From: Gossypium raimondii
Taxonomy: Eukaryota > Streptophyta > Magnoliopsida > Malvales > Malvaceae
Length of the DNA stretch: 64,000 nucleotides
NCBI RefSeq assembly: GCF_025698545.1
Contig: NC_068575.1
Coordinates: forward strand, 58,475,980-58,539,979
Direction: 5' to 3'
Below, one piece after another: positions 1-64,000 of the stretch (the first letter of the stretch is position 1; every line of letters begins with the position of its first letter). Position numbers and translations under genes: made by a program. The notes below the pieces were generated by a model that saw nothing but the letters and a program-made list of their open reading frames with translations, had not been told where the DNA came from and searched no databases.

Positions 1-541
1 ATGTGAATTGAACTTGAATTGGATTGATTCATGCTATCGTATAAATGAAATGATTATTTGACTGATGAATTGAATATGATAAATTGTAAATTGCCTATAA
101 TTGGAAATTAAATTGTTATTACATTATTCATTATACGAGTAGAATTAGATATAATTGACATGTTATAAGATATACCGAATACGGATTACTTTAGCTACAA
201 GCCCATGAGTGCTAGGAATATTTTTACTTCGATTAAACTGAGCGTTGGGCGCCAATTTCCAACTTTACCTCCCAACATTAAAAATTTATTGTTAAAAAGC
301 AATGCCATTAATGAATGTGATGTGATTGTACAACTTTTTTAAACTAAAGTCAAATTTCATTGCAAGGGAAAATGGTTTATTGTAGATTTATTGTAGATGG
401 TAGTACGACAACTTTTGCGGCATTTAATGAGTGGGATGCTGATTGGTTCAAATATTTTAAAGTTGTTAAATTAATGTCTTAGCCCCTGTATTTTGATAAA
501 TTTTGAGATTTTATCCATATATTTTGAATGTTAAAAATTAA

Positions 542-673
542 GGGTGAGTTTGGATGGACGGTGCGTTTATCTGCGATTAGTGTAAAAACAGTGGTCATTA
601 CGATATTATAGCGTGAGATAAAAAGTAAGCTAAACGCACCGCACAGCATCTAATCACTCATCCAAACCCACCC
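542..673. mobile_element. Tourist/PIF-Harbinger-like MITE, copy 1
   Basis: A 132-bp element with imperfect terminal inverted repeats: GGGTGAGTTTGGATG at the left end and CATCCAAACCCACCC at the right. It is flanked on both sides by TAA (539-541 and 674-676), the 3-bp target duplication typical of PIF/Harbinger MITEs. The interior matches, in reverse complement, the element at 39173-39322. It is non-coding. Confidence 0.75.
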
Positions 674-737
674 TAAGTCTTCCTACTTCTTCTATTTAAA
701 AATCTCATGACAGTAATTACAACCATAAGTTATTTTT

Positions 738-927
738 GATAAAATTTGTCGACTTTAAATTTTGATTAGATTATTCTCATATGATATGACATATGATTAA
801 TAAAAAATAAATATGATAAATTAATAAATTTTGATAAAATTTGTCAACTTTAAATTTTGATTAGATTACTTTCATATGATATGACATATGATTAATAAAA
901 TAAATATGATAAGTTAATAAATTTTAA
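738..927. repeat. 95-bp tandem duplication
   Basis: Two adjacent copies of an AT-rich unit begin at 738 and 833. Each contains the string CATATGATATGACATATGAT. A few mismatches separate them, so the duplication is older than those in the gene introns of this window. No coding content. Confidence 0.8.
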
Positions 928-2377
928 TAAAACTACCAATAATAATTTAAGTAGGCTTTTAAATTGAAAAAATAGAAAAATGATTTTTAAACTTTTAAAA
1001 TATACAAACTAAATCTCGAAATTTATAGAAGTAACAACATATTTTAACCTTTAAAATTTCTTTAAATTACTGAAAGCTCTTTGAATTTTAGATTTACATT
1101 ATTTTGGTTTATATGCATTTTGTTTTAGTGGAAATCAGAAGTATTTCAAATGAAGTGCTTCTAATTGAACTTTTGGAGACTAATTCTTTCTTTTGTTTTT
1201 ACCGAGGCTTATTATTTGTATTTTAGTAACGTTCCGACTTTATAAAATTAGATTTTTTTCTGACTTTTTATTTCGATGAAGTTAAAAATAATGGTGGTAA
1301 TGAAATTAGTTAGTATAGCGATTAGATTGAATAATATAACAACGAGATTAAAATTAATGATATGATTTGTGTTTAGATTCAGTTGTAATAGAGATAATGA
1401 GATAAAATATAAATGATTGGAAGACATTAGTAGAATGTATCGATAATATAATAAATAATTAGAAATATAGATATATTAAAATTTTAAAATTTTCATATAC
1501 TTATTTACATTTAGATAAATTATATATAATAATTAAATTGATTTATTTAGTAGTTTCATATTTTAAAGTTTTTTCTTTTCTTAAACTGTTTTTTTAAGTT
1601 TTAAAATGAAAAGAAAGGAGAAAGATATTTTAAGTAAGATAAATTAAATAGAAACAATTTGTATAAATATATATAAAAGGAAGCTTCTTTTTTTTGTTAA
1701 ATTTTAATTTTGATTTTTATTATGCTTAAATATAAGATTTAGTCTTCGTACTTTAATTTTTAATATAACTTGATGTTTATATTTTATAATATTATTAATT
1801 AGTTCTCGTTAATTTTTTAAAAAATTTATATGGTTATATATAATTTAAAATAAATTTTAAATTCAAAAATAAAAATATTAATGTTTTTGAGAAAAAATAA
1901 AATTTTGAAAAGAAGAATAGAGATTAAATTTTAAATATATATAATGTTTAGAGATTTAGAATTATGATTGTATGAACTAGACCGAGGATTGATTGAGATA
2001 ATGATGCGAGATACATGTATGAAGTAAGCTGATAGATTGAATAACCGATTGGGATTTACAATTTTTACTGGATGTAAAAGCATCGGTCAGTAACCAGATT
2101 TGGAAAGACCAGAATGGCAGGCTGGTGTTATCCATACACTTCCAAAATAAAGCTGCGTGCAGTTAAAATTCTTTTGCTTCCAATTTTTAGTTTTTCACCG
2201 CACTGTAGCAAAAAGTGCTCGGTTTCGAATGGAGGTGTTTAAGGCAGACTAGCGATGGAGTCCGTTGAGATATTGAGCATTGCCTTAGTCATCAGAACAG
2301 GGTTGGTAGCAGAGAATCAACCGAAAATCAGAATGGGTTTACTATCATCATCGATCCAGGCAGATGGAGTGAAGTGA

Positions 2378-2400
2378 CAGAGAGAGAGAGAGAGAGAGAG
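2378..2400. repeat. (GA)n microsatellite
   Basis: An uninterrupted AG dinucleotide run within a less AT-rich intergenic stretch. Confidence 0.9.
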
Positions 2401-3942
2401 CAAGAGGCTTCGTCCTCCTTCCTCTAGCCCGATGGAAGGCTCCTCGGCACTGGAGAGATCGGATTCAACGGAAAAACCAGGCTTTAGATCTCGGCAAAAA
2501 ACAATATATCAATAGAGAAGAGGATGAAAGCGGAAGAGAAGTCGGGATAAAAATGTATGGTGGTGAGTGACGCCAGGCAAGAGGCTGGACGGCCGCTCAC
2601 GTACCCAAACAACTCAGAACTTCATCGTCAAAAATCTCTATCACTACCAATTATTACCTATACAGTTGAAACAAATCAAAACTGTTTCCCATACCAATTT
2701 TAGCCGGATATTAAAAAATATGGATCAAAACATTAATCTTAAACAAATCTTGGCTATACATAATCCAATAATTCTCGGCTCCTTATGATTCACATAACTA
2801 ATACTCATTTTATGGTCAAAATAGTGGACCCAAAAAAGAAGGTATGAAGTTGGAACAAACAAAATCATAATAATCAAATTAAAAGAAAATATCAAATTGA
2901 GGGCCAAATGAATATTTAAGTCAATTTAAAAATTTATGGCAGTTAAAAAACATATATATTTAGTAGAATTAAGGTATTCTCCATTTTATTTTAAAATTCA
3001 TAAAATTTAATTTTTTCAAAGTTTATAATTATTTATTTTATTAATATTATCTCCCAACATATTCAAAATATGAAAAAAAAAGCAATAAGAATAGATGAAA
3101 ATTTTATGATAGAGGCACAAATTAAGAATAGATAGTACGAATTGAATATTAGACGAGATTTTTAATTATGACAACCCTAATCCAATTGGCGACCCGACTA
3201 CCTGAATATGGCAACCCAACTTGGAAATCCGAACAACTCGCCAGTTCACTAGGTAGCTAATCCACAATTTGCTGTTTCCCTGTTCATCGGTTGGTCAGTT
3301 CACCACTCTCCAGTTTTACCTCTCAGCTCATTGTTCCCCAGCTCACCTACTCGCGAGGAGGCCCCTTCAAAGGTACCTCTGGGATTTCATGTCAAACTTT
3401 GAGGGATAACATGTCGTTGTGCATGACACTTAGTTATTCCCTAGCATGTCCCATTAGAGAACCGAGGGAAACGATCAGAGAAAAAAGACTTCAAAAAATT
3501 CTAAATCAGTTGAAATTAAATTTAAATAGTAAATTTTACTTTGTTTCAAATTAATTATAAATACGCAAAATATTAATATAAAAATGTGTTAATACTTTAA
3601 ATTCTGAAACAATGGTAGATCAATCTAGGCCCAACTTAAGTTAAGACTCAAAACATTTTAAAGGATTGGGCCGTTGCATAAACCATTCACACCTATAATC
3701 CACAAATAAAAAATGTAGAGAGACTTACACATATTATCAGTTGAAATTTTGTGAGATATATTTAGTGTTATTATTTTGAGATTTCCTTTTCTATGAACAA
3801 TGTTTTTAACAAAATTGGACTTTTATTAAAATATTACATTTTTAATTAATTTTCAAAATAAAACAATTTTGAGATTATTTTTTCAATTATATGTTATTTT
3901 TAGAGTTTTTTTTTTACATTGATCTTATTATATCCGCTTTTT

Positions 3943-4081
3943 ATTGATACAATATCTATAACTATGTATATCCCCTTTCTAACATTTAAATAGGAGGATA
4001 ATACGTTGCAGTGCACTCAAACTCACATCCTCCTACACTGGCAATAATGCTAATGCCAATCAAACTAATACTCAATCGGCA
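3943..4081 (-). mobile_element. tRNA-derived SINE, copy A
   Basis: On the minus strand the element reads from GCCGATTGAGTATTAG (near 4080) through an A-box-like segment (TTAGTTTGATTGG) and a B-box-like segment (GAGTTTGAGTGC) to CCTCCTATTTAA and a degenerate tail. It matches the copies at 15582-15745 and 62877-63012. The box spacing and the shared arrangement indicate a tRNA-related SINE. This is the most diverged copy, and its ends are approximate. Confidence 0.6.
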
Positions 4082-4383
4082 AAAATAAAAAATCATATAT
4101 TTAAATGCTTTGATATCAATATATTGTAAGCCTATAATCCATTTACGTGTGGTGTCTAATTTTTGTACTATATAGTAATGGACATTTATAATCAGGACAT
4201 GATAATAATAAATATTCACTTAATCTAATATTATCAAATATATATTTAAATATTTGTTAATAAAATTTATATATTTATAAAAACAAATTATAAGAATAAA
4301 ATATTGTATAAAAATTTACAAAGTTTTCTTTACTTTTACATAAATTATTAATTAAATTTATAAAAGAAATATAAAACAATTTA

Positions 4384-4750
4384 GGATAAATCTCAAAATT
4401 ATACATGAACTTTGATTTAATGTGCAATTGTATATATGAATTTTAAATTGGTGCAATTATACACATGGAACTCTAATTGTGGTTCAAATGTATACTTGAA
4501 ACTTTAATTTTAATTTAATCATACACATTTAAAGAAATAAATACATCATTTTATTTTTATATTGGATAAATACAATTACTTATGAATATAATATATAAAC
4601 ATAAAATGATGCTATATCAATAATTGTGTTAATAATTTACAAGAATTGGATCAAATCAAAATTTTATTTATAAAATTGCACAAAATCAAAGTTCGTGTAT
4701 ACAATTGCACATTAAATTATAATTCATGTATAATTTTAGAATTTATCCTA
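4384..4750. mobile_element. Foldback MITE with long inverted arms
   Basis: The left arm starts AGGATAAATCTCAAAATTATACATG. The right end, in reverse complement, starts AGGATAAATTCTAAAATTATACATG, and both continue with a shared TTTAATGTGCAATTGTATA stretch. The arms run for well over 100 bp with scattered mismatches. Flanks AACAATTTA and AATAATTTA suggest a 9-bp target duplication of Mutator type with one mismatch. Non-coding. Confidence 0.6.
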
Positions 4751-5232
4751 ATAATTTAATTTACATTTTAATTAATACATACAATTAATTTGTGTATGGT
4801 GATAACTATTTGACTATATAATGCATTAATATAAATAATTATGTTTAATAAAATAGAATTAAAATCTTTTGAAGAACAACCTCTTTAAAACAAAATTTAA
4901 AATTAAATTATCATTTTTTAAATTAATTACATAAATAAATAACATATTTATAAATTCATAAATTCAAAATTATACAAAATATTTTTTAAAGAAACAATTA
5001 CACAAAATCTTAAATTGTATTTTTAGTAAGTAATGTGAAGTAAAAAAATTATAAATTAAGAAACATTATAACTTTCTCTATATATAACCTTAAAAACATA
5101 AAAATTATTAAAAATAATATAAAATTATTAGTAATAGATTAATATTTGAAAACAAAATCTTTTACTTTTCAATCATATTATTTTTGAAATGTCACGAATT
5201 CTATAATATTTTTAAGAAATAAGTATAATATA

Positions 5233-5238
<6 letters not shown>

Positions 5239-5268
<30 letters not shown>
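5239..5268. repeat. (TA)n microsatellite
   Basis: A pure TA dinucleotide run about 360 bp upstream of the glucosidase II start codon. Confidence 0.9.
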
Positions 5269-5274
<6 letters not shown>

Positions 5275-5627
5275 GTTAATGTCTAATTTTTCAAATTACT
5301 AAATATTAGTCTCATCCATATTTTGTAGGTCTCTTAAGAGAATAAACTGTAAATTTTAAACTGCTTTATACTCAAAGACGAAGATGAAATGCTACATCAT
5401 TGTTTTATTTTTATACTGTATTTTCATAATTAATTTTCAATAAATATTTGTACTAACTGAATTAATAAAAAAAGTTAGACTGATGAAAATCGAAAATGTT
5501 GTAGCTCAATATACTAAAATGAAAAGGTTTAATCCTAAATGAAAGCATTCAATTTAACCTAATATTTGAAGTGTTATCTCCGACGTTATACATAAGTGTC
5601 ACTCATCCATCCCATGACATTTTTCCC

Positions 5628-8600
5628 ATGAAAATGAAGCAGGTTGCCTTCCTTTTCCTCATTTTTCTCGCTTCCCAAACAGTCCATTCCTGGAAAAAAG
5701 ACGAGTTCCGAGCCTGCGACCAGACCCCCTTCTGCAAGCGAGCTCGATTTCGCAAACCCGGCGCCTGCACTCTAATCGCCCACGATGTCTCCATCTCCGA
5801 TGGTGATCTCACTGCCAAGCTCATTCCTAAAGCTCCACACGACCAAGACCAAGATCAGATCAAGCCGTTGACTCTCTCTGTTTCAGTCTACCAGGATGGG
5901 ATCATGCGGCTCAAGATCGACGAAGATCCCTCGTTGGACCCACCCAAGAAACGGTTCCAAGTCGCCGATGTGGTTGTTTCTGAATTCGAGACCAAAAAAC
6001 TCTGGTTGCAGAGTGCTTCCGCGGAGAAAATCAACGGCGATGATGGGGGTTTATCTTCCGTGGTGTACTTATCTGACGGATACGAGGCGGTTCTTAGGCA
6101 CGATCCTTTTGAGGTTTACGTCAGGGAGAAGGCAGGTAACCGACGTGTAGTTTCATTGAATTCACATGGGTTATTTGATTTTGAACAATTGAGAGTGAAG
6201 AAAGAGGATGAGGATTGGGAGGAAAGGTTTAGAGGGCACACTGATACTAGGCCTTATGGTCCACAGTCCATTAGTTTCGATGTTTCCTTTTATGGGTCTG
6301 ATTTTGTGTATGGAATACCGGAACATGCCTCTAGTTTTGCACTTAAACCCACTAGGGGACCTGGAGTTGAGGAATCTGAGCCATTTAGATTGTTTAACTT
6401 GGATGTTTTTGAGTATCTTCACGAATCGCCTTTTGGGATATATGGTTCTATCCCCTTCATGGTATCGCATGGGAAATCTGGACAAAGTTCTGGATTTTTC
6501 TGGTTGAATGCTGCGGAGATGCAGATTGATGTATTGGCAAAGGGTTGGGATGCTGAAGGTGGAATTCTGATGCCCACAGAGCAGAGTCGGATAGATACGT
6601 TTTGGATGAGTGAGGCAGGGATTGTAGATACGTTCTTTTTTGTTGGACCAGGACCAAAGGATGTTGTCAAGCAGTACGTGAGTGTAACAGGTCTGCCAGC
6701 AATGCCACAGCTGTTCTCCACGGGGTATCATCAGTGTCGCTGGAATTACCGGGATGAAGAGGATGTAGAGAATGTGGACTCCAAGTTTGATGAGCATGAT
6801 ATTCCATATGATGTTTTGTGGCTTGATATTGAGCATACTGATGGAAAGAGGTATTTCACATGGGATAAGATGCTATTCCCACATCCAGAAGAGATGCAAA
6901 GGAAATTGGCTGCCAAAGGTAGGCATATGGTGACAATTGTGGATCCACATATTAAGAGGGATGAGTCATTTCACTTGCACAAGGATGCTTCCCAGAGGGG
7001 GTATTATGTAAAGGATGCAACTGGCAAGGATTATGATGGGTGGTGCTGGCCAGGCTCCTCCTCCTACCCAGATATGTTAAATCCCGAGATTAGGTCATGG
7101 TGGGCTGAGAAGTTCTCCTATGATAATTATGTCGGTTCAACTCCTTCATTGTACATTTGGAATGACATGAACGAGCCTTCTGTGTTTAATGGACCTGAGG
7201 TATGCCACTTTTGTTAATCCTATTACCTATTCATGATGTTGTCCTTTTGTTATCTTCTTATCCCATTTTGCATTATTCTAATGCTTATTCTTCTAAGCTA
7301 TTATACAATTATATGCTCTAGCGTATTGCTGTCCCACCTATATCAATCAAGAAAAGATAAGAGGGAGAAGAGGAGAATGGATGTAGTTATGATTCAAGGG
7401 AAAAATATAGAGATTGCATAAGAAGTAATGGAGAGAAGAGCAAGAGATGAGATGAACACTTAATTAGAAGGTTCTCTTTTATTCAAGTAATAAATAAAAT
7501 TACACCTTTCTAAGTTGGTATTTTATTGGATTTTCTTATATGATGATCTAAAATTGTATTGTACATAGTTGTGACAAAATTCAGCTCACACTGTTCACTT
7601 AATTAATTATGAAGGAACTTAACTGCACAATCTGTCAGCAAATGTTTCTGTATTCAGGATAGTTCATACAATAAATATCCAAAAGTGGGCAATCATTGGT
7701 CTGCTAATAAACTCTATGCTACTTAAGTTGGATTGAACTTAATTAACCATTATATATGCCCTTAGACTGAATACAAGTGGACATAGCCACTTAATTAGTT
7801 GTGACAAAATTCAGCTCACACTGTTCACTTAATTAATTATGAAGGAACTTAACTGCACAATTTGTCAGCAAATGTTTCTGTATTCAGGATAGTTCATACA
7901 ATAAATATCCAAAAGTGGGCAATCATTGGTCTGCTAATAAACTCTATGCTACTTAAGTTGGATTGAACTTAATTAACCATTATATATGCCCTTAGACTGA
8001 ATACAAGTGGACATAGCCACTTAATTAGTTGTGACAAAATTCAGCTCACACTGTTCACTTAATTAATTATGAAGGAACTTAACTGCACAATTTGTCAGCA
8101 AATGTTTCTGTATTCAGGATAGTTCATACAATAAATATCCAAAAGTGGGCAATCATTGGTCTGCTAATAAACTCTATGCTACTTAAGTTGGATTGAACTT
8201 AATTAACCATTATATATGCCCTTAGACTGAATACAAGTGGACATAGCCACTCAGGTTCGCGCTTTTTATAGGTGGTTGTGGTTAAAATAGTAATGAACTG
8301 GTTGTACTTATTTCTTTACCTAAGATGCCTTCTTGCTTTTATTTAGTGCTATGTTACTTGGACTCTTTGTTTTTCTTGAAGTACCTGCATCTGATGCATG
8401 GATATGAGGATATGACCTTAAAGGCTTCTCCTAACACACGGAAAAACTTGAAAAAATCTAATCATACCCGTGCCTGATGCATATCCGTATCTGGCACACT
8501 CAAGTCTGACATAGATTTAGTGCATTAGACAGAAAAGGAAAAGAGACCTTCCCCTATGGAAAGCAGAGAAGAACATAGTTACAACCTTTTATCGGAGGAA

Positions 8601-11600
8601 ACTTGTTAATCATAAAGAATGCAGATTCTCAGATCTTTGGTTCTTGTTGTGGTTATTGGGAGTATTTTGTTGTATATCCATAATATGCACTTTTCATGCA
8701 GCATGGCCATTGGCCTTTTTATCAGGCTATTTTGTTTTAACCTGTTGTTTGGCATGATATATTTATTTACTTGTTTGCATATATAAACTAGATTAAAGTA
8801 ATAATAAGTGGGCATACTCTCTGTAGATAAATGTACTTAACATGGTACCCAGGTTTTCTAACAAATATTATCTGATTTAGCCTGATAAAAAGGAAAAGAG
8901 ACCTTCCCCTATGGAAAGCAGAGAAGAACATAGTTACAACCTTTTATCGGAGGAAACTTGTTAATCATAAAGAATGCAGATTCTCAGATCTTTGGTTCTT
9001 GTTGTGGTTATTGGGAGTATTTTGTTGTATATCCATAATATGCACTTTTCATGCAGCATGGCCATTGGCCTTTTTATCAGGCTATTTTGTTTTAACCTGT
9101 TGTTTGGCATGATATATTTATTTACTTGTTTGCATATATAAACTAGATTAAAGTAATAATAAGTGGGCATACTCTCTGTAGATAAATGTACTTAACATGG
9201 TACCCAGGTTTTCTAACAAATATTATCTGATTTAGCCATGATAGTGCTTTAAGTTGGGTGTTTAAGTTTATGGATGTTAGCATGCATGGATGTTATGCAG
9301 ACACAATTAGTTTGTCCTTATGTTTTGCGTTTCTCTATAATCTTGGTTATAATGTTTTCAATGAAATGGATAAGAATGTAAAGCTTTTATTTGTTTATCT
9401 ATTTTTTTGTGCTACAATTTTTGTTGTTTAGATAAGTAATGGTTGGCTAGTGATGATAGAAGTTCTTTATTTTCTAAATTAAGCATGAAAAATGTTTTCC
9501 TCTATTTGTCCAATGTTTGGAATGTAAAAGCATGTTTATAATCATGCTAGATTTGTTATTAATTAACTTCAAAACCGCTTTTCCATGAAGATGGAGGTGA
9601 AGTTATTTCTGAGTATTGTTTATCTACGGTGGCTGCACTTCGAAAACCATGGAAACTCTGTAGAATTTTTTTTTGCAAAAAAGCAGTCATACCTTGTTCT
9701 TATATATGGATGTGTGTGTGAACTCGTAAAAATTGCATATTAGCAGGCAAAATAGCACAAATGACTAAACTTTTGCTGTGGTTAGGTGACAATGCCCAGA
9801 GATGCTTTACATCTTGGTGGAGTGGAACATCGGGAGTTACATAATGCCTATGGATATTACTTCCACATGGCAACAGCTGAAGGCCTTCTAAAGCGTGGAG
9901 ATGGTAAGGACAGACCTTTTGTCTTGTCCAGAGCATTCTTTGCTGGAAGTCAAAGGTATGGAGCAGTCTGGACTGGTGATAATTCGGCGGATTGGGATCA
10001 TCTCAGGGTTTCAGTCCCAATGGTTTTGACGCTTGGTCTTACTGGAATGACATTCTCTGGTATGCATGCCATTTAAATGAAAAAAGTTAAAAACTTTTGC
10101 ACCTTCTCCCTTTTGATGTTAGATAAACTTTCACAGGGGCTGATGTTGGTGGATTTTTTGGCAATCCTGAGCCTGAGTTATTAGTGCGTTGGTATCAACT
10201 TGGTGCTTATTATCCTTTCTTTAGAGGTCATGCTCATCATGACACAAAAAGACGAGAGCCTTGGTTGTTTGGGTATGATATTTTTAACATCCATGTTAAT
10301 TCTACTCTCTTCATCTTGATGTATTAACATTCACTTTTCATATTTATATAAAATGTCACTAACATGCAAAACTACAACTGCATATTGAGCTCATTTCTTC
10401 ACCAAAGTTGCAGTAATCTCACTTAGGAACATTCCGCTGTTCTCATTTTCTTCCGCATCTCATTCTGGACATTTTAATGAGTTCCTGAATTGTTTTTATT
10501 CAACTTTACTTTTTCACTGTTGGTATGCCTGTCGTTTGAGTCTCCACTGAGAGCATGTGAATTGAATTCTGATCAGCAGCACTACATTGTATTTTGGGGG
10601 TATTGATCATTCTGAGCCTCCGTGATTTATGCAACTGCTTTCATTTGTGTTTAAGATTTTCTTGGAGTAAGTGATCTGGTTGATCCCTGAAAAAACCCTT
10701 TTAGTAGAAACGGTTTGACTGAAAGTAGTTTTCTGATCTGTTTTGCTTAATGTTATTGAAGTTCAAAATTCTAGTTCTCACACTGATTTATGATGGCTCA
10801 TTTCCTCAATAAGTAACTTCATTTTACTTATATGAATTTCAAGTTTATTTTCTTTCAAGTTTCAATTCTATGTTTTGGCTGGAAACTACAAAATAGTTTG
10901 GATTGTTGAGACATGCATAATTTGAGTCAAAGGTTCTTTGAGGGTGGCTACTTTATCTATATGAAGAGGACATGAACAAAGTGAATTTTGGTCAAGGATT
11001 TGACATAGCTGGATGTTTGTTTTTTTTTTTTTTTTGTAATAAAAGATATGGCCATGGATTTGAATAGAAAAATGTTATTTATGAAGGAAAGGTTTCCATG
11101 CCGAGCCTCAACTGCTCAATGACTGATTGCAAATCCAGTATTTGTAGCTACTAGTAACTCGAGTTTGCTTTTATGGCATTGCTTCAATGAATTTACTTGA
11201 TTTATTCTGAGGTTATGCAATGACTTGCACTATAAAAGCCCATATGGAGCCATTGTCAAAAATTATTATGAGGTTCCCATCCTAAAACCGCTTGGTATAG
11301 GTGGAAAGTCCCCTTTATTTAAGGACTTGTGATAACCCACTTTTAGTTGATATGGTATTTGTTCTCTCATCACTACTCTCAGTCCCCCCACACATCTAGG
11401 GGCAATAAATTATCATGTGGCATGTACTTTAACATATAGGTGGGTTTATTTTAGCACCACATCAATAAGCCTAGCTATCATTCCCTTAGTGCATCACGAA
11501 GGTTTAAAATGTGTTAGTATTTAGATTTAATTGCTCGACTGCGACTGAATTTTTGGTTTTCTGTTGCTAATCAGGACTATTTTTTCTTCCTCCTGTGAAG

Positions 11601-12918
11601 TTGTGGTTGTACTAATTAAAATGTATTTTGGTGTGATGTAATCATGGAAATGTTTATGAAATAAAAAAGTTTGATATTGTTATCATACAATATCTCTACA
11701 TTTATTATGTATTTACTTTTCCGATCTGCTATGTAACGAGGTTCATGTTATTTCAGCGAACGAAATACCGCACTTATGAGAGATGCCATACGAATTCGTT
11801 ACACCTTGCTTCCATACTTCTACACATTATTCAGAGAAGCAAATGTTAGTGGTGTTCCTGTTGTACGGCCATTATGGATGGAGTTCCCATCTGATGAAGC
11901 AGCTTTCAGCAATGATGAAGCCTTCATGGTTGGGAACAGTCTTTTAGTACAAGGGATCTATACTGCGGTACTGCTCGTAACTGGACCTCTACTGTTTCTT
12001 ATTTTCTCTGTTGCTTTTCTTATCTTCTTAGCCCTTAAATAATTGGAGTCTCATATATTTTCTTTTATATAGAGGGCTAAACATGTATCAGTATATTTGC
12101 CTGGGAAGGAATCGTGGTACGACCTTAGAACAGGAACTGCATATAAGGGAGGAAAGGTCCATAAACTTGAAGTTTCAGAAGAGAGCATTCCTGCTTTCCA
12201 AAGAGCTGGCACAATAGTGCCAAGAAAAGACCGGTTACGTAGAAGCTCCACGCAAATGGTGCATGATCCTTACACACTGGTATGTGATGATGCCAATTGG
12301 CCCCTTTAATATTCTCTAATATATCTTACTATACTTGGTGTAAAATAGTACCAGATAATTCTTGCAATATGTATTTTCTAGTGGCTGTTTGATGGTTCAA
12401 TATTGACATGGTTTATGTCTAGCCCCTAAGGCACAGAACAAATCAACTAAAGCACACGAGCACAACTTCTGGTTAGGTGCCTTTGATTAGGCACTTGATT
12501 GTGTTTTTGGTAGGCAAAAGGTTATAGAAAGCATGCTTGACTTGAAGTCTCTTGGCGTGTTTAGGTAATAGCTCTGAACAGTTCCCAAGCAGCTGAAGGT
12601 GAACTCTATGTTGATGATGGAAAAAGCTATGACTTCAAACATGGGGCATACATCCATCGCCGCTTTGTGTTCTCGAATGGGCATCTAACATCCTCTCCCG
12701 TTGGCAACTCTAGGTTTTCGTCTGACTGCATTATCGAGCGGGTTATTCTTCTTGGATTTACCCCTGGGGCTAAAACCGCTCTTGTCGAACCAGGAAATCA
12801 GAAGGCTGAAATCGAACTTGGTCCACTTCGGTTCGGGGGACAACATGCTGCTGTTGCTGTAACCATCCGGAAGCCTGGTGTGAGGGTGGCTGAAGATTGG
12901 AAGATAAAAATTTTGTAG
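5628..12918 (+). CDS. PSL5: Glucosidase II alpha subunit (GH31), 6 exons
   Basis: Catalytic subunit of ER glucosidase II, which trims glucose from N-linked glycans in glycoprotein quality control. Exons: 5628-7199, 9786-10059, 10137-10272, 11757-11967, 12073-12279, 12565-12918, all GT-AG, giving 917 residues, close to the Arabidopsis PSL5/RSW3 length as I recall it. I chose the ATG at 5628 because a hydrophobic signal peptide ([21 protein letters not shown]) follows directly; an in-frame ATG at 5571 would put a polar leader before it. The GH31 nucleophile motif WNDMNEP places the catalytic Asp at residue 513; the acid/base Asp in WTGDNSADW is residue 589. The C-terminal part matches the family to the end. 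Intron 1 (2.6 kb) carries two tandem repeat arrays and a hAT-like MITE. Identity is clear; the gene symbol is by homology. Confidence 0.95.
7571..8250. repeat. 230-bp tandem triplication in glucosidase II intron 1
   Basis: Three consecutive copies of a 230-bp unit begin with GTGACAAAATTCAGCTCACA at 7571, 7801 and 8031. They are nearly identical (for example ATCTGTCAGC versus ATTTGTCAGC). The third ends near 8250, about 10 bp short of a full unit. The near identity implies a recent origin, or an assembly effect. No gene content; it lies wholly inside the intron. Confidence 0.95.
8349..8514. mobile_element. hAT-like MITE, copy 1
   Basis: A 166-bp element with imperfect inverted ends (CTATGTTACTTGGACTC, and CTATGTCAGACTTGAGTG in reverse complement). 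It has a perfect 8-bp target duplication ATTTAGTG (8341-8348 and 8515-8522), as expected for hAT-type insertion. The interior is related to the element at 35383-35537. It sits in intron 1 of the glucosidase II gene. Confidence 0.75.
8533..9237. repeat. 355-bp tandem duplication in glucosidase II intron 1
   Basis: Two copies of a 355-bp unit start at 8533 and 8888, each opening with AAAAGGAAAAGAGACC. They appear identical across about 350 bp, including an identical 69-codon antisense open frame in each, which I treat as chance. The duplication lies only about 280 bp after the 230-bp triplication. Confidence 0.95.
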
Positions 12919-14279
12919 GATGTCTATTTAGTTCGGTGAAAATGTAATGCCAAGTAAAGCTCTCCTGCTACTTCGTTATTCTCGACTTTTTAGAGTTTAT
13001 GATGGAGAAAACTGGAAAGCCGTTGACATTTCCTTCGTTCAATTTACTTTCTACTTTTAAGAAGTTATCTCTATCATTCTTAAACGCAAATTTCAAGATT
13101 TTATCTCCAGAAACCCTAATTCCAAAATTTTAAGCCCAAGTTTCCTGATGGTCTTTCAAGCTAATTTTCGAGATCCAGATCCTTGTAACAAATTTTATTG
13201 AAGAAATGAGTTTGGGAATTTTTTAGGTAGATTGGGAATTAAAATTTTAAAAATTAAATTCACGATTTACAAATTAAAATATTTGAAATTTTATTATTTT
13301 GAATTTCAATCAATTTTAAATTTTAAAAACATTGTTTTAGAAATATTATATATATAACATCACACACGCATAATCAATGCAAAATGTTTTTAAAACCATG
13401 TTTTTAGATTTGAATTTAAATCACTTTAAAAATTTAAAACAGACATTAACATTATACTAATATACGTTAAAGTGGGCCGATATTTTTTGCGGAAAGTTTT
13501 CAAAGTGTCATATGTTGGGTATCTCGTCGGCCCCTCAATAAGTGGTATTATTTTTGGGTTGTGTTAGGGTTTTGTCTTTTGCTTTTGTCAAGAGTTATGT
13601 ACGATTCATGAGAGATAACTCCTTAAGGGAGCACAATGTACGTGGACGCACGGCCACCCATTAACGAAGTGTTCAATTTGCTATTGTGCTAATAAAAAAA
13701 ATGTACAATTGATGAAAAATATTAACGCCGTGACTAATCTTTAGTTGCTCAATTTTGAAATTGACAAGATTAAATTACATTAAATTTTTTTATAAAAAAT
13801 TAATTTGCTCAATATCAAGATTGAGAGAACCAAATAATTCTTTTTACCATTAAATTTATCTCTTATAAAATTGAAATTGAATTTCCTCAAATCCAAATCT
13901 ATTTTTGTATTGGATATCCAAACAAATAATTTGAATCCAAATTAAGAATTTCTAGAGAGAGTAATCCCATTTCTGATAAATAAATATGATTTGATTTCAA
14001 ATTTTCTATCATATTTTGGACTAAGATATTTGTATGTACACTAAGATGTTACACTTCATATTACTGCCTTATTTTATTTTTTATGATTATTTGCTCTCAA
14101 TAATAGACATTTTTTATTGAAATCAGAATACTACACATTCTTTCTTTTGGTTATTATATATATTAAGAAAATAAATTAGACGTATAACCATACAAATATA
14201 TATACAAAGTAGACACATTCATGGTTTGTGGGTAATCTTCTGCATAACACTACCTAAGATTGAAGGTATCATATGTTGT
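12919..14279. other. Intergenic region between convergent genes
   Basis: Holds the 3' ends of the glucosidase II gene (+) and the aspartic protease gene (-). AT-rich with no protein-like frame and no repeat structure that I could define. Confidence 0.6.
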
Positions 14280-17200
14280 TCACATATAATAAGCAGATTT
14301 GAACCTAGGAAGATGATCACAATTTGCAGGGCTCCATCCTATCACTTGTTTCTCATTGTCATAAACCACCATTCTGTCTTGCATTGATATGTCTGTTCAA
14401 ATCACCAAACAGAAAAGGAGAAGGTTATATCACTAAGAATAAAAAACCGCAGACCGATTCAATTAAAACAGTAAACTGGAACATTAAGTCTTTACCTCCA
14501 ATGACATTCAAATTTTGCAGCCCCACTTGTGTTCCATTTAGAATTCCCAAGCAAACATTTCCCTTGTTCTGTCAAAACATTAAGTGTTTCAGTATGAACA
14601 ACAAAAAGATATAAATAAAACATATACACACACATATGTGTGTGTGTGTGTGTGTATGTTTAGTGCTCACTGATATTATAAGGTAAGCTTCAGGGTGTAA
14701 TTCAAACTGGGTTTTTCTTCTGCCACTATTTGCAAAGGCCAAAGCCAGTGAGGTCTTGAAGTATTTCTTGGCATCGTGCACACTTCTGAAAGGCTTTCGA
14801 CCTTTCCAACATAGTGGGAGTGTCTGGTCCTCCGGGGCTTCCTTTAGCGACCGTCCGCTTAGTTCTTTTTTCAACTATACATGTAAGTGTGAACTTGCAT
14901 GAAAAACATCATTCTTGGATTCTAAGTAACAAAATTAAGACTTGGAAGATATTCTGAAATTGGCCTTGAACTTACCAACAATGTTAATGCTTGATAAGCC
15001 TGAGAATTAAGGTAAGTGTAAGAGCTCCCACTGTCAAAAATTACGATGAGATTTTTAATACCGGTAGCTTTCCCACCGAAGTGTAGTTCTGCACTTCCCG
15101 GGGAATAGTATTTTCTGCCATGAAAGCCAAGCAGAAGATTTGTTATCAGGTCTTAGAAGCAATCAGTTATAATCAAGTTTTAACCATTGGGAGCGAAGAT
15201 GAACGCTTAATTACGTAAACTCCTGTGACATTGATGTCCAAGTCACATGTGAAGAATCATAGAGACCATCCCCGAAGAAAAGAAATCCGCCACCTCTTCC
15301 GCTTAAACAGTGGCCTACGACATTCCGCACCAAACCCTGGCTCTGAAGTTGTGACACAATGCTAGATTTTCCTCTTCCAAGGCCAAGTATTCCATCCAAG
15401 GGATGGTAAGATGTGCCCGGAATTTGATCATAGCCACATCTGCAGACAAGGAAACCGAAAGGCATAATGTTTAAGGATGTATTGAGAGACAACTTATCAG
15501 AGGATGAGATCTGCTAGTAGACTTATTCTGCTAAATGCACTGAGAAACAATTAAATGCACCTATTGGAGTAAAAAAGCTTCTTCTTTTTTTCTTTTTTTC
15601 TTTTTATACCATGCTTAGAACTACCCATAACTCATCCTGACCCTTAAATAGGGGGATAAACACACTTCAGCATACTCGGACCCACGTCCTCCTGCATTGG
15701 CAATAATATCTATGCCAATCGAGCTAATACTCGATCGGCAGTATCAAAAAGCTTCCTTATATGGTAGATGTTATGTAAAAACTAAGGAAGTTGAGAAATA
15801 AGGTCTAATGCAGATTCAAACAGATTCATTTTTAATTTCCTGATATGTATCATTGGGATTTCTTCATGACAACACCCTCTCCCTCTCTGCTCCAAATTTC
15901 TTTCCCAAATAAGCGCTTGGAAATGATAAATGACCTTTGCTTATATAACATGGGATGGTGCCAGGGGCAGCTTGCAAGATCAATGAACTTGAAAGGAATA
16001 TTACTACTGATATCGAATATAATTTTTGACAAATGTACAAACCCGAGGGCCAAACGAGGACTGAGTCGAACTCCATTTGTATAGTTTAAAGAAAACACGT
16101 CTCGCACAAGGACTCCAAGGGATGAACCACCATCTGCATACTCAACCTCATAGTCACACTGGTCTGGACTTTCACATTTGTAGTCAGGCGGATGCAATGC
16201 TGCACATAGCGGATGTCTACAGGCAACTAGGTCATTGCTGGGTTGGTAAAGCGGGTGAGGTGCCTGCAAAGACAGTGATAACAATATTTAATAAGGAAAT
16301 TCGGAGCTTCTACAACAATCCTGGAAACCAGCAGATTTAACAAGGAAAAAATATAAAACTGATAAGAGTGTGGATGACACAGCATTGAAGCAAGAACCCT
16401 ATAAGATTAGAATAAGAAATTAGGCTAGAATTTTGTAGTATGTGACATCTGCTGCAAATAATTGGACTAATTAGTCAGTTTGCTGGTTATCTCATCATGA
16501 ATCCATCAGGACTCGAGGTGATTGAGAATCAGCAAGTTCATATCAATTAAAAGAAAAGCTCCATACATACTACAAACAACAAAGAATTTGGCAGTACTGT
16601 CATTAACGATAAGGAAAGTATATATATGTATGCGTACATATATATATTCAAGATATTATATACTAATAATTTCACCTCAATACAATGGACGCATGGAGCG
16701 TTGCATTGGAGCCATGTGAGGTCGCTTCCAGTATCAAGATCAAGAAAGTAAGGCTTGGGAGGGTGACCTATATTGATGGTAACATTATAGTACCTACAAA
16801 CAGAGAACAACAGTGAACTCCATGATTTCATTCACATTTACAGAAATTTGTGAGCATACAAATTTAAAAACTTCGTTCAAGAAATTTAAAAAAGAAAAAA
16901 AAAGAACCCAAAAAATAAAGTCAGAGACAGACATAAAATCCCCTATATTCATAGACCCTGTTCCAGATGAACAACATTCAAAGGAAAAGTACACACTTTA
17001 ATGTATCTATAGATTCCATATTAGATTCCCAATACACATGATTTATAAAAGAACTTTGCAGAAGAGCCTATTTTGACCCAGAAAGTAATTTGCTGAACTT
17101 ACCCTGTTGGATACACATTTCCATGAATTGGGAACAGGATGGAGGACCCAACTCTATTCATCATCATGGAAGAAGAAGAAGAAGAACCGTTGTAAGCTGA

Positions 17201-17290
17201 CATCATTGCTTTCCTCCATTTCTGATCAGAAGCTGAAGAGAGACTCAAAAACAGTAACAAAAAGAACACATTCACTTGCCCTTTTCTCAT
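14280..17290 (-). CDS. Pepsin-like (A1) aspartic protease, 8 exons
   Basis: A secreted aspartic endopeptidase of the plant A1 family (Asp1/nepenthesin-like). Exons, in transcript order: 17290-17103, 16793-16676, 16263-16043, 15439-15215, 15114-14976, 14874-14671, 14568-14496, 14392-14280; all GT-AG, 426 residues. An N-terminal signal peptide (MRKGQVNVFFLLLFLSLSSAS) is followed by a Ser-rich stretch written by a GAA-type triplet run, then the first active site DTGS (Asp83) and the cysteine-rich LQCNAPCVHC. The second active site is FDSGSS (Asp278). LDGILGLGRG and the C-terminal VIGDISMQDRMVVYDN and IGWSPANC blocks are typical of the family. No C-terminal GPI-type hydrophobic tail is seen. Intron 3 carries a SINE; intron 6 starts beside a GT microsatellite. 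The substrate is not predictable. Confidence 0.92.
14620..14657. repeat. Palindromic (AC)n/(GT)n microsatellite near a splice donor
   Basis: An ACACACACACATATGTGTGTGTGTG-type run that can fold back on itself. It lies within intron 6 of the aspartic protease gene, about 15 bp from the exon 6 donor (exon end 14671). Confidence 0.9.
15582..15745 (-). mobile_element. tRNA-derived SINE, copy B, with target duplication
   Basis: On the minus strand it starts near GCCGATCGAG, has an A-box-like TTAGCTCGATTGGC and a B-box-like GTGGGTCCGAGTATGC, then CCCCTATTTAAGG. It ends in an A-rich tail (seen as T-rich DNA at 15582-15605 on the plus strand). A perfect 10-bp direct repeat AAAAAGCTTC flanks it (15572-15581 and 15746-15755), the hallmark of LINE-assisted retroposition. 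It lies in intron 3 of the aspartic protease gene, in the gene's own orientation. Confidence 0.8.
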
Positions 17291-20275
17291 TGATCACTGT
17301 TTTGAGCTTCCCCTCTTTGAATGACAAATGATTGTGAGGAACTTTCACTTGGGCTATTCGTTATAAAAAAAATGGCAGAAAGAAACGAGACTAAGACTAT
17401 TAGTTTTATTCTGGTTTCGGCCTTTTTTTTTGTATGTTTATATATAGGGCCTTGAATTGATTAACGAAACATATCTGGTATTTAATGTCGAGAATCTACC
17501 AAAGGGTGCTTTTCTTGTAGGTAATATAAACAATGCAGGAGAATTGCTTGGTTCTTGAAATTTCCCATTCAATGGTATTTCCGATTATTAATAAAGAGGT
17601 TTTGTTCTTCTGGTGTAGTGTTGCCAATGCCAATAGGTTCTTTGCTTCCTTTCCTCTTAGATGGGGGAGGATTGTTTGCACAGTGGTATGTTCTTTGGAA
17701 TCATTCTAAACCATGAACACGTTATCTGACCAATATATAAAAATAAATAATTCCTTTAAAAAAAGAAAAGAAAAATGGAAGAAACAAGTCAAACAATGAA
17801 ACAGCTTTGAGGAATAAAATAAAAGGAGTTAAGGTATAAAGGGTTTATAAAGTAAAGAAAGCATATTTATTCAATTAAAATAATAAATAAAGTAGGGTAA
17901 TTTCTTGAAACTTCCTTGTAAAGTCTTTTAGAATGAGAAATAGGGCTCTATTTCTGATTGCCAAAATCCTCAGTTTCCTTTCATGTCAGCACTCATTTTA
18001 TGATATTTAATAATATAAATAATATTTTTGATAATTGGGTAGGAATGGATTGAACTTAAATTAATAATATAAATGCTGTTCTTAGTAGATTAAGAGATTA
18101 CTGGGAATGATAATATAAATAATTGATTGTATAAGATAATTTAATTCAACCCTAAATTTAATTTATGAGTTTTACTTGCTAGTTGCAACAAAACTCTGGT
18201 TTTATTTTGTTATTTTGTTAACATTTTATATTATTTAAAATATAATAATGTAAAATATATTAGTATCAGACCATGTTTAATGAATAATATTGATCAAACG
18301 GTTAAAAGGTTTTGTTTATTAAATATTCCCAACTTTTTAAAGACATTTGGCCAAAATAAATAACCATTTAAAGACAACTAACTAGGTCCTTTATGTGTAA
18401 AAGAGAACTCTTTTGGGGGACATAAGTGAAAAGGAGACGTTAAAACTTTTAGATTTTAACATTCCCTATAATATGAGTGGGTTTTTTTCCACTTAATATC
18501 TGAATTTGGTACTTACATTTAATATTTTTAATGTGATACTTACATTTAATATTTGAATATAATGGTATTAATTTTTAATATTTAATTTAAATTTAAAGAT
18601 TGATTAATAAAAATCTTAATTGTAATTAATTTTATTAAATTAACCATAAAACATGAAAAATTACAATCATAAAAATAAACCTAAAACTTAAATTAAATTT
18701 TAAAAATTAACACTACGATATTTGAATATCAAAATATATACTTTTGCTTAATACATGTACTACATTAGAAAAAAAATATTAAGCTTGAATAAAAATTGAC
18801 TTATTAAGGCTTTTTATTAAAAAATTAAGAAATTAAGTTGTGGCAGATCTTAAGATTAAGTTTTGAGAGAGCTAGTAAAATTTTCAAAAATTTAAGTAGC
18901 CTAATTAAAATTTTCTAGAAAAAAAATGAAAATTTCCCAAAATTTTGGGGACCAAACGCGCTTAAGGCCACGGTTACAGTCCGCTTCTGCTCTCAATTAT
19001 TTGAATCTCAAAGATAGGGAATGATATGAGAATCAAAGTAATATATAAAAGGGATTTAGAAAATAAAAAATGATAGAAAAATAGACCTTGGATTATACTT
19101 GTTTTGGAGTCAGGTGGTTTGGACAAGTGTTAAAAATACAATTCCACCTAAGCATGTAACAACACTTTTTTGTCAAAACATTGTGTAACCTCTACCTAAC
19201 AACCTTAATATACATATATGGTTTATATCACATTCATTTGAACTTAACTAACCTCTACCTAACAATATATTCCCCCCCGCACTTGTTCTCTTCAATCGTC
19301 CCCCACCATTTTTCTACAAACACTCCGTTTTACTAATTTCCAAGGTTTACATTCCCAATCAAAATAACCCTTTACAGAATACTGTTTTAAATTTACGAGA
19401 ATTAAGCTTGTAAGTTGAGACATTACACAAAAATGCAAGTTTCAGCAACAATAGGATTTCTTGTAAAATATGCTGTAAACGCATATCTAGAACCAAATAA
19501 TGTGTAGCTAAACTAGCCACTAATTCTGTCAGAAATAGTAGAATTCCATAGCCACTAATCTGATAACATCAACATTCCGCAGAAATTGATCCTGTTTTCG
19601 ACAGTAAAGATATTTTGTTAACAAAGAGAATGTCTACTTTCACAAATGATGAACTTAAACTTTTCGCTCATCGTACTTGGAAAACATTTGATGTCAATGA
19701 ATAAAAACCTTAATAAATTATAAATATATTGCAAAACTTATCTTGTCGAAAACTCCACTGCATTTGAGTATACCTATGATATATTGCAAAACTTATAAAT
19801 TTTATATGAATATTCGTAGATATCTATTAACATTATATCAATGGTTCAGATAATACAATTTTAAAATCTAAACTAAGATAGAAGCAGGTTTGGTTAGAGA
19901 AAAAAAAGTTGAGATCGGTTCTGGTCTGCACATGTGAATCTTACAGGTAACATAGGATGTTGCTTTTGGAGTTCCGATTCGCCGTCTCCATTTCTTTAAC
20001 TTCCATCAGAGCCAAACCATTTAACTTCCTATTTGACAAAATAAAGAAGGTATCAAAGCACATTTTTTATCAAGTTTTGGTACCAAAAAAAATGAGGGAG
20101 CATGTCACATAATTCCCTTTTACCACATTTCTTACAAAATCATCTAATCACCAATCAGTTGTATGAAGAAGCTCCACAATTTATGGGTAAGGATTGCATT
20201 GTGAGCTCATAGAATGAAGAAAAGAAACCAAACAGAGAATCAAGGTATGAATGAGAAATACCATTTGGAAGGGCA
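17291..20275. other. Intergenic region, aspartic protease upstream to topoisomerase 3' end
   Basis: The 17.3-17.6 kb part should contain the protease promoter. The 19.9-20.27 kb part is probably the 3' UTR and downstream flank of the topoisomerase gene. The middle is AT-rich with no protein-like frame and no repeat structure that I could delimit. Confidence 0.55.
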
Positions 20276-23200
20276 TTACATGCCACGATTAGGGCAGACA
20301 TTAGCAAAGTGTGATGGATCACCACAAACATAACACCTGTTGGATACAGGATCCCCGGTTGCTGACACAAAAGTCGTGTCAGCAGCATGTGATCTATTGC
20401 GACCAGATTGACCACGGCCACCTCTCCTGCCAGAATTGGATGCTGAGCAATTGGTGGAAGGAATGCTTCTTCCACCATTACCATTACTGACGCCATCCTC
20501 CCATCTGCATGAACATGGTTTGATGATTGAGTAAACCAGCCATTCGATGAAGCATGTAACATAACGACATCTTTTTTTAAGGCATGAACATTACACAAGA
20601 ATTAGATCAGATACATCTTTTGTGTATCTTATTTCCAAATGAAACTATTAATCACTGCCTGTCTCATTTGCCCTATTGGCACTATAAATGCATTTCAGAG
20701 CAACATTATTTAAGTTATAACATGTTAAAAAAAGTTACTTTTCGATCCAAAATCAGTGAAAATTGTTGTCATCACTTATCAGATGTATTTGAAAAGCACT
20801 AACGCAAGTTTAATTCTTTGAATCCTGAGGAGTGCTGCTGAATTGAACTATCAAAAATTACAAAGGGAACCAGTAGTTAGAGGAGAACATTCTCTTGAGC
20901 TTATTTTTACTTAGTGCTGCTGAATTGAACTATCAAAAATTACAAAGGGAACCAGTAGTTAGAGGAGAACATTCTCTTGAGCTTATTTTTACTTACATAA
21001 AGAAGTTGCATTCTTGTGATGGACATGAGTAGAACTTTCTTCCCCTGTTATTTGCTGTATTAGCAGTTCGTAAAACACATGGCATTCCACATGTGCTACA
21101 GGACACTGAAGGGTCCCCTGCAAAAATGCAAGCATCATAAAAAATAGACCAGTTTACTTTCAAAAAGAGAAACAAAAAAAGACCATTTCAGTTCCGTGTA
21201 GAGGATTCAGAATCGGAAATGAAAACTTAAGCAGCCAATGAAGGTCCAAGTGGAGATGATGGTAAATTATGCTATTCTCGACACAGAGCATGCCTGCCTA
21301 TGTCCTAGATGCCAGCACCTGCATCACAAACAACAATGAAAGGAAAACTATGCTATGCCTATAGAATATAACTTAAGTTTGTGATTGGGTTTTACAGATG
21401 TCTATTTCAAGTTTCAGCTTCTTTCAAGTTTGTTTTTGGGTTCAAAACGTGATGCCTATGTCCTAGATGCCAATTTTCTATCTAGTCAAGTAAGGTTGTT
21501 CAGCTTGAGTCAACTGTTACCACATCCAAAATGCGATGCTTAACCACAATATGCAATTTGTGCAAAGTATTATACTCAAGCCTACTGCAAGTGTAAATTT
21601 AACTATACTTTGATCAAGCAACAACACTTGTTCTTCTCATGAATGTTAAATTCATAAAAAGAAATAAATCTTTCTTCCATACCATTTTCTGAGTTAGTAT
21701 GAGACTGAGAATTTCGAGAACGTGAAAACTGTGAAGGGCAATCATTTGAAGAATGGCCTGTTTGCTGACAGTGTATGCAACTATTGTGTCTGTTGCTACT
21801 TCTCTGGCCATTGCTGGATGTTGTAGTGGGTCCTCTACCTCGTGCTGAATTACACATTAAACAAAATTACAAAAATCCTAATCTTTATCTTCCACTAGAG
21901 CAAGATATGCTAATACCAACTTATATTCATATTCCTACCTTCGTTTTTGAGTATATGCATATAGACACTTAAAATTCTAAGCACAAAAAGTGGATAGGGC
22001 ATTATCAATTGCAAGGACAAGATTCAATATAATGCAAGTAAAAGATTCAGCACAAATCTGATAACACCTTAACAGAATATTAATTAAATGTCAATTAAAA
22101 AAATTCTTAAACTGGCTAAGAATAAACTGTGATCGGTTCCTGGGAATTACATAAACAGATGATGCCAATAATAAGTGTTATGATTTCATTATTTTGGTAA
22201 ACACCAGAAGATCCATAAATCAAGTGTTACTCTTCCTTTTTGAACAGCTACATGATTACTACAGGTAAACAAGTATACAGACCTGACATGCGAGAACCTG
22301 TTCCACATATCTCAATCAGTTGTCTAAGAGTATCGTCACAACCGCCAATGCAACCTGAGCAGGTAGACAAGAAACTCTTCAGTCACTCACTACAAGGCAG
22401 CAGCTTTAGATATGAACATCGGTCAGATCCTTGTAAGTATACATGTTTATGCACAAGTTGTTGATTAAATGGAGACATGCTGAGTGTTGATTATCTATAC
22501 AAGGTAAAGAACAAGAAATAAATCTATATTGAGAATCTAAAAGTGTCCTATAGCAGAAGACAGTGAAGTTCAAAGTATAAACAATTTCATTTATGCTTGT
22601 TAACTTTTAGAGGAGTATCCAACCTAAAACAAATTGATCATTTCAAGTGGAGATAAAGCAAATCCAACATTTGTTAAATTGGGGGTAACCTAGCCTACTG
22701 TTGCCAAAGCACGTGCCTAGGCGCTAAGGCACCATGCAGAGTAAGTTACCTCCTTAAGAGCCTACAAGCAAGGCCTCTTGATGAGGCACCCCAAGGGCTT
22801 TTCGCATCTAGGATGCTTTTCTCTTAAGGTGTAAAAGAAGCAAATCCAAGTAAAATGGATTCCTACTGTTTTTTAAAATGTTATAACTTTTTTATTTTAG
22901 AAATTTTAAAAACTCACATTTAATCTTAATAGATAAATAAAAAAGGATTATACGGTCTATCCAAAGAAATAAACAGTGGCAACTATATCTATTGCTAAGG
23001 CTGAGTTTAGTAGAATGACGAGGGATTGTGAGCATATTTGGTTAATAACATTGCTAGAAGAGTTACGAGTTAAAAGTAATACAATGAAGCTTTAATGAGA
23101 TAATGAAGCTGCTATGAACATAGCTCATAATCCTATTAAGCATGATATGACAAAACATGATGAAGTTAACAGACCCTTCATCAAGGAAAAAATAGAGTGG

Positions 23201-26200
23201 CCAAATTTAAAATCCTTTTATTTATAACGGAGAGGAGTTAGCTAATATTTTGACCAAAGAGATGTAAACATGAGACAAAATATTGAAAAATCATTTATTT
23301 GCTTTGTCATCTGCCTGTAAACTAGTGTCTCAATGAAACCAAGAAATTGAAAACCGATTCAAATCGTGGGTTTAAACAATTTTTTCAATACAATTTAAAA
23401 AACTGTGGTTACTCAAACCAAACCGATTTCTATTTTTTATTTCATTTATAATTAATTTTGATTTGTTTATGATGTGAAAATAAATATTTATATTTAAAAT
23501 AATGAAAATGACGTAAAAACTATATATAACAATTATTTTTCAAAAAATACTATGCCAAAGTTATTGATTTTTTTATTTACTTGAAAATTTAATTTTTTTT
23601 AAAATACTTATGAAAGACTTTGAAAATTTATCAAATAATATCCAAAATCATAAAACAAACTTATTTTGTCAAAAAATTTTCAAAAACCAGAAGTTATTAT
23701 GGAAAAGCCAAGAAAAATCCAAAAAACTCACCAAACCCAACCAAACTTGACCCTGACACCATGTGATGTGACTAGCCATTCTTAGGCTAGCTATAGGTGA
23801 TTATTTCCTTTTAGGTCGTTTGCATCCCCTATATAACCAGTGCATGTTCTTTGAATAAAATATATGAAAAAAGAATTGCTCATTTTTCAACATTTACCAT
23901 TGATTTAAAACTGGAGATAAAAAAATCATTGAGAACTTTAAGACAAAAGGTTCACATATTTGAAAATTTGTCAAGAAAAGTGTGATATTTCTATGTGCAA
24001 ATGTGGAATTTTTGAAAGAATATTTTAGTTATTTAAGGCGCATGCACATGCATATATGATTAACAAACGAAAGGAGGTTTCTCAAAAGCAATAAATTTAT
24101 ATAAACATTTCTATATAAAGGGATAAGAAAAGGAAAATTATTCCATAAGCTGTCAATGAAATTTTGGATTCCACAAGTAAGATTGAAAATGAGGCATATG
24201 GTTGTAGGTTATAGTAAAAAAAAAAGAAAAAATTTAAAGATATGAAAAATGAAATATGTCATCTTTTCAATCTTGCATGTAGAATCTAAAATTTTACTGA
24301 TGGTATATAAAATATTTACCATAAGAAGAAAATTTCATTAGAATAGGACAACGGGGAAAATAATGGGACAATAGCACTGCATAAAGAAGATATACGAGAA
24401 AATAAGTCATAAGAAGGATAAGTTCAATTCATGAAATATTAAAAAAGAGGACCAATTTAACTTGGTCATTTTCAAATTTGACGAAAAGACCCTACGTGTC
24501 ATGGGACCTATATCCTTACCGAGATGATTAGCATTGAAGCCGGGTGGTATTTCAATTTGGCGAAACTTAAATTGAATCAAATAAACGGGACCTATCAAAA
24601 AAGGCAAAAGTGCAGCCTGTTAAGAAGCATGAAGAATACAATGCACGTCAATGAGCACTTTAAATAAGGTGGCACATGTGATATAAAACAAGTACAATCT
24701 GTTTAAGAATTGCTCTACATTATACTATGCTTTTAAAACTACCAGTATGGCAGTGAAGCTGAACTCTGCCATAGAACCATTAATAGAACTTCGGAGTGTC
24801 GCATCTAGCTTATAGCCCTCAGCCCCTCACCCTATAATTATGCATTGCACTGAATAGTTTTCCTAAATATTCAGTGATCCTGAACAATCTAATCCAGGTC
24901 TGCATATACAATCACTGCTAGCTAAACTTGAAGATACGATCCCAAGTACATACCTGGATTGCAGGAGCTGCAAATATTACTGGTTACTGCAGCTTCCAGT
25001 ATCGATCCAGGGAGCCAAATAGCATTCCTACACTGATGAGAGTTCACAGAAGGTGTTACATTAGCCTTTCAAATCCACATCTATCAGGATCAAGTTTCAA
25101 TAAACACTTCTTTTTTTTTTTGAAATGCACCAGCCAGTTATTTTAGCTTTTTGTTGAATCATATTTTCAACAAACAAATAAATCCAGGACTGACCTGTGG
25201 AAAACCTGAGCATCCAACCATGAAATTGCCATCCTGTTGAAAAGTACAGTGGTTAATAACAAAATGAATACCTCAACTATTTGCCAAAAATACTATAAAA
25301 TAATATTAAACATTGCACAGAGTAAGGGAAAATCATGAAAAAAATTGATGGGCAGGGTAATCATAATGCAACATAAAAATTAATGGGCAGGATAATCATA
25401 AAGAACCATAAAAATTAAGTATAAAATAAGAAAAGGTTTACGTTTTAGGATGCCTAGGCCAGATTTTGGCTATAGAACATGAATCTTTTCTCTCCAGTGA
25501 AATTCATGAAACATCTGTCATGTTACGAATTATCAATTATTCTCACTTTTGTTGATCAGTACCCTTCATAATAACCACACAGCCCAACAACGTATAGGGG
25601 CCAACTCCTATTCCAAAGATTTAATATTTCCTTCATTTCAATACCATAGAATTCAAAGCCTGAGCCTATCCTAAATCTAGCCTTTAGGACATCTATGTTA
25701 CTTGTTGCACAATCACTACATTATTAGACAACAAAATTAATGACATAGAAACAATTCAAGCTTTGCCTGACAACAGACATACTGCTGTCTGCAAACTAGA
25801 GGAAATAAATAATCAAAACATAGAAATCCATTTGCATGACAAAAGATGATGACCCTTGAGAACGTCATCCACCATGAAGTTATATTGACGCCCTCGCTTA
25901 CAGAAAAGCTCAAGCAGAGATCTAATCAACCACCAAATCTTCATATTATGCATAAGAGAAGTTACATCAAGAATACTGAAAAGGGAAAGAATAGATGACT
26001 TCATTTGAGATAATTACAAGCAAGAAAGAAGAATAGTGCAGGAGATCAGAAATGCGACAAAAAAGCAAGCACCAAGATAATATAAAACAGAATTTCTGAA
26101 ATTAAAAAGAGAAATTGAATCAGTGTCATCCATACACGGTTTTTCTTCAGCACCATAGAAGATTCTTGGCAAAGATCACACTGCCTAACCACCTCTCCAG

Positions 26201-29200
26201 CTGCATAGTTGTCACCCCCAACAGCTCGATTTGATCTGCAGAAGCAGTTAACATCACATCATAACAATCCAATATTTTCTGTTACAATATGGGGTATTAA
26301 ATAGTACCTCTCAAAGAAAACCGCCATAGCTTCTAATAGTTTCACTTTGTTCAACCTAGCCTGCATACCATACTCAGCTTGTAAAAAACATAACCTCAAT
26401 CAAAGTGCATATGAACACATCAACCAATCACAGTATTAATTAAGCAAATCTGTTGAAAATTTAATAGGTAGCACTAACTCCACAGGCACTTTATCTTCTC
26501 CCTGGCAAATCAGGCACATTTATTGCATAAGTCCCACCAGAGTCCAGACTACTCACAGGATAACTAATATTTGCATTAAAGAACCCAAAACAGGCATCAA
26601 AATTGCCTCATCCAAATTTGCGTTTAATAAATGCCAGTTTTTCTTTTAATTCCAAATAATGCATCAATTTAGGCATCATGGATCAAGTAATGTTGTGTTC
26701 CATGTATCATCAAGTAATGTTTTGTTCCATGTATCAATTTCATCATCTGTCATTCAGGTGTTAGAACTTGATAGCAATGTATCATCAACAGTATATGTCA
26801 GGTGGGATAGTATCCGAAAAGATAATCCCACAAATTGCAAGTAACTTACATCAAAGAAGCAAGCTTTCATCTGCTGCAAGCAAGTTGCCAAAACTTCATC
26901 TTTACTCTTATTGCCTACACTAACTTCTTTCATGTCAAACTCCATCATCGACCTGAGATTTGGTTTCCAGAGTTCATACCTAGATATCCATAATGAATGA
27001 CAAACAAAAATAGGTAAGAGGATGGAAGACGATATTGTTTACGATACAACCACTTCCATGAGCCCAATAAAAACTACCGCAAAAGCACTACCGCAAAAGC
27101 AAATACTTAGTGACTTCAGGTAATACGGCTACCAACCAAAACAATCACATAATAGAGGCTTTTGGAAGGTCATCTTTCAAAAACATAAACAGCAGTGCAA
27201 CTTAGCATGTCCATCCTCATCCATACAACTTTGCAAGGTTAAACGATTCAGTTTTCATATGATAGGAGGAAAAATATATAGGAACTCATGTGAGTGATTT
27301 AGAGAACAAAAACAAGTAGTATCTAATTCTTGAAACAATTTCTACACATGTTTGCAACAGGTTAGCACGAGGAATTGTTTTCTAGTTAATTAAGGCTTCG
27401 AACGGGCAGATCCTGAATGAATTTGACTCTGTCCATGATAATTCCTTCATTTTTACTGTTAGAGACTAACTCATGTTCACTAATAATTCAAGCATGGTGT
27501 TTGAGCTCATATTCATGTCTGTTTAAATTAAATGAGCATGTTTGTGAACATACTGAACATGTTAGGAACAATTAGAAATTGAAAGCATAAATAAATATAG
27601 TAATAAAGAACAAAAATCAATAAAATATAATGTTTTTTATTGTCAAACAATAAACAAGTTATAAACGAGTTTTGCATCAATTATGAGCGAGTTTGTTCAT
27701 AAACATAAAGAATTGAACACATTTTGTTCAAGACCAGATTGTTTATTAAATGAGCTCTTAAATTTTGTTCAAAACTATTTGTTTAGATTATCACATGAAG
27801 AGAAACCAAACCCATTCACAAGAGTTGCTCACCAATTGTTCTGTTTGATTTATAGTCATAGTCTTACAGGACCAATTACTCCATTGAAGTAGTGTTCAGA
27901 AAGACAGCAAAAGGAAGGAAATATGCATCACTTTTCAATATGTTTTAACCCCCTAAATCCTAATTGCCTCTCATAATCACCATATTTTGAAGTTGGAAAA
28001 ACTTGTGTTGAGAAATGTGTCTCTTTTAGTAGACTTCCTATAAATTCAAATGCCTCAACTAAATAGTAGACTTCTCCAAATGAAATATATTCTAGAATAG
28101 CCCTGAAGTTTACTATAGCCTAATATCACTATTTTGACAAATGAAACTGTAAAAAAGTACAACAGAAATAAATATAAACAATGCACCTTCATTACTATTT
28201 CAGATATGTCATGCCACTTATAAACTTGACATTAAACCAATTAACCTTTCAACAAGTGAAATAAGAATTAAGATTGTGTATATTGTCCTTAACACTTTAA
28301 TTTAAGTAAACTGGCTTCTCAAAAAAATAAAATAAATCCTACTTACCCCATGTCATCATATCCCATAACCAGTTTTAACCCCCTAAATCCTAATTGCCTC
28401 TCATAATCACCATATTTTGAAGTTGGAAAAACTTGTGTTGAGAAATGTGTCTCTTTTAGTAGACTTCCTATAAATTCAAATGCCTCAACTAAATAGTAGA
28501 CTTCTCCAAATGAAATATATTCTAGAATAGCCCTGAAGTTTACTATAGCCTAATATCACTATTTTGACAAATGAAACTGTAAAAAAGTACAACAGAAATA
28601 AATATAAACAATGCACCTTCATTACTATTTCAGATATGTCATGCCACTTATAAACTTGACATTAAACCAATTAACCTTTCAACAAGTGAAATAAGAATTA
28701 AGATTGTGTATATTGTCCTTAACACTTTAATTTAAGTAAACTGGCTTCTCAAAAAAATAAAATAAATCCTACTTACCCCATGTCATCATATCCCATAACC
28801 AGTGCTTCACCCTGAGATTACAAAAGTCTCATAGTCAGTACCAATCAACTTCTGTCATAAAACTACTATTACAACTTAGTAAGAAACACATTTTATTTTT
28901 TATTGGGAAAAAATAAGGAAATAAGAGAATGTTAGGTAAGTAGGGTAGTTCCTTAGACTCTTAGAGGAGTCCCTTTTATAGCCTACTTTTTTTCCTATAT
29001 ATTTTAGTTAATATACAAGAGTGATTTTCCCATATTTTGCATGGAACCAGAACTGAATGCTCTCTGGGAATCTGCGTAAAATTGCAGCCTGCAATGCTGA
29101 ATAGAAAGTTATCTAGAAAAAAGGTTTCATTTTTTAGGCCTGCTTTGTCATTTTCTCCAGGACTCTGAATCATGTCTTCTTGAGCACAGATTTATCTTCT

Positions 29201-32200
29201 AATCAGGTCTTAGGTCTCTGAATCTACAATAAGCAGCTCTTAAATCTGACAACAACAAATGAAGTCATCAACATTGCAATAGGAGAGAAGCAGCATAGTT
29301 AACCTGGTTTACGTCTCAAATCTTAATGGGAACAACTATGTAAAGCGGTAACAATTTGTTTGAACCTTGATAAAAAGGACGAACAAACTGAGTCATCTTT
29401 TTGGAACAAGATCACAAAAGATGATCTAAAGTTTGCTGCATGTTGAGGAAGACTCAATGGTGATGCCCACATTATGGAATCCATTGATGAACTCAGGTTA
29501 CCTGCACACTTTTGGCAACAGCAAAGGAGGTTTTGGGGTCCTGATGGCAGACCTATTCTAAGCTACTGTTTTGAGTCTTCCTCAACACCTTATCTATTTA
29601 CTATTGTTATTTACTTCAAAACTATTCCACAATAAAAAATGGATACTGTTTTCTTTATGAACAAAATATTAAAATTCTAAAATAGAACACAATTAGATAC
29701 TATTTTCTCTTCATTTTAGTGCATGGCATTTATACATGCATTGCTGTGCACATATATGCATTCATAGGCATACAAACATAAGTACCTACTTACAGATATT
29801 AATAAAGTTTTGTAATTCTCTAACATTAATAGATGCACAAAAAGATTATTTAAAAATTACTATGTTTTTGTTCAAGATAGCCTTGTGTCGACTGGATTTT
29901 AGAGGAAAAAGCTATTTTAAAACTCCTATTCTCACAAATCTAAAATCTTGATTGTACTCTCACATTAATCCAACTTCTCCCCTAGCTCATAAGCAAAGCA
30001 AAAGCGGTAACACAGAATATTCAAAAGTAAATAGTATATGATAAAAAGCTAAAGTGAGAAAAAAAAGAAAAGAAAAATAGATTACAAGATTGGTGGGCGA
30101 GAAACGAGTATTTGAGTCCTTTGTTGCATAAAATCGATCTAGCAGCTTTTTAATGTGATCATGCATTGTTGCATCAGTACCAATTCCCGCCTTGCAATGC
30201 AGAAGAGTGGAAAAAGTTTCAAAATTCAAAATAATTACTCTCTGAAAAACCATTGAAACCATAATTAACTTGGTCAGACAAAAGCACTTCGGACTTCTCA
30301 CCTTGTCCATACAACTTAGTAAATCAGCTTCACTCAAAAGGGGTGGTGGTCTAGTGACTCCTGTGTCTAAAGTCAGTGATGCCGGGACAAACTGAAACAT
30401 CACAAGAAATTGAAGACTAAAAACAATTCTGGCCTCAAAATTCAAGAGAGCAATGTGGATGCTTAAGTCTATTATAAAATCAAACTTGTATGATAAATCA
30501 TGGAAGTCATAAAATCTAAGAGTTGAATGTCTCTCAGCCATCAATAAGAGAGAAATGAAAATCAATAAATAAAGTACTAGATGGATGTTGAAACATTAAA
30601 AATCAACATGACCATCTTGTTTGGAAATACAAACATTTACCTACATGCACTCAGCCTCTTCCACAAAAAGTTATTCCATCTACACAATTGAACTAAAAAC
30701 ATCTTTTATTTCATTTCTTTCCCTTTTGCTAACCCGAAATTAAGAAATTATAGTCTTTTAAGATTGTTATTTTGAGTCATTGGTTAATCACCAAAAAGAG
30801 GGAAAAAAAAATCTATATGTGCCAAGGGCAGGATCAAGTAATTTTATTAATAAAATCCGCATCACAAACTTCTCAGCCAACAATTTAATCCTTTTACTAG
30901 TAATAGTCCCCAATTAGGCTGACAAGCTATCAAATAGTTGGCAAAAATGGCAATCAGAGAGGCAACCCAACATGGAAGAAGAGCATATCAATTTACAGGA
31001 GCACAATAAACAACAATCAACTTGCAACGTTTTATCAAACAATTTAACTTCCAATTGAAAAGCTTGAAATCATTTGTATAGAAACAATGAAAAACCTGCT
31101 GTCCAACAGTGTAGGTTGGAATCATTGAACCTCCCCATGATTCATACCGGTAAACATCTAAGTAGTTTCTCTGGTCAAAATAGAAAAGCAACCTAGTCAA
31201 AACTCAAGATGGTTAACAAATCTAAAGACGTCATGAAGCATTAGAAAAGCTACAACACCACCTATAGACAAAAGATACCTAGCCAACCAGCAACCACAAA
31301 TCATTCATGCAGTTAAATGAAGCAGTTTCAATATTGTATTACATCTCAAAAAAAACTATTGCGGACAAGAAAAGCTAAGGAGGTTTTAATGTCTTTGTCA
31401 TAGTGTACATTGCTGATTGGCTCATCAGAGCTTAATAAAAGGTATTAATCTTTTATCTTATTCCAAGAGAAGCTATATTCTATTTGCTACTGACATGACT
31501 TCTGAAATTTATGTTAATGAACTCAGAAGACGTAAGGTTTTACCATAAACTTGTCCAACCTAAACAAAATGGCAACTTGACATCATACAGAAAATGAGAA
31601 ACTACTTTCCAGTCACAAATTTCCATCAGCCATTTCCAGTTCAAACAGGATTGACATTGTAAGCTGCTTGGTTTCAGAAATTCTATTTAATTGAATGAAA
31701 GATAGAGTTGACCAAAATCTTGTCCAACCTTAATGTTCTAAACGGCAACTTGTTGTCAACAGAAATCAAAAACAACTTTCAGTTACAAGTTTCCTTATGC
31801 AACTTGCAGCTCAAACAGGAATGGCATCTCTTGGACCATTGAGATATACTGAATGCTCATACAAGGAAACAACAGAAGCCTGACTTTTTTTTAATTCCTA
31901 TGTTTGTAATCATTCCAAATATCACAAGTCTTGTCGCAGGTGATATAATGGTTAGCTACCAAATTAATAAAATAAATAAACAAACAAATGCTGAACACTC
32001 CAATGCTTCTTAATTCATGAGAAAATCTCAAGTTAAAATAAAAAGAAAATATGGGAATGCTATGAAAATACTTGCCTCTAATATTACTCTTCCTGAGGCA
32101 GAAAATAATTCACCCGCAATATCAATTTCAACTGTGGTTTCAGCCCCTACAGCTGGTTGTGAAACACAAGCCAAGAAATGGCGGACAACCAGTTCGTATA

Positions 32201-35200
32201 ATGTCTGTGATGCAATGGGAAAAAGGAGGAATTAAATTTTCAAAAAGAAACTGACAAGACAGTAATTATTATTAGCCATAATACACTTGCTTACACGGTG
32301 GTCTTGACTCCAACCATGTTCCCCAGTAGAAAATTTTGTTGGGTGAATGGGTGGATGAGCCTTGTCATCATGTCCACCACTGCCAGGGTTTCTCCAGAGT
32401 CCTGTCTCAGGGTCTAATAATCTCTGTGCATAAGAACCCCAATCAGGATGCCCCTGTTGTTCTTGCACAATTGCCTGCATAAAATAGAACCTTGAGTGAG
32501 TAATAATTTCATTGAATTCAAACAACTTTTGCAGGTAATAAATGACAAGGGATCATAAATATATGTTACCTGAAGAAACATTATTCTAAGAAAGCAAAAA
32601 GGCAATATGAAATGGTAATATAAAAAAGAAACTTTTTTTTAGATTTTTATGGAGGAGCAAGCATCCTCAGACATTTTTATTTATTAAGGTGATGATCCCA
32701 ATCATAAATCCACTGCCTTTTTCACAAAAGTTGAATGTTAACTAGACATCAGAATGATAAAGGGAATGAAAAGTTAAGAATCGTCTTGGTTTGGCTTTAG
32801 AAGTTTGGTAACTAGTTAAGAAGGAACTGTAAATGTAACATGGAATTGCATATATATATTAGAAAGAGAGAACCAAAACACCTCCAAAATCCTGCAGGGC
32901 ACCACTATGAGATTTAAGTTCAAGAAAATGAGTTTTAACTACCAAGAAACAAATAAGAAAGTGACTTAAATGTGCTAGGAATGGAATCTTCAATCAGAAT
33001 AACTAAACAAGTCCATAAAAGAAAGTAACAGAGCCATAAAACTTATTGCCCAAATATTTGATAAAAATATTTTGAATCTCCAACTCTAGGTTTTTTTTTT
33101 TTTTTCTTATTATCAGTTAGTTGAAAAGACAAATATCGTTGAGAAATTCTTGTGAATAACAGAAATGCAATCACCTGGAAAATAGCATACAAGTTCTGTT
33201 CTAATTGAACCTACCGATGCTTCAAATCTTATAACTGTCCAGCCATCACTCACCAAACCTAGCGAAGACAAGCTTAAATTTCACAACCATTACCCTCAAT
33301 CTGAGATTCTGCTCTTGAAACATGAAAGAGAAGCAGCACAAACTTTCTAAATTTTCCTCCTATTACATAAACATTTCTATTCCTGTATATCCATCTCACT
33401 CAACAGATTTTCTCTTCGGGTAGCTTTTCTCATAGTTCTCAATTAATTATTACAAGTCTTTAACTTAATTATTCTTATTTACACATATAAGATTGATAAT
33501 TCGTATCTGTATTCTTACTAATATCTCTTCTTTATAGTACTCAAGACTCAAATTATAGTAGCAATTTAGGTACATATGCACAAGTGTGTGAGAGATGAAC
33601 TTCAGAAAGATCATAACGCTATTTTAGAAATTGAAGTCAAGTGAAGAATACTTGTGTCCTATTTATCTCAGAAGTGAAGAATTTATACATGTTGCAGAGG
33701 ATAGAGAAAGGAAAGAAATCAAAAAACAAATCCCTACAAATCAGTTCTATGATCCCTACAAATCAGCTCCATGAATCAGCATAAGATTATGTATAACCAG
33801 TTATATAGAAGAAAGGGAACAGCTTCTAAATTTTAATGTGTAAAATCCATTTGAAAAAGGAGAAAAAATATAAATAATCCAAGTTGAAAAAGAGACCCAA
33901 CCATATTGAAAATTTTAACTGTTAAAGTTCACCAAGAGACCTACCAAAAGATTTTATTTCAACTGTAAATTACTAACACAACTTGAGACAAAAGAATCTT
34001 GTGAAGAGGAAACAGTTACCAACATGCAAATCAGTCCTGCTTGAAAAGCAATCAGTCTCTGTACGAGGATAACTGATAAAACCAGCTTGGTATAGTTCCT
34101 CTGCCACCTATAAACAATAAAAATGAAAGTAACAAAGTGAATTAAGCCTTGTTAATTAACCAACATATGATTATCTCCACCATTAATTATAGTAATTCAA
34201 GGACAGTTTTCACAGGTAGTATTTTTTATGATTGGTATCGAAAAATTTTAATAGTTAATGCTAGATATAAGAAAATCATAAGATAGGCATATATCAATTA
34301 AAACAACTAAAAAAGAAAAAAAAATTTGCTTGCAACCTAATATATAAAAATATATACAAACATGCAGATTTGAAAGAATTGTTTTAGCAAGCCTATCAAA
34401 TTAACCTCTCATTTCTAGTTGGTGCACAAAAGGCACGGTAAAACCAAATTAAAACATGTATGTTTCCAGTGGCTCACCTTCATAGTGTGTTCAGAACTCA
34501 TACGGAAATACCGTGAAGCACGCTTTTCAAGCTCAATGGTATTCAAAGGATATGGAGGATACTTAAGCTTTTCCTTGTGTTGAACTTTTGTGACCTATAA
34601 GACAAGTGATAACGGAAACTACTATCATTCAGTAAGAGTTTTCTCTAAGATCAAGAGTTGAAATTGTTCTCAAATACTTGGTTTAGTACAACTCACAGTA
34701 GCAGTTGGCTCTTGAACACACATTTCATAAACTATAACTGCACAGGTGTAATCAAAAAGATGACCACGCCTGCAAATTCAGAATGCTATTAACTGTATCC
34801 TTACAACTACCTTGAATGAAGGGAAATAAACTTAGAATTTTACATATACAGAAAGCTTTCCAGCTTACATCCAATTGAAGGTGGCAACACCTTCATCTGA
34901 TCTGTGAGAACAGTTGATTGTCCAAAATTCTTCAGGCTCATGTGACTGTACTTCCCAATACCGTTCCACAACAAAGCCGAGCGTCGGGAACTAAATTGTT
35001 AAAAGATATAAGACAACTATAAAAAACGTATACATTATGAGGTCGCCATTCACAAGAAAATTTCTCACTGTACCTGACAAGGACCATAACTTAGAACAAG
35101 ATTTCTGTCATCTGTAGCAGAATCGATAACAAATTTATCTCTCAACAGCATAGTCTGAAATCTGGTGAAGGAAGCACCAATTCGCAGGTCTATTTCCTGA

Positions 35201-37116
35201 TAAACTTATAAACATTAACTTTTTCCTTTGCAGATATTAGCTGGATAAATACTAACAAAGACAGAAGTAATATGAAGATAGAATGTTCTTAAACATTCAT
35301 TGTAAAACCAATTGGGAAAATATGGAGATCTAACTTTAGTTCTCCCCAAACTTAACTGACGCAAAACAACGCTACTCAGCATCTATGGTGCTCAGACTCG
35401 GTTGTGAGTGTTCAATTTTTTCAAAGACTTACATGTGTTAGGAGAATCATATCCCCAATACACATATCCGAATAGCTGTCGGATACATATGTCGAACACA
35501 GGACCTTCAAGAAAAATGAAGTGCCAGAGCAACATAGCTCAGCACTCCCCCTCACATTAGTCCCAATGTAAAAACAGCAACAAAGAGGCCTACCATTTAA
35601 GCAACTAATACGAGGCAATGTAAAACACATAAAATAACCACTTAGGAAACAAATAACTAGATTTCATGTTAAACATCCAACATAAACTTATTGATGAGTG
35701 GCTTAACTTAAACAGAAGATGACAACAAACCCCAATATGAGATAATATAGTTAAACAAATTTTCTATACAAAATTTAGTAAACACATGAATAGGTCATAA
35801 AATGACCTTCCTTCCTAATAATCAAAATTATGCAGAAACTTGTAAATCAATTGTGTATCAATCAATTAAGAATTTTACATTTCAACCACAATAAGGGGAG
35901 TTACTTGCCTGCCTAGCATCTACAGCATCAGAAAACCATGGATTTGGATCAATAAGATTCTGCATAGCATGATGGATTTCCCTGGCATTTCCAACATCAG
36001 ACCACCTTAAATCTAAGCCAAAGAAAACAACAAAAGAAAAAGAACAAAAGCATTAGGCTTTAAGAACCTGTCAATCAATGCGGAGAATCGAGCCCTTCGT
36101 ATTGTAAGATGACGATTCACAGCTCTGCAAACGTTGATAACCTCAAATGCAATGTTTTCACCTTCTCTGTCACAATCAAGCCAGAGAACCAACCATTGAC
36201 ACCTCCTAGCTTCCTCCTCCAACGTCCTCTTAATATCCAGCTTATCCTAAATCATCAAAAGTCCAATAAAAGTGAAATCCAGCATATAAACATTTAGCAC
36301 ACTATACAAAACAAATTACGGAAATTCTCAAATGCAAAGACTAGGCGGGAGTCAGATTTTCATTGTTGACCACTTTCATTGCCCCTTTTTAAAGAATAAA
36401 TCAGATTAGCACTTCAACATTTCCCTGACCTGCTAGTTAAAACTAAAACATTAACTTTTCTTAATAGCACAACGCATGATTCTACTTATCACTTATATCA
36501 GTCATTTCGAAATAAGGCTTGTGCAGTCTATAAATCTATACAGTGACAGAAAACCACAAGTTGACATCGTGTTAAAAACTCATAAAAGAAAATACAGATA
36601 ATTAAAATTCTAACTTAAAAGACGGCATAACATAATTCACTGTTAGTGTATATATTTATACACCGACAATGCATCAAATATAGATCCTACATTTTAAATA
36701 ATGCATCATTTTTGTTGTAATGTGATTTCGCTATTTACAATTTACTTGTTTTTCTTTTATCATAATTTGAGAAAGAAATACAGTACATCACTGAGGAAAA
36801 AGGTAAAAATGTAAGAAAAGAGGGAAACCTCAGGAACGAATTTGCGAACCGGGGCGTGGTAGAGATCGAGTGGGTCACAGGAGTGCCACTTGCGGAAGCG
36901 GTCCTCGAATTCGAGCTCCATTAAGTGGCCAGTGACAGAGGTGAAGAGCATATGACAGGGTTGGCCACGAATCGAGTAATTAAACTCAAATATCCTGTTA
37001 TACCGGGAGCGGCCATCGCGCACACGTAGGGCTTGGTTCCTTGAGAGGAATCCCGACACTGACTTCGCCACCGACGGCTTCTCCGCCACGTTCAGAACCT
37101 TGATTGTGCCCGACAT
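20276..37116 (-). CDS. TOP3A: DNA topoisomerase 3-alpha, 24 exons
   Basis: Type IA topoisomerase that works with RecQ helicase and RMI1 to dissolve double Holliday junctions. Exons: 37116-36829, 36246-36068, 35981-35909, 35196-35074, 34990-34869, 34769-34697, 34594-34478, 34107-34024, 32474-32295, 32204-32076, 31170-31096, 30391-30302, 30190-30086, 28811-28777, 26979-26850, 26360-26308, 26235-26136, 25233-25195, 25032-24954, 24591-24520, 22354-22283, 21844-21683, 21117-20997, 20504-20276; 909 residues. Toprim motif LDCDREGEN (Asp120, Asp122, Glu124) and catalytic Tyr338 in SYPRTETD are intact. The C-terminus has topo-type Cys pairs (CDLC 638-641, CSSC 686-689), a CX2CX4HX4C knuckle (762-775), a GRF-type finger (about 800-840) and a last knuckle (891-904). 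Introns 3 and 10 use GC donors. The exon 3 acceptor is ambiguous (35981, or 36005 adding 8 residues). Confidence 0.95.
20831..20994. repeat. 82-bp tandem duplication abutting the exon 23 donor
   Basis: Two copies start with AGTGCTGCTGAATTGAAC at 20831 and 20913, period 82, and look identical. The right edge (20995) falls within the GT of the exon 23 splice donor of TOP3A (GT at 20996-20995 on the minus strand). The left copy reads CTAAG where the true donor reads GTAAG, so it carries no second usable donor. Confidence 0.9.
22690..23900 (+). mobile_element. Ty1/copia retrotransposon 3' relic in TOP3A intron 20
   Basis: Plus-strand translation of about 22975-23275, allowing frame changes and stops, gives a decayed copia RNase H region: [54 protein letters not shown]. 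About 23750-23900 looks like part of a 3' LTR, with a CTATATAA box and a GAATAAAA signal, ending near TTTCAACA. Nothing could be translated as an intact protein. It is antisense to the host gene. The limits are approximate. Confidence 0.7.
27943..28802. repeat. 430-bp tandem duplication including part of TOP3A exon 14
   Basis: Two apparently identical 430-bp copies (27943-28372 and 28373-28802) lie downstream of exon 14 on the minus strand. The right copy covers the real exon 14 donor and 26 of its 35 bases (28777-28802). The left copy therefore carries a donor-linked partial exon (28347-28372) without its acceptor. Both copies open with TTTTAACCCCCTAAATCC. Confidence 0.95.
32067..32076 (-). 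promoter_or_regulatory. Non-canonical GC splice donor of TOP3A intron 10
   Basis: The minus strand reads ATATTAGAG|GCAAGTATT. Joining at GC keeps the frame into exon 11 ([14 protein letters not shown]). The nearby GTATTT would shift it. Again the extended AG|GCAAGT consensus is present. Confidence 0.85.
35383..35537. mobile_element. hAT-like MITE, copy 2
   Basis: Related to the element at 8349-8514 but in opposite orientation. It is 155 bp long, with ends CTATGGTGCTCAGACTC and, in reverse complement, CTATGTTGCTCTGGCAC. It is flanked by CTCAGCAT and CTCAGCAC, an 8-bp target duplication with one mismatch. It lies in TOP3A intron 3. Confidence 0.7.
35900..35909 (-). promoter_or_regulatory. Non-canonical GC splice donor of TOP3A intron 3
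   Basis: The minus strand reads GCTAGGCAG|GCAAGT. No GT donor in frame joins exon 3 (ending DARQ) to exon 4 (starting [10 protein letters not shown]), whereas the GC donor joins them exactly. The rest of the site matches the strong AG|GCAAGT consensus usual for GC-AG introns. Confidence 0.85.
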
Positions 37117-39172
37117 TCGGATGTGGGAGGGTTTTGGATTTTGTTTATTTTTTTTTTATTTTAGTCTTGGCAATGGAAGTTTTAAAAGAGGCCTTTCCCG
37201 CGTATTAGAAAATAGGAGGTAAATTTCTAGAAGAAGCGAGCCGATCCCGAATGGCAATGGTGTCAAACGTAAAGCCATAATAATTTTTATATTCATTTTT
37301 TATAAATTTATTATATTTTCTTTATTCATCTTGTGTACGTGCTATAATTTAGTTAATATCAATGTATTTCAATTTAATTGATATTTTTAAATATTTTTAA
37401 TTAAAATTGATTTTAGCAAAATAAAACTATGCATACATGTAAATATGATTCAATTATTTATGTATAGAATATGCTAAGGTGAAAATATAAAATTTAAAAT
37501 TATAAAATTAAATATTCCGACATCTTTTTTATGGACCATTTTAGAATAAAATATGAAAAATAAAATTATTAATAAAAAACTTTAAAATTTGGTTTGAGAA
37601 AACAAAATCTCGTAGAAAAAGATAAATCAACACGCACAAGTATTAATCAATATAGATTGACACAATCCGTTATGTCCAATATGATTCGATACCATGATTG
37701 ATAAAATGTGTTATTAGTATCATTTTATTTTACATTAAAACTAGTATGCATTAATAAGTATAATTATGAGTGATATTTATCTGGTTTGATGGAATTTTTA
37801 GATTTTTGAATTTACTATTGTAAATAGTTTTAGTTTAGTTTGATTTTCAATTTTTATATTAATTTTGGTTTCAAAATTTTAGATTTATTTTAACAAAATA
37901 AACTTTGTTTTATGATTTTGAATATTATTTGAAAAATTTTAAAAATCATAAATATTTTTAAAAACAATAAATTTTAAATAACTTTTAAATTATTTATACC
38001 ATTCTAAATATAAAATATTTATTTTATATAATAAATTTTAAAATTAATTGTATATTAAATAAAATCTTGAATTCAAATTTAATTATAAATTCAGATAATT
38101 GTAATTTTAAAACTTATATTTTATAAATTATCCAAACACTTTAATTCGAATCATTATTTTTATTTTCCTCACAAACCCTTTGCATCATTGATAAATAATA
38201 CAATGCCAATAACTCTATTCAAATATCAATAAACCATTGCAAAGCCAAAGTTAACTAAAATGCATTTCATGACAAATTTTACTACTCTAAAATAAATCAA
38301 ATTTTGATTTGAAAAATAATATATTGCACCACCGAGTAAATAGGGATGAAAATTTTCTTATTCTTAGTTTTCCATATTAACAAAGTAATTTATAGTCACT
38401 CAACCATCTATGTCTTTATATTTATGAATGAGACTTTAATTCATTGTTTTTTTATTCGACATAAAAGTAACGATTACAATGAGAGATATAAACAATGCCT
38501 ATTGAAAAAAATAGAAGAAAAGTATAAGATTATTCACAACCTCTAAAGGATATTAAAAATAAAGCAACAACTTTTGATTGGAAATCAATGAAAAGAAATA
38601 TATAACGTTGTTTGGAGAATGAGACAATACAATGATATCAACCTGGTAAGAGACAAAAGCACACTTATTTAGAGAAAGCCTTTCATTTGCTAACTTAAGA
38701 GGTGATCCATCAAAAGGAGAAAAAGAAGAAGAAGCATTGCATGCTAGGAAATCAAATGATCAAAATCAAACAATTTCCTATGGAATAAACCATAATAGAA
38801 GACCTAATGCAATGTATTGATTGAGATCCTTGAAGATCAACAAAGGTAGAGCATGTAGGAATAAAGGTATTGCAATGAGGTCAAAAGGACGGACAATGCC
38901 TTGAAAGGTTGTCACATGTTGCATAAAGCCAAACAACCTTGATAGGTAATTACTGCGGAGTTAGAACGGCGCAATGACCCTTTTGAGTGGATGTTAGTGC
39001 AAGACGGTTCATGTATAAAGTAAGTATAATTTGAATTTAATCGTTCAATAAGTTATGTCTTTCAATATCAAAATTAGAATCAATTTGAAAAAAGTATTCG
39101 AGTTGCTCCACTTTTCCTATTTATTTTTAACTTTAAGGAGAGCATCGTTTTTAATATTGAGTAAGCTATTTA

Positions 39173-39322
39173 GGTGGGATTTGAATGGGTAATTGGGTGC
39201 AGTGCAGCGCGTCTAGTTTACTTTTTGTTTCACGCTACAATATCGCTACAATATCTAATCTCACTGCCACCGCTGTTTTTACACTAATCGTAAGTAAATA
39301 CACCGCCTATCCAAACTAAGCC
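39173..39322. mobile_element. Tourist/PIF-Harbinger-like MITE, copy 2
   Basis: A 150-bp element flanked by TTA (39170-39172 and 39323-39325). Its reverse complement begins GGCTTAGTTTGGATAGGCGG and shares the internal string CGATTAGTGTAAAAACAG with the element at 542-673, so the two belong to one family. Confidence 0.75.
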
Positions 39323-40829
39323 TTAATCCACTTGGTTTGCTTTCAAGTTTTGTTCCCATTTAGCAACAACTTAAAGATTGTTGCCGACAATGACAACTTT
39401 CATTTTCATTATGTTAATGGTGCATCTATTCTCAAAGAATGGTTTTGTTATTGCTCCTTACGATCAAGCTTGGACTTGTTTAAAGAAGTTGGATTTGAGC
39501 TAGTTTCAATGGCCCATCAAGTCTATTGTTCATGTTGTTGCTGGTAAGTTTGAACAGGTGTAATGCAAGTTGGTCTTTATTTTGGATGAAAGTTTTAGGT
39601 TGATGAACTTTTCATAACTTCATGCACGATTGTAATTTCAACAACTTGTTTGGCTGAAAGGAATTAGCAATACATTACAGCCCAATTAAGCGGGCTCATC
39701 ACTAAATAATTGTTTGATTGTTTGTAATAAGCTATTACGACCCATATTAAATACGAATTTATTTATGAAAGAGGTAATATTTGATACTCTCTCCACTGAA
39801 TAAGTGATCCAAGGCATGAGTGAAATAATAAGTTAATCTAATTTTATTTTTACAAAGTTATATAATCTAATTCATAAACAATAACATACTCATATATTAT
39901 CAAAGCATTTAAATATAAAATTGTTTTGTAATTTACGCATGTCAACACATTTTATTTTTAGAAACATGAAAAAAATTTAGAGAAAGTTTTCCATTTTACA
40001 ATTTCATTAATAAAATGACTTCAAATATCCTAAAAAAAAACTAAAAAAGATCACATATGAAATCACGAAATAAAAACCACAAAAACCCCCCATTAAACCT
40101 CATTAAGTAACTTTCAGTGTTTTTTTTTGTCAAAACTCTCTCTCTCCTCATGTTTCAGTGGTTTGAGACACTTATAGAGGGCTTTTAAACTGGAATTTTA
40201 TGGCGGAGGAAAAGTAGAACGAAGAGAGAAACACAGCTTGAAGCTAACTCCAAAAGAATGGCGATCAGAAGGATTTTTTTTGTGAACTTCTAAATCTATG
40301 GTCATGTAGGACGATATATAAAAATATTTTGAAATAAAAATGAGATCAAGATCATATCATTTGATGGTAGGGGTGGCGACTGACAACGACTCCCACGATG
40401 GAGAATGACCGAGTTTTGGAAATTTTGAACATTTGGGTGGGGGAAAGAATTTGTGAGAGAAAAAAGCTAATAACTATTAAAATAAATGAAAAATAAGGTT
40501 TATAGGTTATTAAAATAATCATTAAATATTTTAAAATTAATCTTACTAATATTTATATATTTGTTATTTTTTATGTATTTTTATAAAAATACATTTTAAA
40601 TTTCTTTTTTCTGGAATTCATTTTTTTAATTCAAAATCGATACTTAAAGCATAGATTGGATAAATGTTGAGAAATAAATTTGTTAATATATTTTATGATT
40701 AAAATTTAATTGATAAAATATATAGATATTAGAGACTTTTTTTTGGGGTACAAGAGCAAGAAAGGTTATTTCATGGAAAACAAATAAAAGTTTTTGAGGC
40801 ATATGTTGCCCTTTGTTTGGCTTCTTTAC

Positions 40830-41458
40830 GGTTTTTTATCTATATAATATTAAAAAAAATACTGAAATGACATGTTCCAAAAATTATGTGCTAAAATGGT
40901 ACATTGGAGGGTGGTGCATAGGTGGCACCATCCTAGTATTCTGACAGCATTCTGGTAAAAAAAAAATAGTAGTGGTGCCAAAGTGATAGGCAACACCACT
41001 TAAGGGTACAGGGGTATGGTGCCTACCTGATAGGCGGCACCAGTGGTATTTCCCCCCTCTCCCATCTAACTCAATTAATAAAAATAAATAATTTAAATAT
41101 GATAATTATTTAATACATTAATGGTAATTTTTTAATTCTACCATTTATTTTTAAATTATATTTAAAATTTGTAAAAATAATAAAACATGTGAAAAAATAT
41201 CATTAAAAAATTTCACATAATTACTCATTTGGATACATAATTATCTGCTTACAAACTAAAAAAGAAAAAGTGGTGCCGCCTATCACTTTGGCACCACTAC
41301 TAAAATATATTTTTTTAACAGAATGCTGTCAGAATGTTAGGGTGGTGCCGCCTATGCACCACCCTCCCCCTTTGAATGTACCATTTTGATACATAATTTT
41401 TGAAACATGCTATTTCAGTATTTTTTATTTTATTTTATATTATATAAGCAAAAAATCC
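40830..41458. mobile_element. Mutator-type foldback MITE with about 170-bp arms
   Basis: Two long inverted arms (about 40830-41000 and 41270-41458) surround an AT-rich centre. Arm landmarks are AATACTGAAATGACATG, GGTGGTGCATAGG and AGTGGTGCCAAAGTGATAGG, each with its reverse complement in the other arm. Flanks CTTCTTTAC (40821-40829) and CTTCTTTGC (41459-41467) form a 9-bp target duplication with one mismatch, as for Mutator-like elements. No transposase is encoded. Confidence 0.8.
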
Positions 41459-41689
41459 CTTCTTTGCATAGCGAATTATCGCTCAACAGTTGATGTTGAA
41501 TGGTGACATGTTAGAGAGTTGCCTTATATATCTTCAAGTGTTGGTTGGAGTTTTCATCGTACCTTTGTGCATTTGAAGATGATATTTTATCATTTTTTTA
41601 TCATTTCCAAAGAGGTTATAAAAAGCAATTTTGTGAGTTTTAAAGATTAAAATAATAGAGTGAAGGATAAGGAGCCTGACTTAGAGCTT

Positions 41690-42245
41690 GCTTGCAAATC
41701 CAAAGCTTCGGATGAACAAAAATTGAGAGCCTCTATGATCCCAGGCAATTGCAGTTTCACCTGTCATATTCATTTGGTTTTTATGAACAATGCAAAATGA
41801 AAGAGTCTAGGTAGTTAATAGCCCTTAAATCGCACCCAAATATCAAATTCCTTAAAGAGATATTTGAATAGAGTCAAAGAGAGTAAGCGTTGAGAATAGA
41901 AAGGTGTAGATCATGGATCCTTTCGACTACAACACATGGGGCGAGGTTGGCATTCCAACCGATGAGTTCATTTCTTGATTTACAAATGATACAAAGAGTG
42001 CAAGCAATGACACCACATAATCTGCTTATTCATAGGTACTAGTATTATTTAATTGGAGTCAATTGAGAAACCGGTTAGATAACGAAAAAATGCAGAAGTA
42101 ATTTGATCCGTTAACAAATGAAGAACCAAACTGAACAGCCCTAACAAAATTATAATCAAAGAAAAGATGTTCAACAGATTCTCTATTAGTTTTGCATAAA
42201 AAAACAAATATTATCATTGAGAGGTGATCTTCTCGAGAGAAGATC
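41690..42245 (-). mobile_element. LINE (L1-type) reverse-transcriptase 3' relic
   Basis: Minus-strand reading gives NRESVEHLFFDYNFVRAV near 42190-42130, which resembles the zinc-binding region that follows plant LINE reverse transcriptases. Further on LCIIC, KSRNEL and NANLAP resemble the next conserved stretch. Stops and frame changes show that it is dead. The limits are approximate. Confidence 0.6.
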
Positions 42246-43073
42246 TTTAATTGGAAGGTAATTATTGCATTTTTTTTTTTTAAAGAAAAATGATGATTTT
42301 ATAAGGAAGTTTGAGAGGCACAAGTTGTGTGCCAAACTTCATGAGGAATAGAGTGAGAGCCATTAGATATCGACCGATGATTAAGGGCATACACATTCTC
42401 CACAGAGAAAGTCCGTTATAATCAAATTTCTAGACAATTTTATCTTCTCCACCATGAATGGAGAAAGTCCTACTGAGAAGATCAAATCTTCGATCGGAGT
42501 TGAGGACTTTTTTAGTCTCAGTTTCTAACTAGAGAAATGAATGAACTTCAATATCCGAGATAGATGGTTTGACTGTGTCCGCTGAAGGACTTCGATTAAT
42601 GATTTATCATAGTTAAAAAAATTAAGGATTAAATTGAAAACTTTTATAGTGAGGACCAAAATGGAAACACAAGGGCGAGTAATTGTCCGTGTAGTTTACC
42701 CTTTCTTTTTTTTTCTTAATCCCTTCTACCGATCCATGAACAACTCCTGTTCTCGACGAACCCAAAATTAGGTGGTGTTGTGCCCGGTAACTGTCGCTGC
42801 CCCTACCGGTCTTCCAATTTTTTCCTAAGATTTTCTTTTCAACCTCATAAACTTTAAAATTCAATAACCAATGTAGATATTTTTTCCTCTTCCCAATCAG
42901 CAAAATGCTTATTGAAATAAAATTCAACAGATTTCTTTGATCACGTGACTTCAACAGCGTAAAACACTCTCCAACACGCGACAGATCACTTTTCATCTTT
43001 TTGATTATCGATGGCGTTAAATTCTCGAACTCTAAATCGATAGAAAACGACTACTTTCAAGAGCCGGTCCCTC

Positions 43074-45913
43074 ATGGAAGAAAGTGATAAAAGGATCGGT
43101 AATGGTGGGGAAACCTCTTCGAGGGTTTCAGCTGATTCACCCTCTTGGTTGTTTGCTAGCAGGCAAAGGTTCGCCATTGAGCTCAGGCCCGGTGAGACCA
43201 CGATTGTTTCTTGGAAGAGGCTAGTCAAAGATGCTCAAAACGCGTCTCCTCCTTTGACTGCGCCGAAGACCGAAGATTCTATGGTGAGAATTTTTGCTTT
43301 TTTTTTTCTTTAACTGAAATTAACTTTGCAGGTATGGAATGTGATTAGTAATTCTGGTAACATTGTTTTTCGTTAATTGGGTCTTTCTTATATTGTAATT
43401 TATCCGGCACTGCATCAATAATTTTGGGTTTGCTTATGGATAGGCTTGGAACAACATGTTTTAGGTAAACTTATTGTTCTTTGAGATGCAAGTACTTTTA
43501 TTTCTGTTAATTAACAGCTCATCCAGCAAACTGTAGGTCAAATACTTTGTTATATTTCAATTTGGCTTCTCTTGTTTGTTGTTTTGCTAGTATTATTCAA
43601 TCATATCTTGCAGTGGTACTTTTTCATCTATTCTTAAGATATCTGAAATCTTTAATTGATCACTATGTTCATTTGTCTATTGTTATGTAGGATGAATGTT
43701 TTCAAGACAGCAAGTCTACAGTTAAACAGAATGGACTACTTGTAAACTCTGAGAAATTGGAATGCATGTGAGTTTTTCCCTCTATTATTCTGCCTCGTAT
43801 CTTTTCACGTCTTGTCTGCCGGTAATCCAGGAAAACAATAATTTTTCTCTCTTTTTTCCCTAATCTAAATTATATTCGATAAATAACATACCAATAGTGA
43901 ACAGAATGGATTACTTGTAAACTAAGAGAAATTGGAATTCATTTGATTTTTTCCCTCTTTGAAGTCTTCTTCTTTGTATGCTTTTTATGTCTTGGCTGTC
44001 GGGAAGATCCTGGCAAACTAACTTTATGGATTTTCTAATCTAATGCATATTTGATAAATGATATACCATTGTGAAAGCTTCCTTTTATCAATCAATCCAA
44101 AAGATTTAAAAAATAATAATTAGTTATTATTGGTTTTCTTAGCCATAATTACGAAGTCATGTCTTTTGGTTCGAATTTTAAGTCATGTAATTTCAAAGAC
44201 GAAATAACTGTTAATTTTAGTAGCATGCTTAGTCATTGAAAGATACATTTAGTGTCTGTAGTAGTTGCTTTCTTCATTTTCTTTATTTAGCATTTAACGA
44301 CATTAACAAGAATATACTCCCATAAAGGCTAAACTAGGCATACGTTTGTATATAGAATCTTCTGTAGATTGTTTTAAAGAATGAGATTTTGGTCAAACCT
44401 GTCACTCCTAGTAAACTCCATTTCATGAACGGTTTGATGATCTAGACTCATCAAGCTTTCCAAGTATGTATGACGTGGAATTTTTGGACTTGCATATTGG
44501 TTCTGTTTTGAGATTGAATTTAAGTCAAATTTTGCATTCTGGTGGCTTGATTTTGAACATGAAATTCCATACTATCAGTGCTGTTTTTTGCAATATAGGT
44601 GCTCTTATGTCGTAATTTAGTTGTCCAGAATTACAAAATATGAGCAAAGGCCATGGTACTGAAAGGAGCCTTGGCATTTCATGGAGCTAGGTAAAAAACC
44701 GACAATATAGATCCTGAAGGAAGATTAAATTTACATGCATGCCCATTTGGGACCTAATATGGGGGAGATGTCATATATAACATGTAATGGTTCTAACTGA
44801 GTATCGTTGTTAGCAATTACTTCAAAAACGTGAAATGTTATAGGGACATTGCGGAAGAGTCTTGAACCTTCTTTTGCCAACACCCTGTTCACTATTAGTT
44901 ACTAAAAAAAAGAATTTAATGCTTAAGATGTAACAAAAAGATTTTTTGCATTTGTTATTGTTGTTGTTTCTGTGCCTGCGGCACATGCTTTTCTCTTCTG
45001 CACTTAAAACCCTTTTTCCTTTTAGGAGTAACATTATATCTGTATTTGTTCCACTTAAACCAGGAGGTCTTAGAAGCATAAATTTAGTTTTTTTAAATAT
45101 GAGCTATTATATTGAGCATATAATCACTGATTTATGGAGCATACTTTTTTTTGGTTGCTGATTATGTCTTACTTTTTGTTGAGAAAAATAATTTAAGTTG
45201 AACCTCAGTTTTACTCCTTTTTAATGATATATTGTTTTGGCCCAGAAACGAACCTGTATTATCAGTGGCTCAACAATCAAGAAAACGGACTAAAGATATG
45301 GCCAAATCTCAAGGAGAGAAAGTTGATGGTCATCTACCAAGTAAACATGTGAAAGTGGAACAGGGGAGGCTAAATTTTGCTGCTACCAACTCTTTGCTTC
45401 AAGAAGAATCTTCCGTTCTCTTGCAGAACTTAGCTGATATTAGTCAACATGATCAGAAATTGCATAAAATGTTGAATTCTTCTGTAAGATCTTCGATTAA
45501 GAAACCTGCTAACATTGGAACTAAGTCTGAGCACTCGTCACAAACTGGAATCTCAAATGATGATGATGCTTCTATATCTCCACAAAATTCAAAGGATACT
45601 GATAGCTATAACAATGTAATCATCCACCCTAGCAATATAGGAAATTATACAAACTCTTTAGCAACACACCAGAATTATCTGGAAAAAAATTATAGTAAAC
45701 AACTTGAGTCTCCGTTGAGCGAGCTGATGGTTGATGAGAATGAGGAAGGAATTTCCGCCAAAGTAGAACAGAGGGAGAGGAGGGCAGCATTTGGTGAACT
45801 GCCAGATCTTAATCTTCCTGTTTATCCAGTTCAACCCGAGGTAAGCAATTGTATCTCCAAATTTCAACAACATACGAGGACTTGATCTCTTTTTTTGTCA
45901 GTTGTCACAATAA
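43074..45913 (+). CDS. Ubinuclein-like protein, shortened paralogue, 4 exons
   Basis: Exons: 43074-43283, 43691-43767, 45246-45840, 45902-45913 (last codons LSQ, then TAA), GT-AG and in frame, 297 residues. The N-terminus has RQRFAIELRPGETTIVSWKR, as in plant ubinuclein (HIRA-complex histone chaperone) proteins. Exon 2 to exon 3 reads DECFQ...KQNGLLVNSEKLEC.INEP, matching the segment that follows the HIRA-binding region in that family, then a basic KRTKDMAK stretch. The acidic HIRA-binding region itself, normally between these two parts, is missing, and the long C-terminal part of full-length ubinucleins is absent. Intron 1 shows no trace of it. This may be a truncated paralogue or a pseudogene in progress. 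The family call comes from remembered motifs; function is unproven. Confidence 0.6.
43721..44078 (+). repeat. Diverged tandem duplication of exon 2 and following intron
   Basis: Two copies, period about 175 bp (43721-43896 and 43897-44078). The first contains most of exon 2 of the ubinuclein-like gene. The second repeats it with damage: an in-frame TAA after the LLVN codons, and TTTGATT where the first copy has its ATGTGAGT donor. The second copy is a dead exon. Confidence 0.75.
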
Positions 45914-47593
45914 GTAGTTAAAGTAATTAAATTTTATATATTGAGGTGGTTAGCATGTGTGTTGTGCCTCTTCTTATATAACCAATTCCTATTCACAGTG
46001 AAATTAAATTATTATAATTATCTATATTTGTAGGTCTTGATCTCATTCCATGATTAACTGAGCTACTTCTTCTTCTGATGCATACGTATATATACATGTC
46101 CGACCATAGTCTGTATTACTGGATGGCTTTGGCATTGTCTTTAGTGCTGATGCAGCTGCTGGAGGTAGTTGTGCATCTTGCTTGATTGACTATACATAAT
46201 GAGGTGATGGATTGACTTACATTTTCTGTAGTTAAACTTGGCTGTAGAAGATACTTTATCTGCGGTTGACTAAAAGTTTCAAGTATTGGATTAAATCTCT
46301 CGAGTATGTAAACTTGTAGTAATTTTGAAGTGGGAGAAAGGTAACAAATGATCTATATTAAGTTCTTGGCTGATTTGTGGTTCACCATTATGTAAGTGTT
46401 ATCACTTCAGTTAAGGGGCCAAATGTAGGCAACTAGGCATGTTTGAGCTCTTGCAGCTAAGAGCGTCCCAACGCAGAAGAATATAATGTTTTTAATTAAA
46501 ATTGTCAAAAATATTAGAACAAGTAGAAGATTTGTAATTTTCGTTTTGCCCGCATAAATAATTTAAAGAACAAATGTCATGAAATGATTTGAATTCAAAT
46601 GATAATCCGAAATGGTACAAACTTAAAATGATTTGATCAAAAAAAATATTAATAAGCCCGAATGATTAAAATTCAAAATAAATAAAATTCAAAGTGACTT
46701 GTAAATTTTTAAAATTTTAATTGATTCGACCTAAATTAATTTGATTTAGCATTAAATTTATTATCCATATTAGATTTCAATATTATTTTCAGAATTTATA
46801 TCCAATTTAAATAATATTACCTATTGAATATCAGAATTTAATAATTAAAAGTGTTTCAAAATAAAAATTGCCAGAAGGAACAATGGCTAGAAAAGGAACC
46901 ATTTTTTAAAAAACCACCCTTTTCCCCTTCCCCCACATCTGCTTAATTTCTCTTCCTTTCATGGGAGATTTTCACTTATACTAATGTAAAATTAACATGA
47001 TTTGACAGTTCATAATTTTTTTTACAATTAATGTTTTAACAATTCTATCATTGTAACAGATTATGCATGTTGAGTATGAAGCATTTTTTAAACTATTTAT
47101 TTTATGTGAAAAATTTCAACCGTAAAATATATGCTAATATAGATAATAATTTAAATCAATATGATAGAAATATTGAATTGATTTAAAATTTTACATGTAT
47201 GACAAATGTAATTTTTAGATAAATTTAACGGTTGGATTACTAAATTATCAATTGTATATAAAATTAAAATCATATTAGTTTTACACTGAATTATTAAATT
47301 ATATTTATTTATGACAATTTTAATTAAATTTAATAAAAATATTCAAATACTAAATTCACATTAACTTCAAATTCAGTTCCTCAATAAAATTTACCCTACC
47401 TATTATGTATTTTTAATTAAATTTATTTCATTTTTTAAAATGTAAATCTATGTCATTTAAATAAAAGAGAAATTTTTTTATTAGAAAAAAACGTTTTTGG
47501 CAAGTTTAAAAGCAGATTAAAAGCCCGGGGGAAAGGGAAGTTTACTAGAAAAAAAAAGCTCACAAATTGCGAAGACAGAGAGAGTTGGAGGGA
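45914..47593. other. Intergenic region, AT-rich
   Basis: 3' flank of the ubinuclein-like gene and upstream region of the KIWI gene. I searched it for further ubinuclein exons and saw none. No repeat with clear ends was found. Confidence 0.55.
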
Positions 47594-47825
47594 ATGTCGT
47601 TTAGAGGGAAGAGAAAGGATGGAGAGGGTCTCGCTTCCGACGAGAACGAGGATCACGCGCCTCCTAATAAAGTCTCCAAGATTTCTTCTGCAGTCGACTC
47701 TGACGATTCCGACGATGTCGTCGTCTGCGAGGTTCCTCTCCACTGACGCCCGCTGTTTCTCCATATTCTATTTCACGCCTCAAAATTTTCCCCAAAATAT
47801 GCCATTCTAGGGCTTTGCGCCTTAG

Positions 47826-47874
<49 letters not shown>

Positions 47875-49294
47875 ATTATATATTGAACAAAGTTTATGAA
47901 ATGTGGAATTCTTTTTGTTGTGGGCTGCAGATATCCAAGAATAGGAGAGTTTCAGTGAGGAACTGGAATGGCAAGATTTGGGTTGATATTCGTGAATTTT
48001 ATGTCAAGGATGGTAAACAGTTGCCTGGCAAGAAAGGTACTTTTTCTCTTTGTTTTATTTCCAAAGTTTATGATGTCAAGCCTGTGCTATTTTTTTCCTC
48101 TTTAAGTTTAAACATGAAGTTTGACTTAATCTCTAATATGTACAACAAAGTTTAACTGAGAAAGAAGGTTTCATATTGCTTTATTCATTTCATACCCGCT
48201 TTCCTGCAAACTTGTTTTTTTTTTCAGTATAGGCCTAGTGAAGGGGAGAGTTAAATGTTGTTGTTAAGTTTGATTGGTTATAACTTTCATTTAGGTTTGG
48301 ATCTTTTTACCTATTACCAGTGGGTTGAAGTTGGATTAAAAACGCAGTATTCTGTTTGTTATCCGTTGCTTATTGTCTTGTGTTCATTACTTGCATAACT
48401 TTTTTTCTTTTGTAAGTTTTAAACATTAAGCATACTGAAGTTCATACTTTGAAGTTTAATGTTTCATACACTTCCATCTGCAACACATTTTTGAGCATGA
48501 ATATTTTGTTTCATTTATTCAGCAGTGTTATGTTGTCATTTTCTCACTATTAGAAGAAAAGCTATAATAAAATTAAGCAAGGGGCCCCTTAAGTCTTAAG
48601 TTAGAGGGGACTTTTTAACCCTTTTTACCTTAAACTGAGCTTGCCTGAAAAGGATCAAAGGTGCGTTACTCAAAGAGGTAAGAGGCAGTATAGTTGATTC
48701 GCTCTACTACTTAGCAAAAAGGCATGCCAATGCTGCTTACCCCAAATCACACATGATATTTTAGGTTGAGATTAAACCGTTGTTTTTACTTTTTAGTATT
48801 AATTTGATTATTGGGTTTGTTTCCTTACTGTTGTTGAATGTCAACAAACACAAATGGACTTGTCAAAATTGTGAATCTGTTATTTGTGAAAACCTTTAGT
48901 TGAAAATGTTATAGACTGCCCAGAGAATATTTGGGTTGGGAAATTACTTGGAAAAGTTTGACCTCTCTCTCTCTGTCTTCATTCTTATTTGGTGCTACGC
49001 TGGTAGTCACGATGTCGATGCATAACAGGATTTGGGGATTTTAGCTTCTGAAACTTAAGAGTTTCCATCTTTCTTTTTTCCATTGTCATTGTCAATATTC
49101 ATGAACTAACATTTTCTTATTCTCCTAGGTATTTCTCTAAGTCTGGACCAGGTATGAATTACAAAGTTACTCTACCTAATATCATGATAGTGATGGGTGG
49201 GTACATTTGACTTTCTGATTTTGTTCTGGTGCAGTGGAATGTTCTATGCGATCATGCAGAGGCAATCGATAAGGCACTTGCTGAGAACTCGTAG
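47594..49294 (+). CDS. KIWI: PC4/p15 transcriptional coactivator (KIWI type), 4 exons
   Basis: Small single-stranded-DNA-binding coactivator of RNA polymerase II transcription. Exons 47594-47731, 47931-48036, 49129-49151, 49235-49294, all GT-AG, give 108 residues, about the size of Arabidopsis KIWI. The N-terminal half is charged and Ser/Asp-rich (MSFRGKRKDGEG, DSDDSDDVVVCE). The C-terminal PC4 domain (residues about 47-108) contains KNRRVSVRNWNGKIWVDIRE, KDGKQLPGKKGISLSLDQW and the closing helix AEAIDKALAENS. Intron 1 holds a CT microsatellite just after the donor side, and intron 2 is 1.1 kb. The micro-exon of 23 bases (exon 3) is needed to keep the frame and matches the family. Confidence 0.93.
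47831..47872. repeat. (CT)n microsatellite in KIWI intron 1
   Basis: A pure TC dinucleotide run of about 40 bp, located 60 bp upstream of the intron 1 acceptor. Confidence 0.95.
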
Positions 49295-50461
49295 GAAGTA
49301 GAGATATGGTATACCAAGGGAATCTAAGGACCTTTTCATATATTTTGGAAAGTTAACTTGCTGGAGGCCTAGGTTTTGTTGTTTATGATAGATCTTAACT
49401 TGTTTTTGAAGTTGCTATACTTAGAAGATATTTTATGCGGACCTCCATTTTGTGTAATTAGTTGTGTAGCTTTCAGCTATTAGACTGAATTTCAGCTGTA
49501 TCTTTCATGTTGGATGATATTAACATGATCTGTGAAATGGAGACGTAAAAAAGGAACTAGATGGTGAATTTTGCTATTAAGGAGATGGGAATTTGGGAAA
49601 AGAAGTAAATTTCGGTATTTTTGCTACTAAGCTTTTTCTTTTGATGGAAATATGTATCATTGAGAAGGGATTTCTAGTAGAAAGGGTCCTCGATAACGTT
49701 TATAAGAACATGAATCAATCTGCCTCAAAATTAAACCTGATAATTTGTACATGTGTGTTGTATTACGTGTTAGTTATGTAAAGATAAATACAATAAAAAT
49801 TACTAAACCTGTTATGATGTTAAATATATTTGTATCGGATTCAAAATGATCGAATCTAATGTAAAGTAAACTTCTCTTCGAACAAGAGAGACTAGGGAAG
49901 TTGCTAATCCAAATTGAATTCATTTGCCATGGTAAGCCTGAAAATACAAATACGACCTCAAAGTCAACCGAGTTTAGTCATCCCTCAAACTGGTTAAAGA
50001 AACCATAGCCCGAATTGGTGTTGTTGGCCTGCAAAATAGTTTACGAACAATGCCAAATGGCAGTGCTTCAAAGGGGGTCACTAAGAACAAAGTAAAAAAA
50101 AACAAAAAGACAGAAAGGGAGCAGAGCAACATCTTAAATAGGAAAAAGACAGTCAACAGGAGCTAACCATATCGAACATATACTTTTACAGCAATTTGCA
50201 AAAGTTGATGACAAAGGGGAAAGAGCAGGAGCTTAAGACGATAACATTACAACGTGCATGCATAAGCACACATAGCGTACATACCAACTTCAAATTAATA
50301 CTATAACACGTTACAACTTGAATCTCATAAATCTGAATAGCTGTCTGCAACATCACACTGTCTTTTGGTTTCGATCACCGGGGCAAACTCACCCTTCCAG
50401 AAGTTCACTAATAAAAAATCAGCACGTTGTTCAGAAGAAAGTAAATTCTATTGTAAGCCAA
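49295..50461. other. Intergenic region between convergent genes
   Basis: 3' flanks of the KIWI gene (+) and the augmin subunit 1 gene (-). Nothing else is recognised. Confidence 0.6.
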
Positions 50462-52902
50462 TCAATCTGACGTAGCAAGGGCTGATTGCAACACATCTTC
50501 CAGGTATTTTTCAGCAGCAGCATACTGCCTTTTCTTGTCCTCAATTGCTAAGGCAGCTAAAGCTTTATCCTGCACGAACAAAAATAAAATAACGGTAACA
50601 CTGCGCACTTCTTTAGAGCACATTCCCTCCTTGCAAGGACAAGGATATGGAAACTAGGGCCCCAAGTCCAAAACATTCTAGACAAAGATGAAGACCAAAA
50701 TTGAACTTTGAACATAGACCATCTGAATTAACAATGTTACCTATATTATGACTTGTCAATAAGGATGCAAGTTTTACATAACATGCAGTGCCAAGCAGGG
50801 TACCACCAAAATGTTAAGACACGTGGAAAAAGTGCGTCTACTTATGTGTTTGATGAGATTAAATGCACATCAAATATAAATTCTGTTCATTTATTTATAT
50901 CAAAACCATAAACAATCTTGAGAAAGAAATATACAAAAATACTATGCGAAGCTTCACTACAAAGATCCATAGAAACCTCATATATTTACAATTACTATTT
51001 TACTCTTGTAGCTTTACATGAAGACATGATGGGTGATGAACAGACAAGAGGATCCATTACCAAAGAGTCTGATATAGGAAATAAAGACCAAGTATAATGG
51101 AGAAGAAATTTTGATATGTATATAGAAAACATTAACACCAAAGCACAATAGTGCTCCAATGCCAACCATGATAACATATTACCGGAGGTAGGTCCTGGTA
51201 GCTCCTCAAAGTATCTAAGATGGGTTTGGTCTTCTTCTCTAAGTCCTTCCTGTGTTCGGCCATTTCAACCAACACCCCATGATTAATTTCAGGTGTGTAG
51301 CCCACACGATTCAGTAATGCCTGTCAAACAAGATTAAGCATAAATGAAACGCAGAAAGAATTCATGCAAGCAACATATAGGTGATAATTAGATCGCCAAA
51401 ATCTTGATAAATTAACAATGAGTGAGAAAACAAGAATAGGTACATCCTTGTAGCTTTATATGCAGTACTTTATTATTTAAATTCCAATATATGCAAAAGT
51501 GCAATATTCACCAAGGAAAATGATTCTTCTACTAAAATGATCTAATGATAAATTGTCCAAGACTATGAACTAGTACCTCAGCTAATGATTTTTTCAGCTT
51601 TAAAACAGAATCCGTACAATAATTCTATTCCAACTCTACCTATATATGAAGTTCTAAGTCTCCTGTTCAATCCATTTTATTTATAATTTCGAATAGTAAT
51701 AAAAAGTCATTTTATACATTGAAATGTCCTGTCTATATGATTGATAAACTTTAACCCTACCACTCAAATCAAACCATGCATATCCAGTTAAATTTCATCC
51801 ACTTACGGCAGAGGCAGCTTCTCTTTCCACCCATTTTTGTCCCTTTTAACTGATAAATAGCATGTTCATCTCAGAAGAACCAACAGCTTAAATTTCTGTA
51901 ACTAGTTTTGCATCTTAATGCATCCCTGAAAATTAAAATACAAAGGATACCTTATAGTTGTTAAACTGTTGCATGTACTGTCGCTCCTTTGATGCCATAA
52001 CACCCAAGTTCGTCTTCCAATTTTCCATTTGAGCATCACATGGAGCCACATCATCTTCTAGTTGTGCTAATGTCCTATATGAAAATATCAATTTCTTCTC
52101 AATAACCATCAAATAGATTCAAACGAAGGGCTAAAATTAGGGTGGTAAACGTACAAATTCCTTACCTTTTCAAATAGGTTAACCTAGCTATTGCTTTTCG
52201 AGTATACTCAAGAAGAGTTTTGGACTCTTTGTGCACTTTAGCCCTCTTCTCATCTACCCCAGTCTTTCTCAAAGAAATATCACCCATTGCTACAAGAAAA
52301 CTAGATCCATTTTGTTTTTCTTCCTCGTTAGGTTCCAAATATAATACATGGAAATCAACATGAATTACGGAAGTTTTCAAAATTGTAAATCGAAAGCAAC
52401 CCACCTACTAAGTTCGGTGTCTCGAATATTCAACAAATTAGCAACGTTTGCCAGAACTTGCGCCGATGCAACCACATTTGACGGCAAACTCTCCTGCGCT
52501 AATCCTACGTTCTCCAATATCTCTCTAATTCGAGCAGCTATAAGAGATTTCAATTTTAGGAAGAACAAGATGAAATTGTTTGAATTTGAGAATTTCAATT
52601 CAATTTAGAAAGAAAAATAAAAACAAATTAGGACCTTGAGAACGGTATTCGGCGGCTTTCTGGCGAAAATCGTTGGCAACAATGTTGGCAGCTTGAGTCT
52701 TTGCCTGCGAGACGGTAGCCAGATTGTACAAATGAGCAATGCTTCGCGGAGTGTATTCGAAATCAGGGACTTCTTTCCCGGCGGCATCGAACTGAGCCGC
52801 CAGCCACGCCTTCACTTCCGCAATTCGAGCGGCATTGGATCCGCCGCCCTTTGTTGCATCCGTTACCACCGGTTCACCCACTCCGGAGATCATTTCATTC
52901 AT
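50462..52902 (-). CDS. AUG1: HAUS augmin-like complex subunit 1, 6 exons
   Basis: Subunit of augmin, which recruits gamma-tubulin to existing microtubules to branch the spindle and phragmoplast. Exons, in transcript order: 52902-52635, 52537-52405, 52300-52166, 52074-51951, 51320-51183, 50569-50462; GT-AG, 301 residues. Family blocks include KAWLAAQFDAAGKEVPDFEY near the N-terminus, LYNLATVSQAKTQAANIV, ARIREILENVGL, LPSNVVASAQVLANVANLLN, the basic KAIARLTYLKR helix, LNRVGYTPEI and a C-terminal KYLEDVLQSALATSD. The protein is mostly predicted helix and coiled coil. I chose the first ATG (52902); a second ATG lies three codons on (52893). It is convergent with the KIWI gene. It is recognised with high confidence by resemblance to Arabidopsis AUG1. 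Confidence 0.93.
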
Positions 52903-53180
52903 TTTTTAAGTCGTGAGTCGACTCAGTGAGTTGGAAGCGAGTACCACAGATTCTGATTCTGAAGGAGAAGAGGGTTACGCAAACCGTCGCAGGACCAAAC
53001 GGAAAAATGTTGATCTCGCCGTCGCCGGGATAACTTTTCAATTTTCAATAGAACTGATCAAATTGTTTGATCGAAAATAACATTTTAACCCCCCCCCCAT
53101 TTAAATTGGAAAAAAAAAAAACTCGCCCGGGTTTATTTATGGCATTATTTCTAAACTAATTTGAAATGAAAAGATAAAAA

Positions 53181-53406
53181 GGATTAAACTACCAAAATAG
53201 TTACTTTTGTTTGACTCAGGTTACATTTTAGTCATTTATATTTGATATGTTACATTTTAGTCACTTACGCTATCGTGTTATAACATTTTAATCACTAAGC
53301 CATTAATTACTCTTAACGGTGTAATGGTAAGCTAACTTGTCACGTTAAACCATCATTTCAAATGAAAATTTTAGATTAAATTATATAATTGGTCCCTATG
53401 TTTTTC
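53181..53406 (+). repeat. Left terminal inverted repeat of the MULE
   Basis: Pairs with 57970-58193 in inverted orientation over about 225 bp, with scattered mismatches. The outer end is GGATTAAACTACC. Confidence 0.85.
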
Positions 53407-54411
53407 GTTTTGAACAATTTTTTTTCTTTTATGTTGTTTTAGCTTCCTTCTTTTTCTTCTTATTTTCCATTCTTTTGTCAAGAAGTCTAAACAGAAAGAT
53501 TAACTTGTTAGTAAGAAGAGGATTATTAATACGAGGGTGAATAGTTTTTTTTCTTAAAAAAAAAAGAAAGGAAAGATGATGACGGTGTAGTGCCAAAGCA
53601 AAATCTTGAGAAGCAAATAGAGAAACAAAAGGGATGCATGGCTGGCTTCCTTCAGATCTTTGATCGTCATTGACTTCTCTATGGCAAATGCCTTTGCTCC
53701 CCTAAGTGCATGTAACAGCTCGATTTCGACCCTAATCGGATATAGTAGTTTCAGGACTACAAATTTGAGTCAAAAAATATTTTAATATTATTTCGTGTGT
53801 TTATTATGTGTGAATTTGATTGTGTGAAATTTTCGTGTTCTAATTTTATCGTTTGAGTGGCCAATTAAAGAAAAAGAGCTTAATTGCGTAAAATGAAAAA
53901 TTGGCTAGTTAATGTGTAAAGTGTTAAATTGCTAATTTCTTTTTAATATGGAGTCCTTAATAGGTAATAAGCCCACTATTAAGTGAGTGAGTGATAATGA
54001 TCAAGAATGACCTTGTATTATAAAGTATAAATATTTAGAAACAAAGGTTAAGAAGGTAAATTAATAATATGTTAATATATGTTAACTAATAACAAATTAT
54101 AATTCATTAGTCATTGTAAAAGCTTGATTCAAGATCAAGAACCGAAGAAAACGGAATTGGATAGGGGGAAGTTGAAAGTAATCGAGTAGTCGACTGTGTT
54201 CGTCGAAATTTGAGGTAAGTCGATGAGCTTTTAAATTTTGTTCAATTCATTGGTATATAGTAGATAGGTGATAAATGGAATTATTGAATGTATTAGAAGT
54301 CTTGGCCGATTGTATTTGTTGAAATAGGTAAGTTATTTGAGTTCAATTCAATTGATAATTAATGTCTGTAAGCCCGTACTAACCCTAGAAATGCATGGGA
54401 TTTTCTGATAA

Positions 54412-54621
54412 GTGTTTTCGTGTAAGACCACGTCTAGGATGTTGGCATCGACTTGTGTTTTCGTGTAAGACCACGTCTGGGACGTTGGCATCAACTTGTG
54501 TTTTCATGTAAGACCACATCTGGGACGTTGGCATCGACTTGTGTTTTCTGTAAGACCCTGTCCGGGACAGCGGCGTCGATCCGTGATTACATGTAAGACC
54601 ATGTTTGGGACGTTGGCATTG
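54412..54621. repeat. 43-bp minisatellite, five copies
   Basis: Units begin at 54412, 54455, 54498, 54541 and 54583. The consensus is like GTGTTTTCGTGTAAGACCAC followed by GTCTGGGACGTTGGCATCGACTT. The last two units are the most diverged. It lies inside the LTR-type insertion. Confidence 0.9.
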
Positions 54622-55367
54622 TACGAATCTTACGACTATTCTCGTATCCTATTTAATTTCAACCGATTCAACGGGCAATGTTAAAGGAAGACGGTTATAT
54701 AATTGAAATATATGTGCAGGTATGTATTAGTTAAATAAATATATGGAAATAAGGTAAGTTATTCATTTGGAATTATATATAGTATGTTTGTACAAGTTTC
54801 GTATTATTATCGTTGTATATATGTGTATAATTCGGATTTTGGTTGATAACTATATTGTTAAAGGTAAAAGTTTTATATGCATTTTACAAGGACATAATCG
54901 GTTATTAAATTATATATATGTGGTTAAAGTGTGATATGTAATATATAATATTTTTGTATAATAAACTATGTGCCTTTAATTCTTACTAGTTAAATATTAT
55001 TTATGCTTACAACTTACTAAGCTTTAAATAGCTTGTTGTATGTGTTTGTGTTTGTTTATCTTTGATTTATAGATTTTGAAGTCGTTACGAGCTTGGGGAT
55101 CATCAGTAAAGCCTATCAAACTATCGACTAATTACGGTATCTTATAAGTTGAAATTTAATTTGGGGCTATGGCATGTATAGATTAGATTTTAAGTTTGCT
55201 TAATTCGAATGTGTATATACTAAAGCCATGCGAAAATGGCTTAATTAGCTTGTTGTGTTCGTTTTTGGGTGAATTATGGTTTAAGCATATTTTGGTTATG
55301 GTTAAGCATTTTATGGATGGTATTATATATGTGAATGTTACGTGTGACTTGTTTGAATTAGTAGTAA

Positions 55368-55422
55368 AGTGAATATATGATATGATTTATAAATAGTGAA
55401 TATATGATATGATTTATAAATA
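55368..55422. repeat. 27-bp tandem duplication
   Basis: Two copies of a 27-bp unit starting AGTGAATATATGATATG at 55368 and 55395, within the LTR-type insertion. Confidence 0.85.
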
Positions 55423-55671
55423 GAAGTGTACTTGTAGATGTCGAGGTGAATTACTTTAGTATTATTGATAAAGTAAATGAATGTTTGCATATTCAATTGT
55501 GTATTGATTTGGATTTGTGGTTTGGATATGAAATTTCAAATGGTATGTTTAATTAGTGAGGTTGATTTTAAATGATAGTATATGTGTATATGTTTGATAA
55601 ATTAATGTGATTACCGATAGTTATAAATTTGATATTTATTTTATAGCATGTAATAATATGGTATGGATTAA

Positions 55672-55673
<2 letters not shown>

Positions 55674-55722
<49 letters not shown>
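55674..55722. repeat. (TA)n microsatellite
   Basis: An uninterrupted AT dinucleotide run of nearly 50 bp inside the LTR-type insertion. Confidence 0.95.
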
Positions 55723-55725
<3 letters not shown>

Positions 55726-56737
55726 GGAAATGAAATGCTTAGTTTGTATGGTAATGTAATGAAATATAGACTTTGGAAGTGGTTTAAATATGAGCATTTG
55801 TGCGCATGCATTTAAATAGATAGTTCGATTATATGTATTTAAACAGGTAAATGATATGTCGTATATGCATTGGTATTGGATGATCAATTTGGTTAGTTTG
55901 ATGTTAGATTTATTTTAGGCATATAATGCAATAGACAAATTGGTATTAGTTTAGCCACTTCAATTCGATTATTTAGTAAAGAAAATTTCTATGCCTGGGT
56001 TTGCATTCGGTTTTAAATAGGACAAATTAGTCTGATCACATGATTTTATTATAAGCCATGTATATTCGGCTATGGTAGGAGTTTGTGATAGGTAATTAAA
56101 AATGATGCAAATAGATTCGGATTTGTATTTTGATTATAAGATTTGTAAATGTTTGAATGTACTTGGATTATGGATCAAATGATATTAAATTGTATGTGTG
56201 TGAGTTTGTTAATGAATTTGATTAGTTTCTATATAGGTAGCCAAGTGGAAATGACCTATTTTTCTTTATGCTTGCATTCAGTTTGTTTAACCATGATTTA
56301 TTCATTAATAGTTATGCTTGGTTTTGAAGCTTTTGTTAAATTTGATTAAAATGGTGTTTTAGTTTATGCATATTCGGTCATGGGTTAAATTCATGTTAGT
56401 TATTATATTTATTAGTATAAGAATATAATTTGTTATTCAAGTTGTATTTATATTTGATTAATTTATGTATAGGTTGAATAAGAATTTTGAGATTTAATAA
56501 ATAGGTATAAGGAAATATTGTATTTTCAAATAGATTATATTTGTTTCATGTTTAATTCAAAAGTGTGGTTGACTATGAAATTTGATTAAGTGTTGTATTA
56601 TCTTAATGAATATATATAATGTTTCTTGGAAATGGTAAGATTATATATTTGACTAAGAATAGTGAAATTTTAATTTATTCAAATTGAGAAAATGTACACC
56701 TTTATTATATTTGAATGGTTAGTCTATGTATTCAATT

Positions 56738-57160
56738 TAGAGGTGATCATGGGCCCTCAGAAAAAAATTTCGGCCCGTGTCCTAGGCCCGGGCCCGGTCC
56801 TGCTCGGCCCGAAATATGGGCCTAAAATTTTGTTTAGATCCGGCTTGGGAAAAAATTCTTAAGCCCGAGCCCGGCCCAGCCCGGCTCATTTTTTAATAAA
56901 CACCGAAAATTTATTTTAAAAATAAAAAATAAAAAAACGTATTTTAAAAATATTTTAAAATTAAAAATTAAAAAATATATTTATTATATTCGAGCCGGGC
57001 TCGGGCCAAAAAGTGGTGCCCGAGGCCCGGTCTGTTTTCTAAACGGGCCTCGTTTTTTTGCCCAAACCCATATTTCTGGCCTATATTTTTACCCTAACCC
57101 TCCCATATTTCGAGCGGGCCGTCAGGCTGGGTCGGGCCGCCCTGCCCATGATCACCTCTA
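56738..57160. mobile_element. hAT-type MITE nested in the LTR-type insertion
   Basis: A 423-bp element with perfect 17-bp terminal inverted repeats (TAGAGGTGATCATGGGC / GCCCATGATCACCTCTA) and a perfect 8-bp target duplication ATTCAATT (56730-56737 and 57161-57168). The interior is strikingly GC-rich at both ends, with many GGCCCG / CGGGCC strings, around an AT-rich middle. No transposase. The youngest of the three nested insertions by position. Confidence 0.9.
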
Positions 57161-57969
57161 ATTCAATTTGATTGTTAAGCATGCAAATTTGGTTTATTTG
57201 AATTGTTATATTTGATTTTGCTAAGCTAAATATATATAAAAACATAGTGCGTGATTCATTTTTTTTTAGTTTTACCATTTATTAATTAAAATTAGAATTA
57301 AACTTTTGGTTTGGTAATGTCTCGTAACCCCAATCCGGCGATGGTCACGGGTTAGAGGTGTTACAGTGCCTCCTTCATGTGGAAACGCCGATTGACTTTT
57401 ATTTTTTGATCTCTGTATTTTTTCTTCTTCTTCTTTTTCTTTTTTACTTTGGTTTGTATTATTTTATCAACTTTTTTTAATTTGTTTCTGGTGAGTGAAA
57501 AGAAAACGGAGCAAGTGAAGACCGTTGAGACACCAACAATATTGAGAGAATTAGAGAAGCAACCACAAGGTCAAGCAGCAGCTTCACTAGACCATTCGAA
57601 GCAATCTCTAGTTACATTCGAGCTCCGATATTCGGCATCAGAACTTCCCACGCATACTGGTAATCAGAGCAAGTCACCTTTCCCCCTTCCTGTTTTTTAG
57701 TACAAAGAAGGTAGCGCAAGGTCGCCATGGAAATTTTTCAAGGAAGTTCTGATGCTCTCTCTGGATAGCAGAGTTGTCGTTGATGCCAAAAGAAGCCTTA
57801 AGCCCCACGAGATCCATGCGAATGCCTCCATATTATTTGCAAACCAATGCGAAGATGAGGTGGATGACAACAATAAACAATGGTAGCCACCAAGCATAAT
57901 TGCAAGGCTTATGGGATTGGAACCGTTACTAGATTCAAATCCTGAACCAAACGAAAAAGCTCAAAATGA

Positions 57970-58193
57970 TAAAATATAGGGGGTAATTGTATAATTTAAC
58001 CTAAAATTTTTATTTGAAACGATGATTTAATGTGCCACATCAGCTTACCATTACACTGTTAACGATAATTAACAGCTTAGTGACTAAAATGTTACAACAT
58101 GATAATGCAAGTGACTAAAACGTAACATTTTAAACATAAGTGACTAGAATGTAATTTGAGGCAAACAAAAATGATTATTTTGATAGTTTACCC
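57970..58193 (-). repeat. Right terminal inverted repeat of the MULE
   Basis: Inverted partner of 53181-53406. The outer end, in reverse complement, is GGGTAAACTATCAAAATAA. Confidence 0.85.
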
Positions 58194-58203
58194 AAAAGAT
58201 AAA

Positions 58204-59356
58204 TATCTCAATTGTTACAAAATGTTAAGGTTAAACTACAACTAAGGTCAGTAAACTTTACATTTTGGTCACTCAACTTTAAAAAGTTACAAGATAGTCA
58301 CAGAATTATTCAAAAGTTTTCATTTAAGTCACTAAGTTGTTAAAATCATTGTTGTATGACCTTTTTTGTTCATACTGCTTGCACCAATTGAAAGCTCTCA
58401 TTCCCTTCTCTTCTACAACTCAATTTTTTGTTTATGAAACAACTTTAAACGTCACAAACCTACGAACCAAAATCAAAATAGTTTTTTTCTTCAATTTCTG
58501 ACACTGACAGTTGAGTCTACTTGGATCTAAGATATGTTATTCTACTCATCAATGGGTGGGGGTGGTGAAACAGTTAGCTCAATTAATATCTGAACCGAAT
58601 TACCATTAACCGAAACCATAAAAATCTTAATCGTTAACTGAACCGAATTATTTTTCAAAATCTTTTAACCAATCAAAATAATTTCGGTTAATTCGAGCGA
58701 TTAATCGAATTAACTAAAATTTTTACATGTTTATTTTTGCTTTGTTCAAATAAGTTTGAAACATGCAAAAATACCATTGCAATGTTATTTTTTCTCTGCT
58801 TTTAATTAAAAAAACAACAATTGACACAAAAACACTAATTTAAAATCATCGTAACAAACATTGAATTAAAAACAATAAAGTTTGAGACTTGAGTGATGAA
58901 ATGAAAAAAAAGAGTTTGAAAATGAAGAAAAAATTCGAAAAAAGTCAAGAAGAATAGAAGATGTTCTATTGTCAAGCGGTGCCCGGTGCCCACCTAAACT
59001 TTATTTTGAGTTTGGCGATGGAAAGAAGAAGAAATAGGACTTCTTCGTTTTAATTTTTTTACTTTTCATTTATTTTGAGTTTAAAAATTAATACTCAATC
59101 AACAATTTTACCTATAATTAAGCCTAAATTATCATTTCTTGGTGTCTAATTAAAGTTTAGCTAATTATCATTTTATGAAAATAATTTTTTCACCTAATGA
59201 AATAATTTTCCTTAATTCAAAACCTTTTTTTCATAAATATTATTATTTTATTTATTTAATTCTTACTGATATATCAGAAACTATCTATTTTAAGACATAA
59301 GTAAACTATTTATCAGTAAACAGCTTAAGCTACAGTCTTATAATTCCCAAAGAAAA
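58204..59356. other. Intergenic region with a lone repeat arm
   Basis: About 58220-58365 reads AAACTACAACTAAGGTCAG and then TTTTGGTCACTCAACTTT and CATTTAAGTCACTAAG. It resembles one arm of another Mutator-type repeat family, but no opposite arm was found nearby. Around 58590-58720 the motif AACCGAATTA recurs in both orientations; this looks like decayed repeat DNA. No gene is seen. Confidence 0.5.
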
Positions 59357-60225
59357 TCATAGTTTGACTTTCCCTGCAAGCATAAAAGCCTTGTAAGCAA
59401 TTGATCTAACCAAATTAGACCTACCCCATGCACTCTTCAATTCTTTCACAACATTTTCAGACAACAAATCAACGCCCTGATTTTTCGCTGTAACAACCGC
59501 CGACCAAGATCTCAACATTCTCAACAATCCCTCGAACGACAGTTTCTTAGGTATGTCCAACGCCAATGGCTGCCCTTCAGATCCCAAACCAACACTTTCA
59601 AATGGAAAAGGCAGTGTTTTATACCCATCAAAAACGTACTGAATGTTGGGGTTCCAATAAGGAAGCGTGGTGTCGTGGAACCGCTTCATTACGGGATCAA
59701 ATGTTGGGCTAACGGCGATGTCGTTGTAGCACCAGATGGCGACGATACCGCCGGGCTTCCGTAGAAGTCTGGTTACCAGAGAGTAGAACTTTGGTAGATC
59801 GAACCAGTGAACTGCTTGAGCCACCGTGATTAAATCGACTGAGTTTTCACCTCCGATTGAAGATAGCAATTCCTCGTCGGAGATTGACAACGGAGTGTAG
59901 AGATATTTTACCTTTGGGTGCGGTATTGCGTGTTGTAATTGGGCTTCACTCACATCAGTGCCGATCACCTGCTCGTAATGCTCAGCAACCTGGAAAATTA
60001 AACATAAAAAAACATAACCTATTGGGTTTCTTTTACCCAGTAAAGTAATTTGGAAACTTGGGAAATAGTACTGACACCAATAGCAGCTTGACCATTGCCT
60101 GTGCCCACATCCCAAGCCAGAGAGCGGTGGAGAGTGCGAGCGGCAAGCATAGAATACCACTGGAAGGGATACGTTGGCCTTGCGTCTAAGTAAAGATCTG
60201 CTTGCTGGTCGAACAATCCTGCCAT
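59357..60225 (-). CDS. SAM-dependent methyltransferase (type 11-like), 2 exons
   Basis: A class I methyltransferase of unknown substrate. Exon 1 is 60225-60076 and exon 2 is 59989-59357, joined across an 86-bp GT-AG intron in frame; 260 residues. The N-terminal MAGLFDQQADLYLDARPTYP is typical of a plant family usually annotated as putative methyltransferase. The SAM-binding motif I is WDVGTGNGQAAIG (residues 38-50). Then come HYEQVIGTDVSEAQL (motif II acidic Asp), DLITVAQAVHWFDL (motif IV region) and RKPGGIVAIWCY (motif VI region). All core motifs are intact, so it is probably active. Divergent from the membrane protein gene at 61385. I cannot name its substrate from sequence. Confidence 0.88.
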
Positions 60226-61384
60226 TTTTTCCCGATCTGCTGATTTGGGATTTGCTATCTTGAACTTGATGGCGTTTATGTACTTTGTTTATTGGAATTC
60301 AACTTTATTTATAATGAATTATTTGAATCCAACTATCTATGAAAAATTATTTTAATATTTTATTCTTGAATTTATTTGTTATCAAATTATTCTAAAATAA
60401 ATGAAAAATTCAAACAGCAGTTGAGTCGGGCAAGTAATGTATAGATTATTAAAGGGATATTATAGTACGTGTAATTTGTTGGAGTTACATAGGCGTTTTT
60501 TAATTGTATAACACCGTCATTCCATTGAACAGATACTCTTTCACTCATACGAAAGCGAGACAATTATTTTCACCTAATTTAAAAAGGAAAAACAGTTTTT
60601 TAGGAAAATAAAATACCTTTTCTTCAAGCATATTTATTTTTAACCTAAGTAAAAATAAATTAATTTAATTTCTTTATTTTTTAATCTAATAAAATATTAT
60701 GTCAATAATTTATACCTGATTTCAAAAAGACTGTGCCAATAATTTATACCTGATTTCAAAAAGACTGTGCCATATAGAAAAATTGAATTAAAATTAAATT
60801 TTAATATATATAAATACACCAAATTAAGGTTAATGTATAACATTATAAATCGTATCAAAATTTATGTATAAATTTAATATTTATCTCGAATATTTTATGA
60901 TACTTTAAAATATAATTACAAAATGTTATCATTATTAATTTTTTTTAAAAAATATAGTTATTATCTTTCACGGACTTGATCATTTGGATTTGGGTTGACG
61001 GTCAAGCTTGGGAAGCCTAATGTTGAATTTAATAATTTTAAATATGTACGGTCTTAAAAAGGTGAGCATCAACCATATAACAAAAATATAAACCGAACAC
61101 GTTGTCATTCTCTCTCTTAATCCACATTCCCACCTTGTAAATTTGACAAAAATGAACCATTTTTTACGTAAACAAATTTTTGAACATGCGTAACTTCGGA
61201 GAATCCCACCATAGTTCATCCAGCCTGCAACAACAACATAACAACCTAGGCAAAATCCCATCTCTAATGGGTCCTTTCGATCCCATTAGTCTAAAGCATG
61301 GTTCATCAGCACGACGGGGAGATACTCATATTTGTTTGTAATAATCATATATAATAATAATTCCTTTCTTTGTACATTTCTCAA
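60226..61384. other. Intergenic region between divergent genes
   Basis: Upstream sequences of the methyltransferase (-) and the small membrane protein gene (+). It contains a 34-bp tandem duplication (60703-60770). No gene is recognised; a 93-codon antisense open frame at 60980-61261 has no family resemblance that I can see. Confidence 0.55.
60703..60770. repeat. 34-bp tandem duplication
   Basis: Two identical 34-bp units start at 60703 and 60737, each with CAATAATTTATACCTGATTT. Confidence 0.9.
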
Positions 61385-61825
61385 ATGTCTGAACCAGATC
61401 AAGTTGCTAGCTGCACTTACATATGGGCCATCGCTTGCATCTTGTTCATATGCGTCCTCGCCGGTGGCGGTTGCCTTTTGTGTTATATTTTCGTCCCCGA
61501 ATTTCAATCCTCAAAATTGCTCCCTGTCCTTGGTTTTATCTTCATTAGCACGCCTTGGGTATTTTGGATCCTAACCGCAGTGTACAGGTTGATGTCGAGG
61601 GCATTCGGGTTCAGGATGGTATTTGGTTGCTTGTATGGTAATAACACCGCGAAAGTTGCTAGCGTCGGCGACGGCGATACAGCTAAAGACGTTAACGATA
61701 TCGGAGATGCAAAGATTGTGGATGTGAATGTGAAATCTCTCGAGAATGAAGCTGATAGTGTTGGCCAAGAAAAAGAAAACAATGATAAGAATGAAAAGGC
61801 ATTGGCCTCATCCATCGCAGCATGA
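61385..61825 (+). CDS. Small two-helix membrane protein, function unknown
   Basis: A single-exon open frame of 146 residues starting MSEPDQVASCTY. I chose ATG 61385; the frame is open five codons further upstream but without an ATG. Two hydrophobic segments stand out: about residues 13-36 (YIWAIACILFICVLAGGGC region) and about 45-66 (LLPVLGFIFISTPWVFWIL region). They are followed by a short basic RLMSRAFGFRM stretch and a hydrophilic acidic tail (about 80-146) rich in Asp, Glu, Asn and Lys. This suggests a hairpin membrane anchor with a soluble C-terminal tail. I do not recognise the family with confidence. Codon content and composition look genuine rather than random, and no intron is needed. 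Confidence 0.7.
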   Translation: MSEPDQVASCTYIWAIACILFICVLAGGGCLLCYIFVPEFQSSKLLPVLGFIFISTPWVFWILTAVYRLMSRAFGFRMVFGCLYGNNTAKVASVGDGDTAKDVNDIGDAKIVDVNVKSLENEADSVGQEKENNDKNEKALASSIAA

Positions 61826-64000
61826 TGTAAAAAATATTTGGTGAACCATTTGCTAAATTTAATTCCAAAAAGGTTGGGTCTCTCAAGTCATTGATGATAA
61901 CTTTTCACCTGGAATGAGTATTTTTTTCTTTGTTTCATGATTGTAGATAAATTATACCGAGGCTTTTTAAGATCCAAATTGTTGCTTCAATTCAATTCAA
62001 TATAGAGCTAATTAGCCTTCTTTTGTTTATACAATCATAACTTGATGTTGGAATGAAAATGCACATTAGACCTAAGAAGAAGTTTAATCTTGTAATTTTA
62101 TTAGCTAATACCATCTTTGATAATCGGTGTTTTAGAGGGTTGTCCCTTGCTAGATCAAACTTTCTCTTTGTTGTTTCTTTTTTAACTTGTTGGCCTTTCT
62201 CCGTCTCCTAGAGCAGTTCTAGAATAGGGTTTGACTTGGTTTCTCTTGCTTGTTTTGGTCCTGTGCATGTGCTCTTGGGGTTCCTCTTATACCATTCTAC
62301 TTCTAGCCCCATGGCTCGATCCAATGCACAAGCCTGGATTTTCAGGTTTGTGGCTGACTTTCTTTAATGGTTGCCTAATGTTTTTTGTGATAGGAAGACG
62401 TCTAATGATTTTGGATGCTCTCTGACTTCATTTGACAGTTCTACTTTCTTTTCTGCGTCACAGTGATTGAGACAAGTTTTATTTATTTATTTATATTAAT
62501 TTTAAGTATTTAATCAACAATTCAACAATTCAATTATAAAATTATAAAATAAATATACAAATAACGTTATATTATGAGCCTAATTTTTTATATAATAAAT
62601 AAAAGTTTTATCATAATAAAACATATAATGTAACTAAAACTTCAAATAATTTTATGTAAATTTTAATAAATATATTTATTATATAATTTATTTTTGAAAT
62701 TTCTATAAATTATATGATGAAAATATAACTAATTAAAGGTCTACCTATAAGCTAATAACTTTTAGTTGAAAAAATCTCTGTCCAAGTTAATTCATTTTTA
62801 TTATCAATAAAATTGTGCTCTATAAATCTTTTCCTATCAATTTTTTTAACATTAATCTTATTATAGTTTCTTATCATATATGTTTTTTTTATACAATGCT
62901 TAGAACTATCCATAGCCCCCCTCCCGAACCTTTAAATAGGAGGATAATGCGTTTCAGTGCACTTAAACTCATGTCCTCCGGCCAATACCAATCGAGCTAC
63001 GACTCAATCGACTTTCCTATCAAATTTTTAAAAATACAATTTTTCGATATGCATAGCTTGTTTCGGAATATTTACAGCATTCCTTTTGTATAAATATTTT
63101 TATTTATTTTTACAAAATTTCAACTTACTAAATTCATTTGCAAAAAGGGATCCTTAAAAAACTTTATTGAATAAAATAATATATTTGATATATGATTAGT
63201 CATATAATTGTGATTACATAGATACATTCTGTTCAATGTCCTTGATAAAAGGTATAAGAGCATTGATAGAACTAACTCATTGTTTTTTAGGCGAGTAATT
63301 GATGACATTACAATTTTTTCTTTTTGGAAGAAAGTATAAAATATTTAGGGAAGACGCATCTTTTTTAAAAATATTTTAATTTTTAAATTGAAAAATATGT
63401 TTGATAATTGACAATTTATTTTAAACATGAAACATGATCGGTACTTATTTTTCAATAATAGAAATAGAAGAAATAATTTTTTTGTATTTATATAAATTCA
63501 AAACAGGGTATTATAGATTTAATATAAGAAAATTATTAACAAAATATGCATTTCCATGAATTTGAACAAGGGATGATTTCATTTAAAATTAAAAATTTTT
63601 GTTTTTATCAGTACTACAAAACATTTTAGTGAAAACAATAAAAACAATTTTTATTATTTTTATTTTTATATATTTTATATTTTAAAATTTCAACCAAATA
63701 TAATTTCTTCTATGTTTTTTTTCGAAAAATAAAAAAATGACCTCTATTTTATGAAACCAATGGAAGATTAAAATTTCCACAAAACTGTCTCTTTTTTTCT
63801 TTTCGAAATAATTTTATTAGTTCACTTAATATGTTTTATTAATAAATTTAGTTGATTATGTATAAAAATAGATAAAATTTATTAGAAATTCACGTATATG
63901 CATATGAAAATCACTATCTAGAACATAAAAGTGTATTTAAAAATAATATACAATAAATAATTAAATTAATTATGAAATATATACAACAGAGATAATAAAG
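61826..64000. other. AT-rich intergenic region
   Basis: Apart from a SINE (62877-63012), I see no gene or bounded repeat here. Short open frames at 62231-62425 and 62815-63308 have no recognisable protein content; the second group overlaps the SINE. Confidence 0.55.
62877..63012 (-). mobile_element. tRNA-derived SINE, copy C
   Basis: On the minus strand it begins near GTCGATTGAGTCGTAGCTCG, has an A-box-like GTAGCTCGATTGG and a B-box-like ATGAGTTTAAGTGC, then CCTCCTATTTAAAGG and GTTCTAAGCATTGTATAAAAAAAA. The flanks TTTCTTATCA (62867-62876) and TTTCCTATCA (63013-63022) form a 10-bp target duplication with one mismatch. Same family as copies A and B. Confidence 0.75.

Follow-up and report, generated by a model that had tools for sequence, protein, structure and literature searches.

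A solo LTR and a hAT-type MITE nested within a Pack-MULE carrying a LONGIFOLIA-type gene fragment in Gossypium raimondii

The nested locus

The stretch of DNA analysed here (the window) is 64,000 nt long, C11:58475980-58539979, and the genome in which its relatives were searched comprises 750.8 Mb. A neighbouring gene, at 99% to a G. armourianum protein, points to Gossypium. At 53169..58203 the window holds a three-level nest, a hAT-type MITE within an LTR-type element within a Pack-MULE, the boundaries and target duplications of which can be read directly (Table 1). An earlier note on this DNA had identified the three as a MULE, an LTR-type element and a hAT MITE; these identities are upheld, and to them can be added the LONGIFOLIA-type cargo that makes the outer element a Pack-MULE, the solo LTR nature of the middle element and a longer left TIR. 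The structure is an ordinary piece of plant genome history, of a kind common in plants. New here are the Pack-MULE nature of the outer element, the solo LTR nature of the middle one and the apparent hAT MITE family of the inner one. An Rfam search and a tRNA scan gave no matches, and two exact patterns searched in viral contigs were found in none (0 and 0).

Table 1. Features of the nest, by position in the window
Feature	Position	Strand	Remarks
MULE target duplication, left copy AAAAGATAA	53169..53177	.	three more A up to 53180
Pack-MULE left TIR	53181..53476	+	about 296 bp; inner ~60 bp common to other family members
Captured gene, first part	53482..53710	+	stretch ahead of the start codon, start region, exon 1; one in-frame stop; homology 53584-53706
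LTR target duplication, left copy GTGCA	53706..53710	.	
Solo LTR	53711..57365	+	3655 bp with hAT, 3224 bp without
43-bp minisatellite in solo LTR	54412-54619		
(AT)n in solo LTR	55675-55721		
hAT target duplication, left copy ATTCAATT	56730..56737	.	
hAT-type MITE	56738..57160	+	423 bp; TIRs TAGAGGTGATCATGGGC, perfect over 17 bp
hAT target duplication, right copy ATTCAATT	57161..57168	.	
LTR target duplication, right copy GTGCC	57366..57370	.	
Captured gene, second part	57371..57963	+	end of exon 1, intron, exon 2 in part, as far as VARLMGL; two in-frame stops
Pack-MULE right TIR	57961..58193	-	233 bp
MULE target duplication, right copy AAAAGATAA	58194..58202	.	

The middle and inner elements

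The middle element has the TGTAACA...TGTTACA ends and the GTGCA/GTGCC flanks that were first described for it, the flanks matching at four of five positions. A 4/5 flank match occurs in one of the 21 TGTAACA/TGTTACA pairs lying 0.1-20 kb apart in the window. Taken alone, such ends with a 4/5 duplication are modest evidence, now backed by empty sites and by sister copies. The sister LTRs have a common 3’ terminus, beyond which the flanks differ, which places them at unrelated sites. Of seven stretches read at the 5’ side five reached the end (L059 starts inside the element and L060 gave no match), and among the five sisters with both ends read, four are single units of 3.0-3.6 kb with 5-bp duplications, scored 5/5, 5/5, 4/5 and 4/5 in our reading of the alignments, with none in L049. 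The middle element is therefore a solo LTR. Between its first and last 1200 bp there is no direct repeat beyond 22-base chance matches, and ten of the 25 listed open frames in the LTR region gave only Pfam matches below the cut-off. In L049, one of nine sisters, the LTR is followed by a primer-site-like stretch, TCGTATCAGAGC, and then by two frames (142 and 99 aa) that match no Pfam family and so do not establish a retrotransposon lineage for the LTR.

The middle element could instead belong to another type with short inverted ends, since its termini are inverted repeats of each other over 7 bp and a search beside the copies revealed no retrotransposon gene. We consider this improbable in view of the TG...CA ends, the 5-bp duplications in most of the sisters read at both ends, and the copy followed by TCGTATCAGAGC, which agrees at 11 of 12 positions with what we take to be the plant initiator-tRNA primer site. 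As in the plant solo LTRs covered by PMC7251063, there is one LTR with TG...CA ends and a 5-bp duplication and no internal region, but at about 3.2 kb it is long against the median of 552 bp in the set of that source.

The inner element measures 423 bp, with TIRs matching at 17 of 17 positions and an exact 8-bp duplication, just as the earlier note had it. It is short, non-coding and multicopy, with at least 40 scored matches besides itself at 82-87% identity, and is without a close sibling, the best of the matches scored being at 87%. Among nine other copies the 8-bp duplication is exact in four and matches at 6/8 in one, and the ends are missing in four. These features suggest a member of a hAT MITE family that does not differ in kind from other hAT MITEs; the superfamily is one that we presume from the length of the target duplication and from the TIR type.

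The MITE might have been brought in by the LTR retrotransposon after an earlier insertion into another LTR copy. This would be compatible with the nesting alone and with a private divergence of the MITE that exceeds that of the LTR, but the hAT site is empty in all nine sister LTRs examined (9 of 39 other matches), each running through with one ATTCAATT-like copy. On these nine empty sites we reject carriage of the MITE by the LTR family, and an earlier insertion into another LTR copy is very unlikely.

The Pack-MULE and its captured cargo

The inverted repeats of about 225 bp that were earlier seen to bound the complex align beyond 100 bp: the arms at 53185-53404 and 57971-58190 have 82% identity over 220 nt, with 39 mismatches of which 33 are transitions, and a second alignment gives 82.2% over 230 aligned bases (E 8e-62). 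A chance inverted repeat was rejected as their source. The left TIR continues as far as about 53476, the ~60 bp after the aligned arm adjoining the TIR in many further members of the family, and the right arm ends at 57961, where the captured gene starts. Of 2580 candidates for the TIR family 40 were scored, and these gave at least 39 further matches at 85-88%.

An exact 10-mer, AAAAGATAAA, at 53169-53178 and again at 58194-58203 represents the target duplication; by chance an exact 10-mer is common to 107 of up to 20,000 random pairs of 46-base stretches from the window. The duplication is an exact one of 9-10 bp but lies three (or two) bases away from the left TIR, and an exact 9-bp duplication abutting that TIR was looked for and is absent. 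In relatives with clear duplications these are 9-10 bp long and at the TIR ends or at most 2 bp off, which suggests that the left copy here is probably AAAAGATAA with three extra A. Exact 9-10 bp duplications (best of shifts up to 6) were found in 10 of the 19 other tabulated elements of the TIR family, the table omitting eight of 27 loci that are without a clear second TIR.

The interior is explained by the cargo, the 5’ part of a LONGIFOLIA-type gene with 5’ flank, exon 1, intron and part of exon 2, which in the window has three in-frame stops. Stop-to-stop frames within 53181-58193 are all shorter than 150 aa, and the element has no transposase of its own. The cargo matches PF14383 (VARLMGL) above the Pfam cut-off, and one of four protein matches bears the name LONGIFOLIA; among its protein relatives are a LONGIFOLIA protein from Salix and two predicted ones from G. 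barbadense. A G. barbadense prediction, GOBAR_DD36111, agrees at 98% with one of the Pack-MULE copies along its first 45 residues, which shows how captured fragments enter annotations.

A genome search with the right cargo half gave nine places: the window copy, six strong matches (80-85%), a C8 paralogue (69%) and one weak piece. One strong match (L038), on the same contig at C11:51.53 Mb and 7 Mb from the window copy, has no TIRs around it; a 600-aa open frame containing PF14383 spans its captured part, and another of its frames contains PF14309 (DUF4378). The VARLMGL motif in the cargo, and the motif together with DUF4378 in L038, place both in LONGIFOLIA/TRM. L038 is also the nearest of the aligned rows to the window cargo (88%), and this open-frame gene is the likely donor. 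At the divergence of 12%, any 24-nt siRNAs from the fragments would be expected to affect the intact gene little. In five further places the cargo fragment is accompanied by one or two TIRs (at both ends in L039, L040 and L041, at the right end only in L042 and L043), and their cargo/TIR junctions are equal within a few bases, which indicates a single capture with at least six copies. The tree does not group the Pack-MULE copies against the donor, its inner branches being weak, so a single capture rests on the common junctions. In 763 columns the Pack-MULE copies have only two shared derived changes, and in seven columns they side with the C8 paralogue and not with the donor. A replaced 5’ stretch lengthens the branch of L032 in this tree.

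That the fragment is an old local duplicate, lying between two MULE ends by chance and never captured or transposed, might be suggested by the donor-like gene on the same contig, but is hardly credible given the fragment with the same TIR junctions on C2, C9, C11 and C13 and duplications of 9/9, 8/9 and 8/9 in the three copies retaining both TIRs. The reading of the LTR-type sequence as a regular internal component of the MULE family, with no insertion, has in its favour the position between the TIRs and a duplication that is merely 4/5, and is refuted in this genome by all five Pack-MULE relatives and the donor gene, which run through the site uninterrupted, by the other loci of the TIR family, none of 27 of which has the LTR ends (the sole middle-LTR matches there being the AT repeat), and by the same LTR at unrelated sites elsewhere.

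Pack-MULEs of rice and other plants (Jiang et al. 2004, cited through PMC8903248, PMC12030055 and PMC6446971) are, as these sources present them, similar in their long TIRs, 9-bp-type duplication, lack of a transposase, host gene fragment including an intron and several copies per capture. From those described there the element does not differ in kind, only in its cotton host, its LONGIFOLIA-type cargo and its being broken by two later insertions. A literature search for Pack-MULEs together with LONGIFOLIA found no paper, though the family may well have been published.

Order and timing of the insertions

The order of events is readable because relatives elsewhere in the same genome keep the insertion sites empty: the MULE inserted first, then the LTR and then the hAT, as the earlier note had proposed from the nesting. 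A Mutator-like family would have picked up about 0.8 kb of genomic DNA, including an intron, from the 5’ portion of a gene of the LONGIFOLIA type, the present likely donor being that at C11:51.53 Mb, and the captured fragment would have spread to at least six places, its mobility presumably dependent on a transposase given in trans. One copy, of about 1353 bp, would have inserted upstream of a HAUS1 (augmin subunit 1) gene, some 267 bp from its start codon, and then decayed, gaining stops and changes that are mostly transitions. An LTR retrotransposon then entered the captured exon 1, making a 5-bp duplication, and recombination between its two LTRs probably left the solo LTR of about 3.2 kb. 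Last, the 423-bp MITE entered the LTR and made its 8-bp duplication. We regard this succession of four events as very probably correct as a whole. Within one genome it provides a clean, checkable record of a growth-gene fragment that was captured, spread and decayed, and of the two insertions that followed, both inner levels being backed by empty sites. Younger elements within older ones are also described for nested plant transposons in PMC7251063; by comparison with what that source describes, three superfamilies are involved here and empty-site copies exist at each level except the outermost.

Private change fits insertion of the MULE before the LTR, with 64/732 (0.087) in the cargo (L032, with its replaced 5’ stretch, and L036 being omitted from the count) against 29/1590 (0.018) in the LTR (Fisher p 6e-14). 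The LTR count omits L050, L052 and L054, which form a separate or shorter group, and the sister-LTR tree omits L054. Private change in the LTR is uneven, the 5’ part having the highest (15/395) and the 3’ part the lowest (14/1195) of seven rows. The MITE has 23/385 (0.060), more than its LTR host (p 4e-5), which is against a simple clock. Methylation is insufficient as a cause of this excess: in a CG/CHG split covering the MITE and the 3’ LTR part, the MITE has 15/316 outside CG/CHG and the 3’ LTR 12/1164 (p 9e-5). The states of the target duplications are as the earlier note described them, but its view that they fit the order of insertion stands only in part, since the young LTR has one mismatch in its duplication and the MITE exceeds its host in private divergence, so that decay of these duplications is a weak clock here.

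The excess over the host suggests that the MITE was probably already an old copy when it moved. More tentatively, it may have gathered most of its private mutations elsewhere and then have been moved by cut and paste into the much younger LTR, leaving no close sibling. About one fourth of the nested retrotransposons in PMC7251063 seem older than their hosts by LTR divergence, according to that source. That the private divergence of the MITE disagrees with the nesting order calls for a little caution in dating insertions. If movement of old copies is general, the private divergence of MITEs would overstate their insertion age, and nested sites with empty-site controls could be used to gauge the size of the overstatement.

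Architecture and setting of the nested complex

The complex consists of an outer Pack-MULE, a middle LTR-type element and an inner hAT MITE (see table). All the figures of the earlier note for it (inverted repeats of about 225 bp, a 423-bp inner element with 17-bp TIRs and an 8-bp duplication, and a middle duplication matching at four of five bases) were confirmed. The outer target duplication is an exact 10-mer lying two bases off the left TIR. As MULE relatives show duplications of 9-10 bp at the TIR ends, it is most simply read as 9 bp plus three A. Duplications of 8-11 bp are given for MULEs in PMC6446971, where Pack-MULEs are carriers of host gene fragments without transposase. Pack-MULEs have been annotated in rice and other plants, cotton being unmentioned in the passages concerned (PMC8903248), and rice numbers appear in PMC12030055.

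Features of the nested complex and its neighbours
Feature	Position	Strand	Basis
Whole nested complex	53169-58203		
Outer element, left TIR	53181-53476		
Outer element, right TIR	57961-58193		
Middle, LTR-type element	53711-57365		
Inner, hAT-type element, 423 bp	56738-57160		
Left neighbour, HAUS1	start at 52902	minus	PF25762
Right neighbour, methyltransferase gene	59357-60037	minus	protein match

The window covers G000:C11:58475980-58539979; within it, the complex lies on the upstream side of HAUS1, about 267 bp from its start codon. The methyltransferase and a G. armourianum protein are 99% identical over 93% of the query; its identity to a protein of G. stocksii is 96%. A second MULE-TIR-like stretch (58229-58355; GGTTAAACTACAACTAAGGTCA...) begins about 23 bases past the right MULE duplication. 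Its local alignment with the right TIR scores 82 (200 shuffles, run against the left TIR, gave up to 51), and no partner for it was found within the window.

Capture and spread of a LONGIFOLIA-type fragment

Once the LTR is set aside, what lies between the TIRs is the 5' part of a LONGIFOLIA-type gene. Frames to the left and right of the LTR match LONGIFOLIA-like proteins of plants, and a VARLMGL motif in the last part of the cargo scores above the Pfam cut-off. The frames contain three stops, and the cargo still contains an intron; therefore DNA, not mRNA, was taken up. A search of the genome (750,779,957 bases, 281 contigs) with the right cargo half found nine places: itself, six strong matches, a C8 paralogue (69%) and one weak piece. 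Among these, L038 (C11:51.53 Mb; also L030) is the likely donor, because it has a 600-aa open frame with PF14383 across the captured part and a further frame with DUF4378, and because, among the rows compared, it stands closest to the window cargo (88%) and closest, alone or tied, to the other copies. It has no TIRs. The window copy differs from it at 100 positions, 78 of them transitions.

Three Pack-MULE relatives have TIRs at both ends (L039, L040 and L041, the same places as L031, L034 and L035) and two only the right TIR (L042 and L043, the same as L032 and L033). In copies still keeping the junction between TIR and cargo, the junction points coincide within a few bases; this favours one capture, after which the fragment spread to at least six places. 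The cargo tree is star-shaped and its forks are weak (end branches 0.093 for the window copy, 0.035 for the donor); only 2 of 763 columns hold shared derived changes of the Pack-MULE copies, suggesting either that spread came quickly after capture or that the tree is unable to resolve it. In 7 columns the copies and the C8 paralogue are alike and the donor stands apart.

L042 (G000:C11:6579500-6586500) matches residues 1-45 of GOBAR_DD36111, a protein predicted in G. barbadense, at 98%; here a gene has been annotated on a fragment carried by a transposon. The MULE TIR family of these copies includes a subgroup of about 1.5-1.6 kb (L003, L007, L008, L009, L010, L012, L016 and L028), whose interiors match mutually at about 85-94%.

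The LTR-type and hAT-type insertions

The proposal that the LTR entered an existing MULE was borne out: in all five Pack-MULE relatives and in the donor the site is uninterrupted, and none of the other 27 TIR-family loci has the LTR ends. The insert is flanked by GTGCA and GTGCC in the window. Because the donor reads GCGCC once, the right copy of the duplication looks ancestral and the left altered. In a genome search with the LTR 3' end (best 40 of 340 candidates scored), 12 others reached at least 85% over nearly the whole query among the matches listed. Nine sister LTRs were examined, five of them at the 5' end too. All nine have a common terminus, GTGTTACA (GTGTTATA in the sister copy L049), followed by differing flanks. 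Four of the five read at both ends have 5-bp duplications (AATAC/AATAC, in a copy whose terminus is TA, AACAA/AACAA, AAACT/AAACC and CATTG/CATCG) and span 3046-3617 bp, as expected of solo LTRs. L049 is shorter and lacks a duplication. After it comes a primer-site-like stretch, as expected behind a 5' LTR; no Pfam family matched in two frames further on. We conclude from these comparisons that the middle element is most probably a solo LTR. It contains a 43-bp minisatellite of 4.9 copies (54412-54619).

The hAT element had been placed last in the order, and all nine sister LTRs are indeed continuous at its site, with one ATTCAATT or a near form. Its family is large (best 40 of 3650 candidates scored, 82-87% besides itself). 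Among nine other copies examined, the 8-bp duplication is exact in four and matches at 6 of 8 bases in one; four have one end missing.

Private change and nesting order

Changes private to the window copy, counted as departures from the state that most of its relatives share, amount to 64/732 in the cargo, 14/1195 and 15/395 in the 3' and 5' parts of the LTR, and 23/385 in the hAT element. The excess of cargo over LTR (p 6e-14) is in line with the nesting, whereas that of hAT over LTR (p 4e-5) is opposite to it. The hAT excess persists outside CG and CHG sites (15/316 against 12/1164 in the 3' LTR part, p 9e-5) and also when transversions alone are counted (6/385 against 2/1195, p 0.004). Private change sets no more than an upper limit to the age of an insertion. 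Given a small set of relatives, of three kinds, we only infer, as the simplest reading, that a MITE copy, old by then, moved into the LTR in the manner of cut-and-paste elements, without leaving a close sibling behind.

Self-comparison of the window also identified tandem duplications at 7566-8251, 8533-9243, 27942-28803 and 20831-20995 (steps of about 230, 356, 432 and 83 bp; 99.6-100%), reflecting either recent duplication or an assembly effect. At 4381-4751 lies an imperfect palindrome or a foldback element, which aligns with its reverse complement at 68% over 394 bases.
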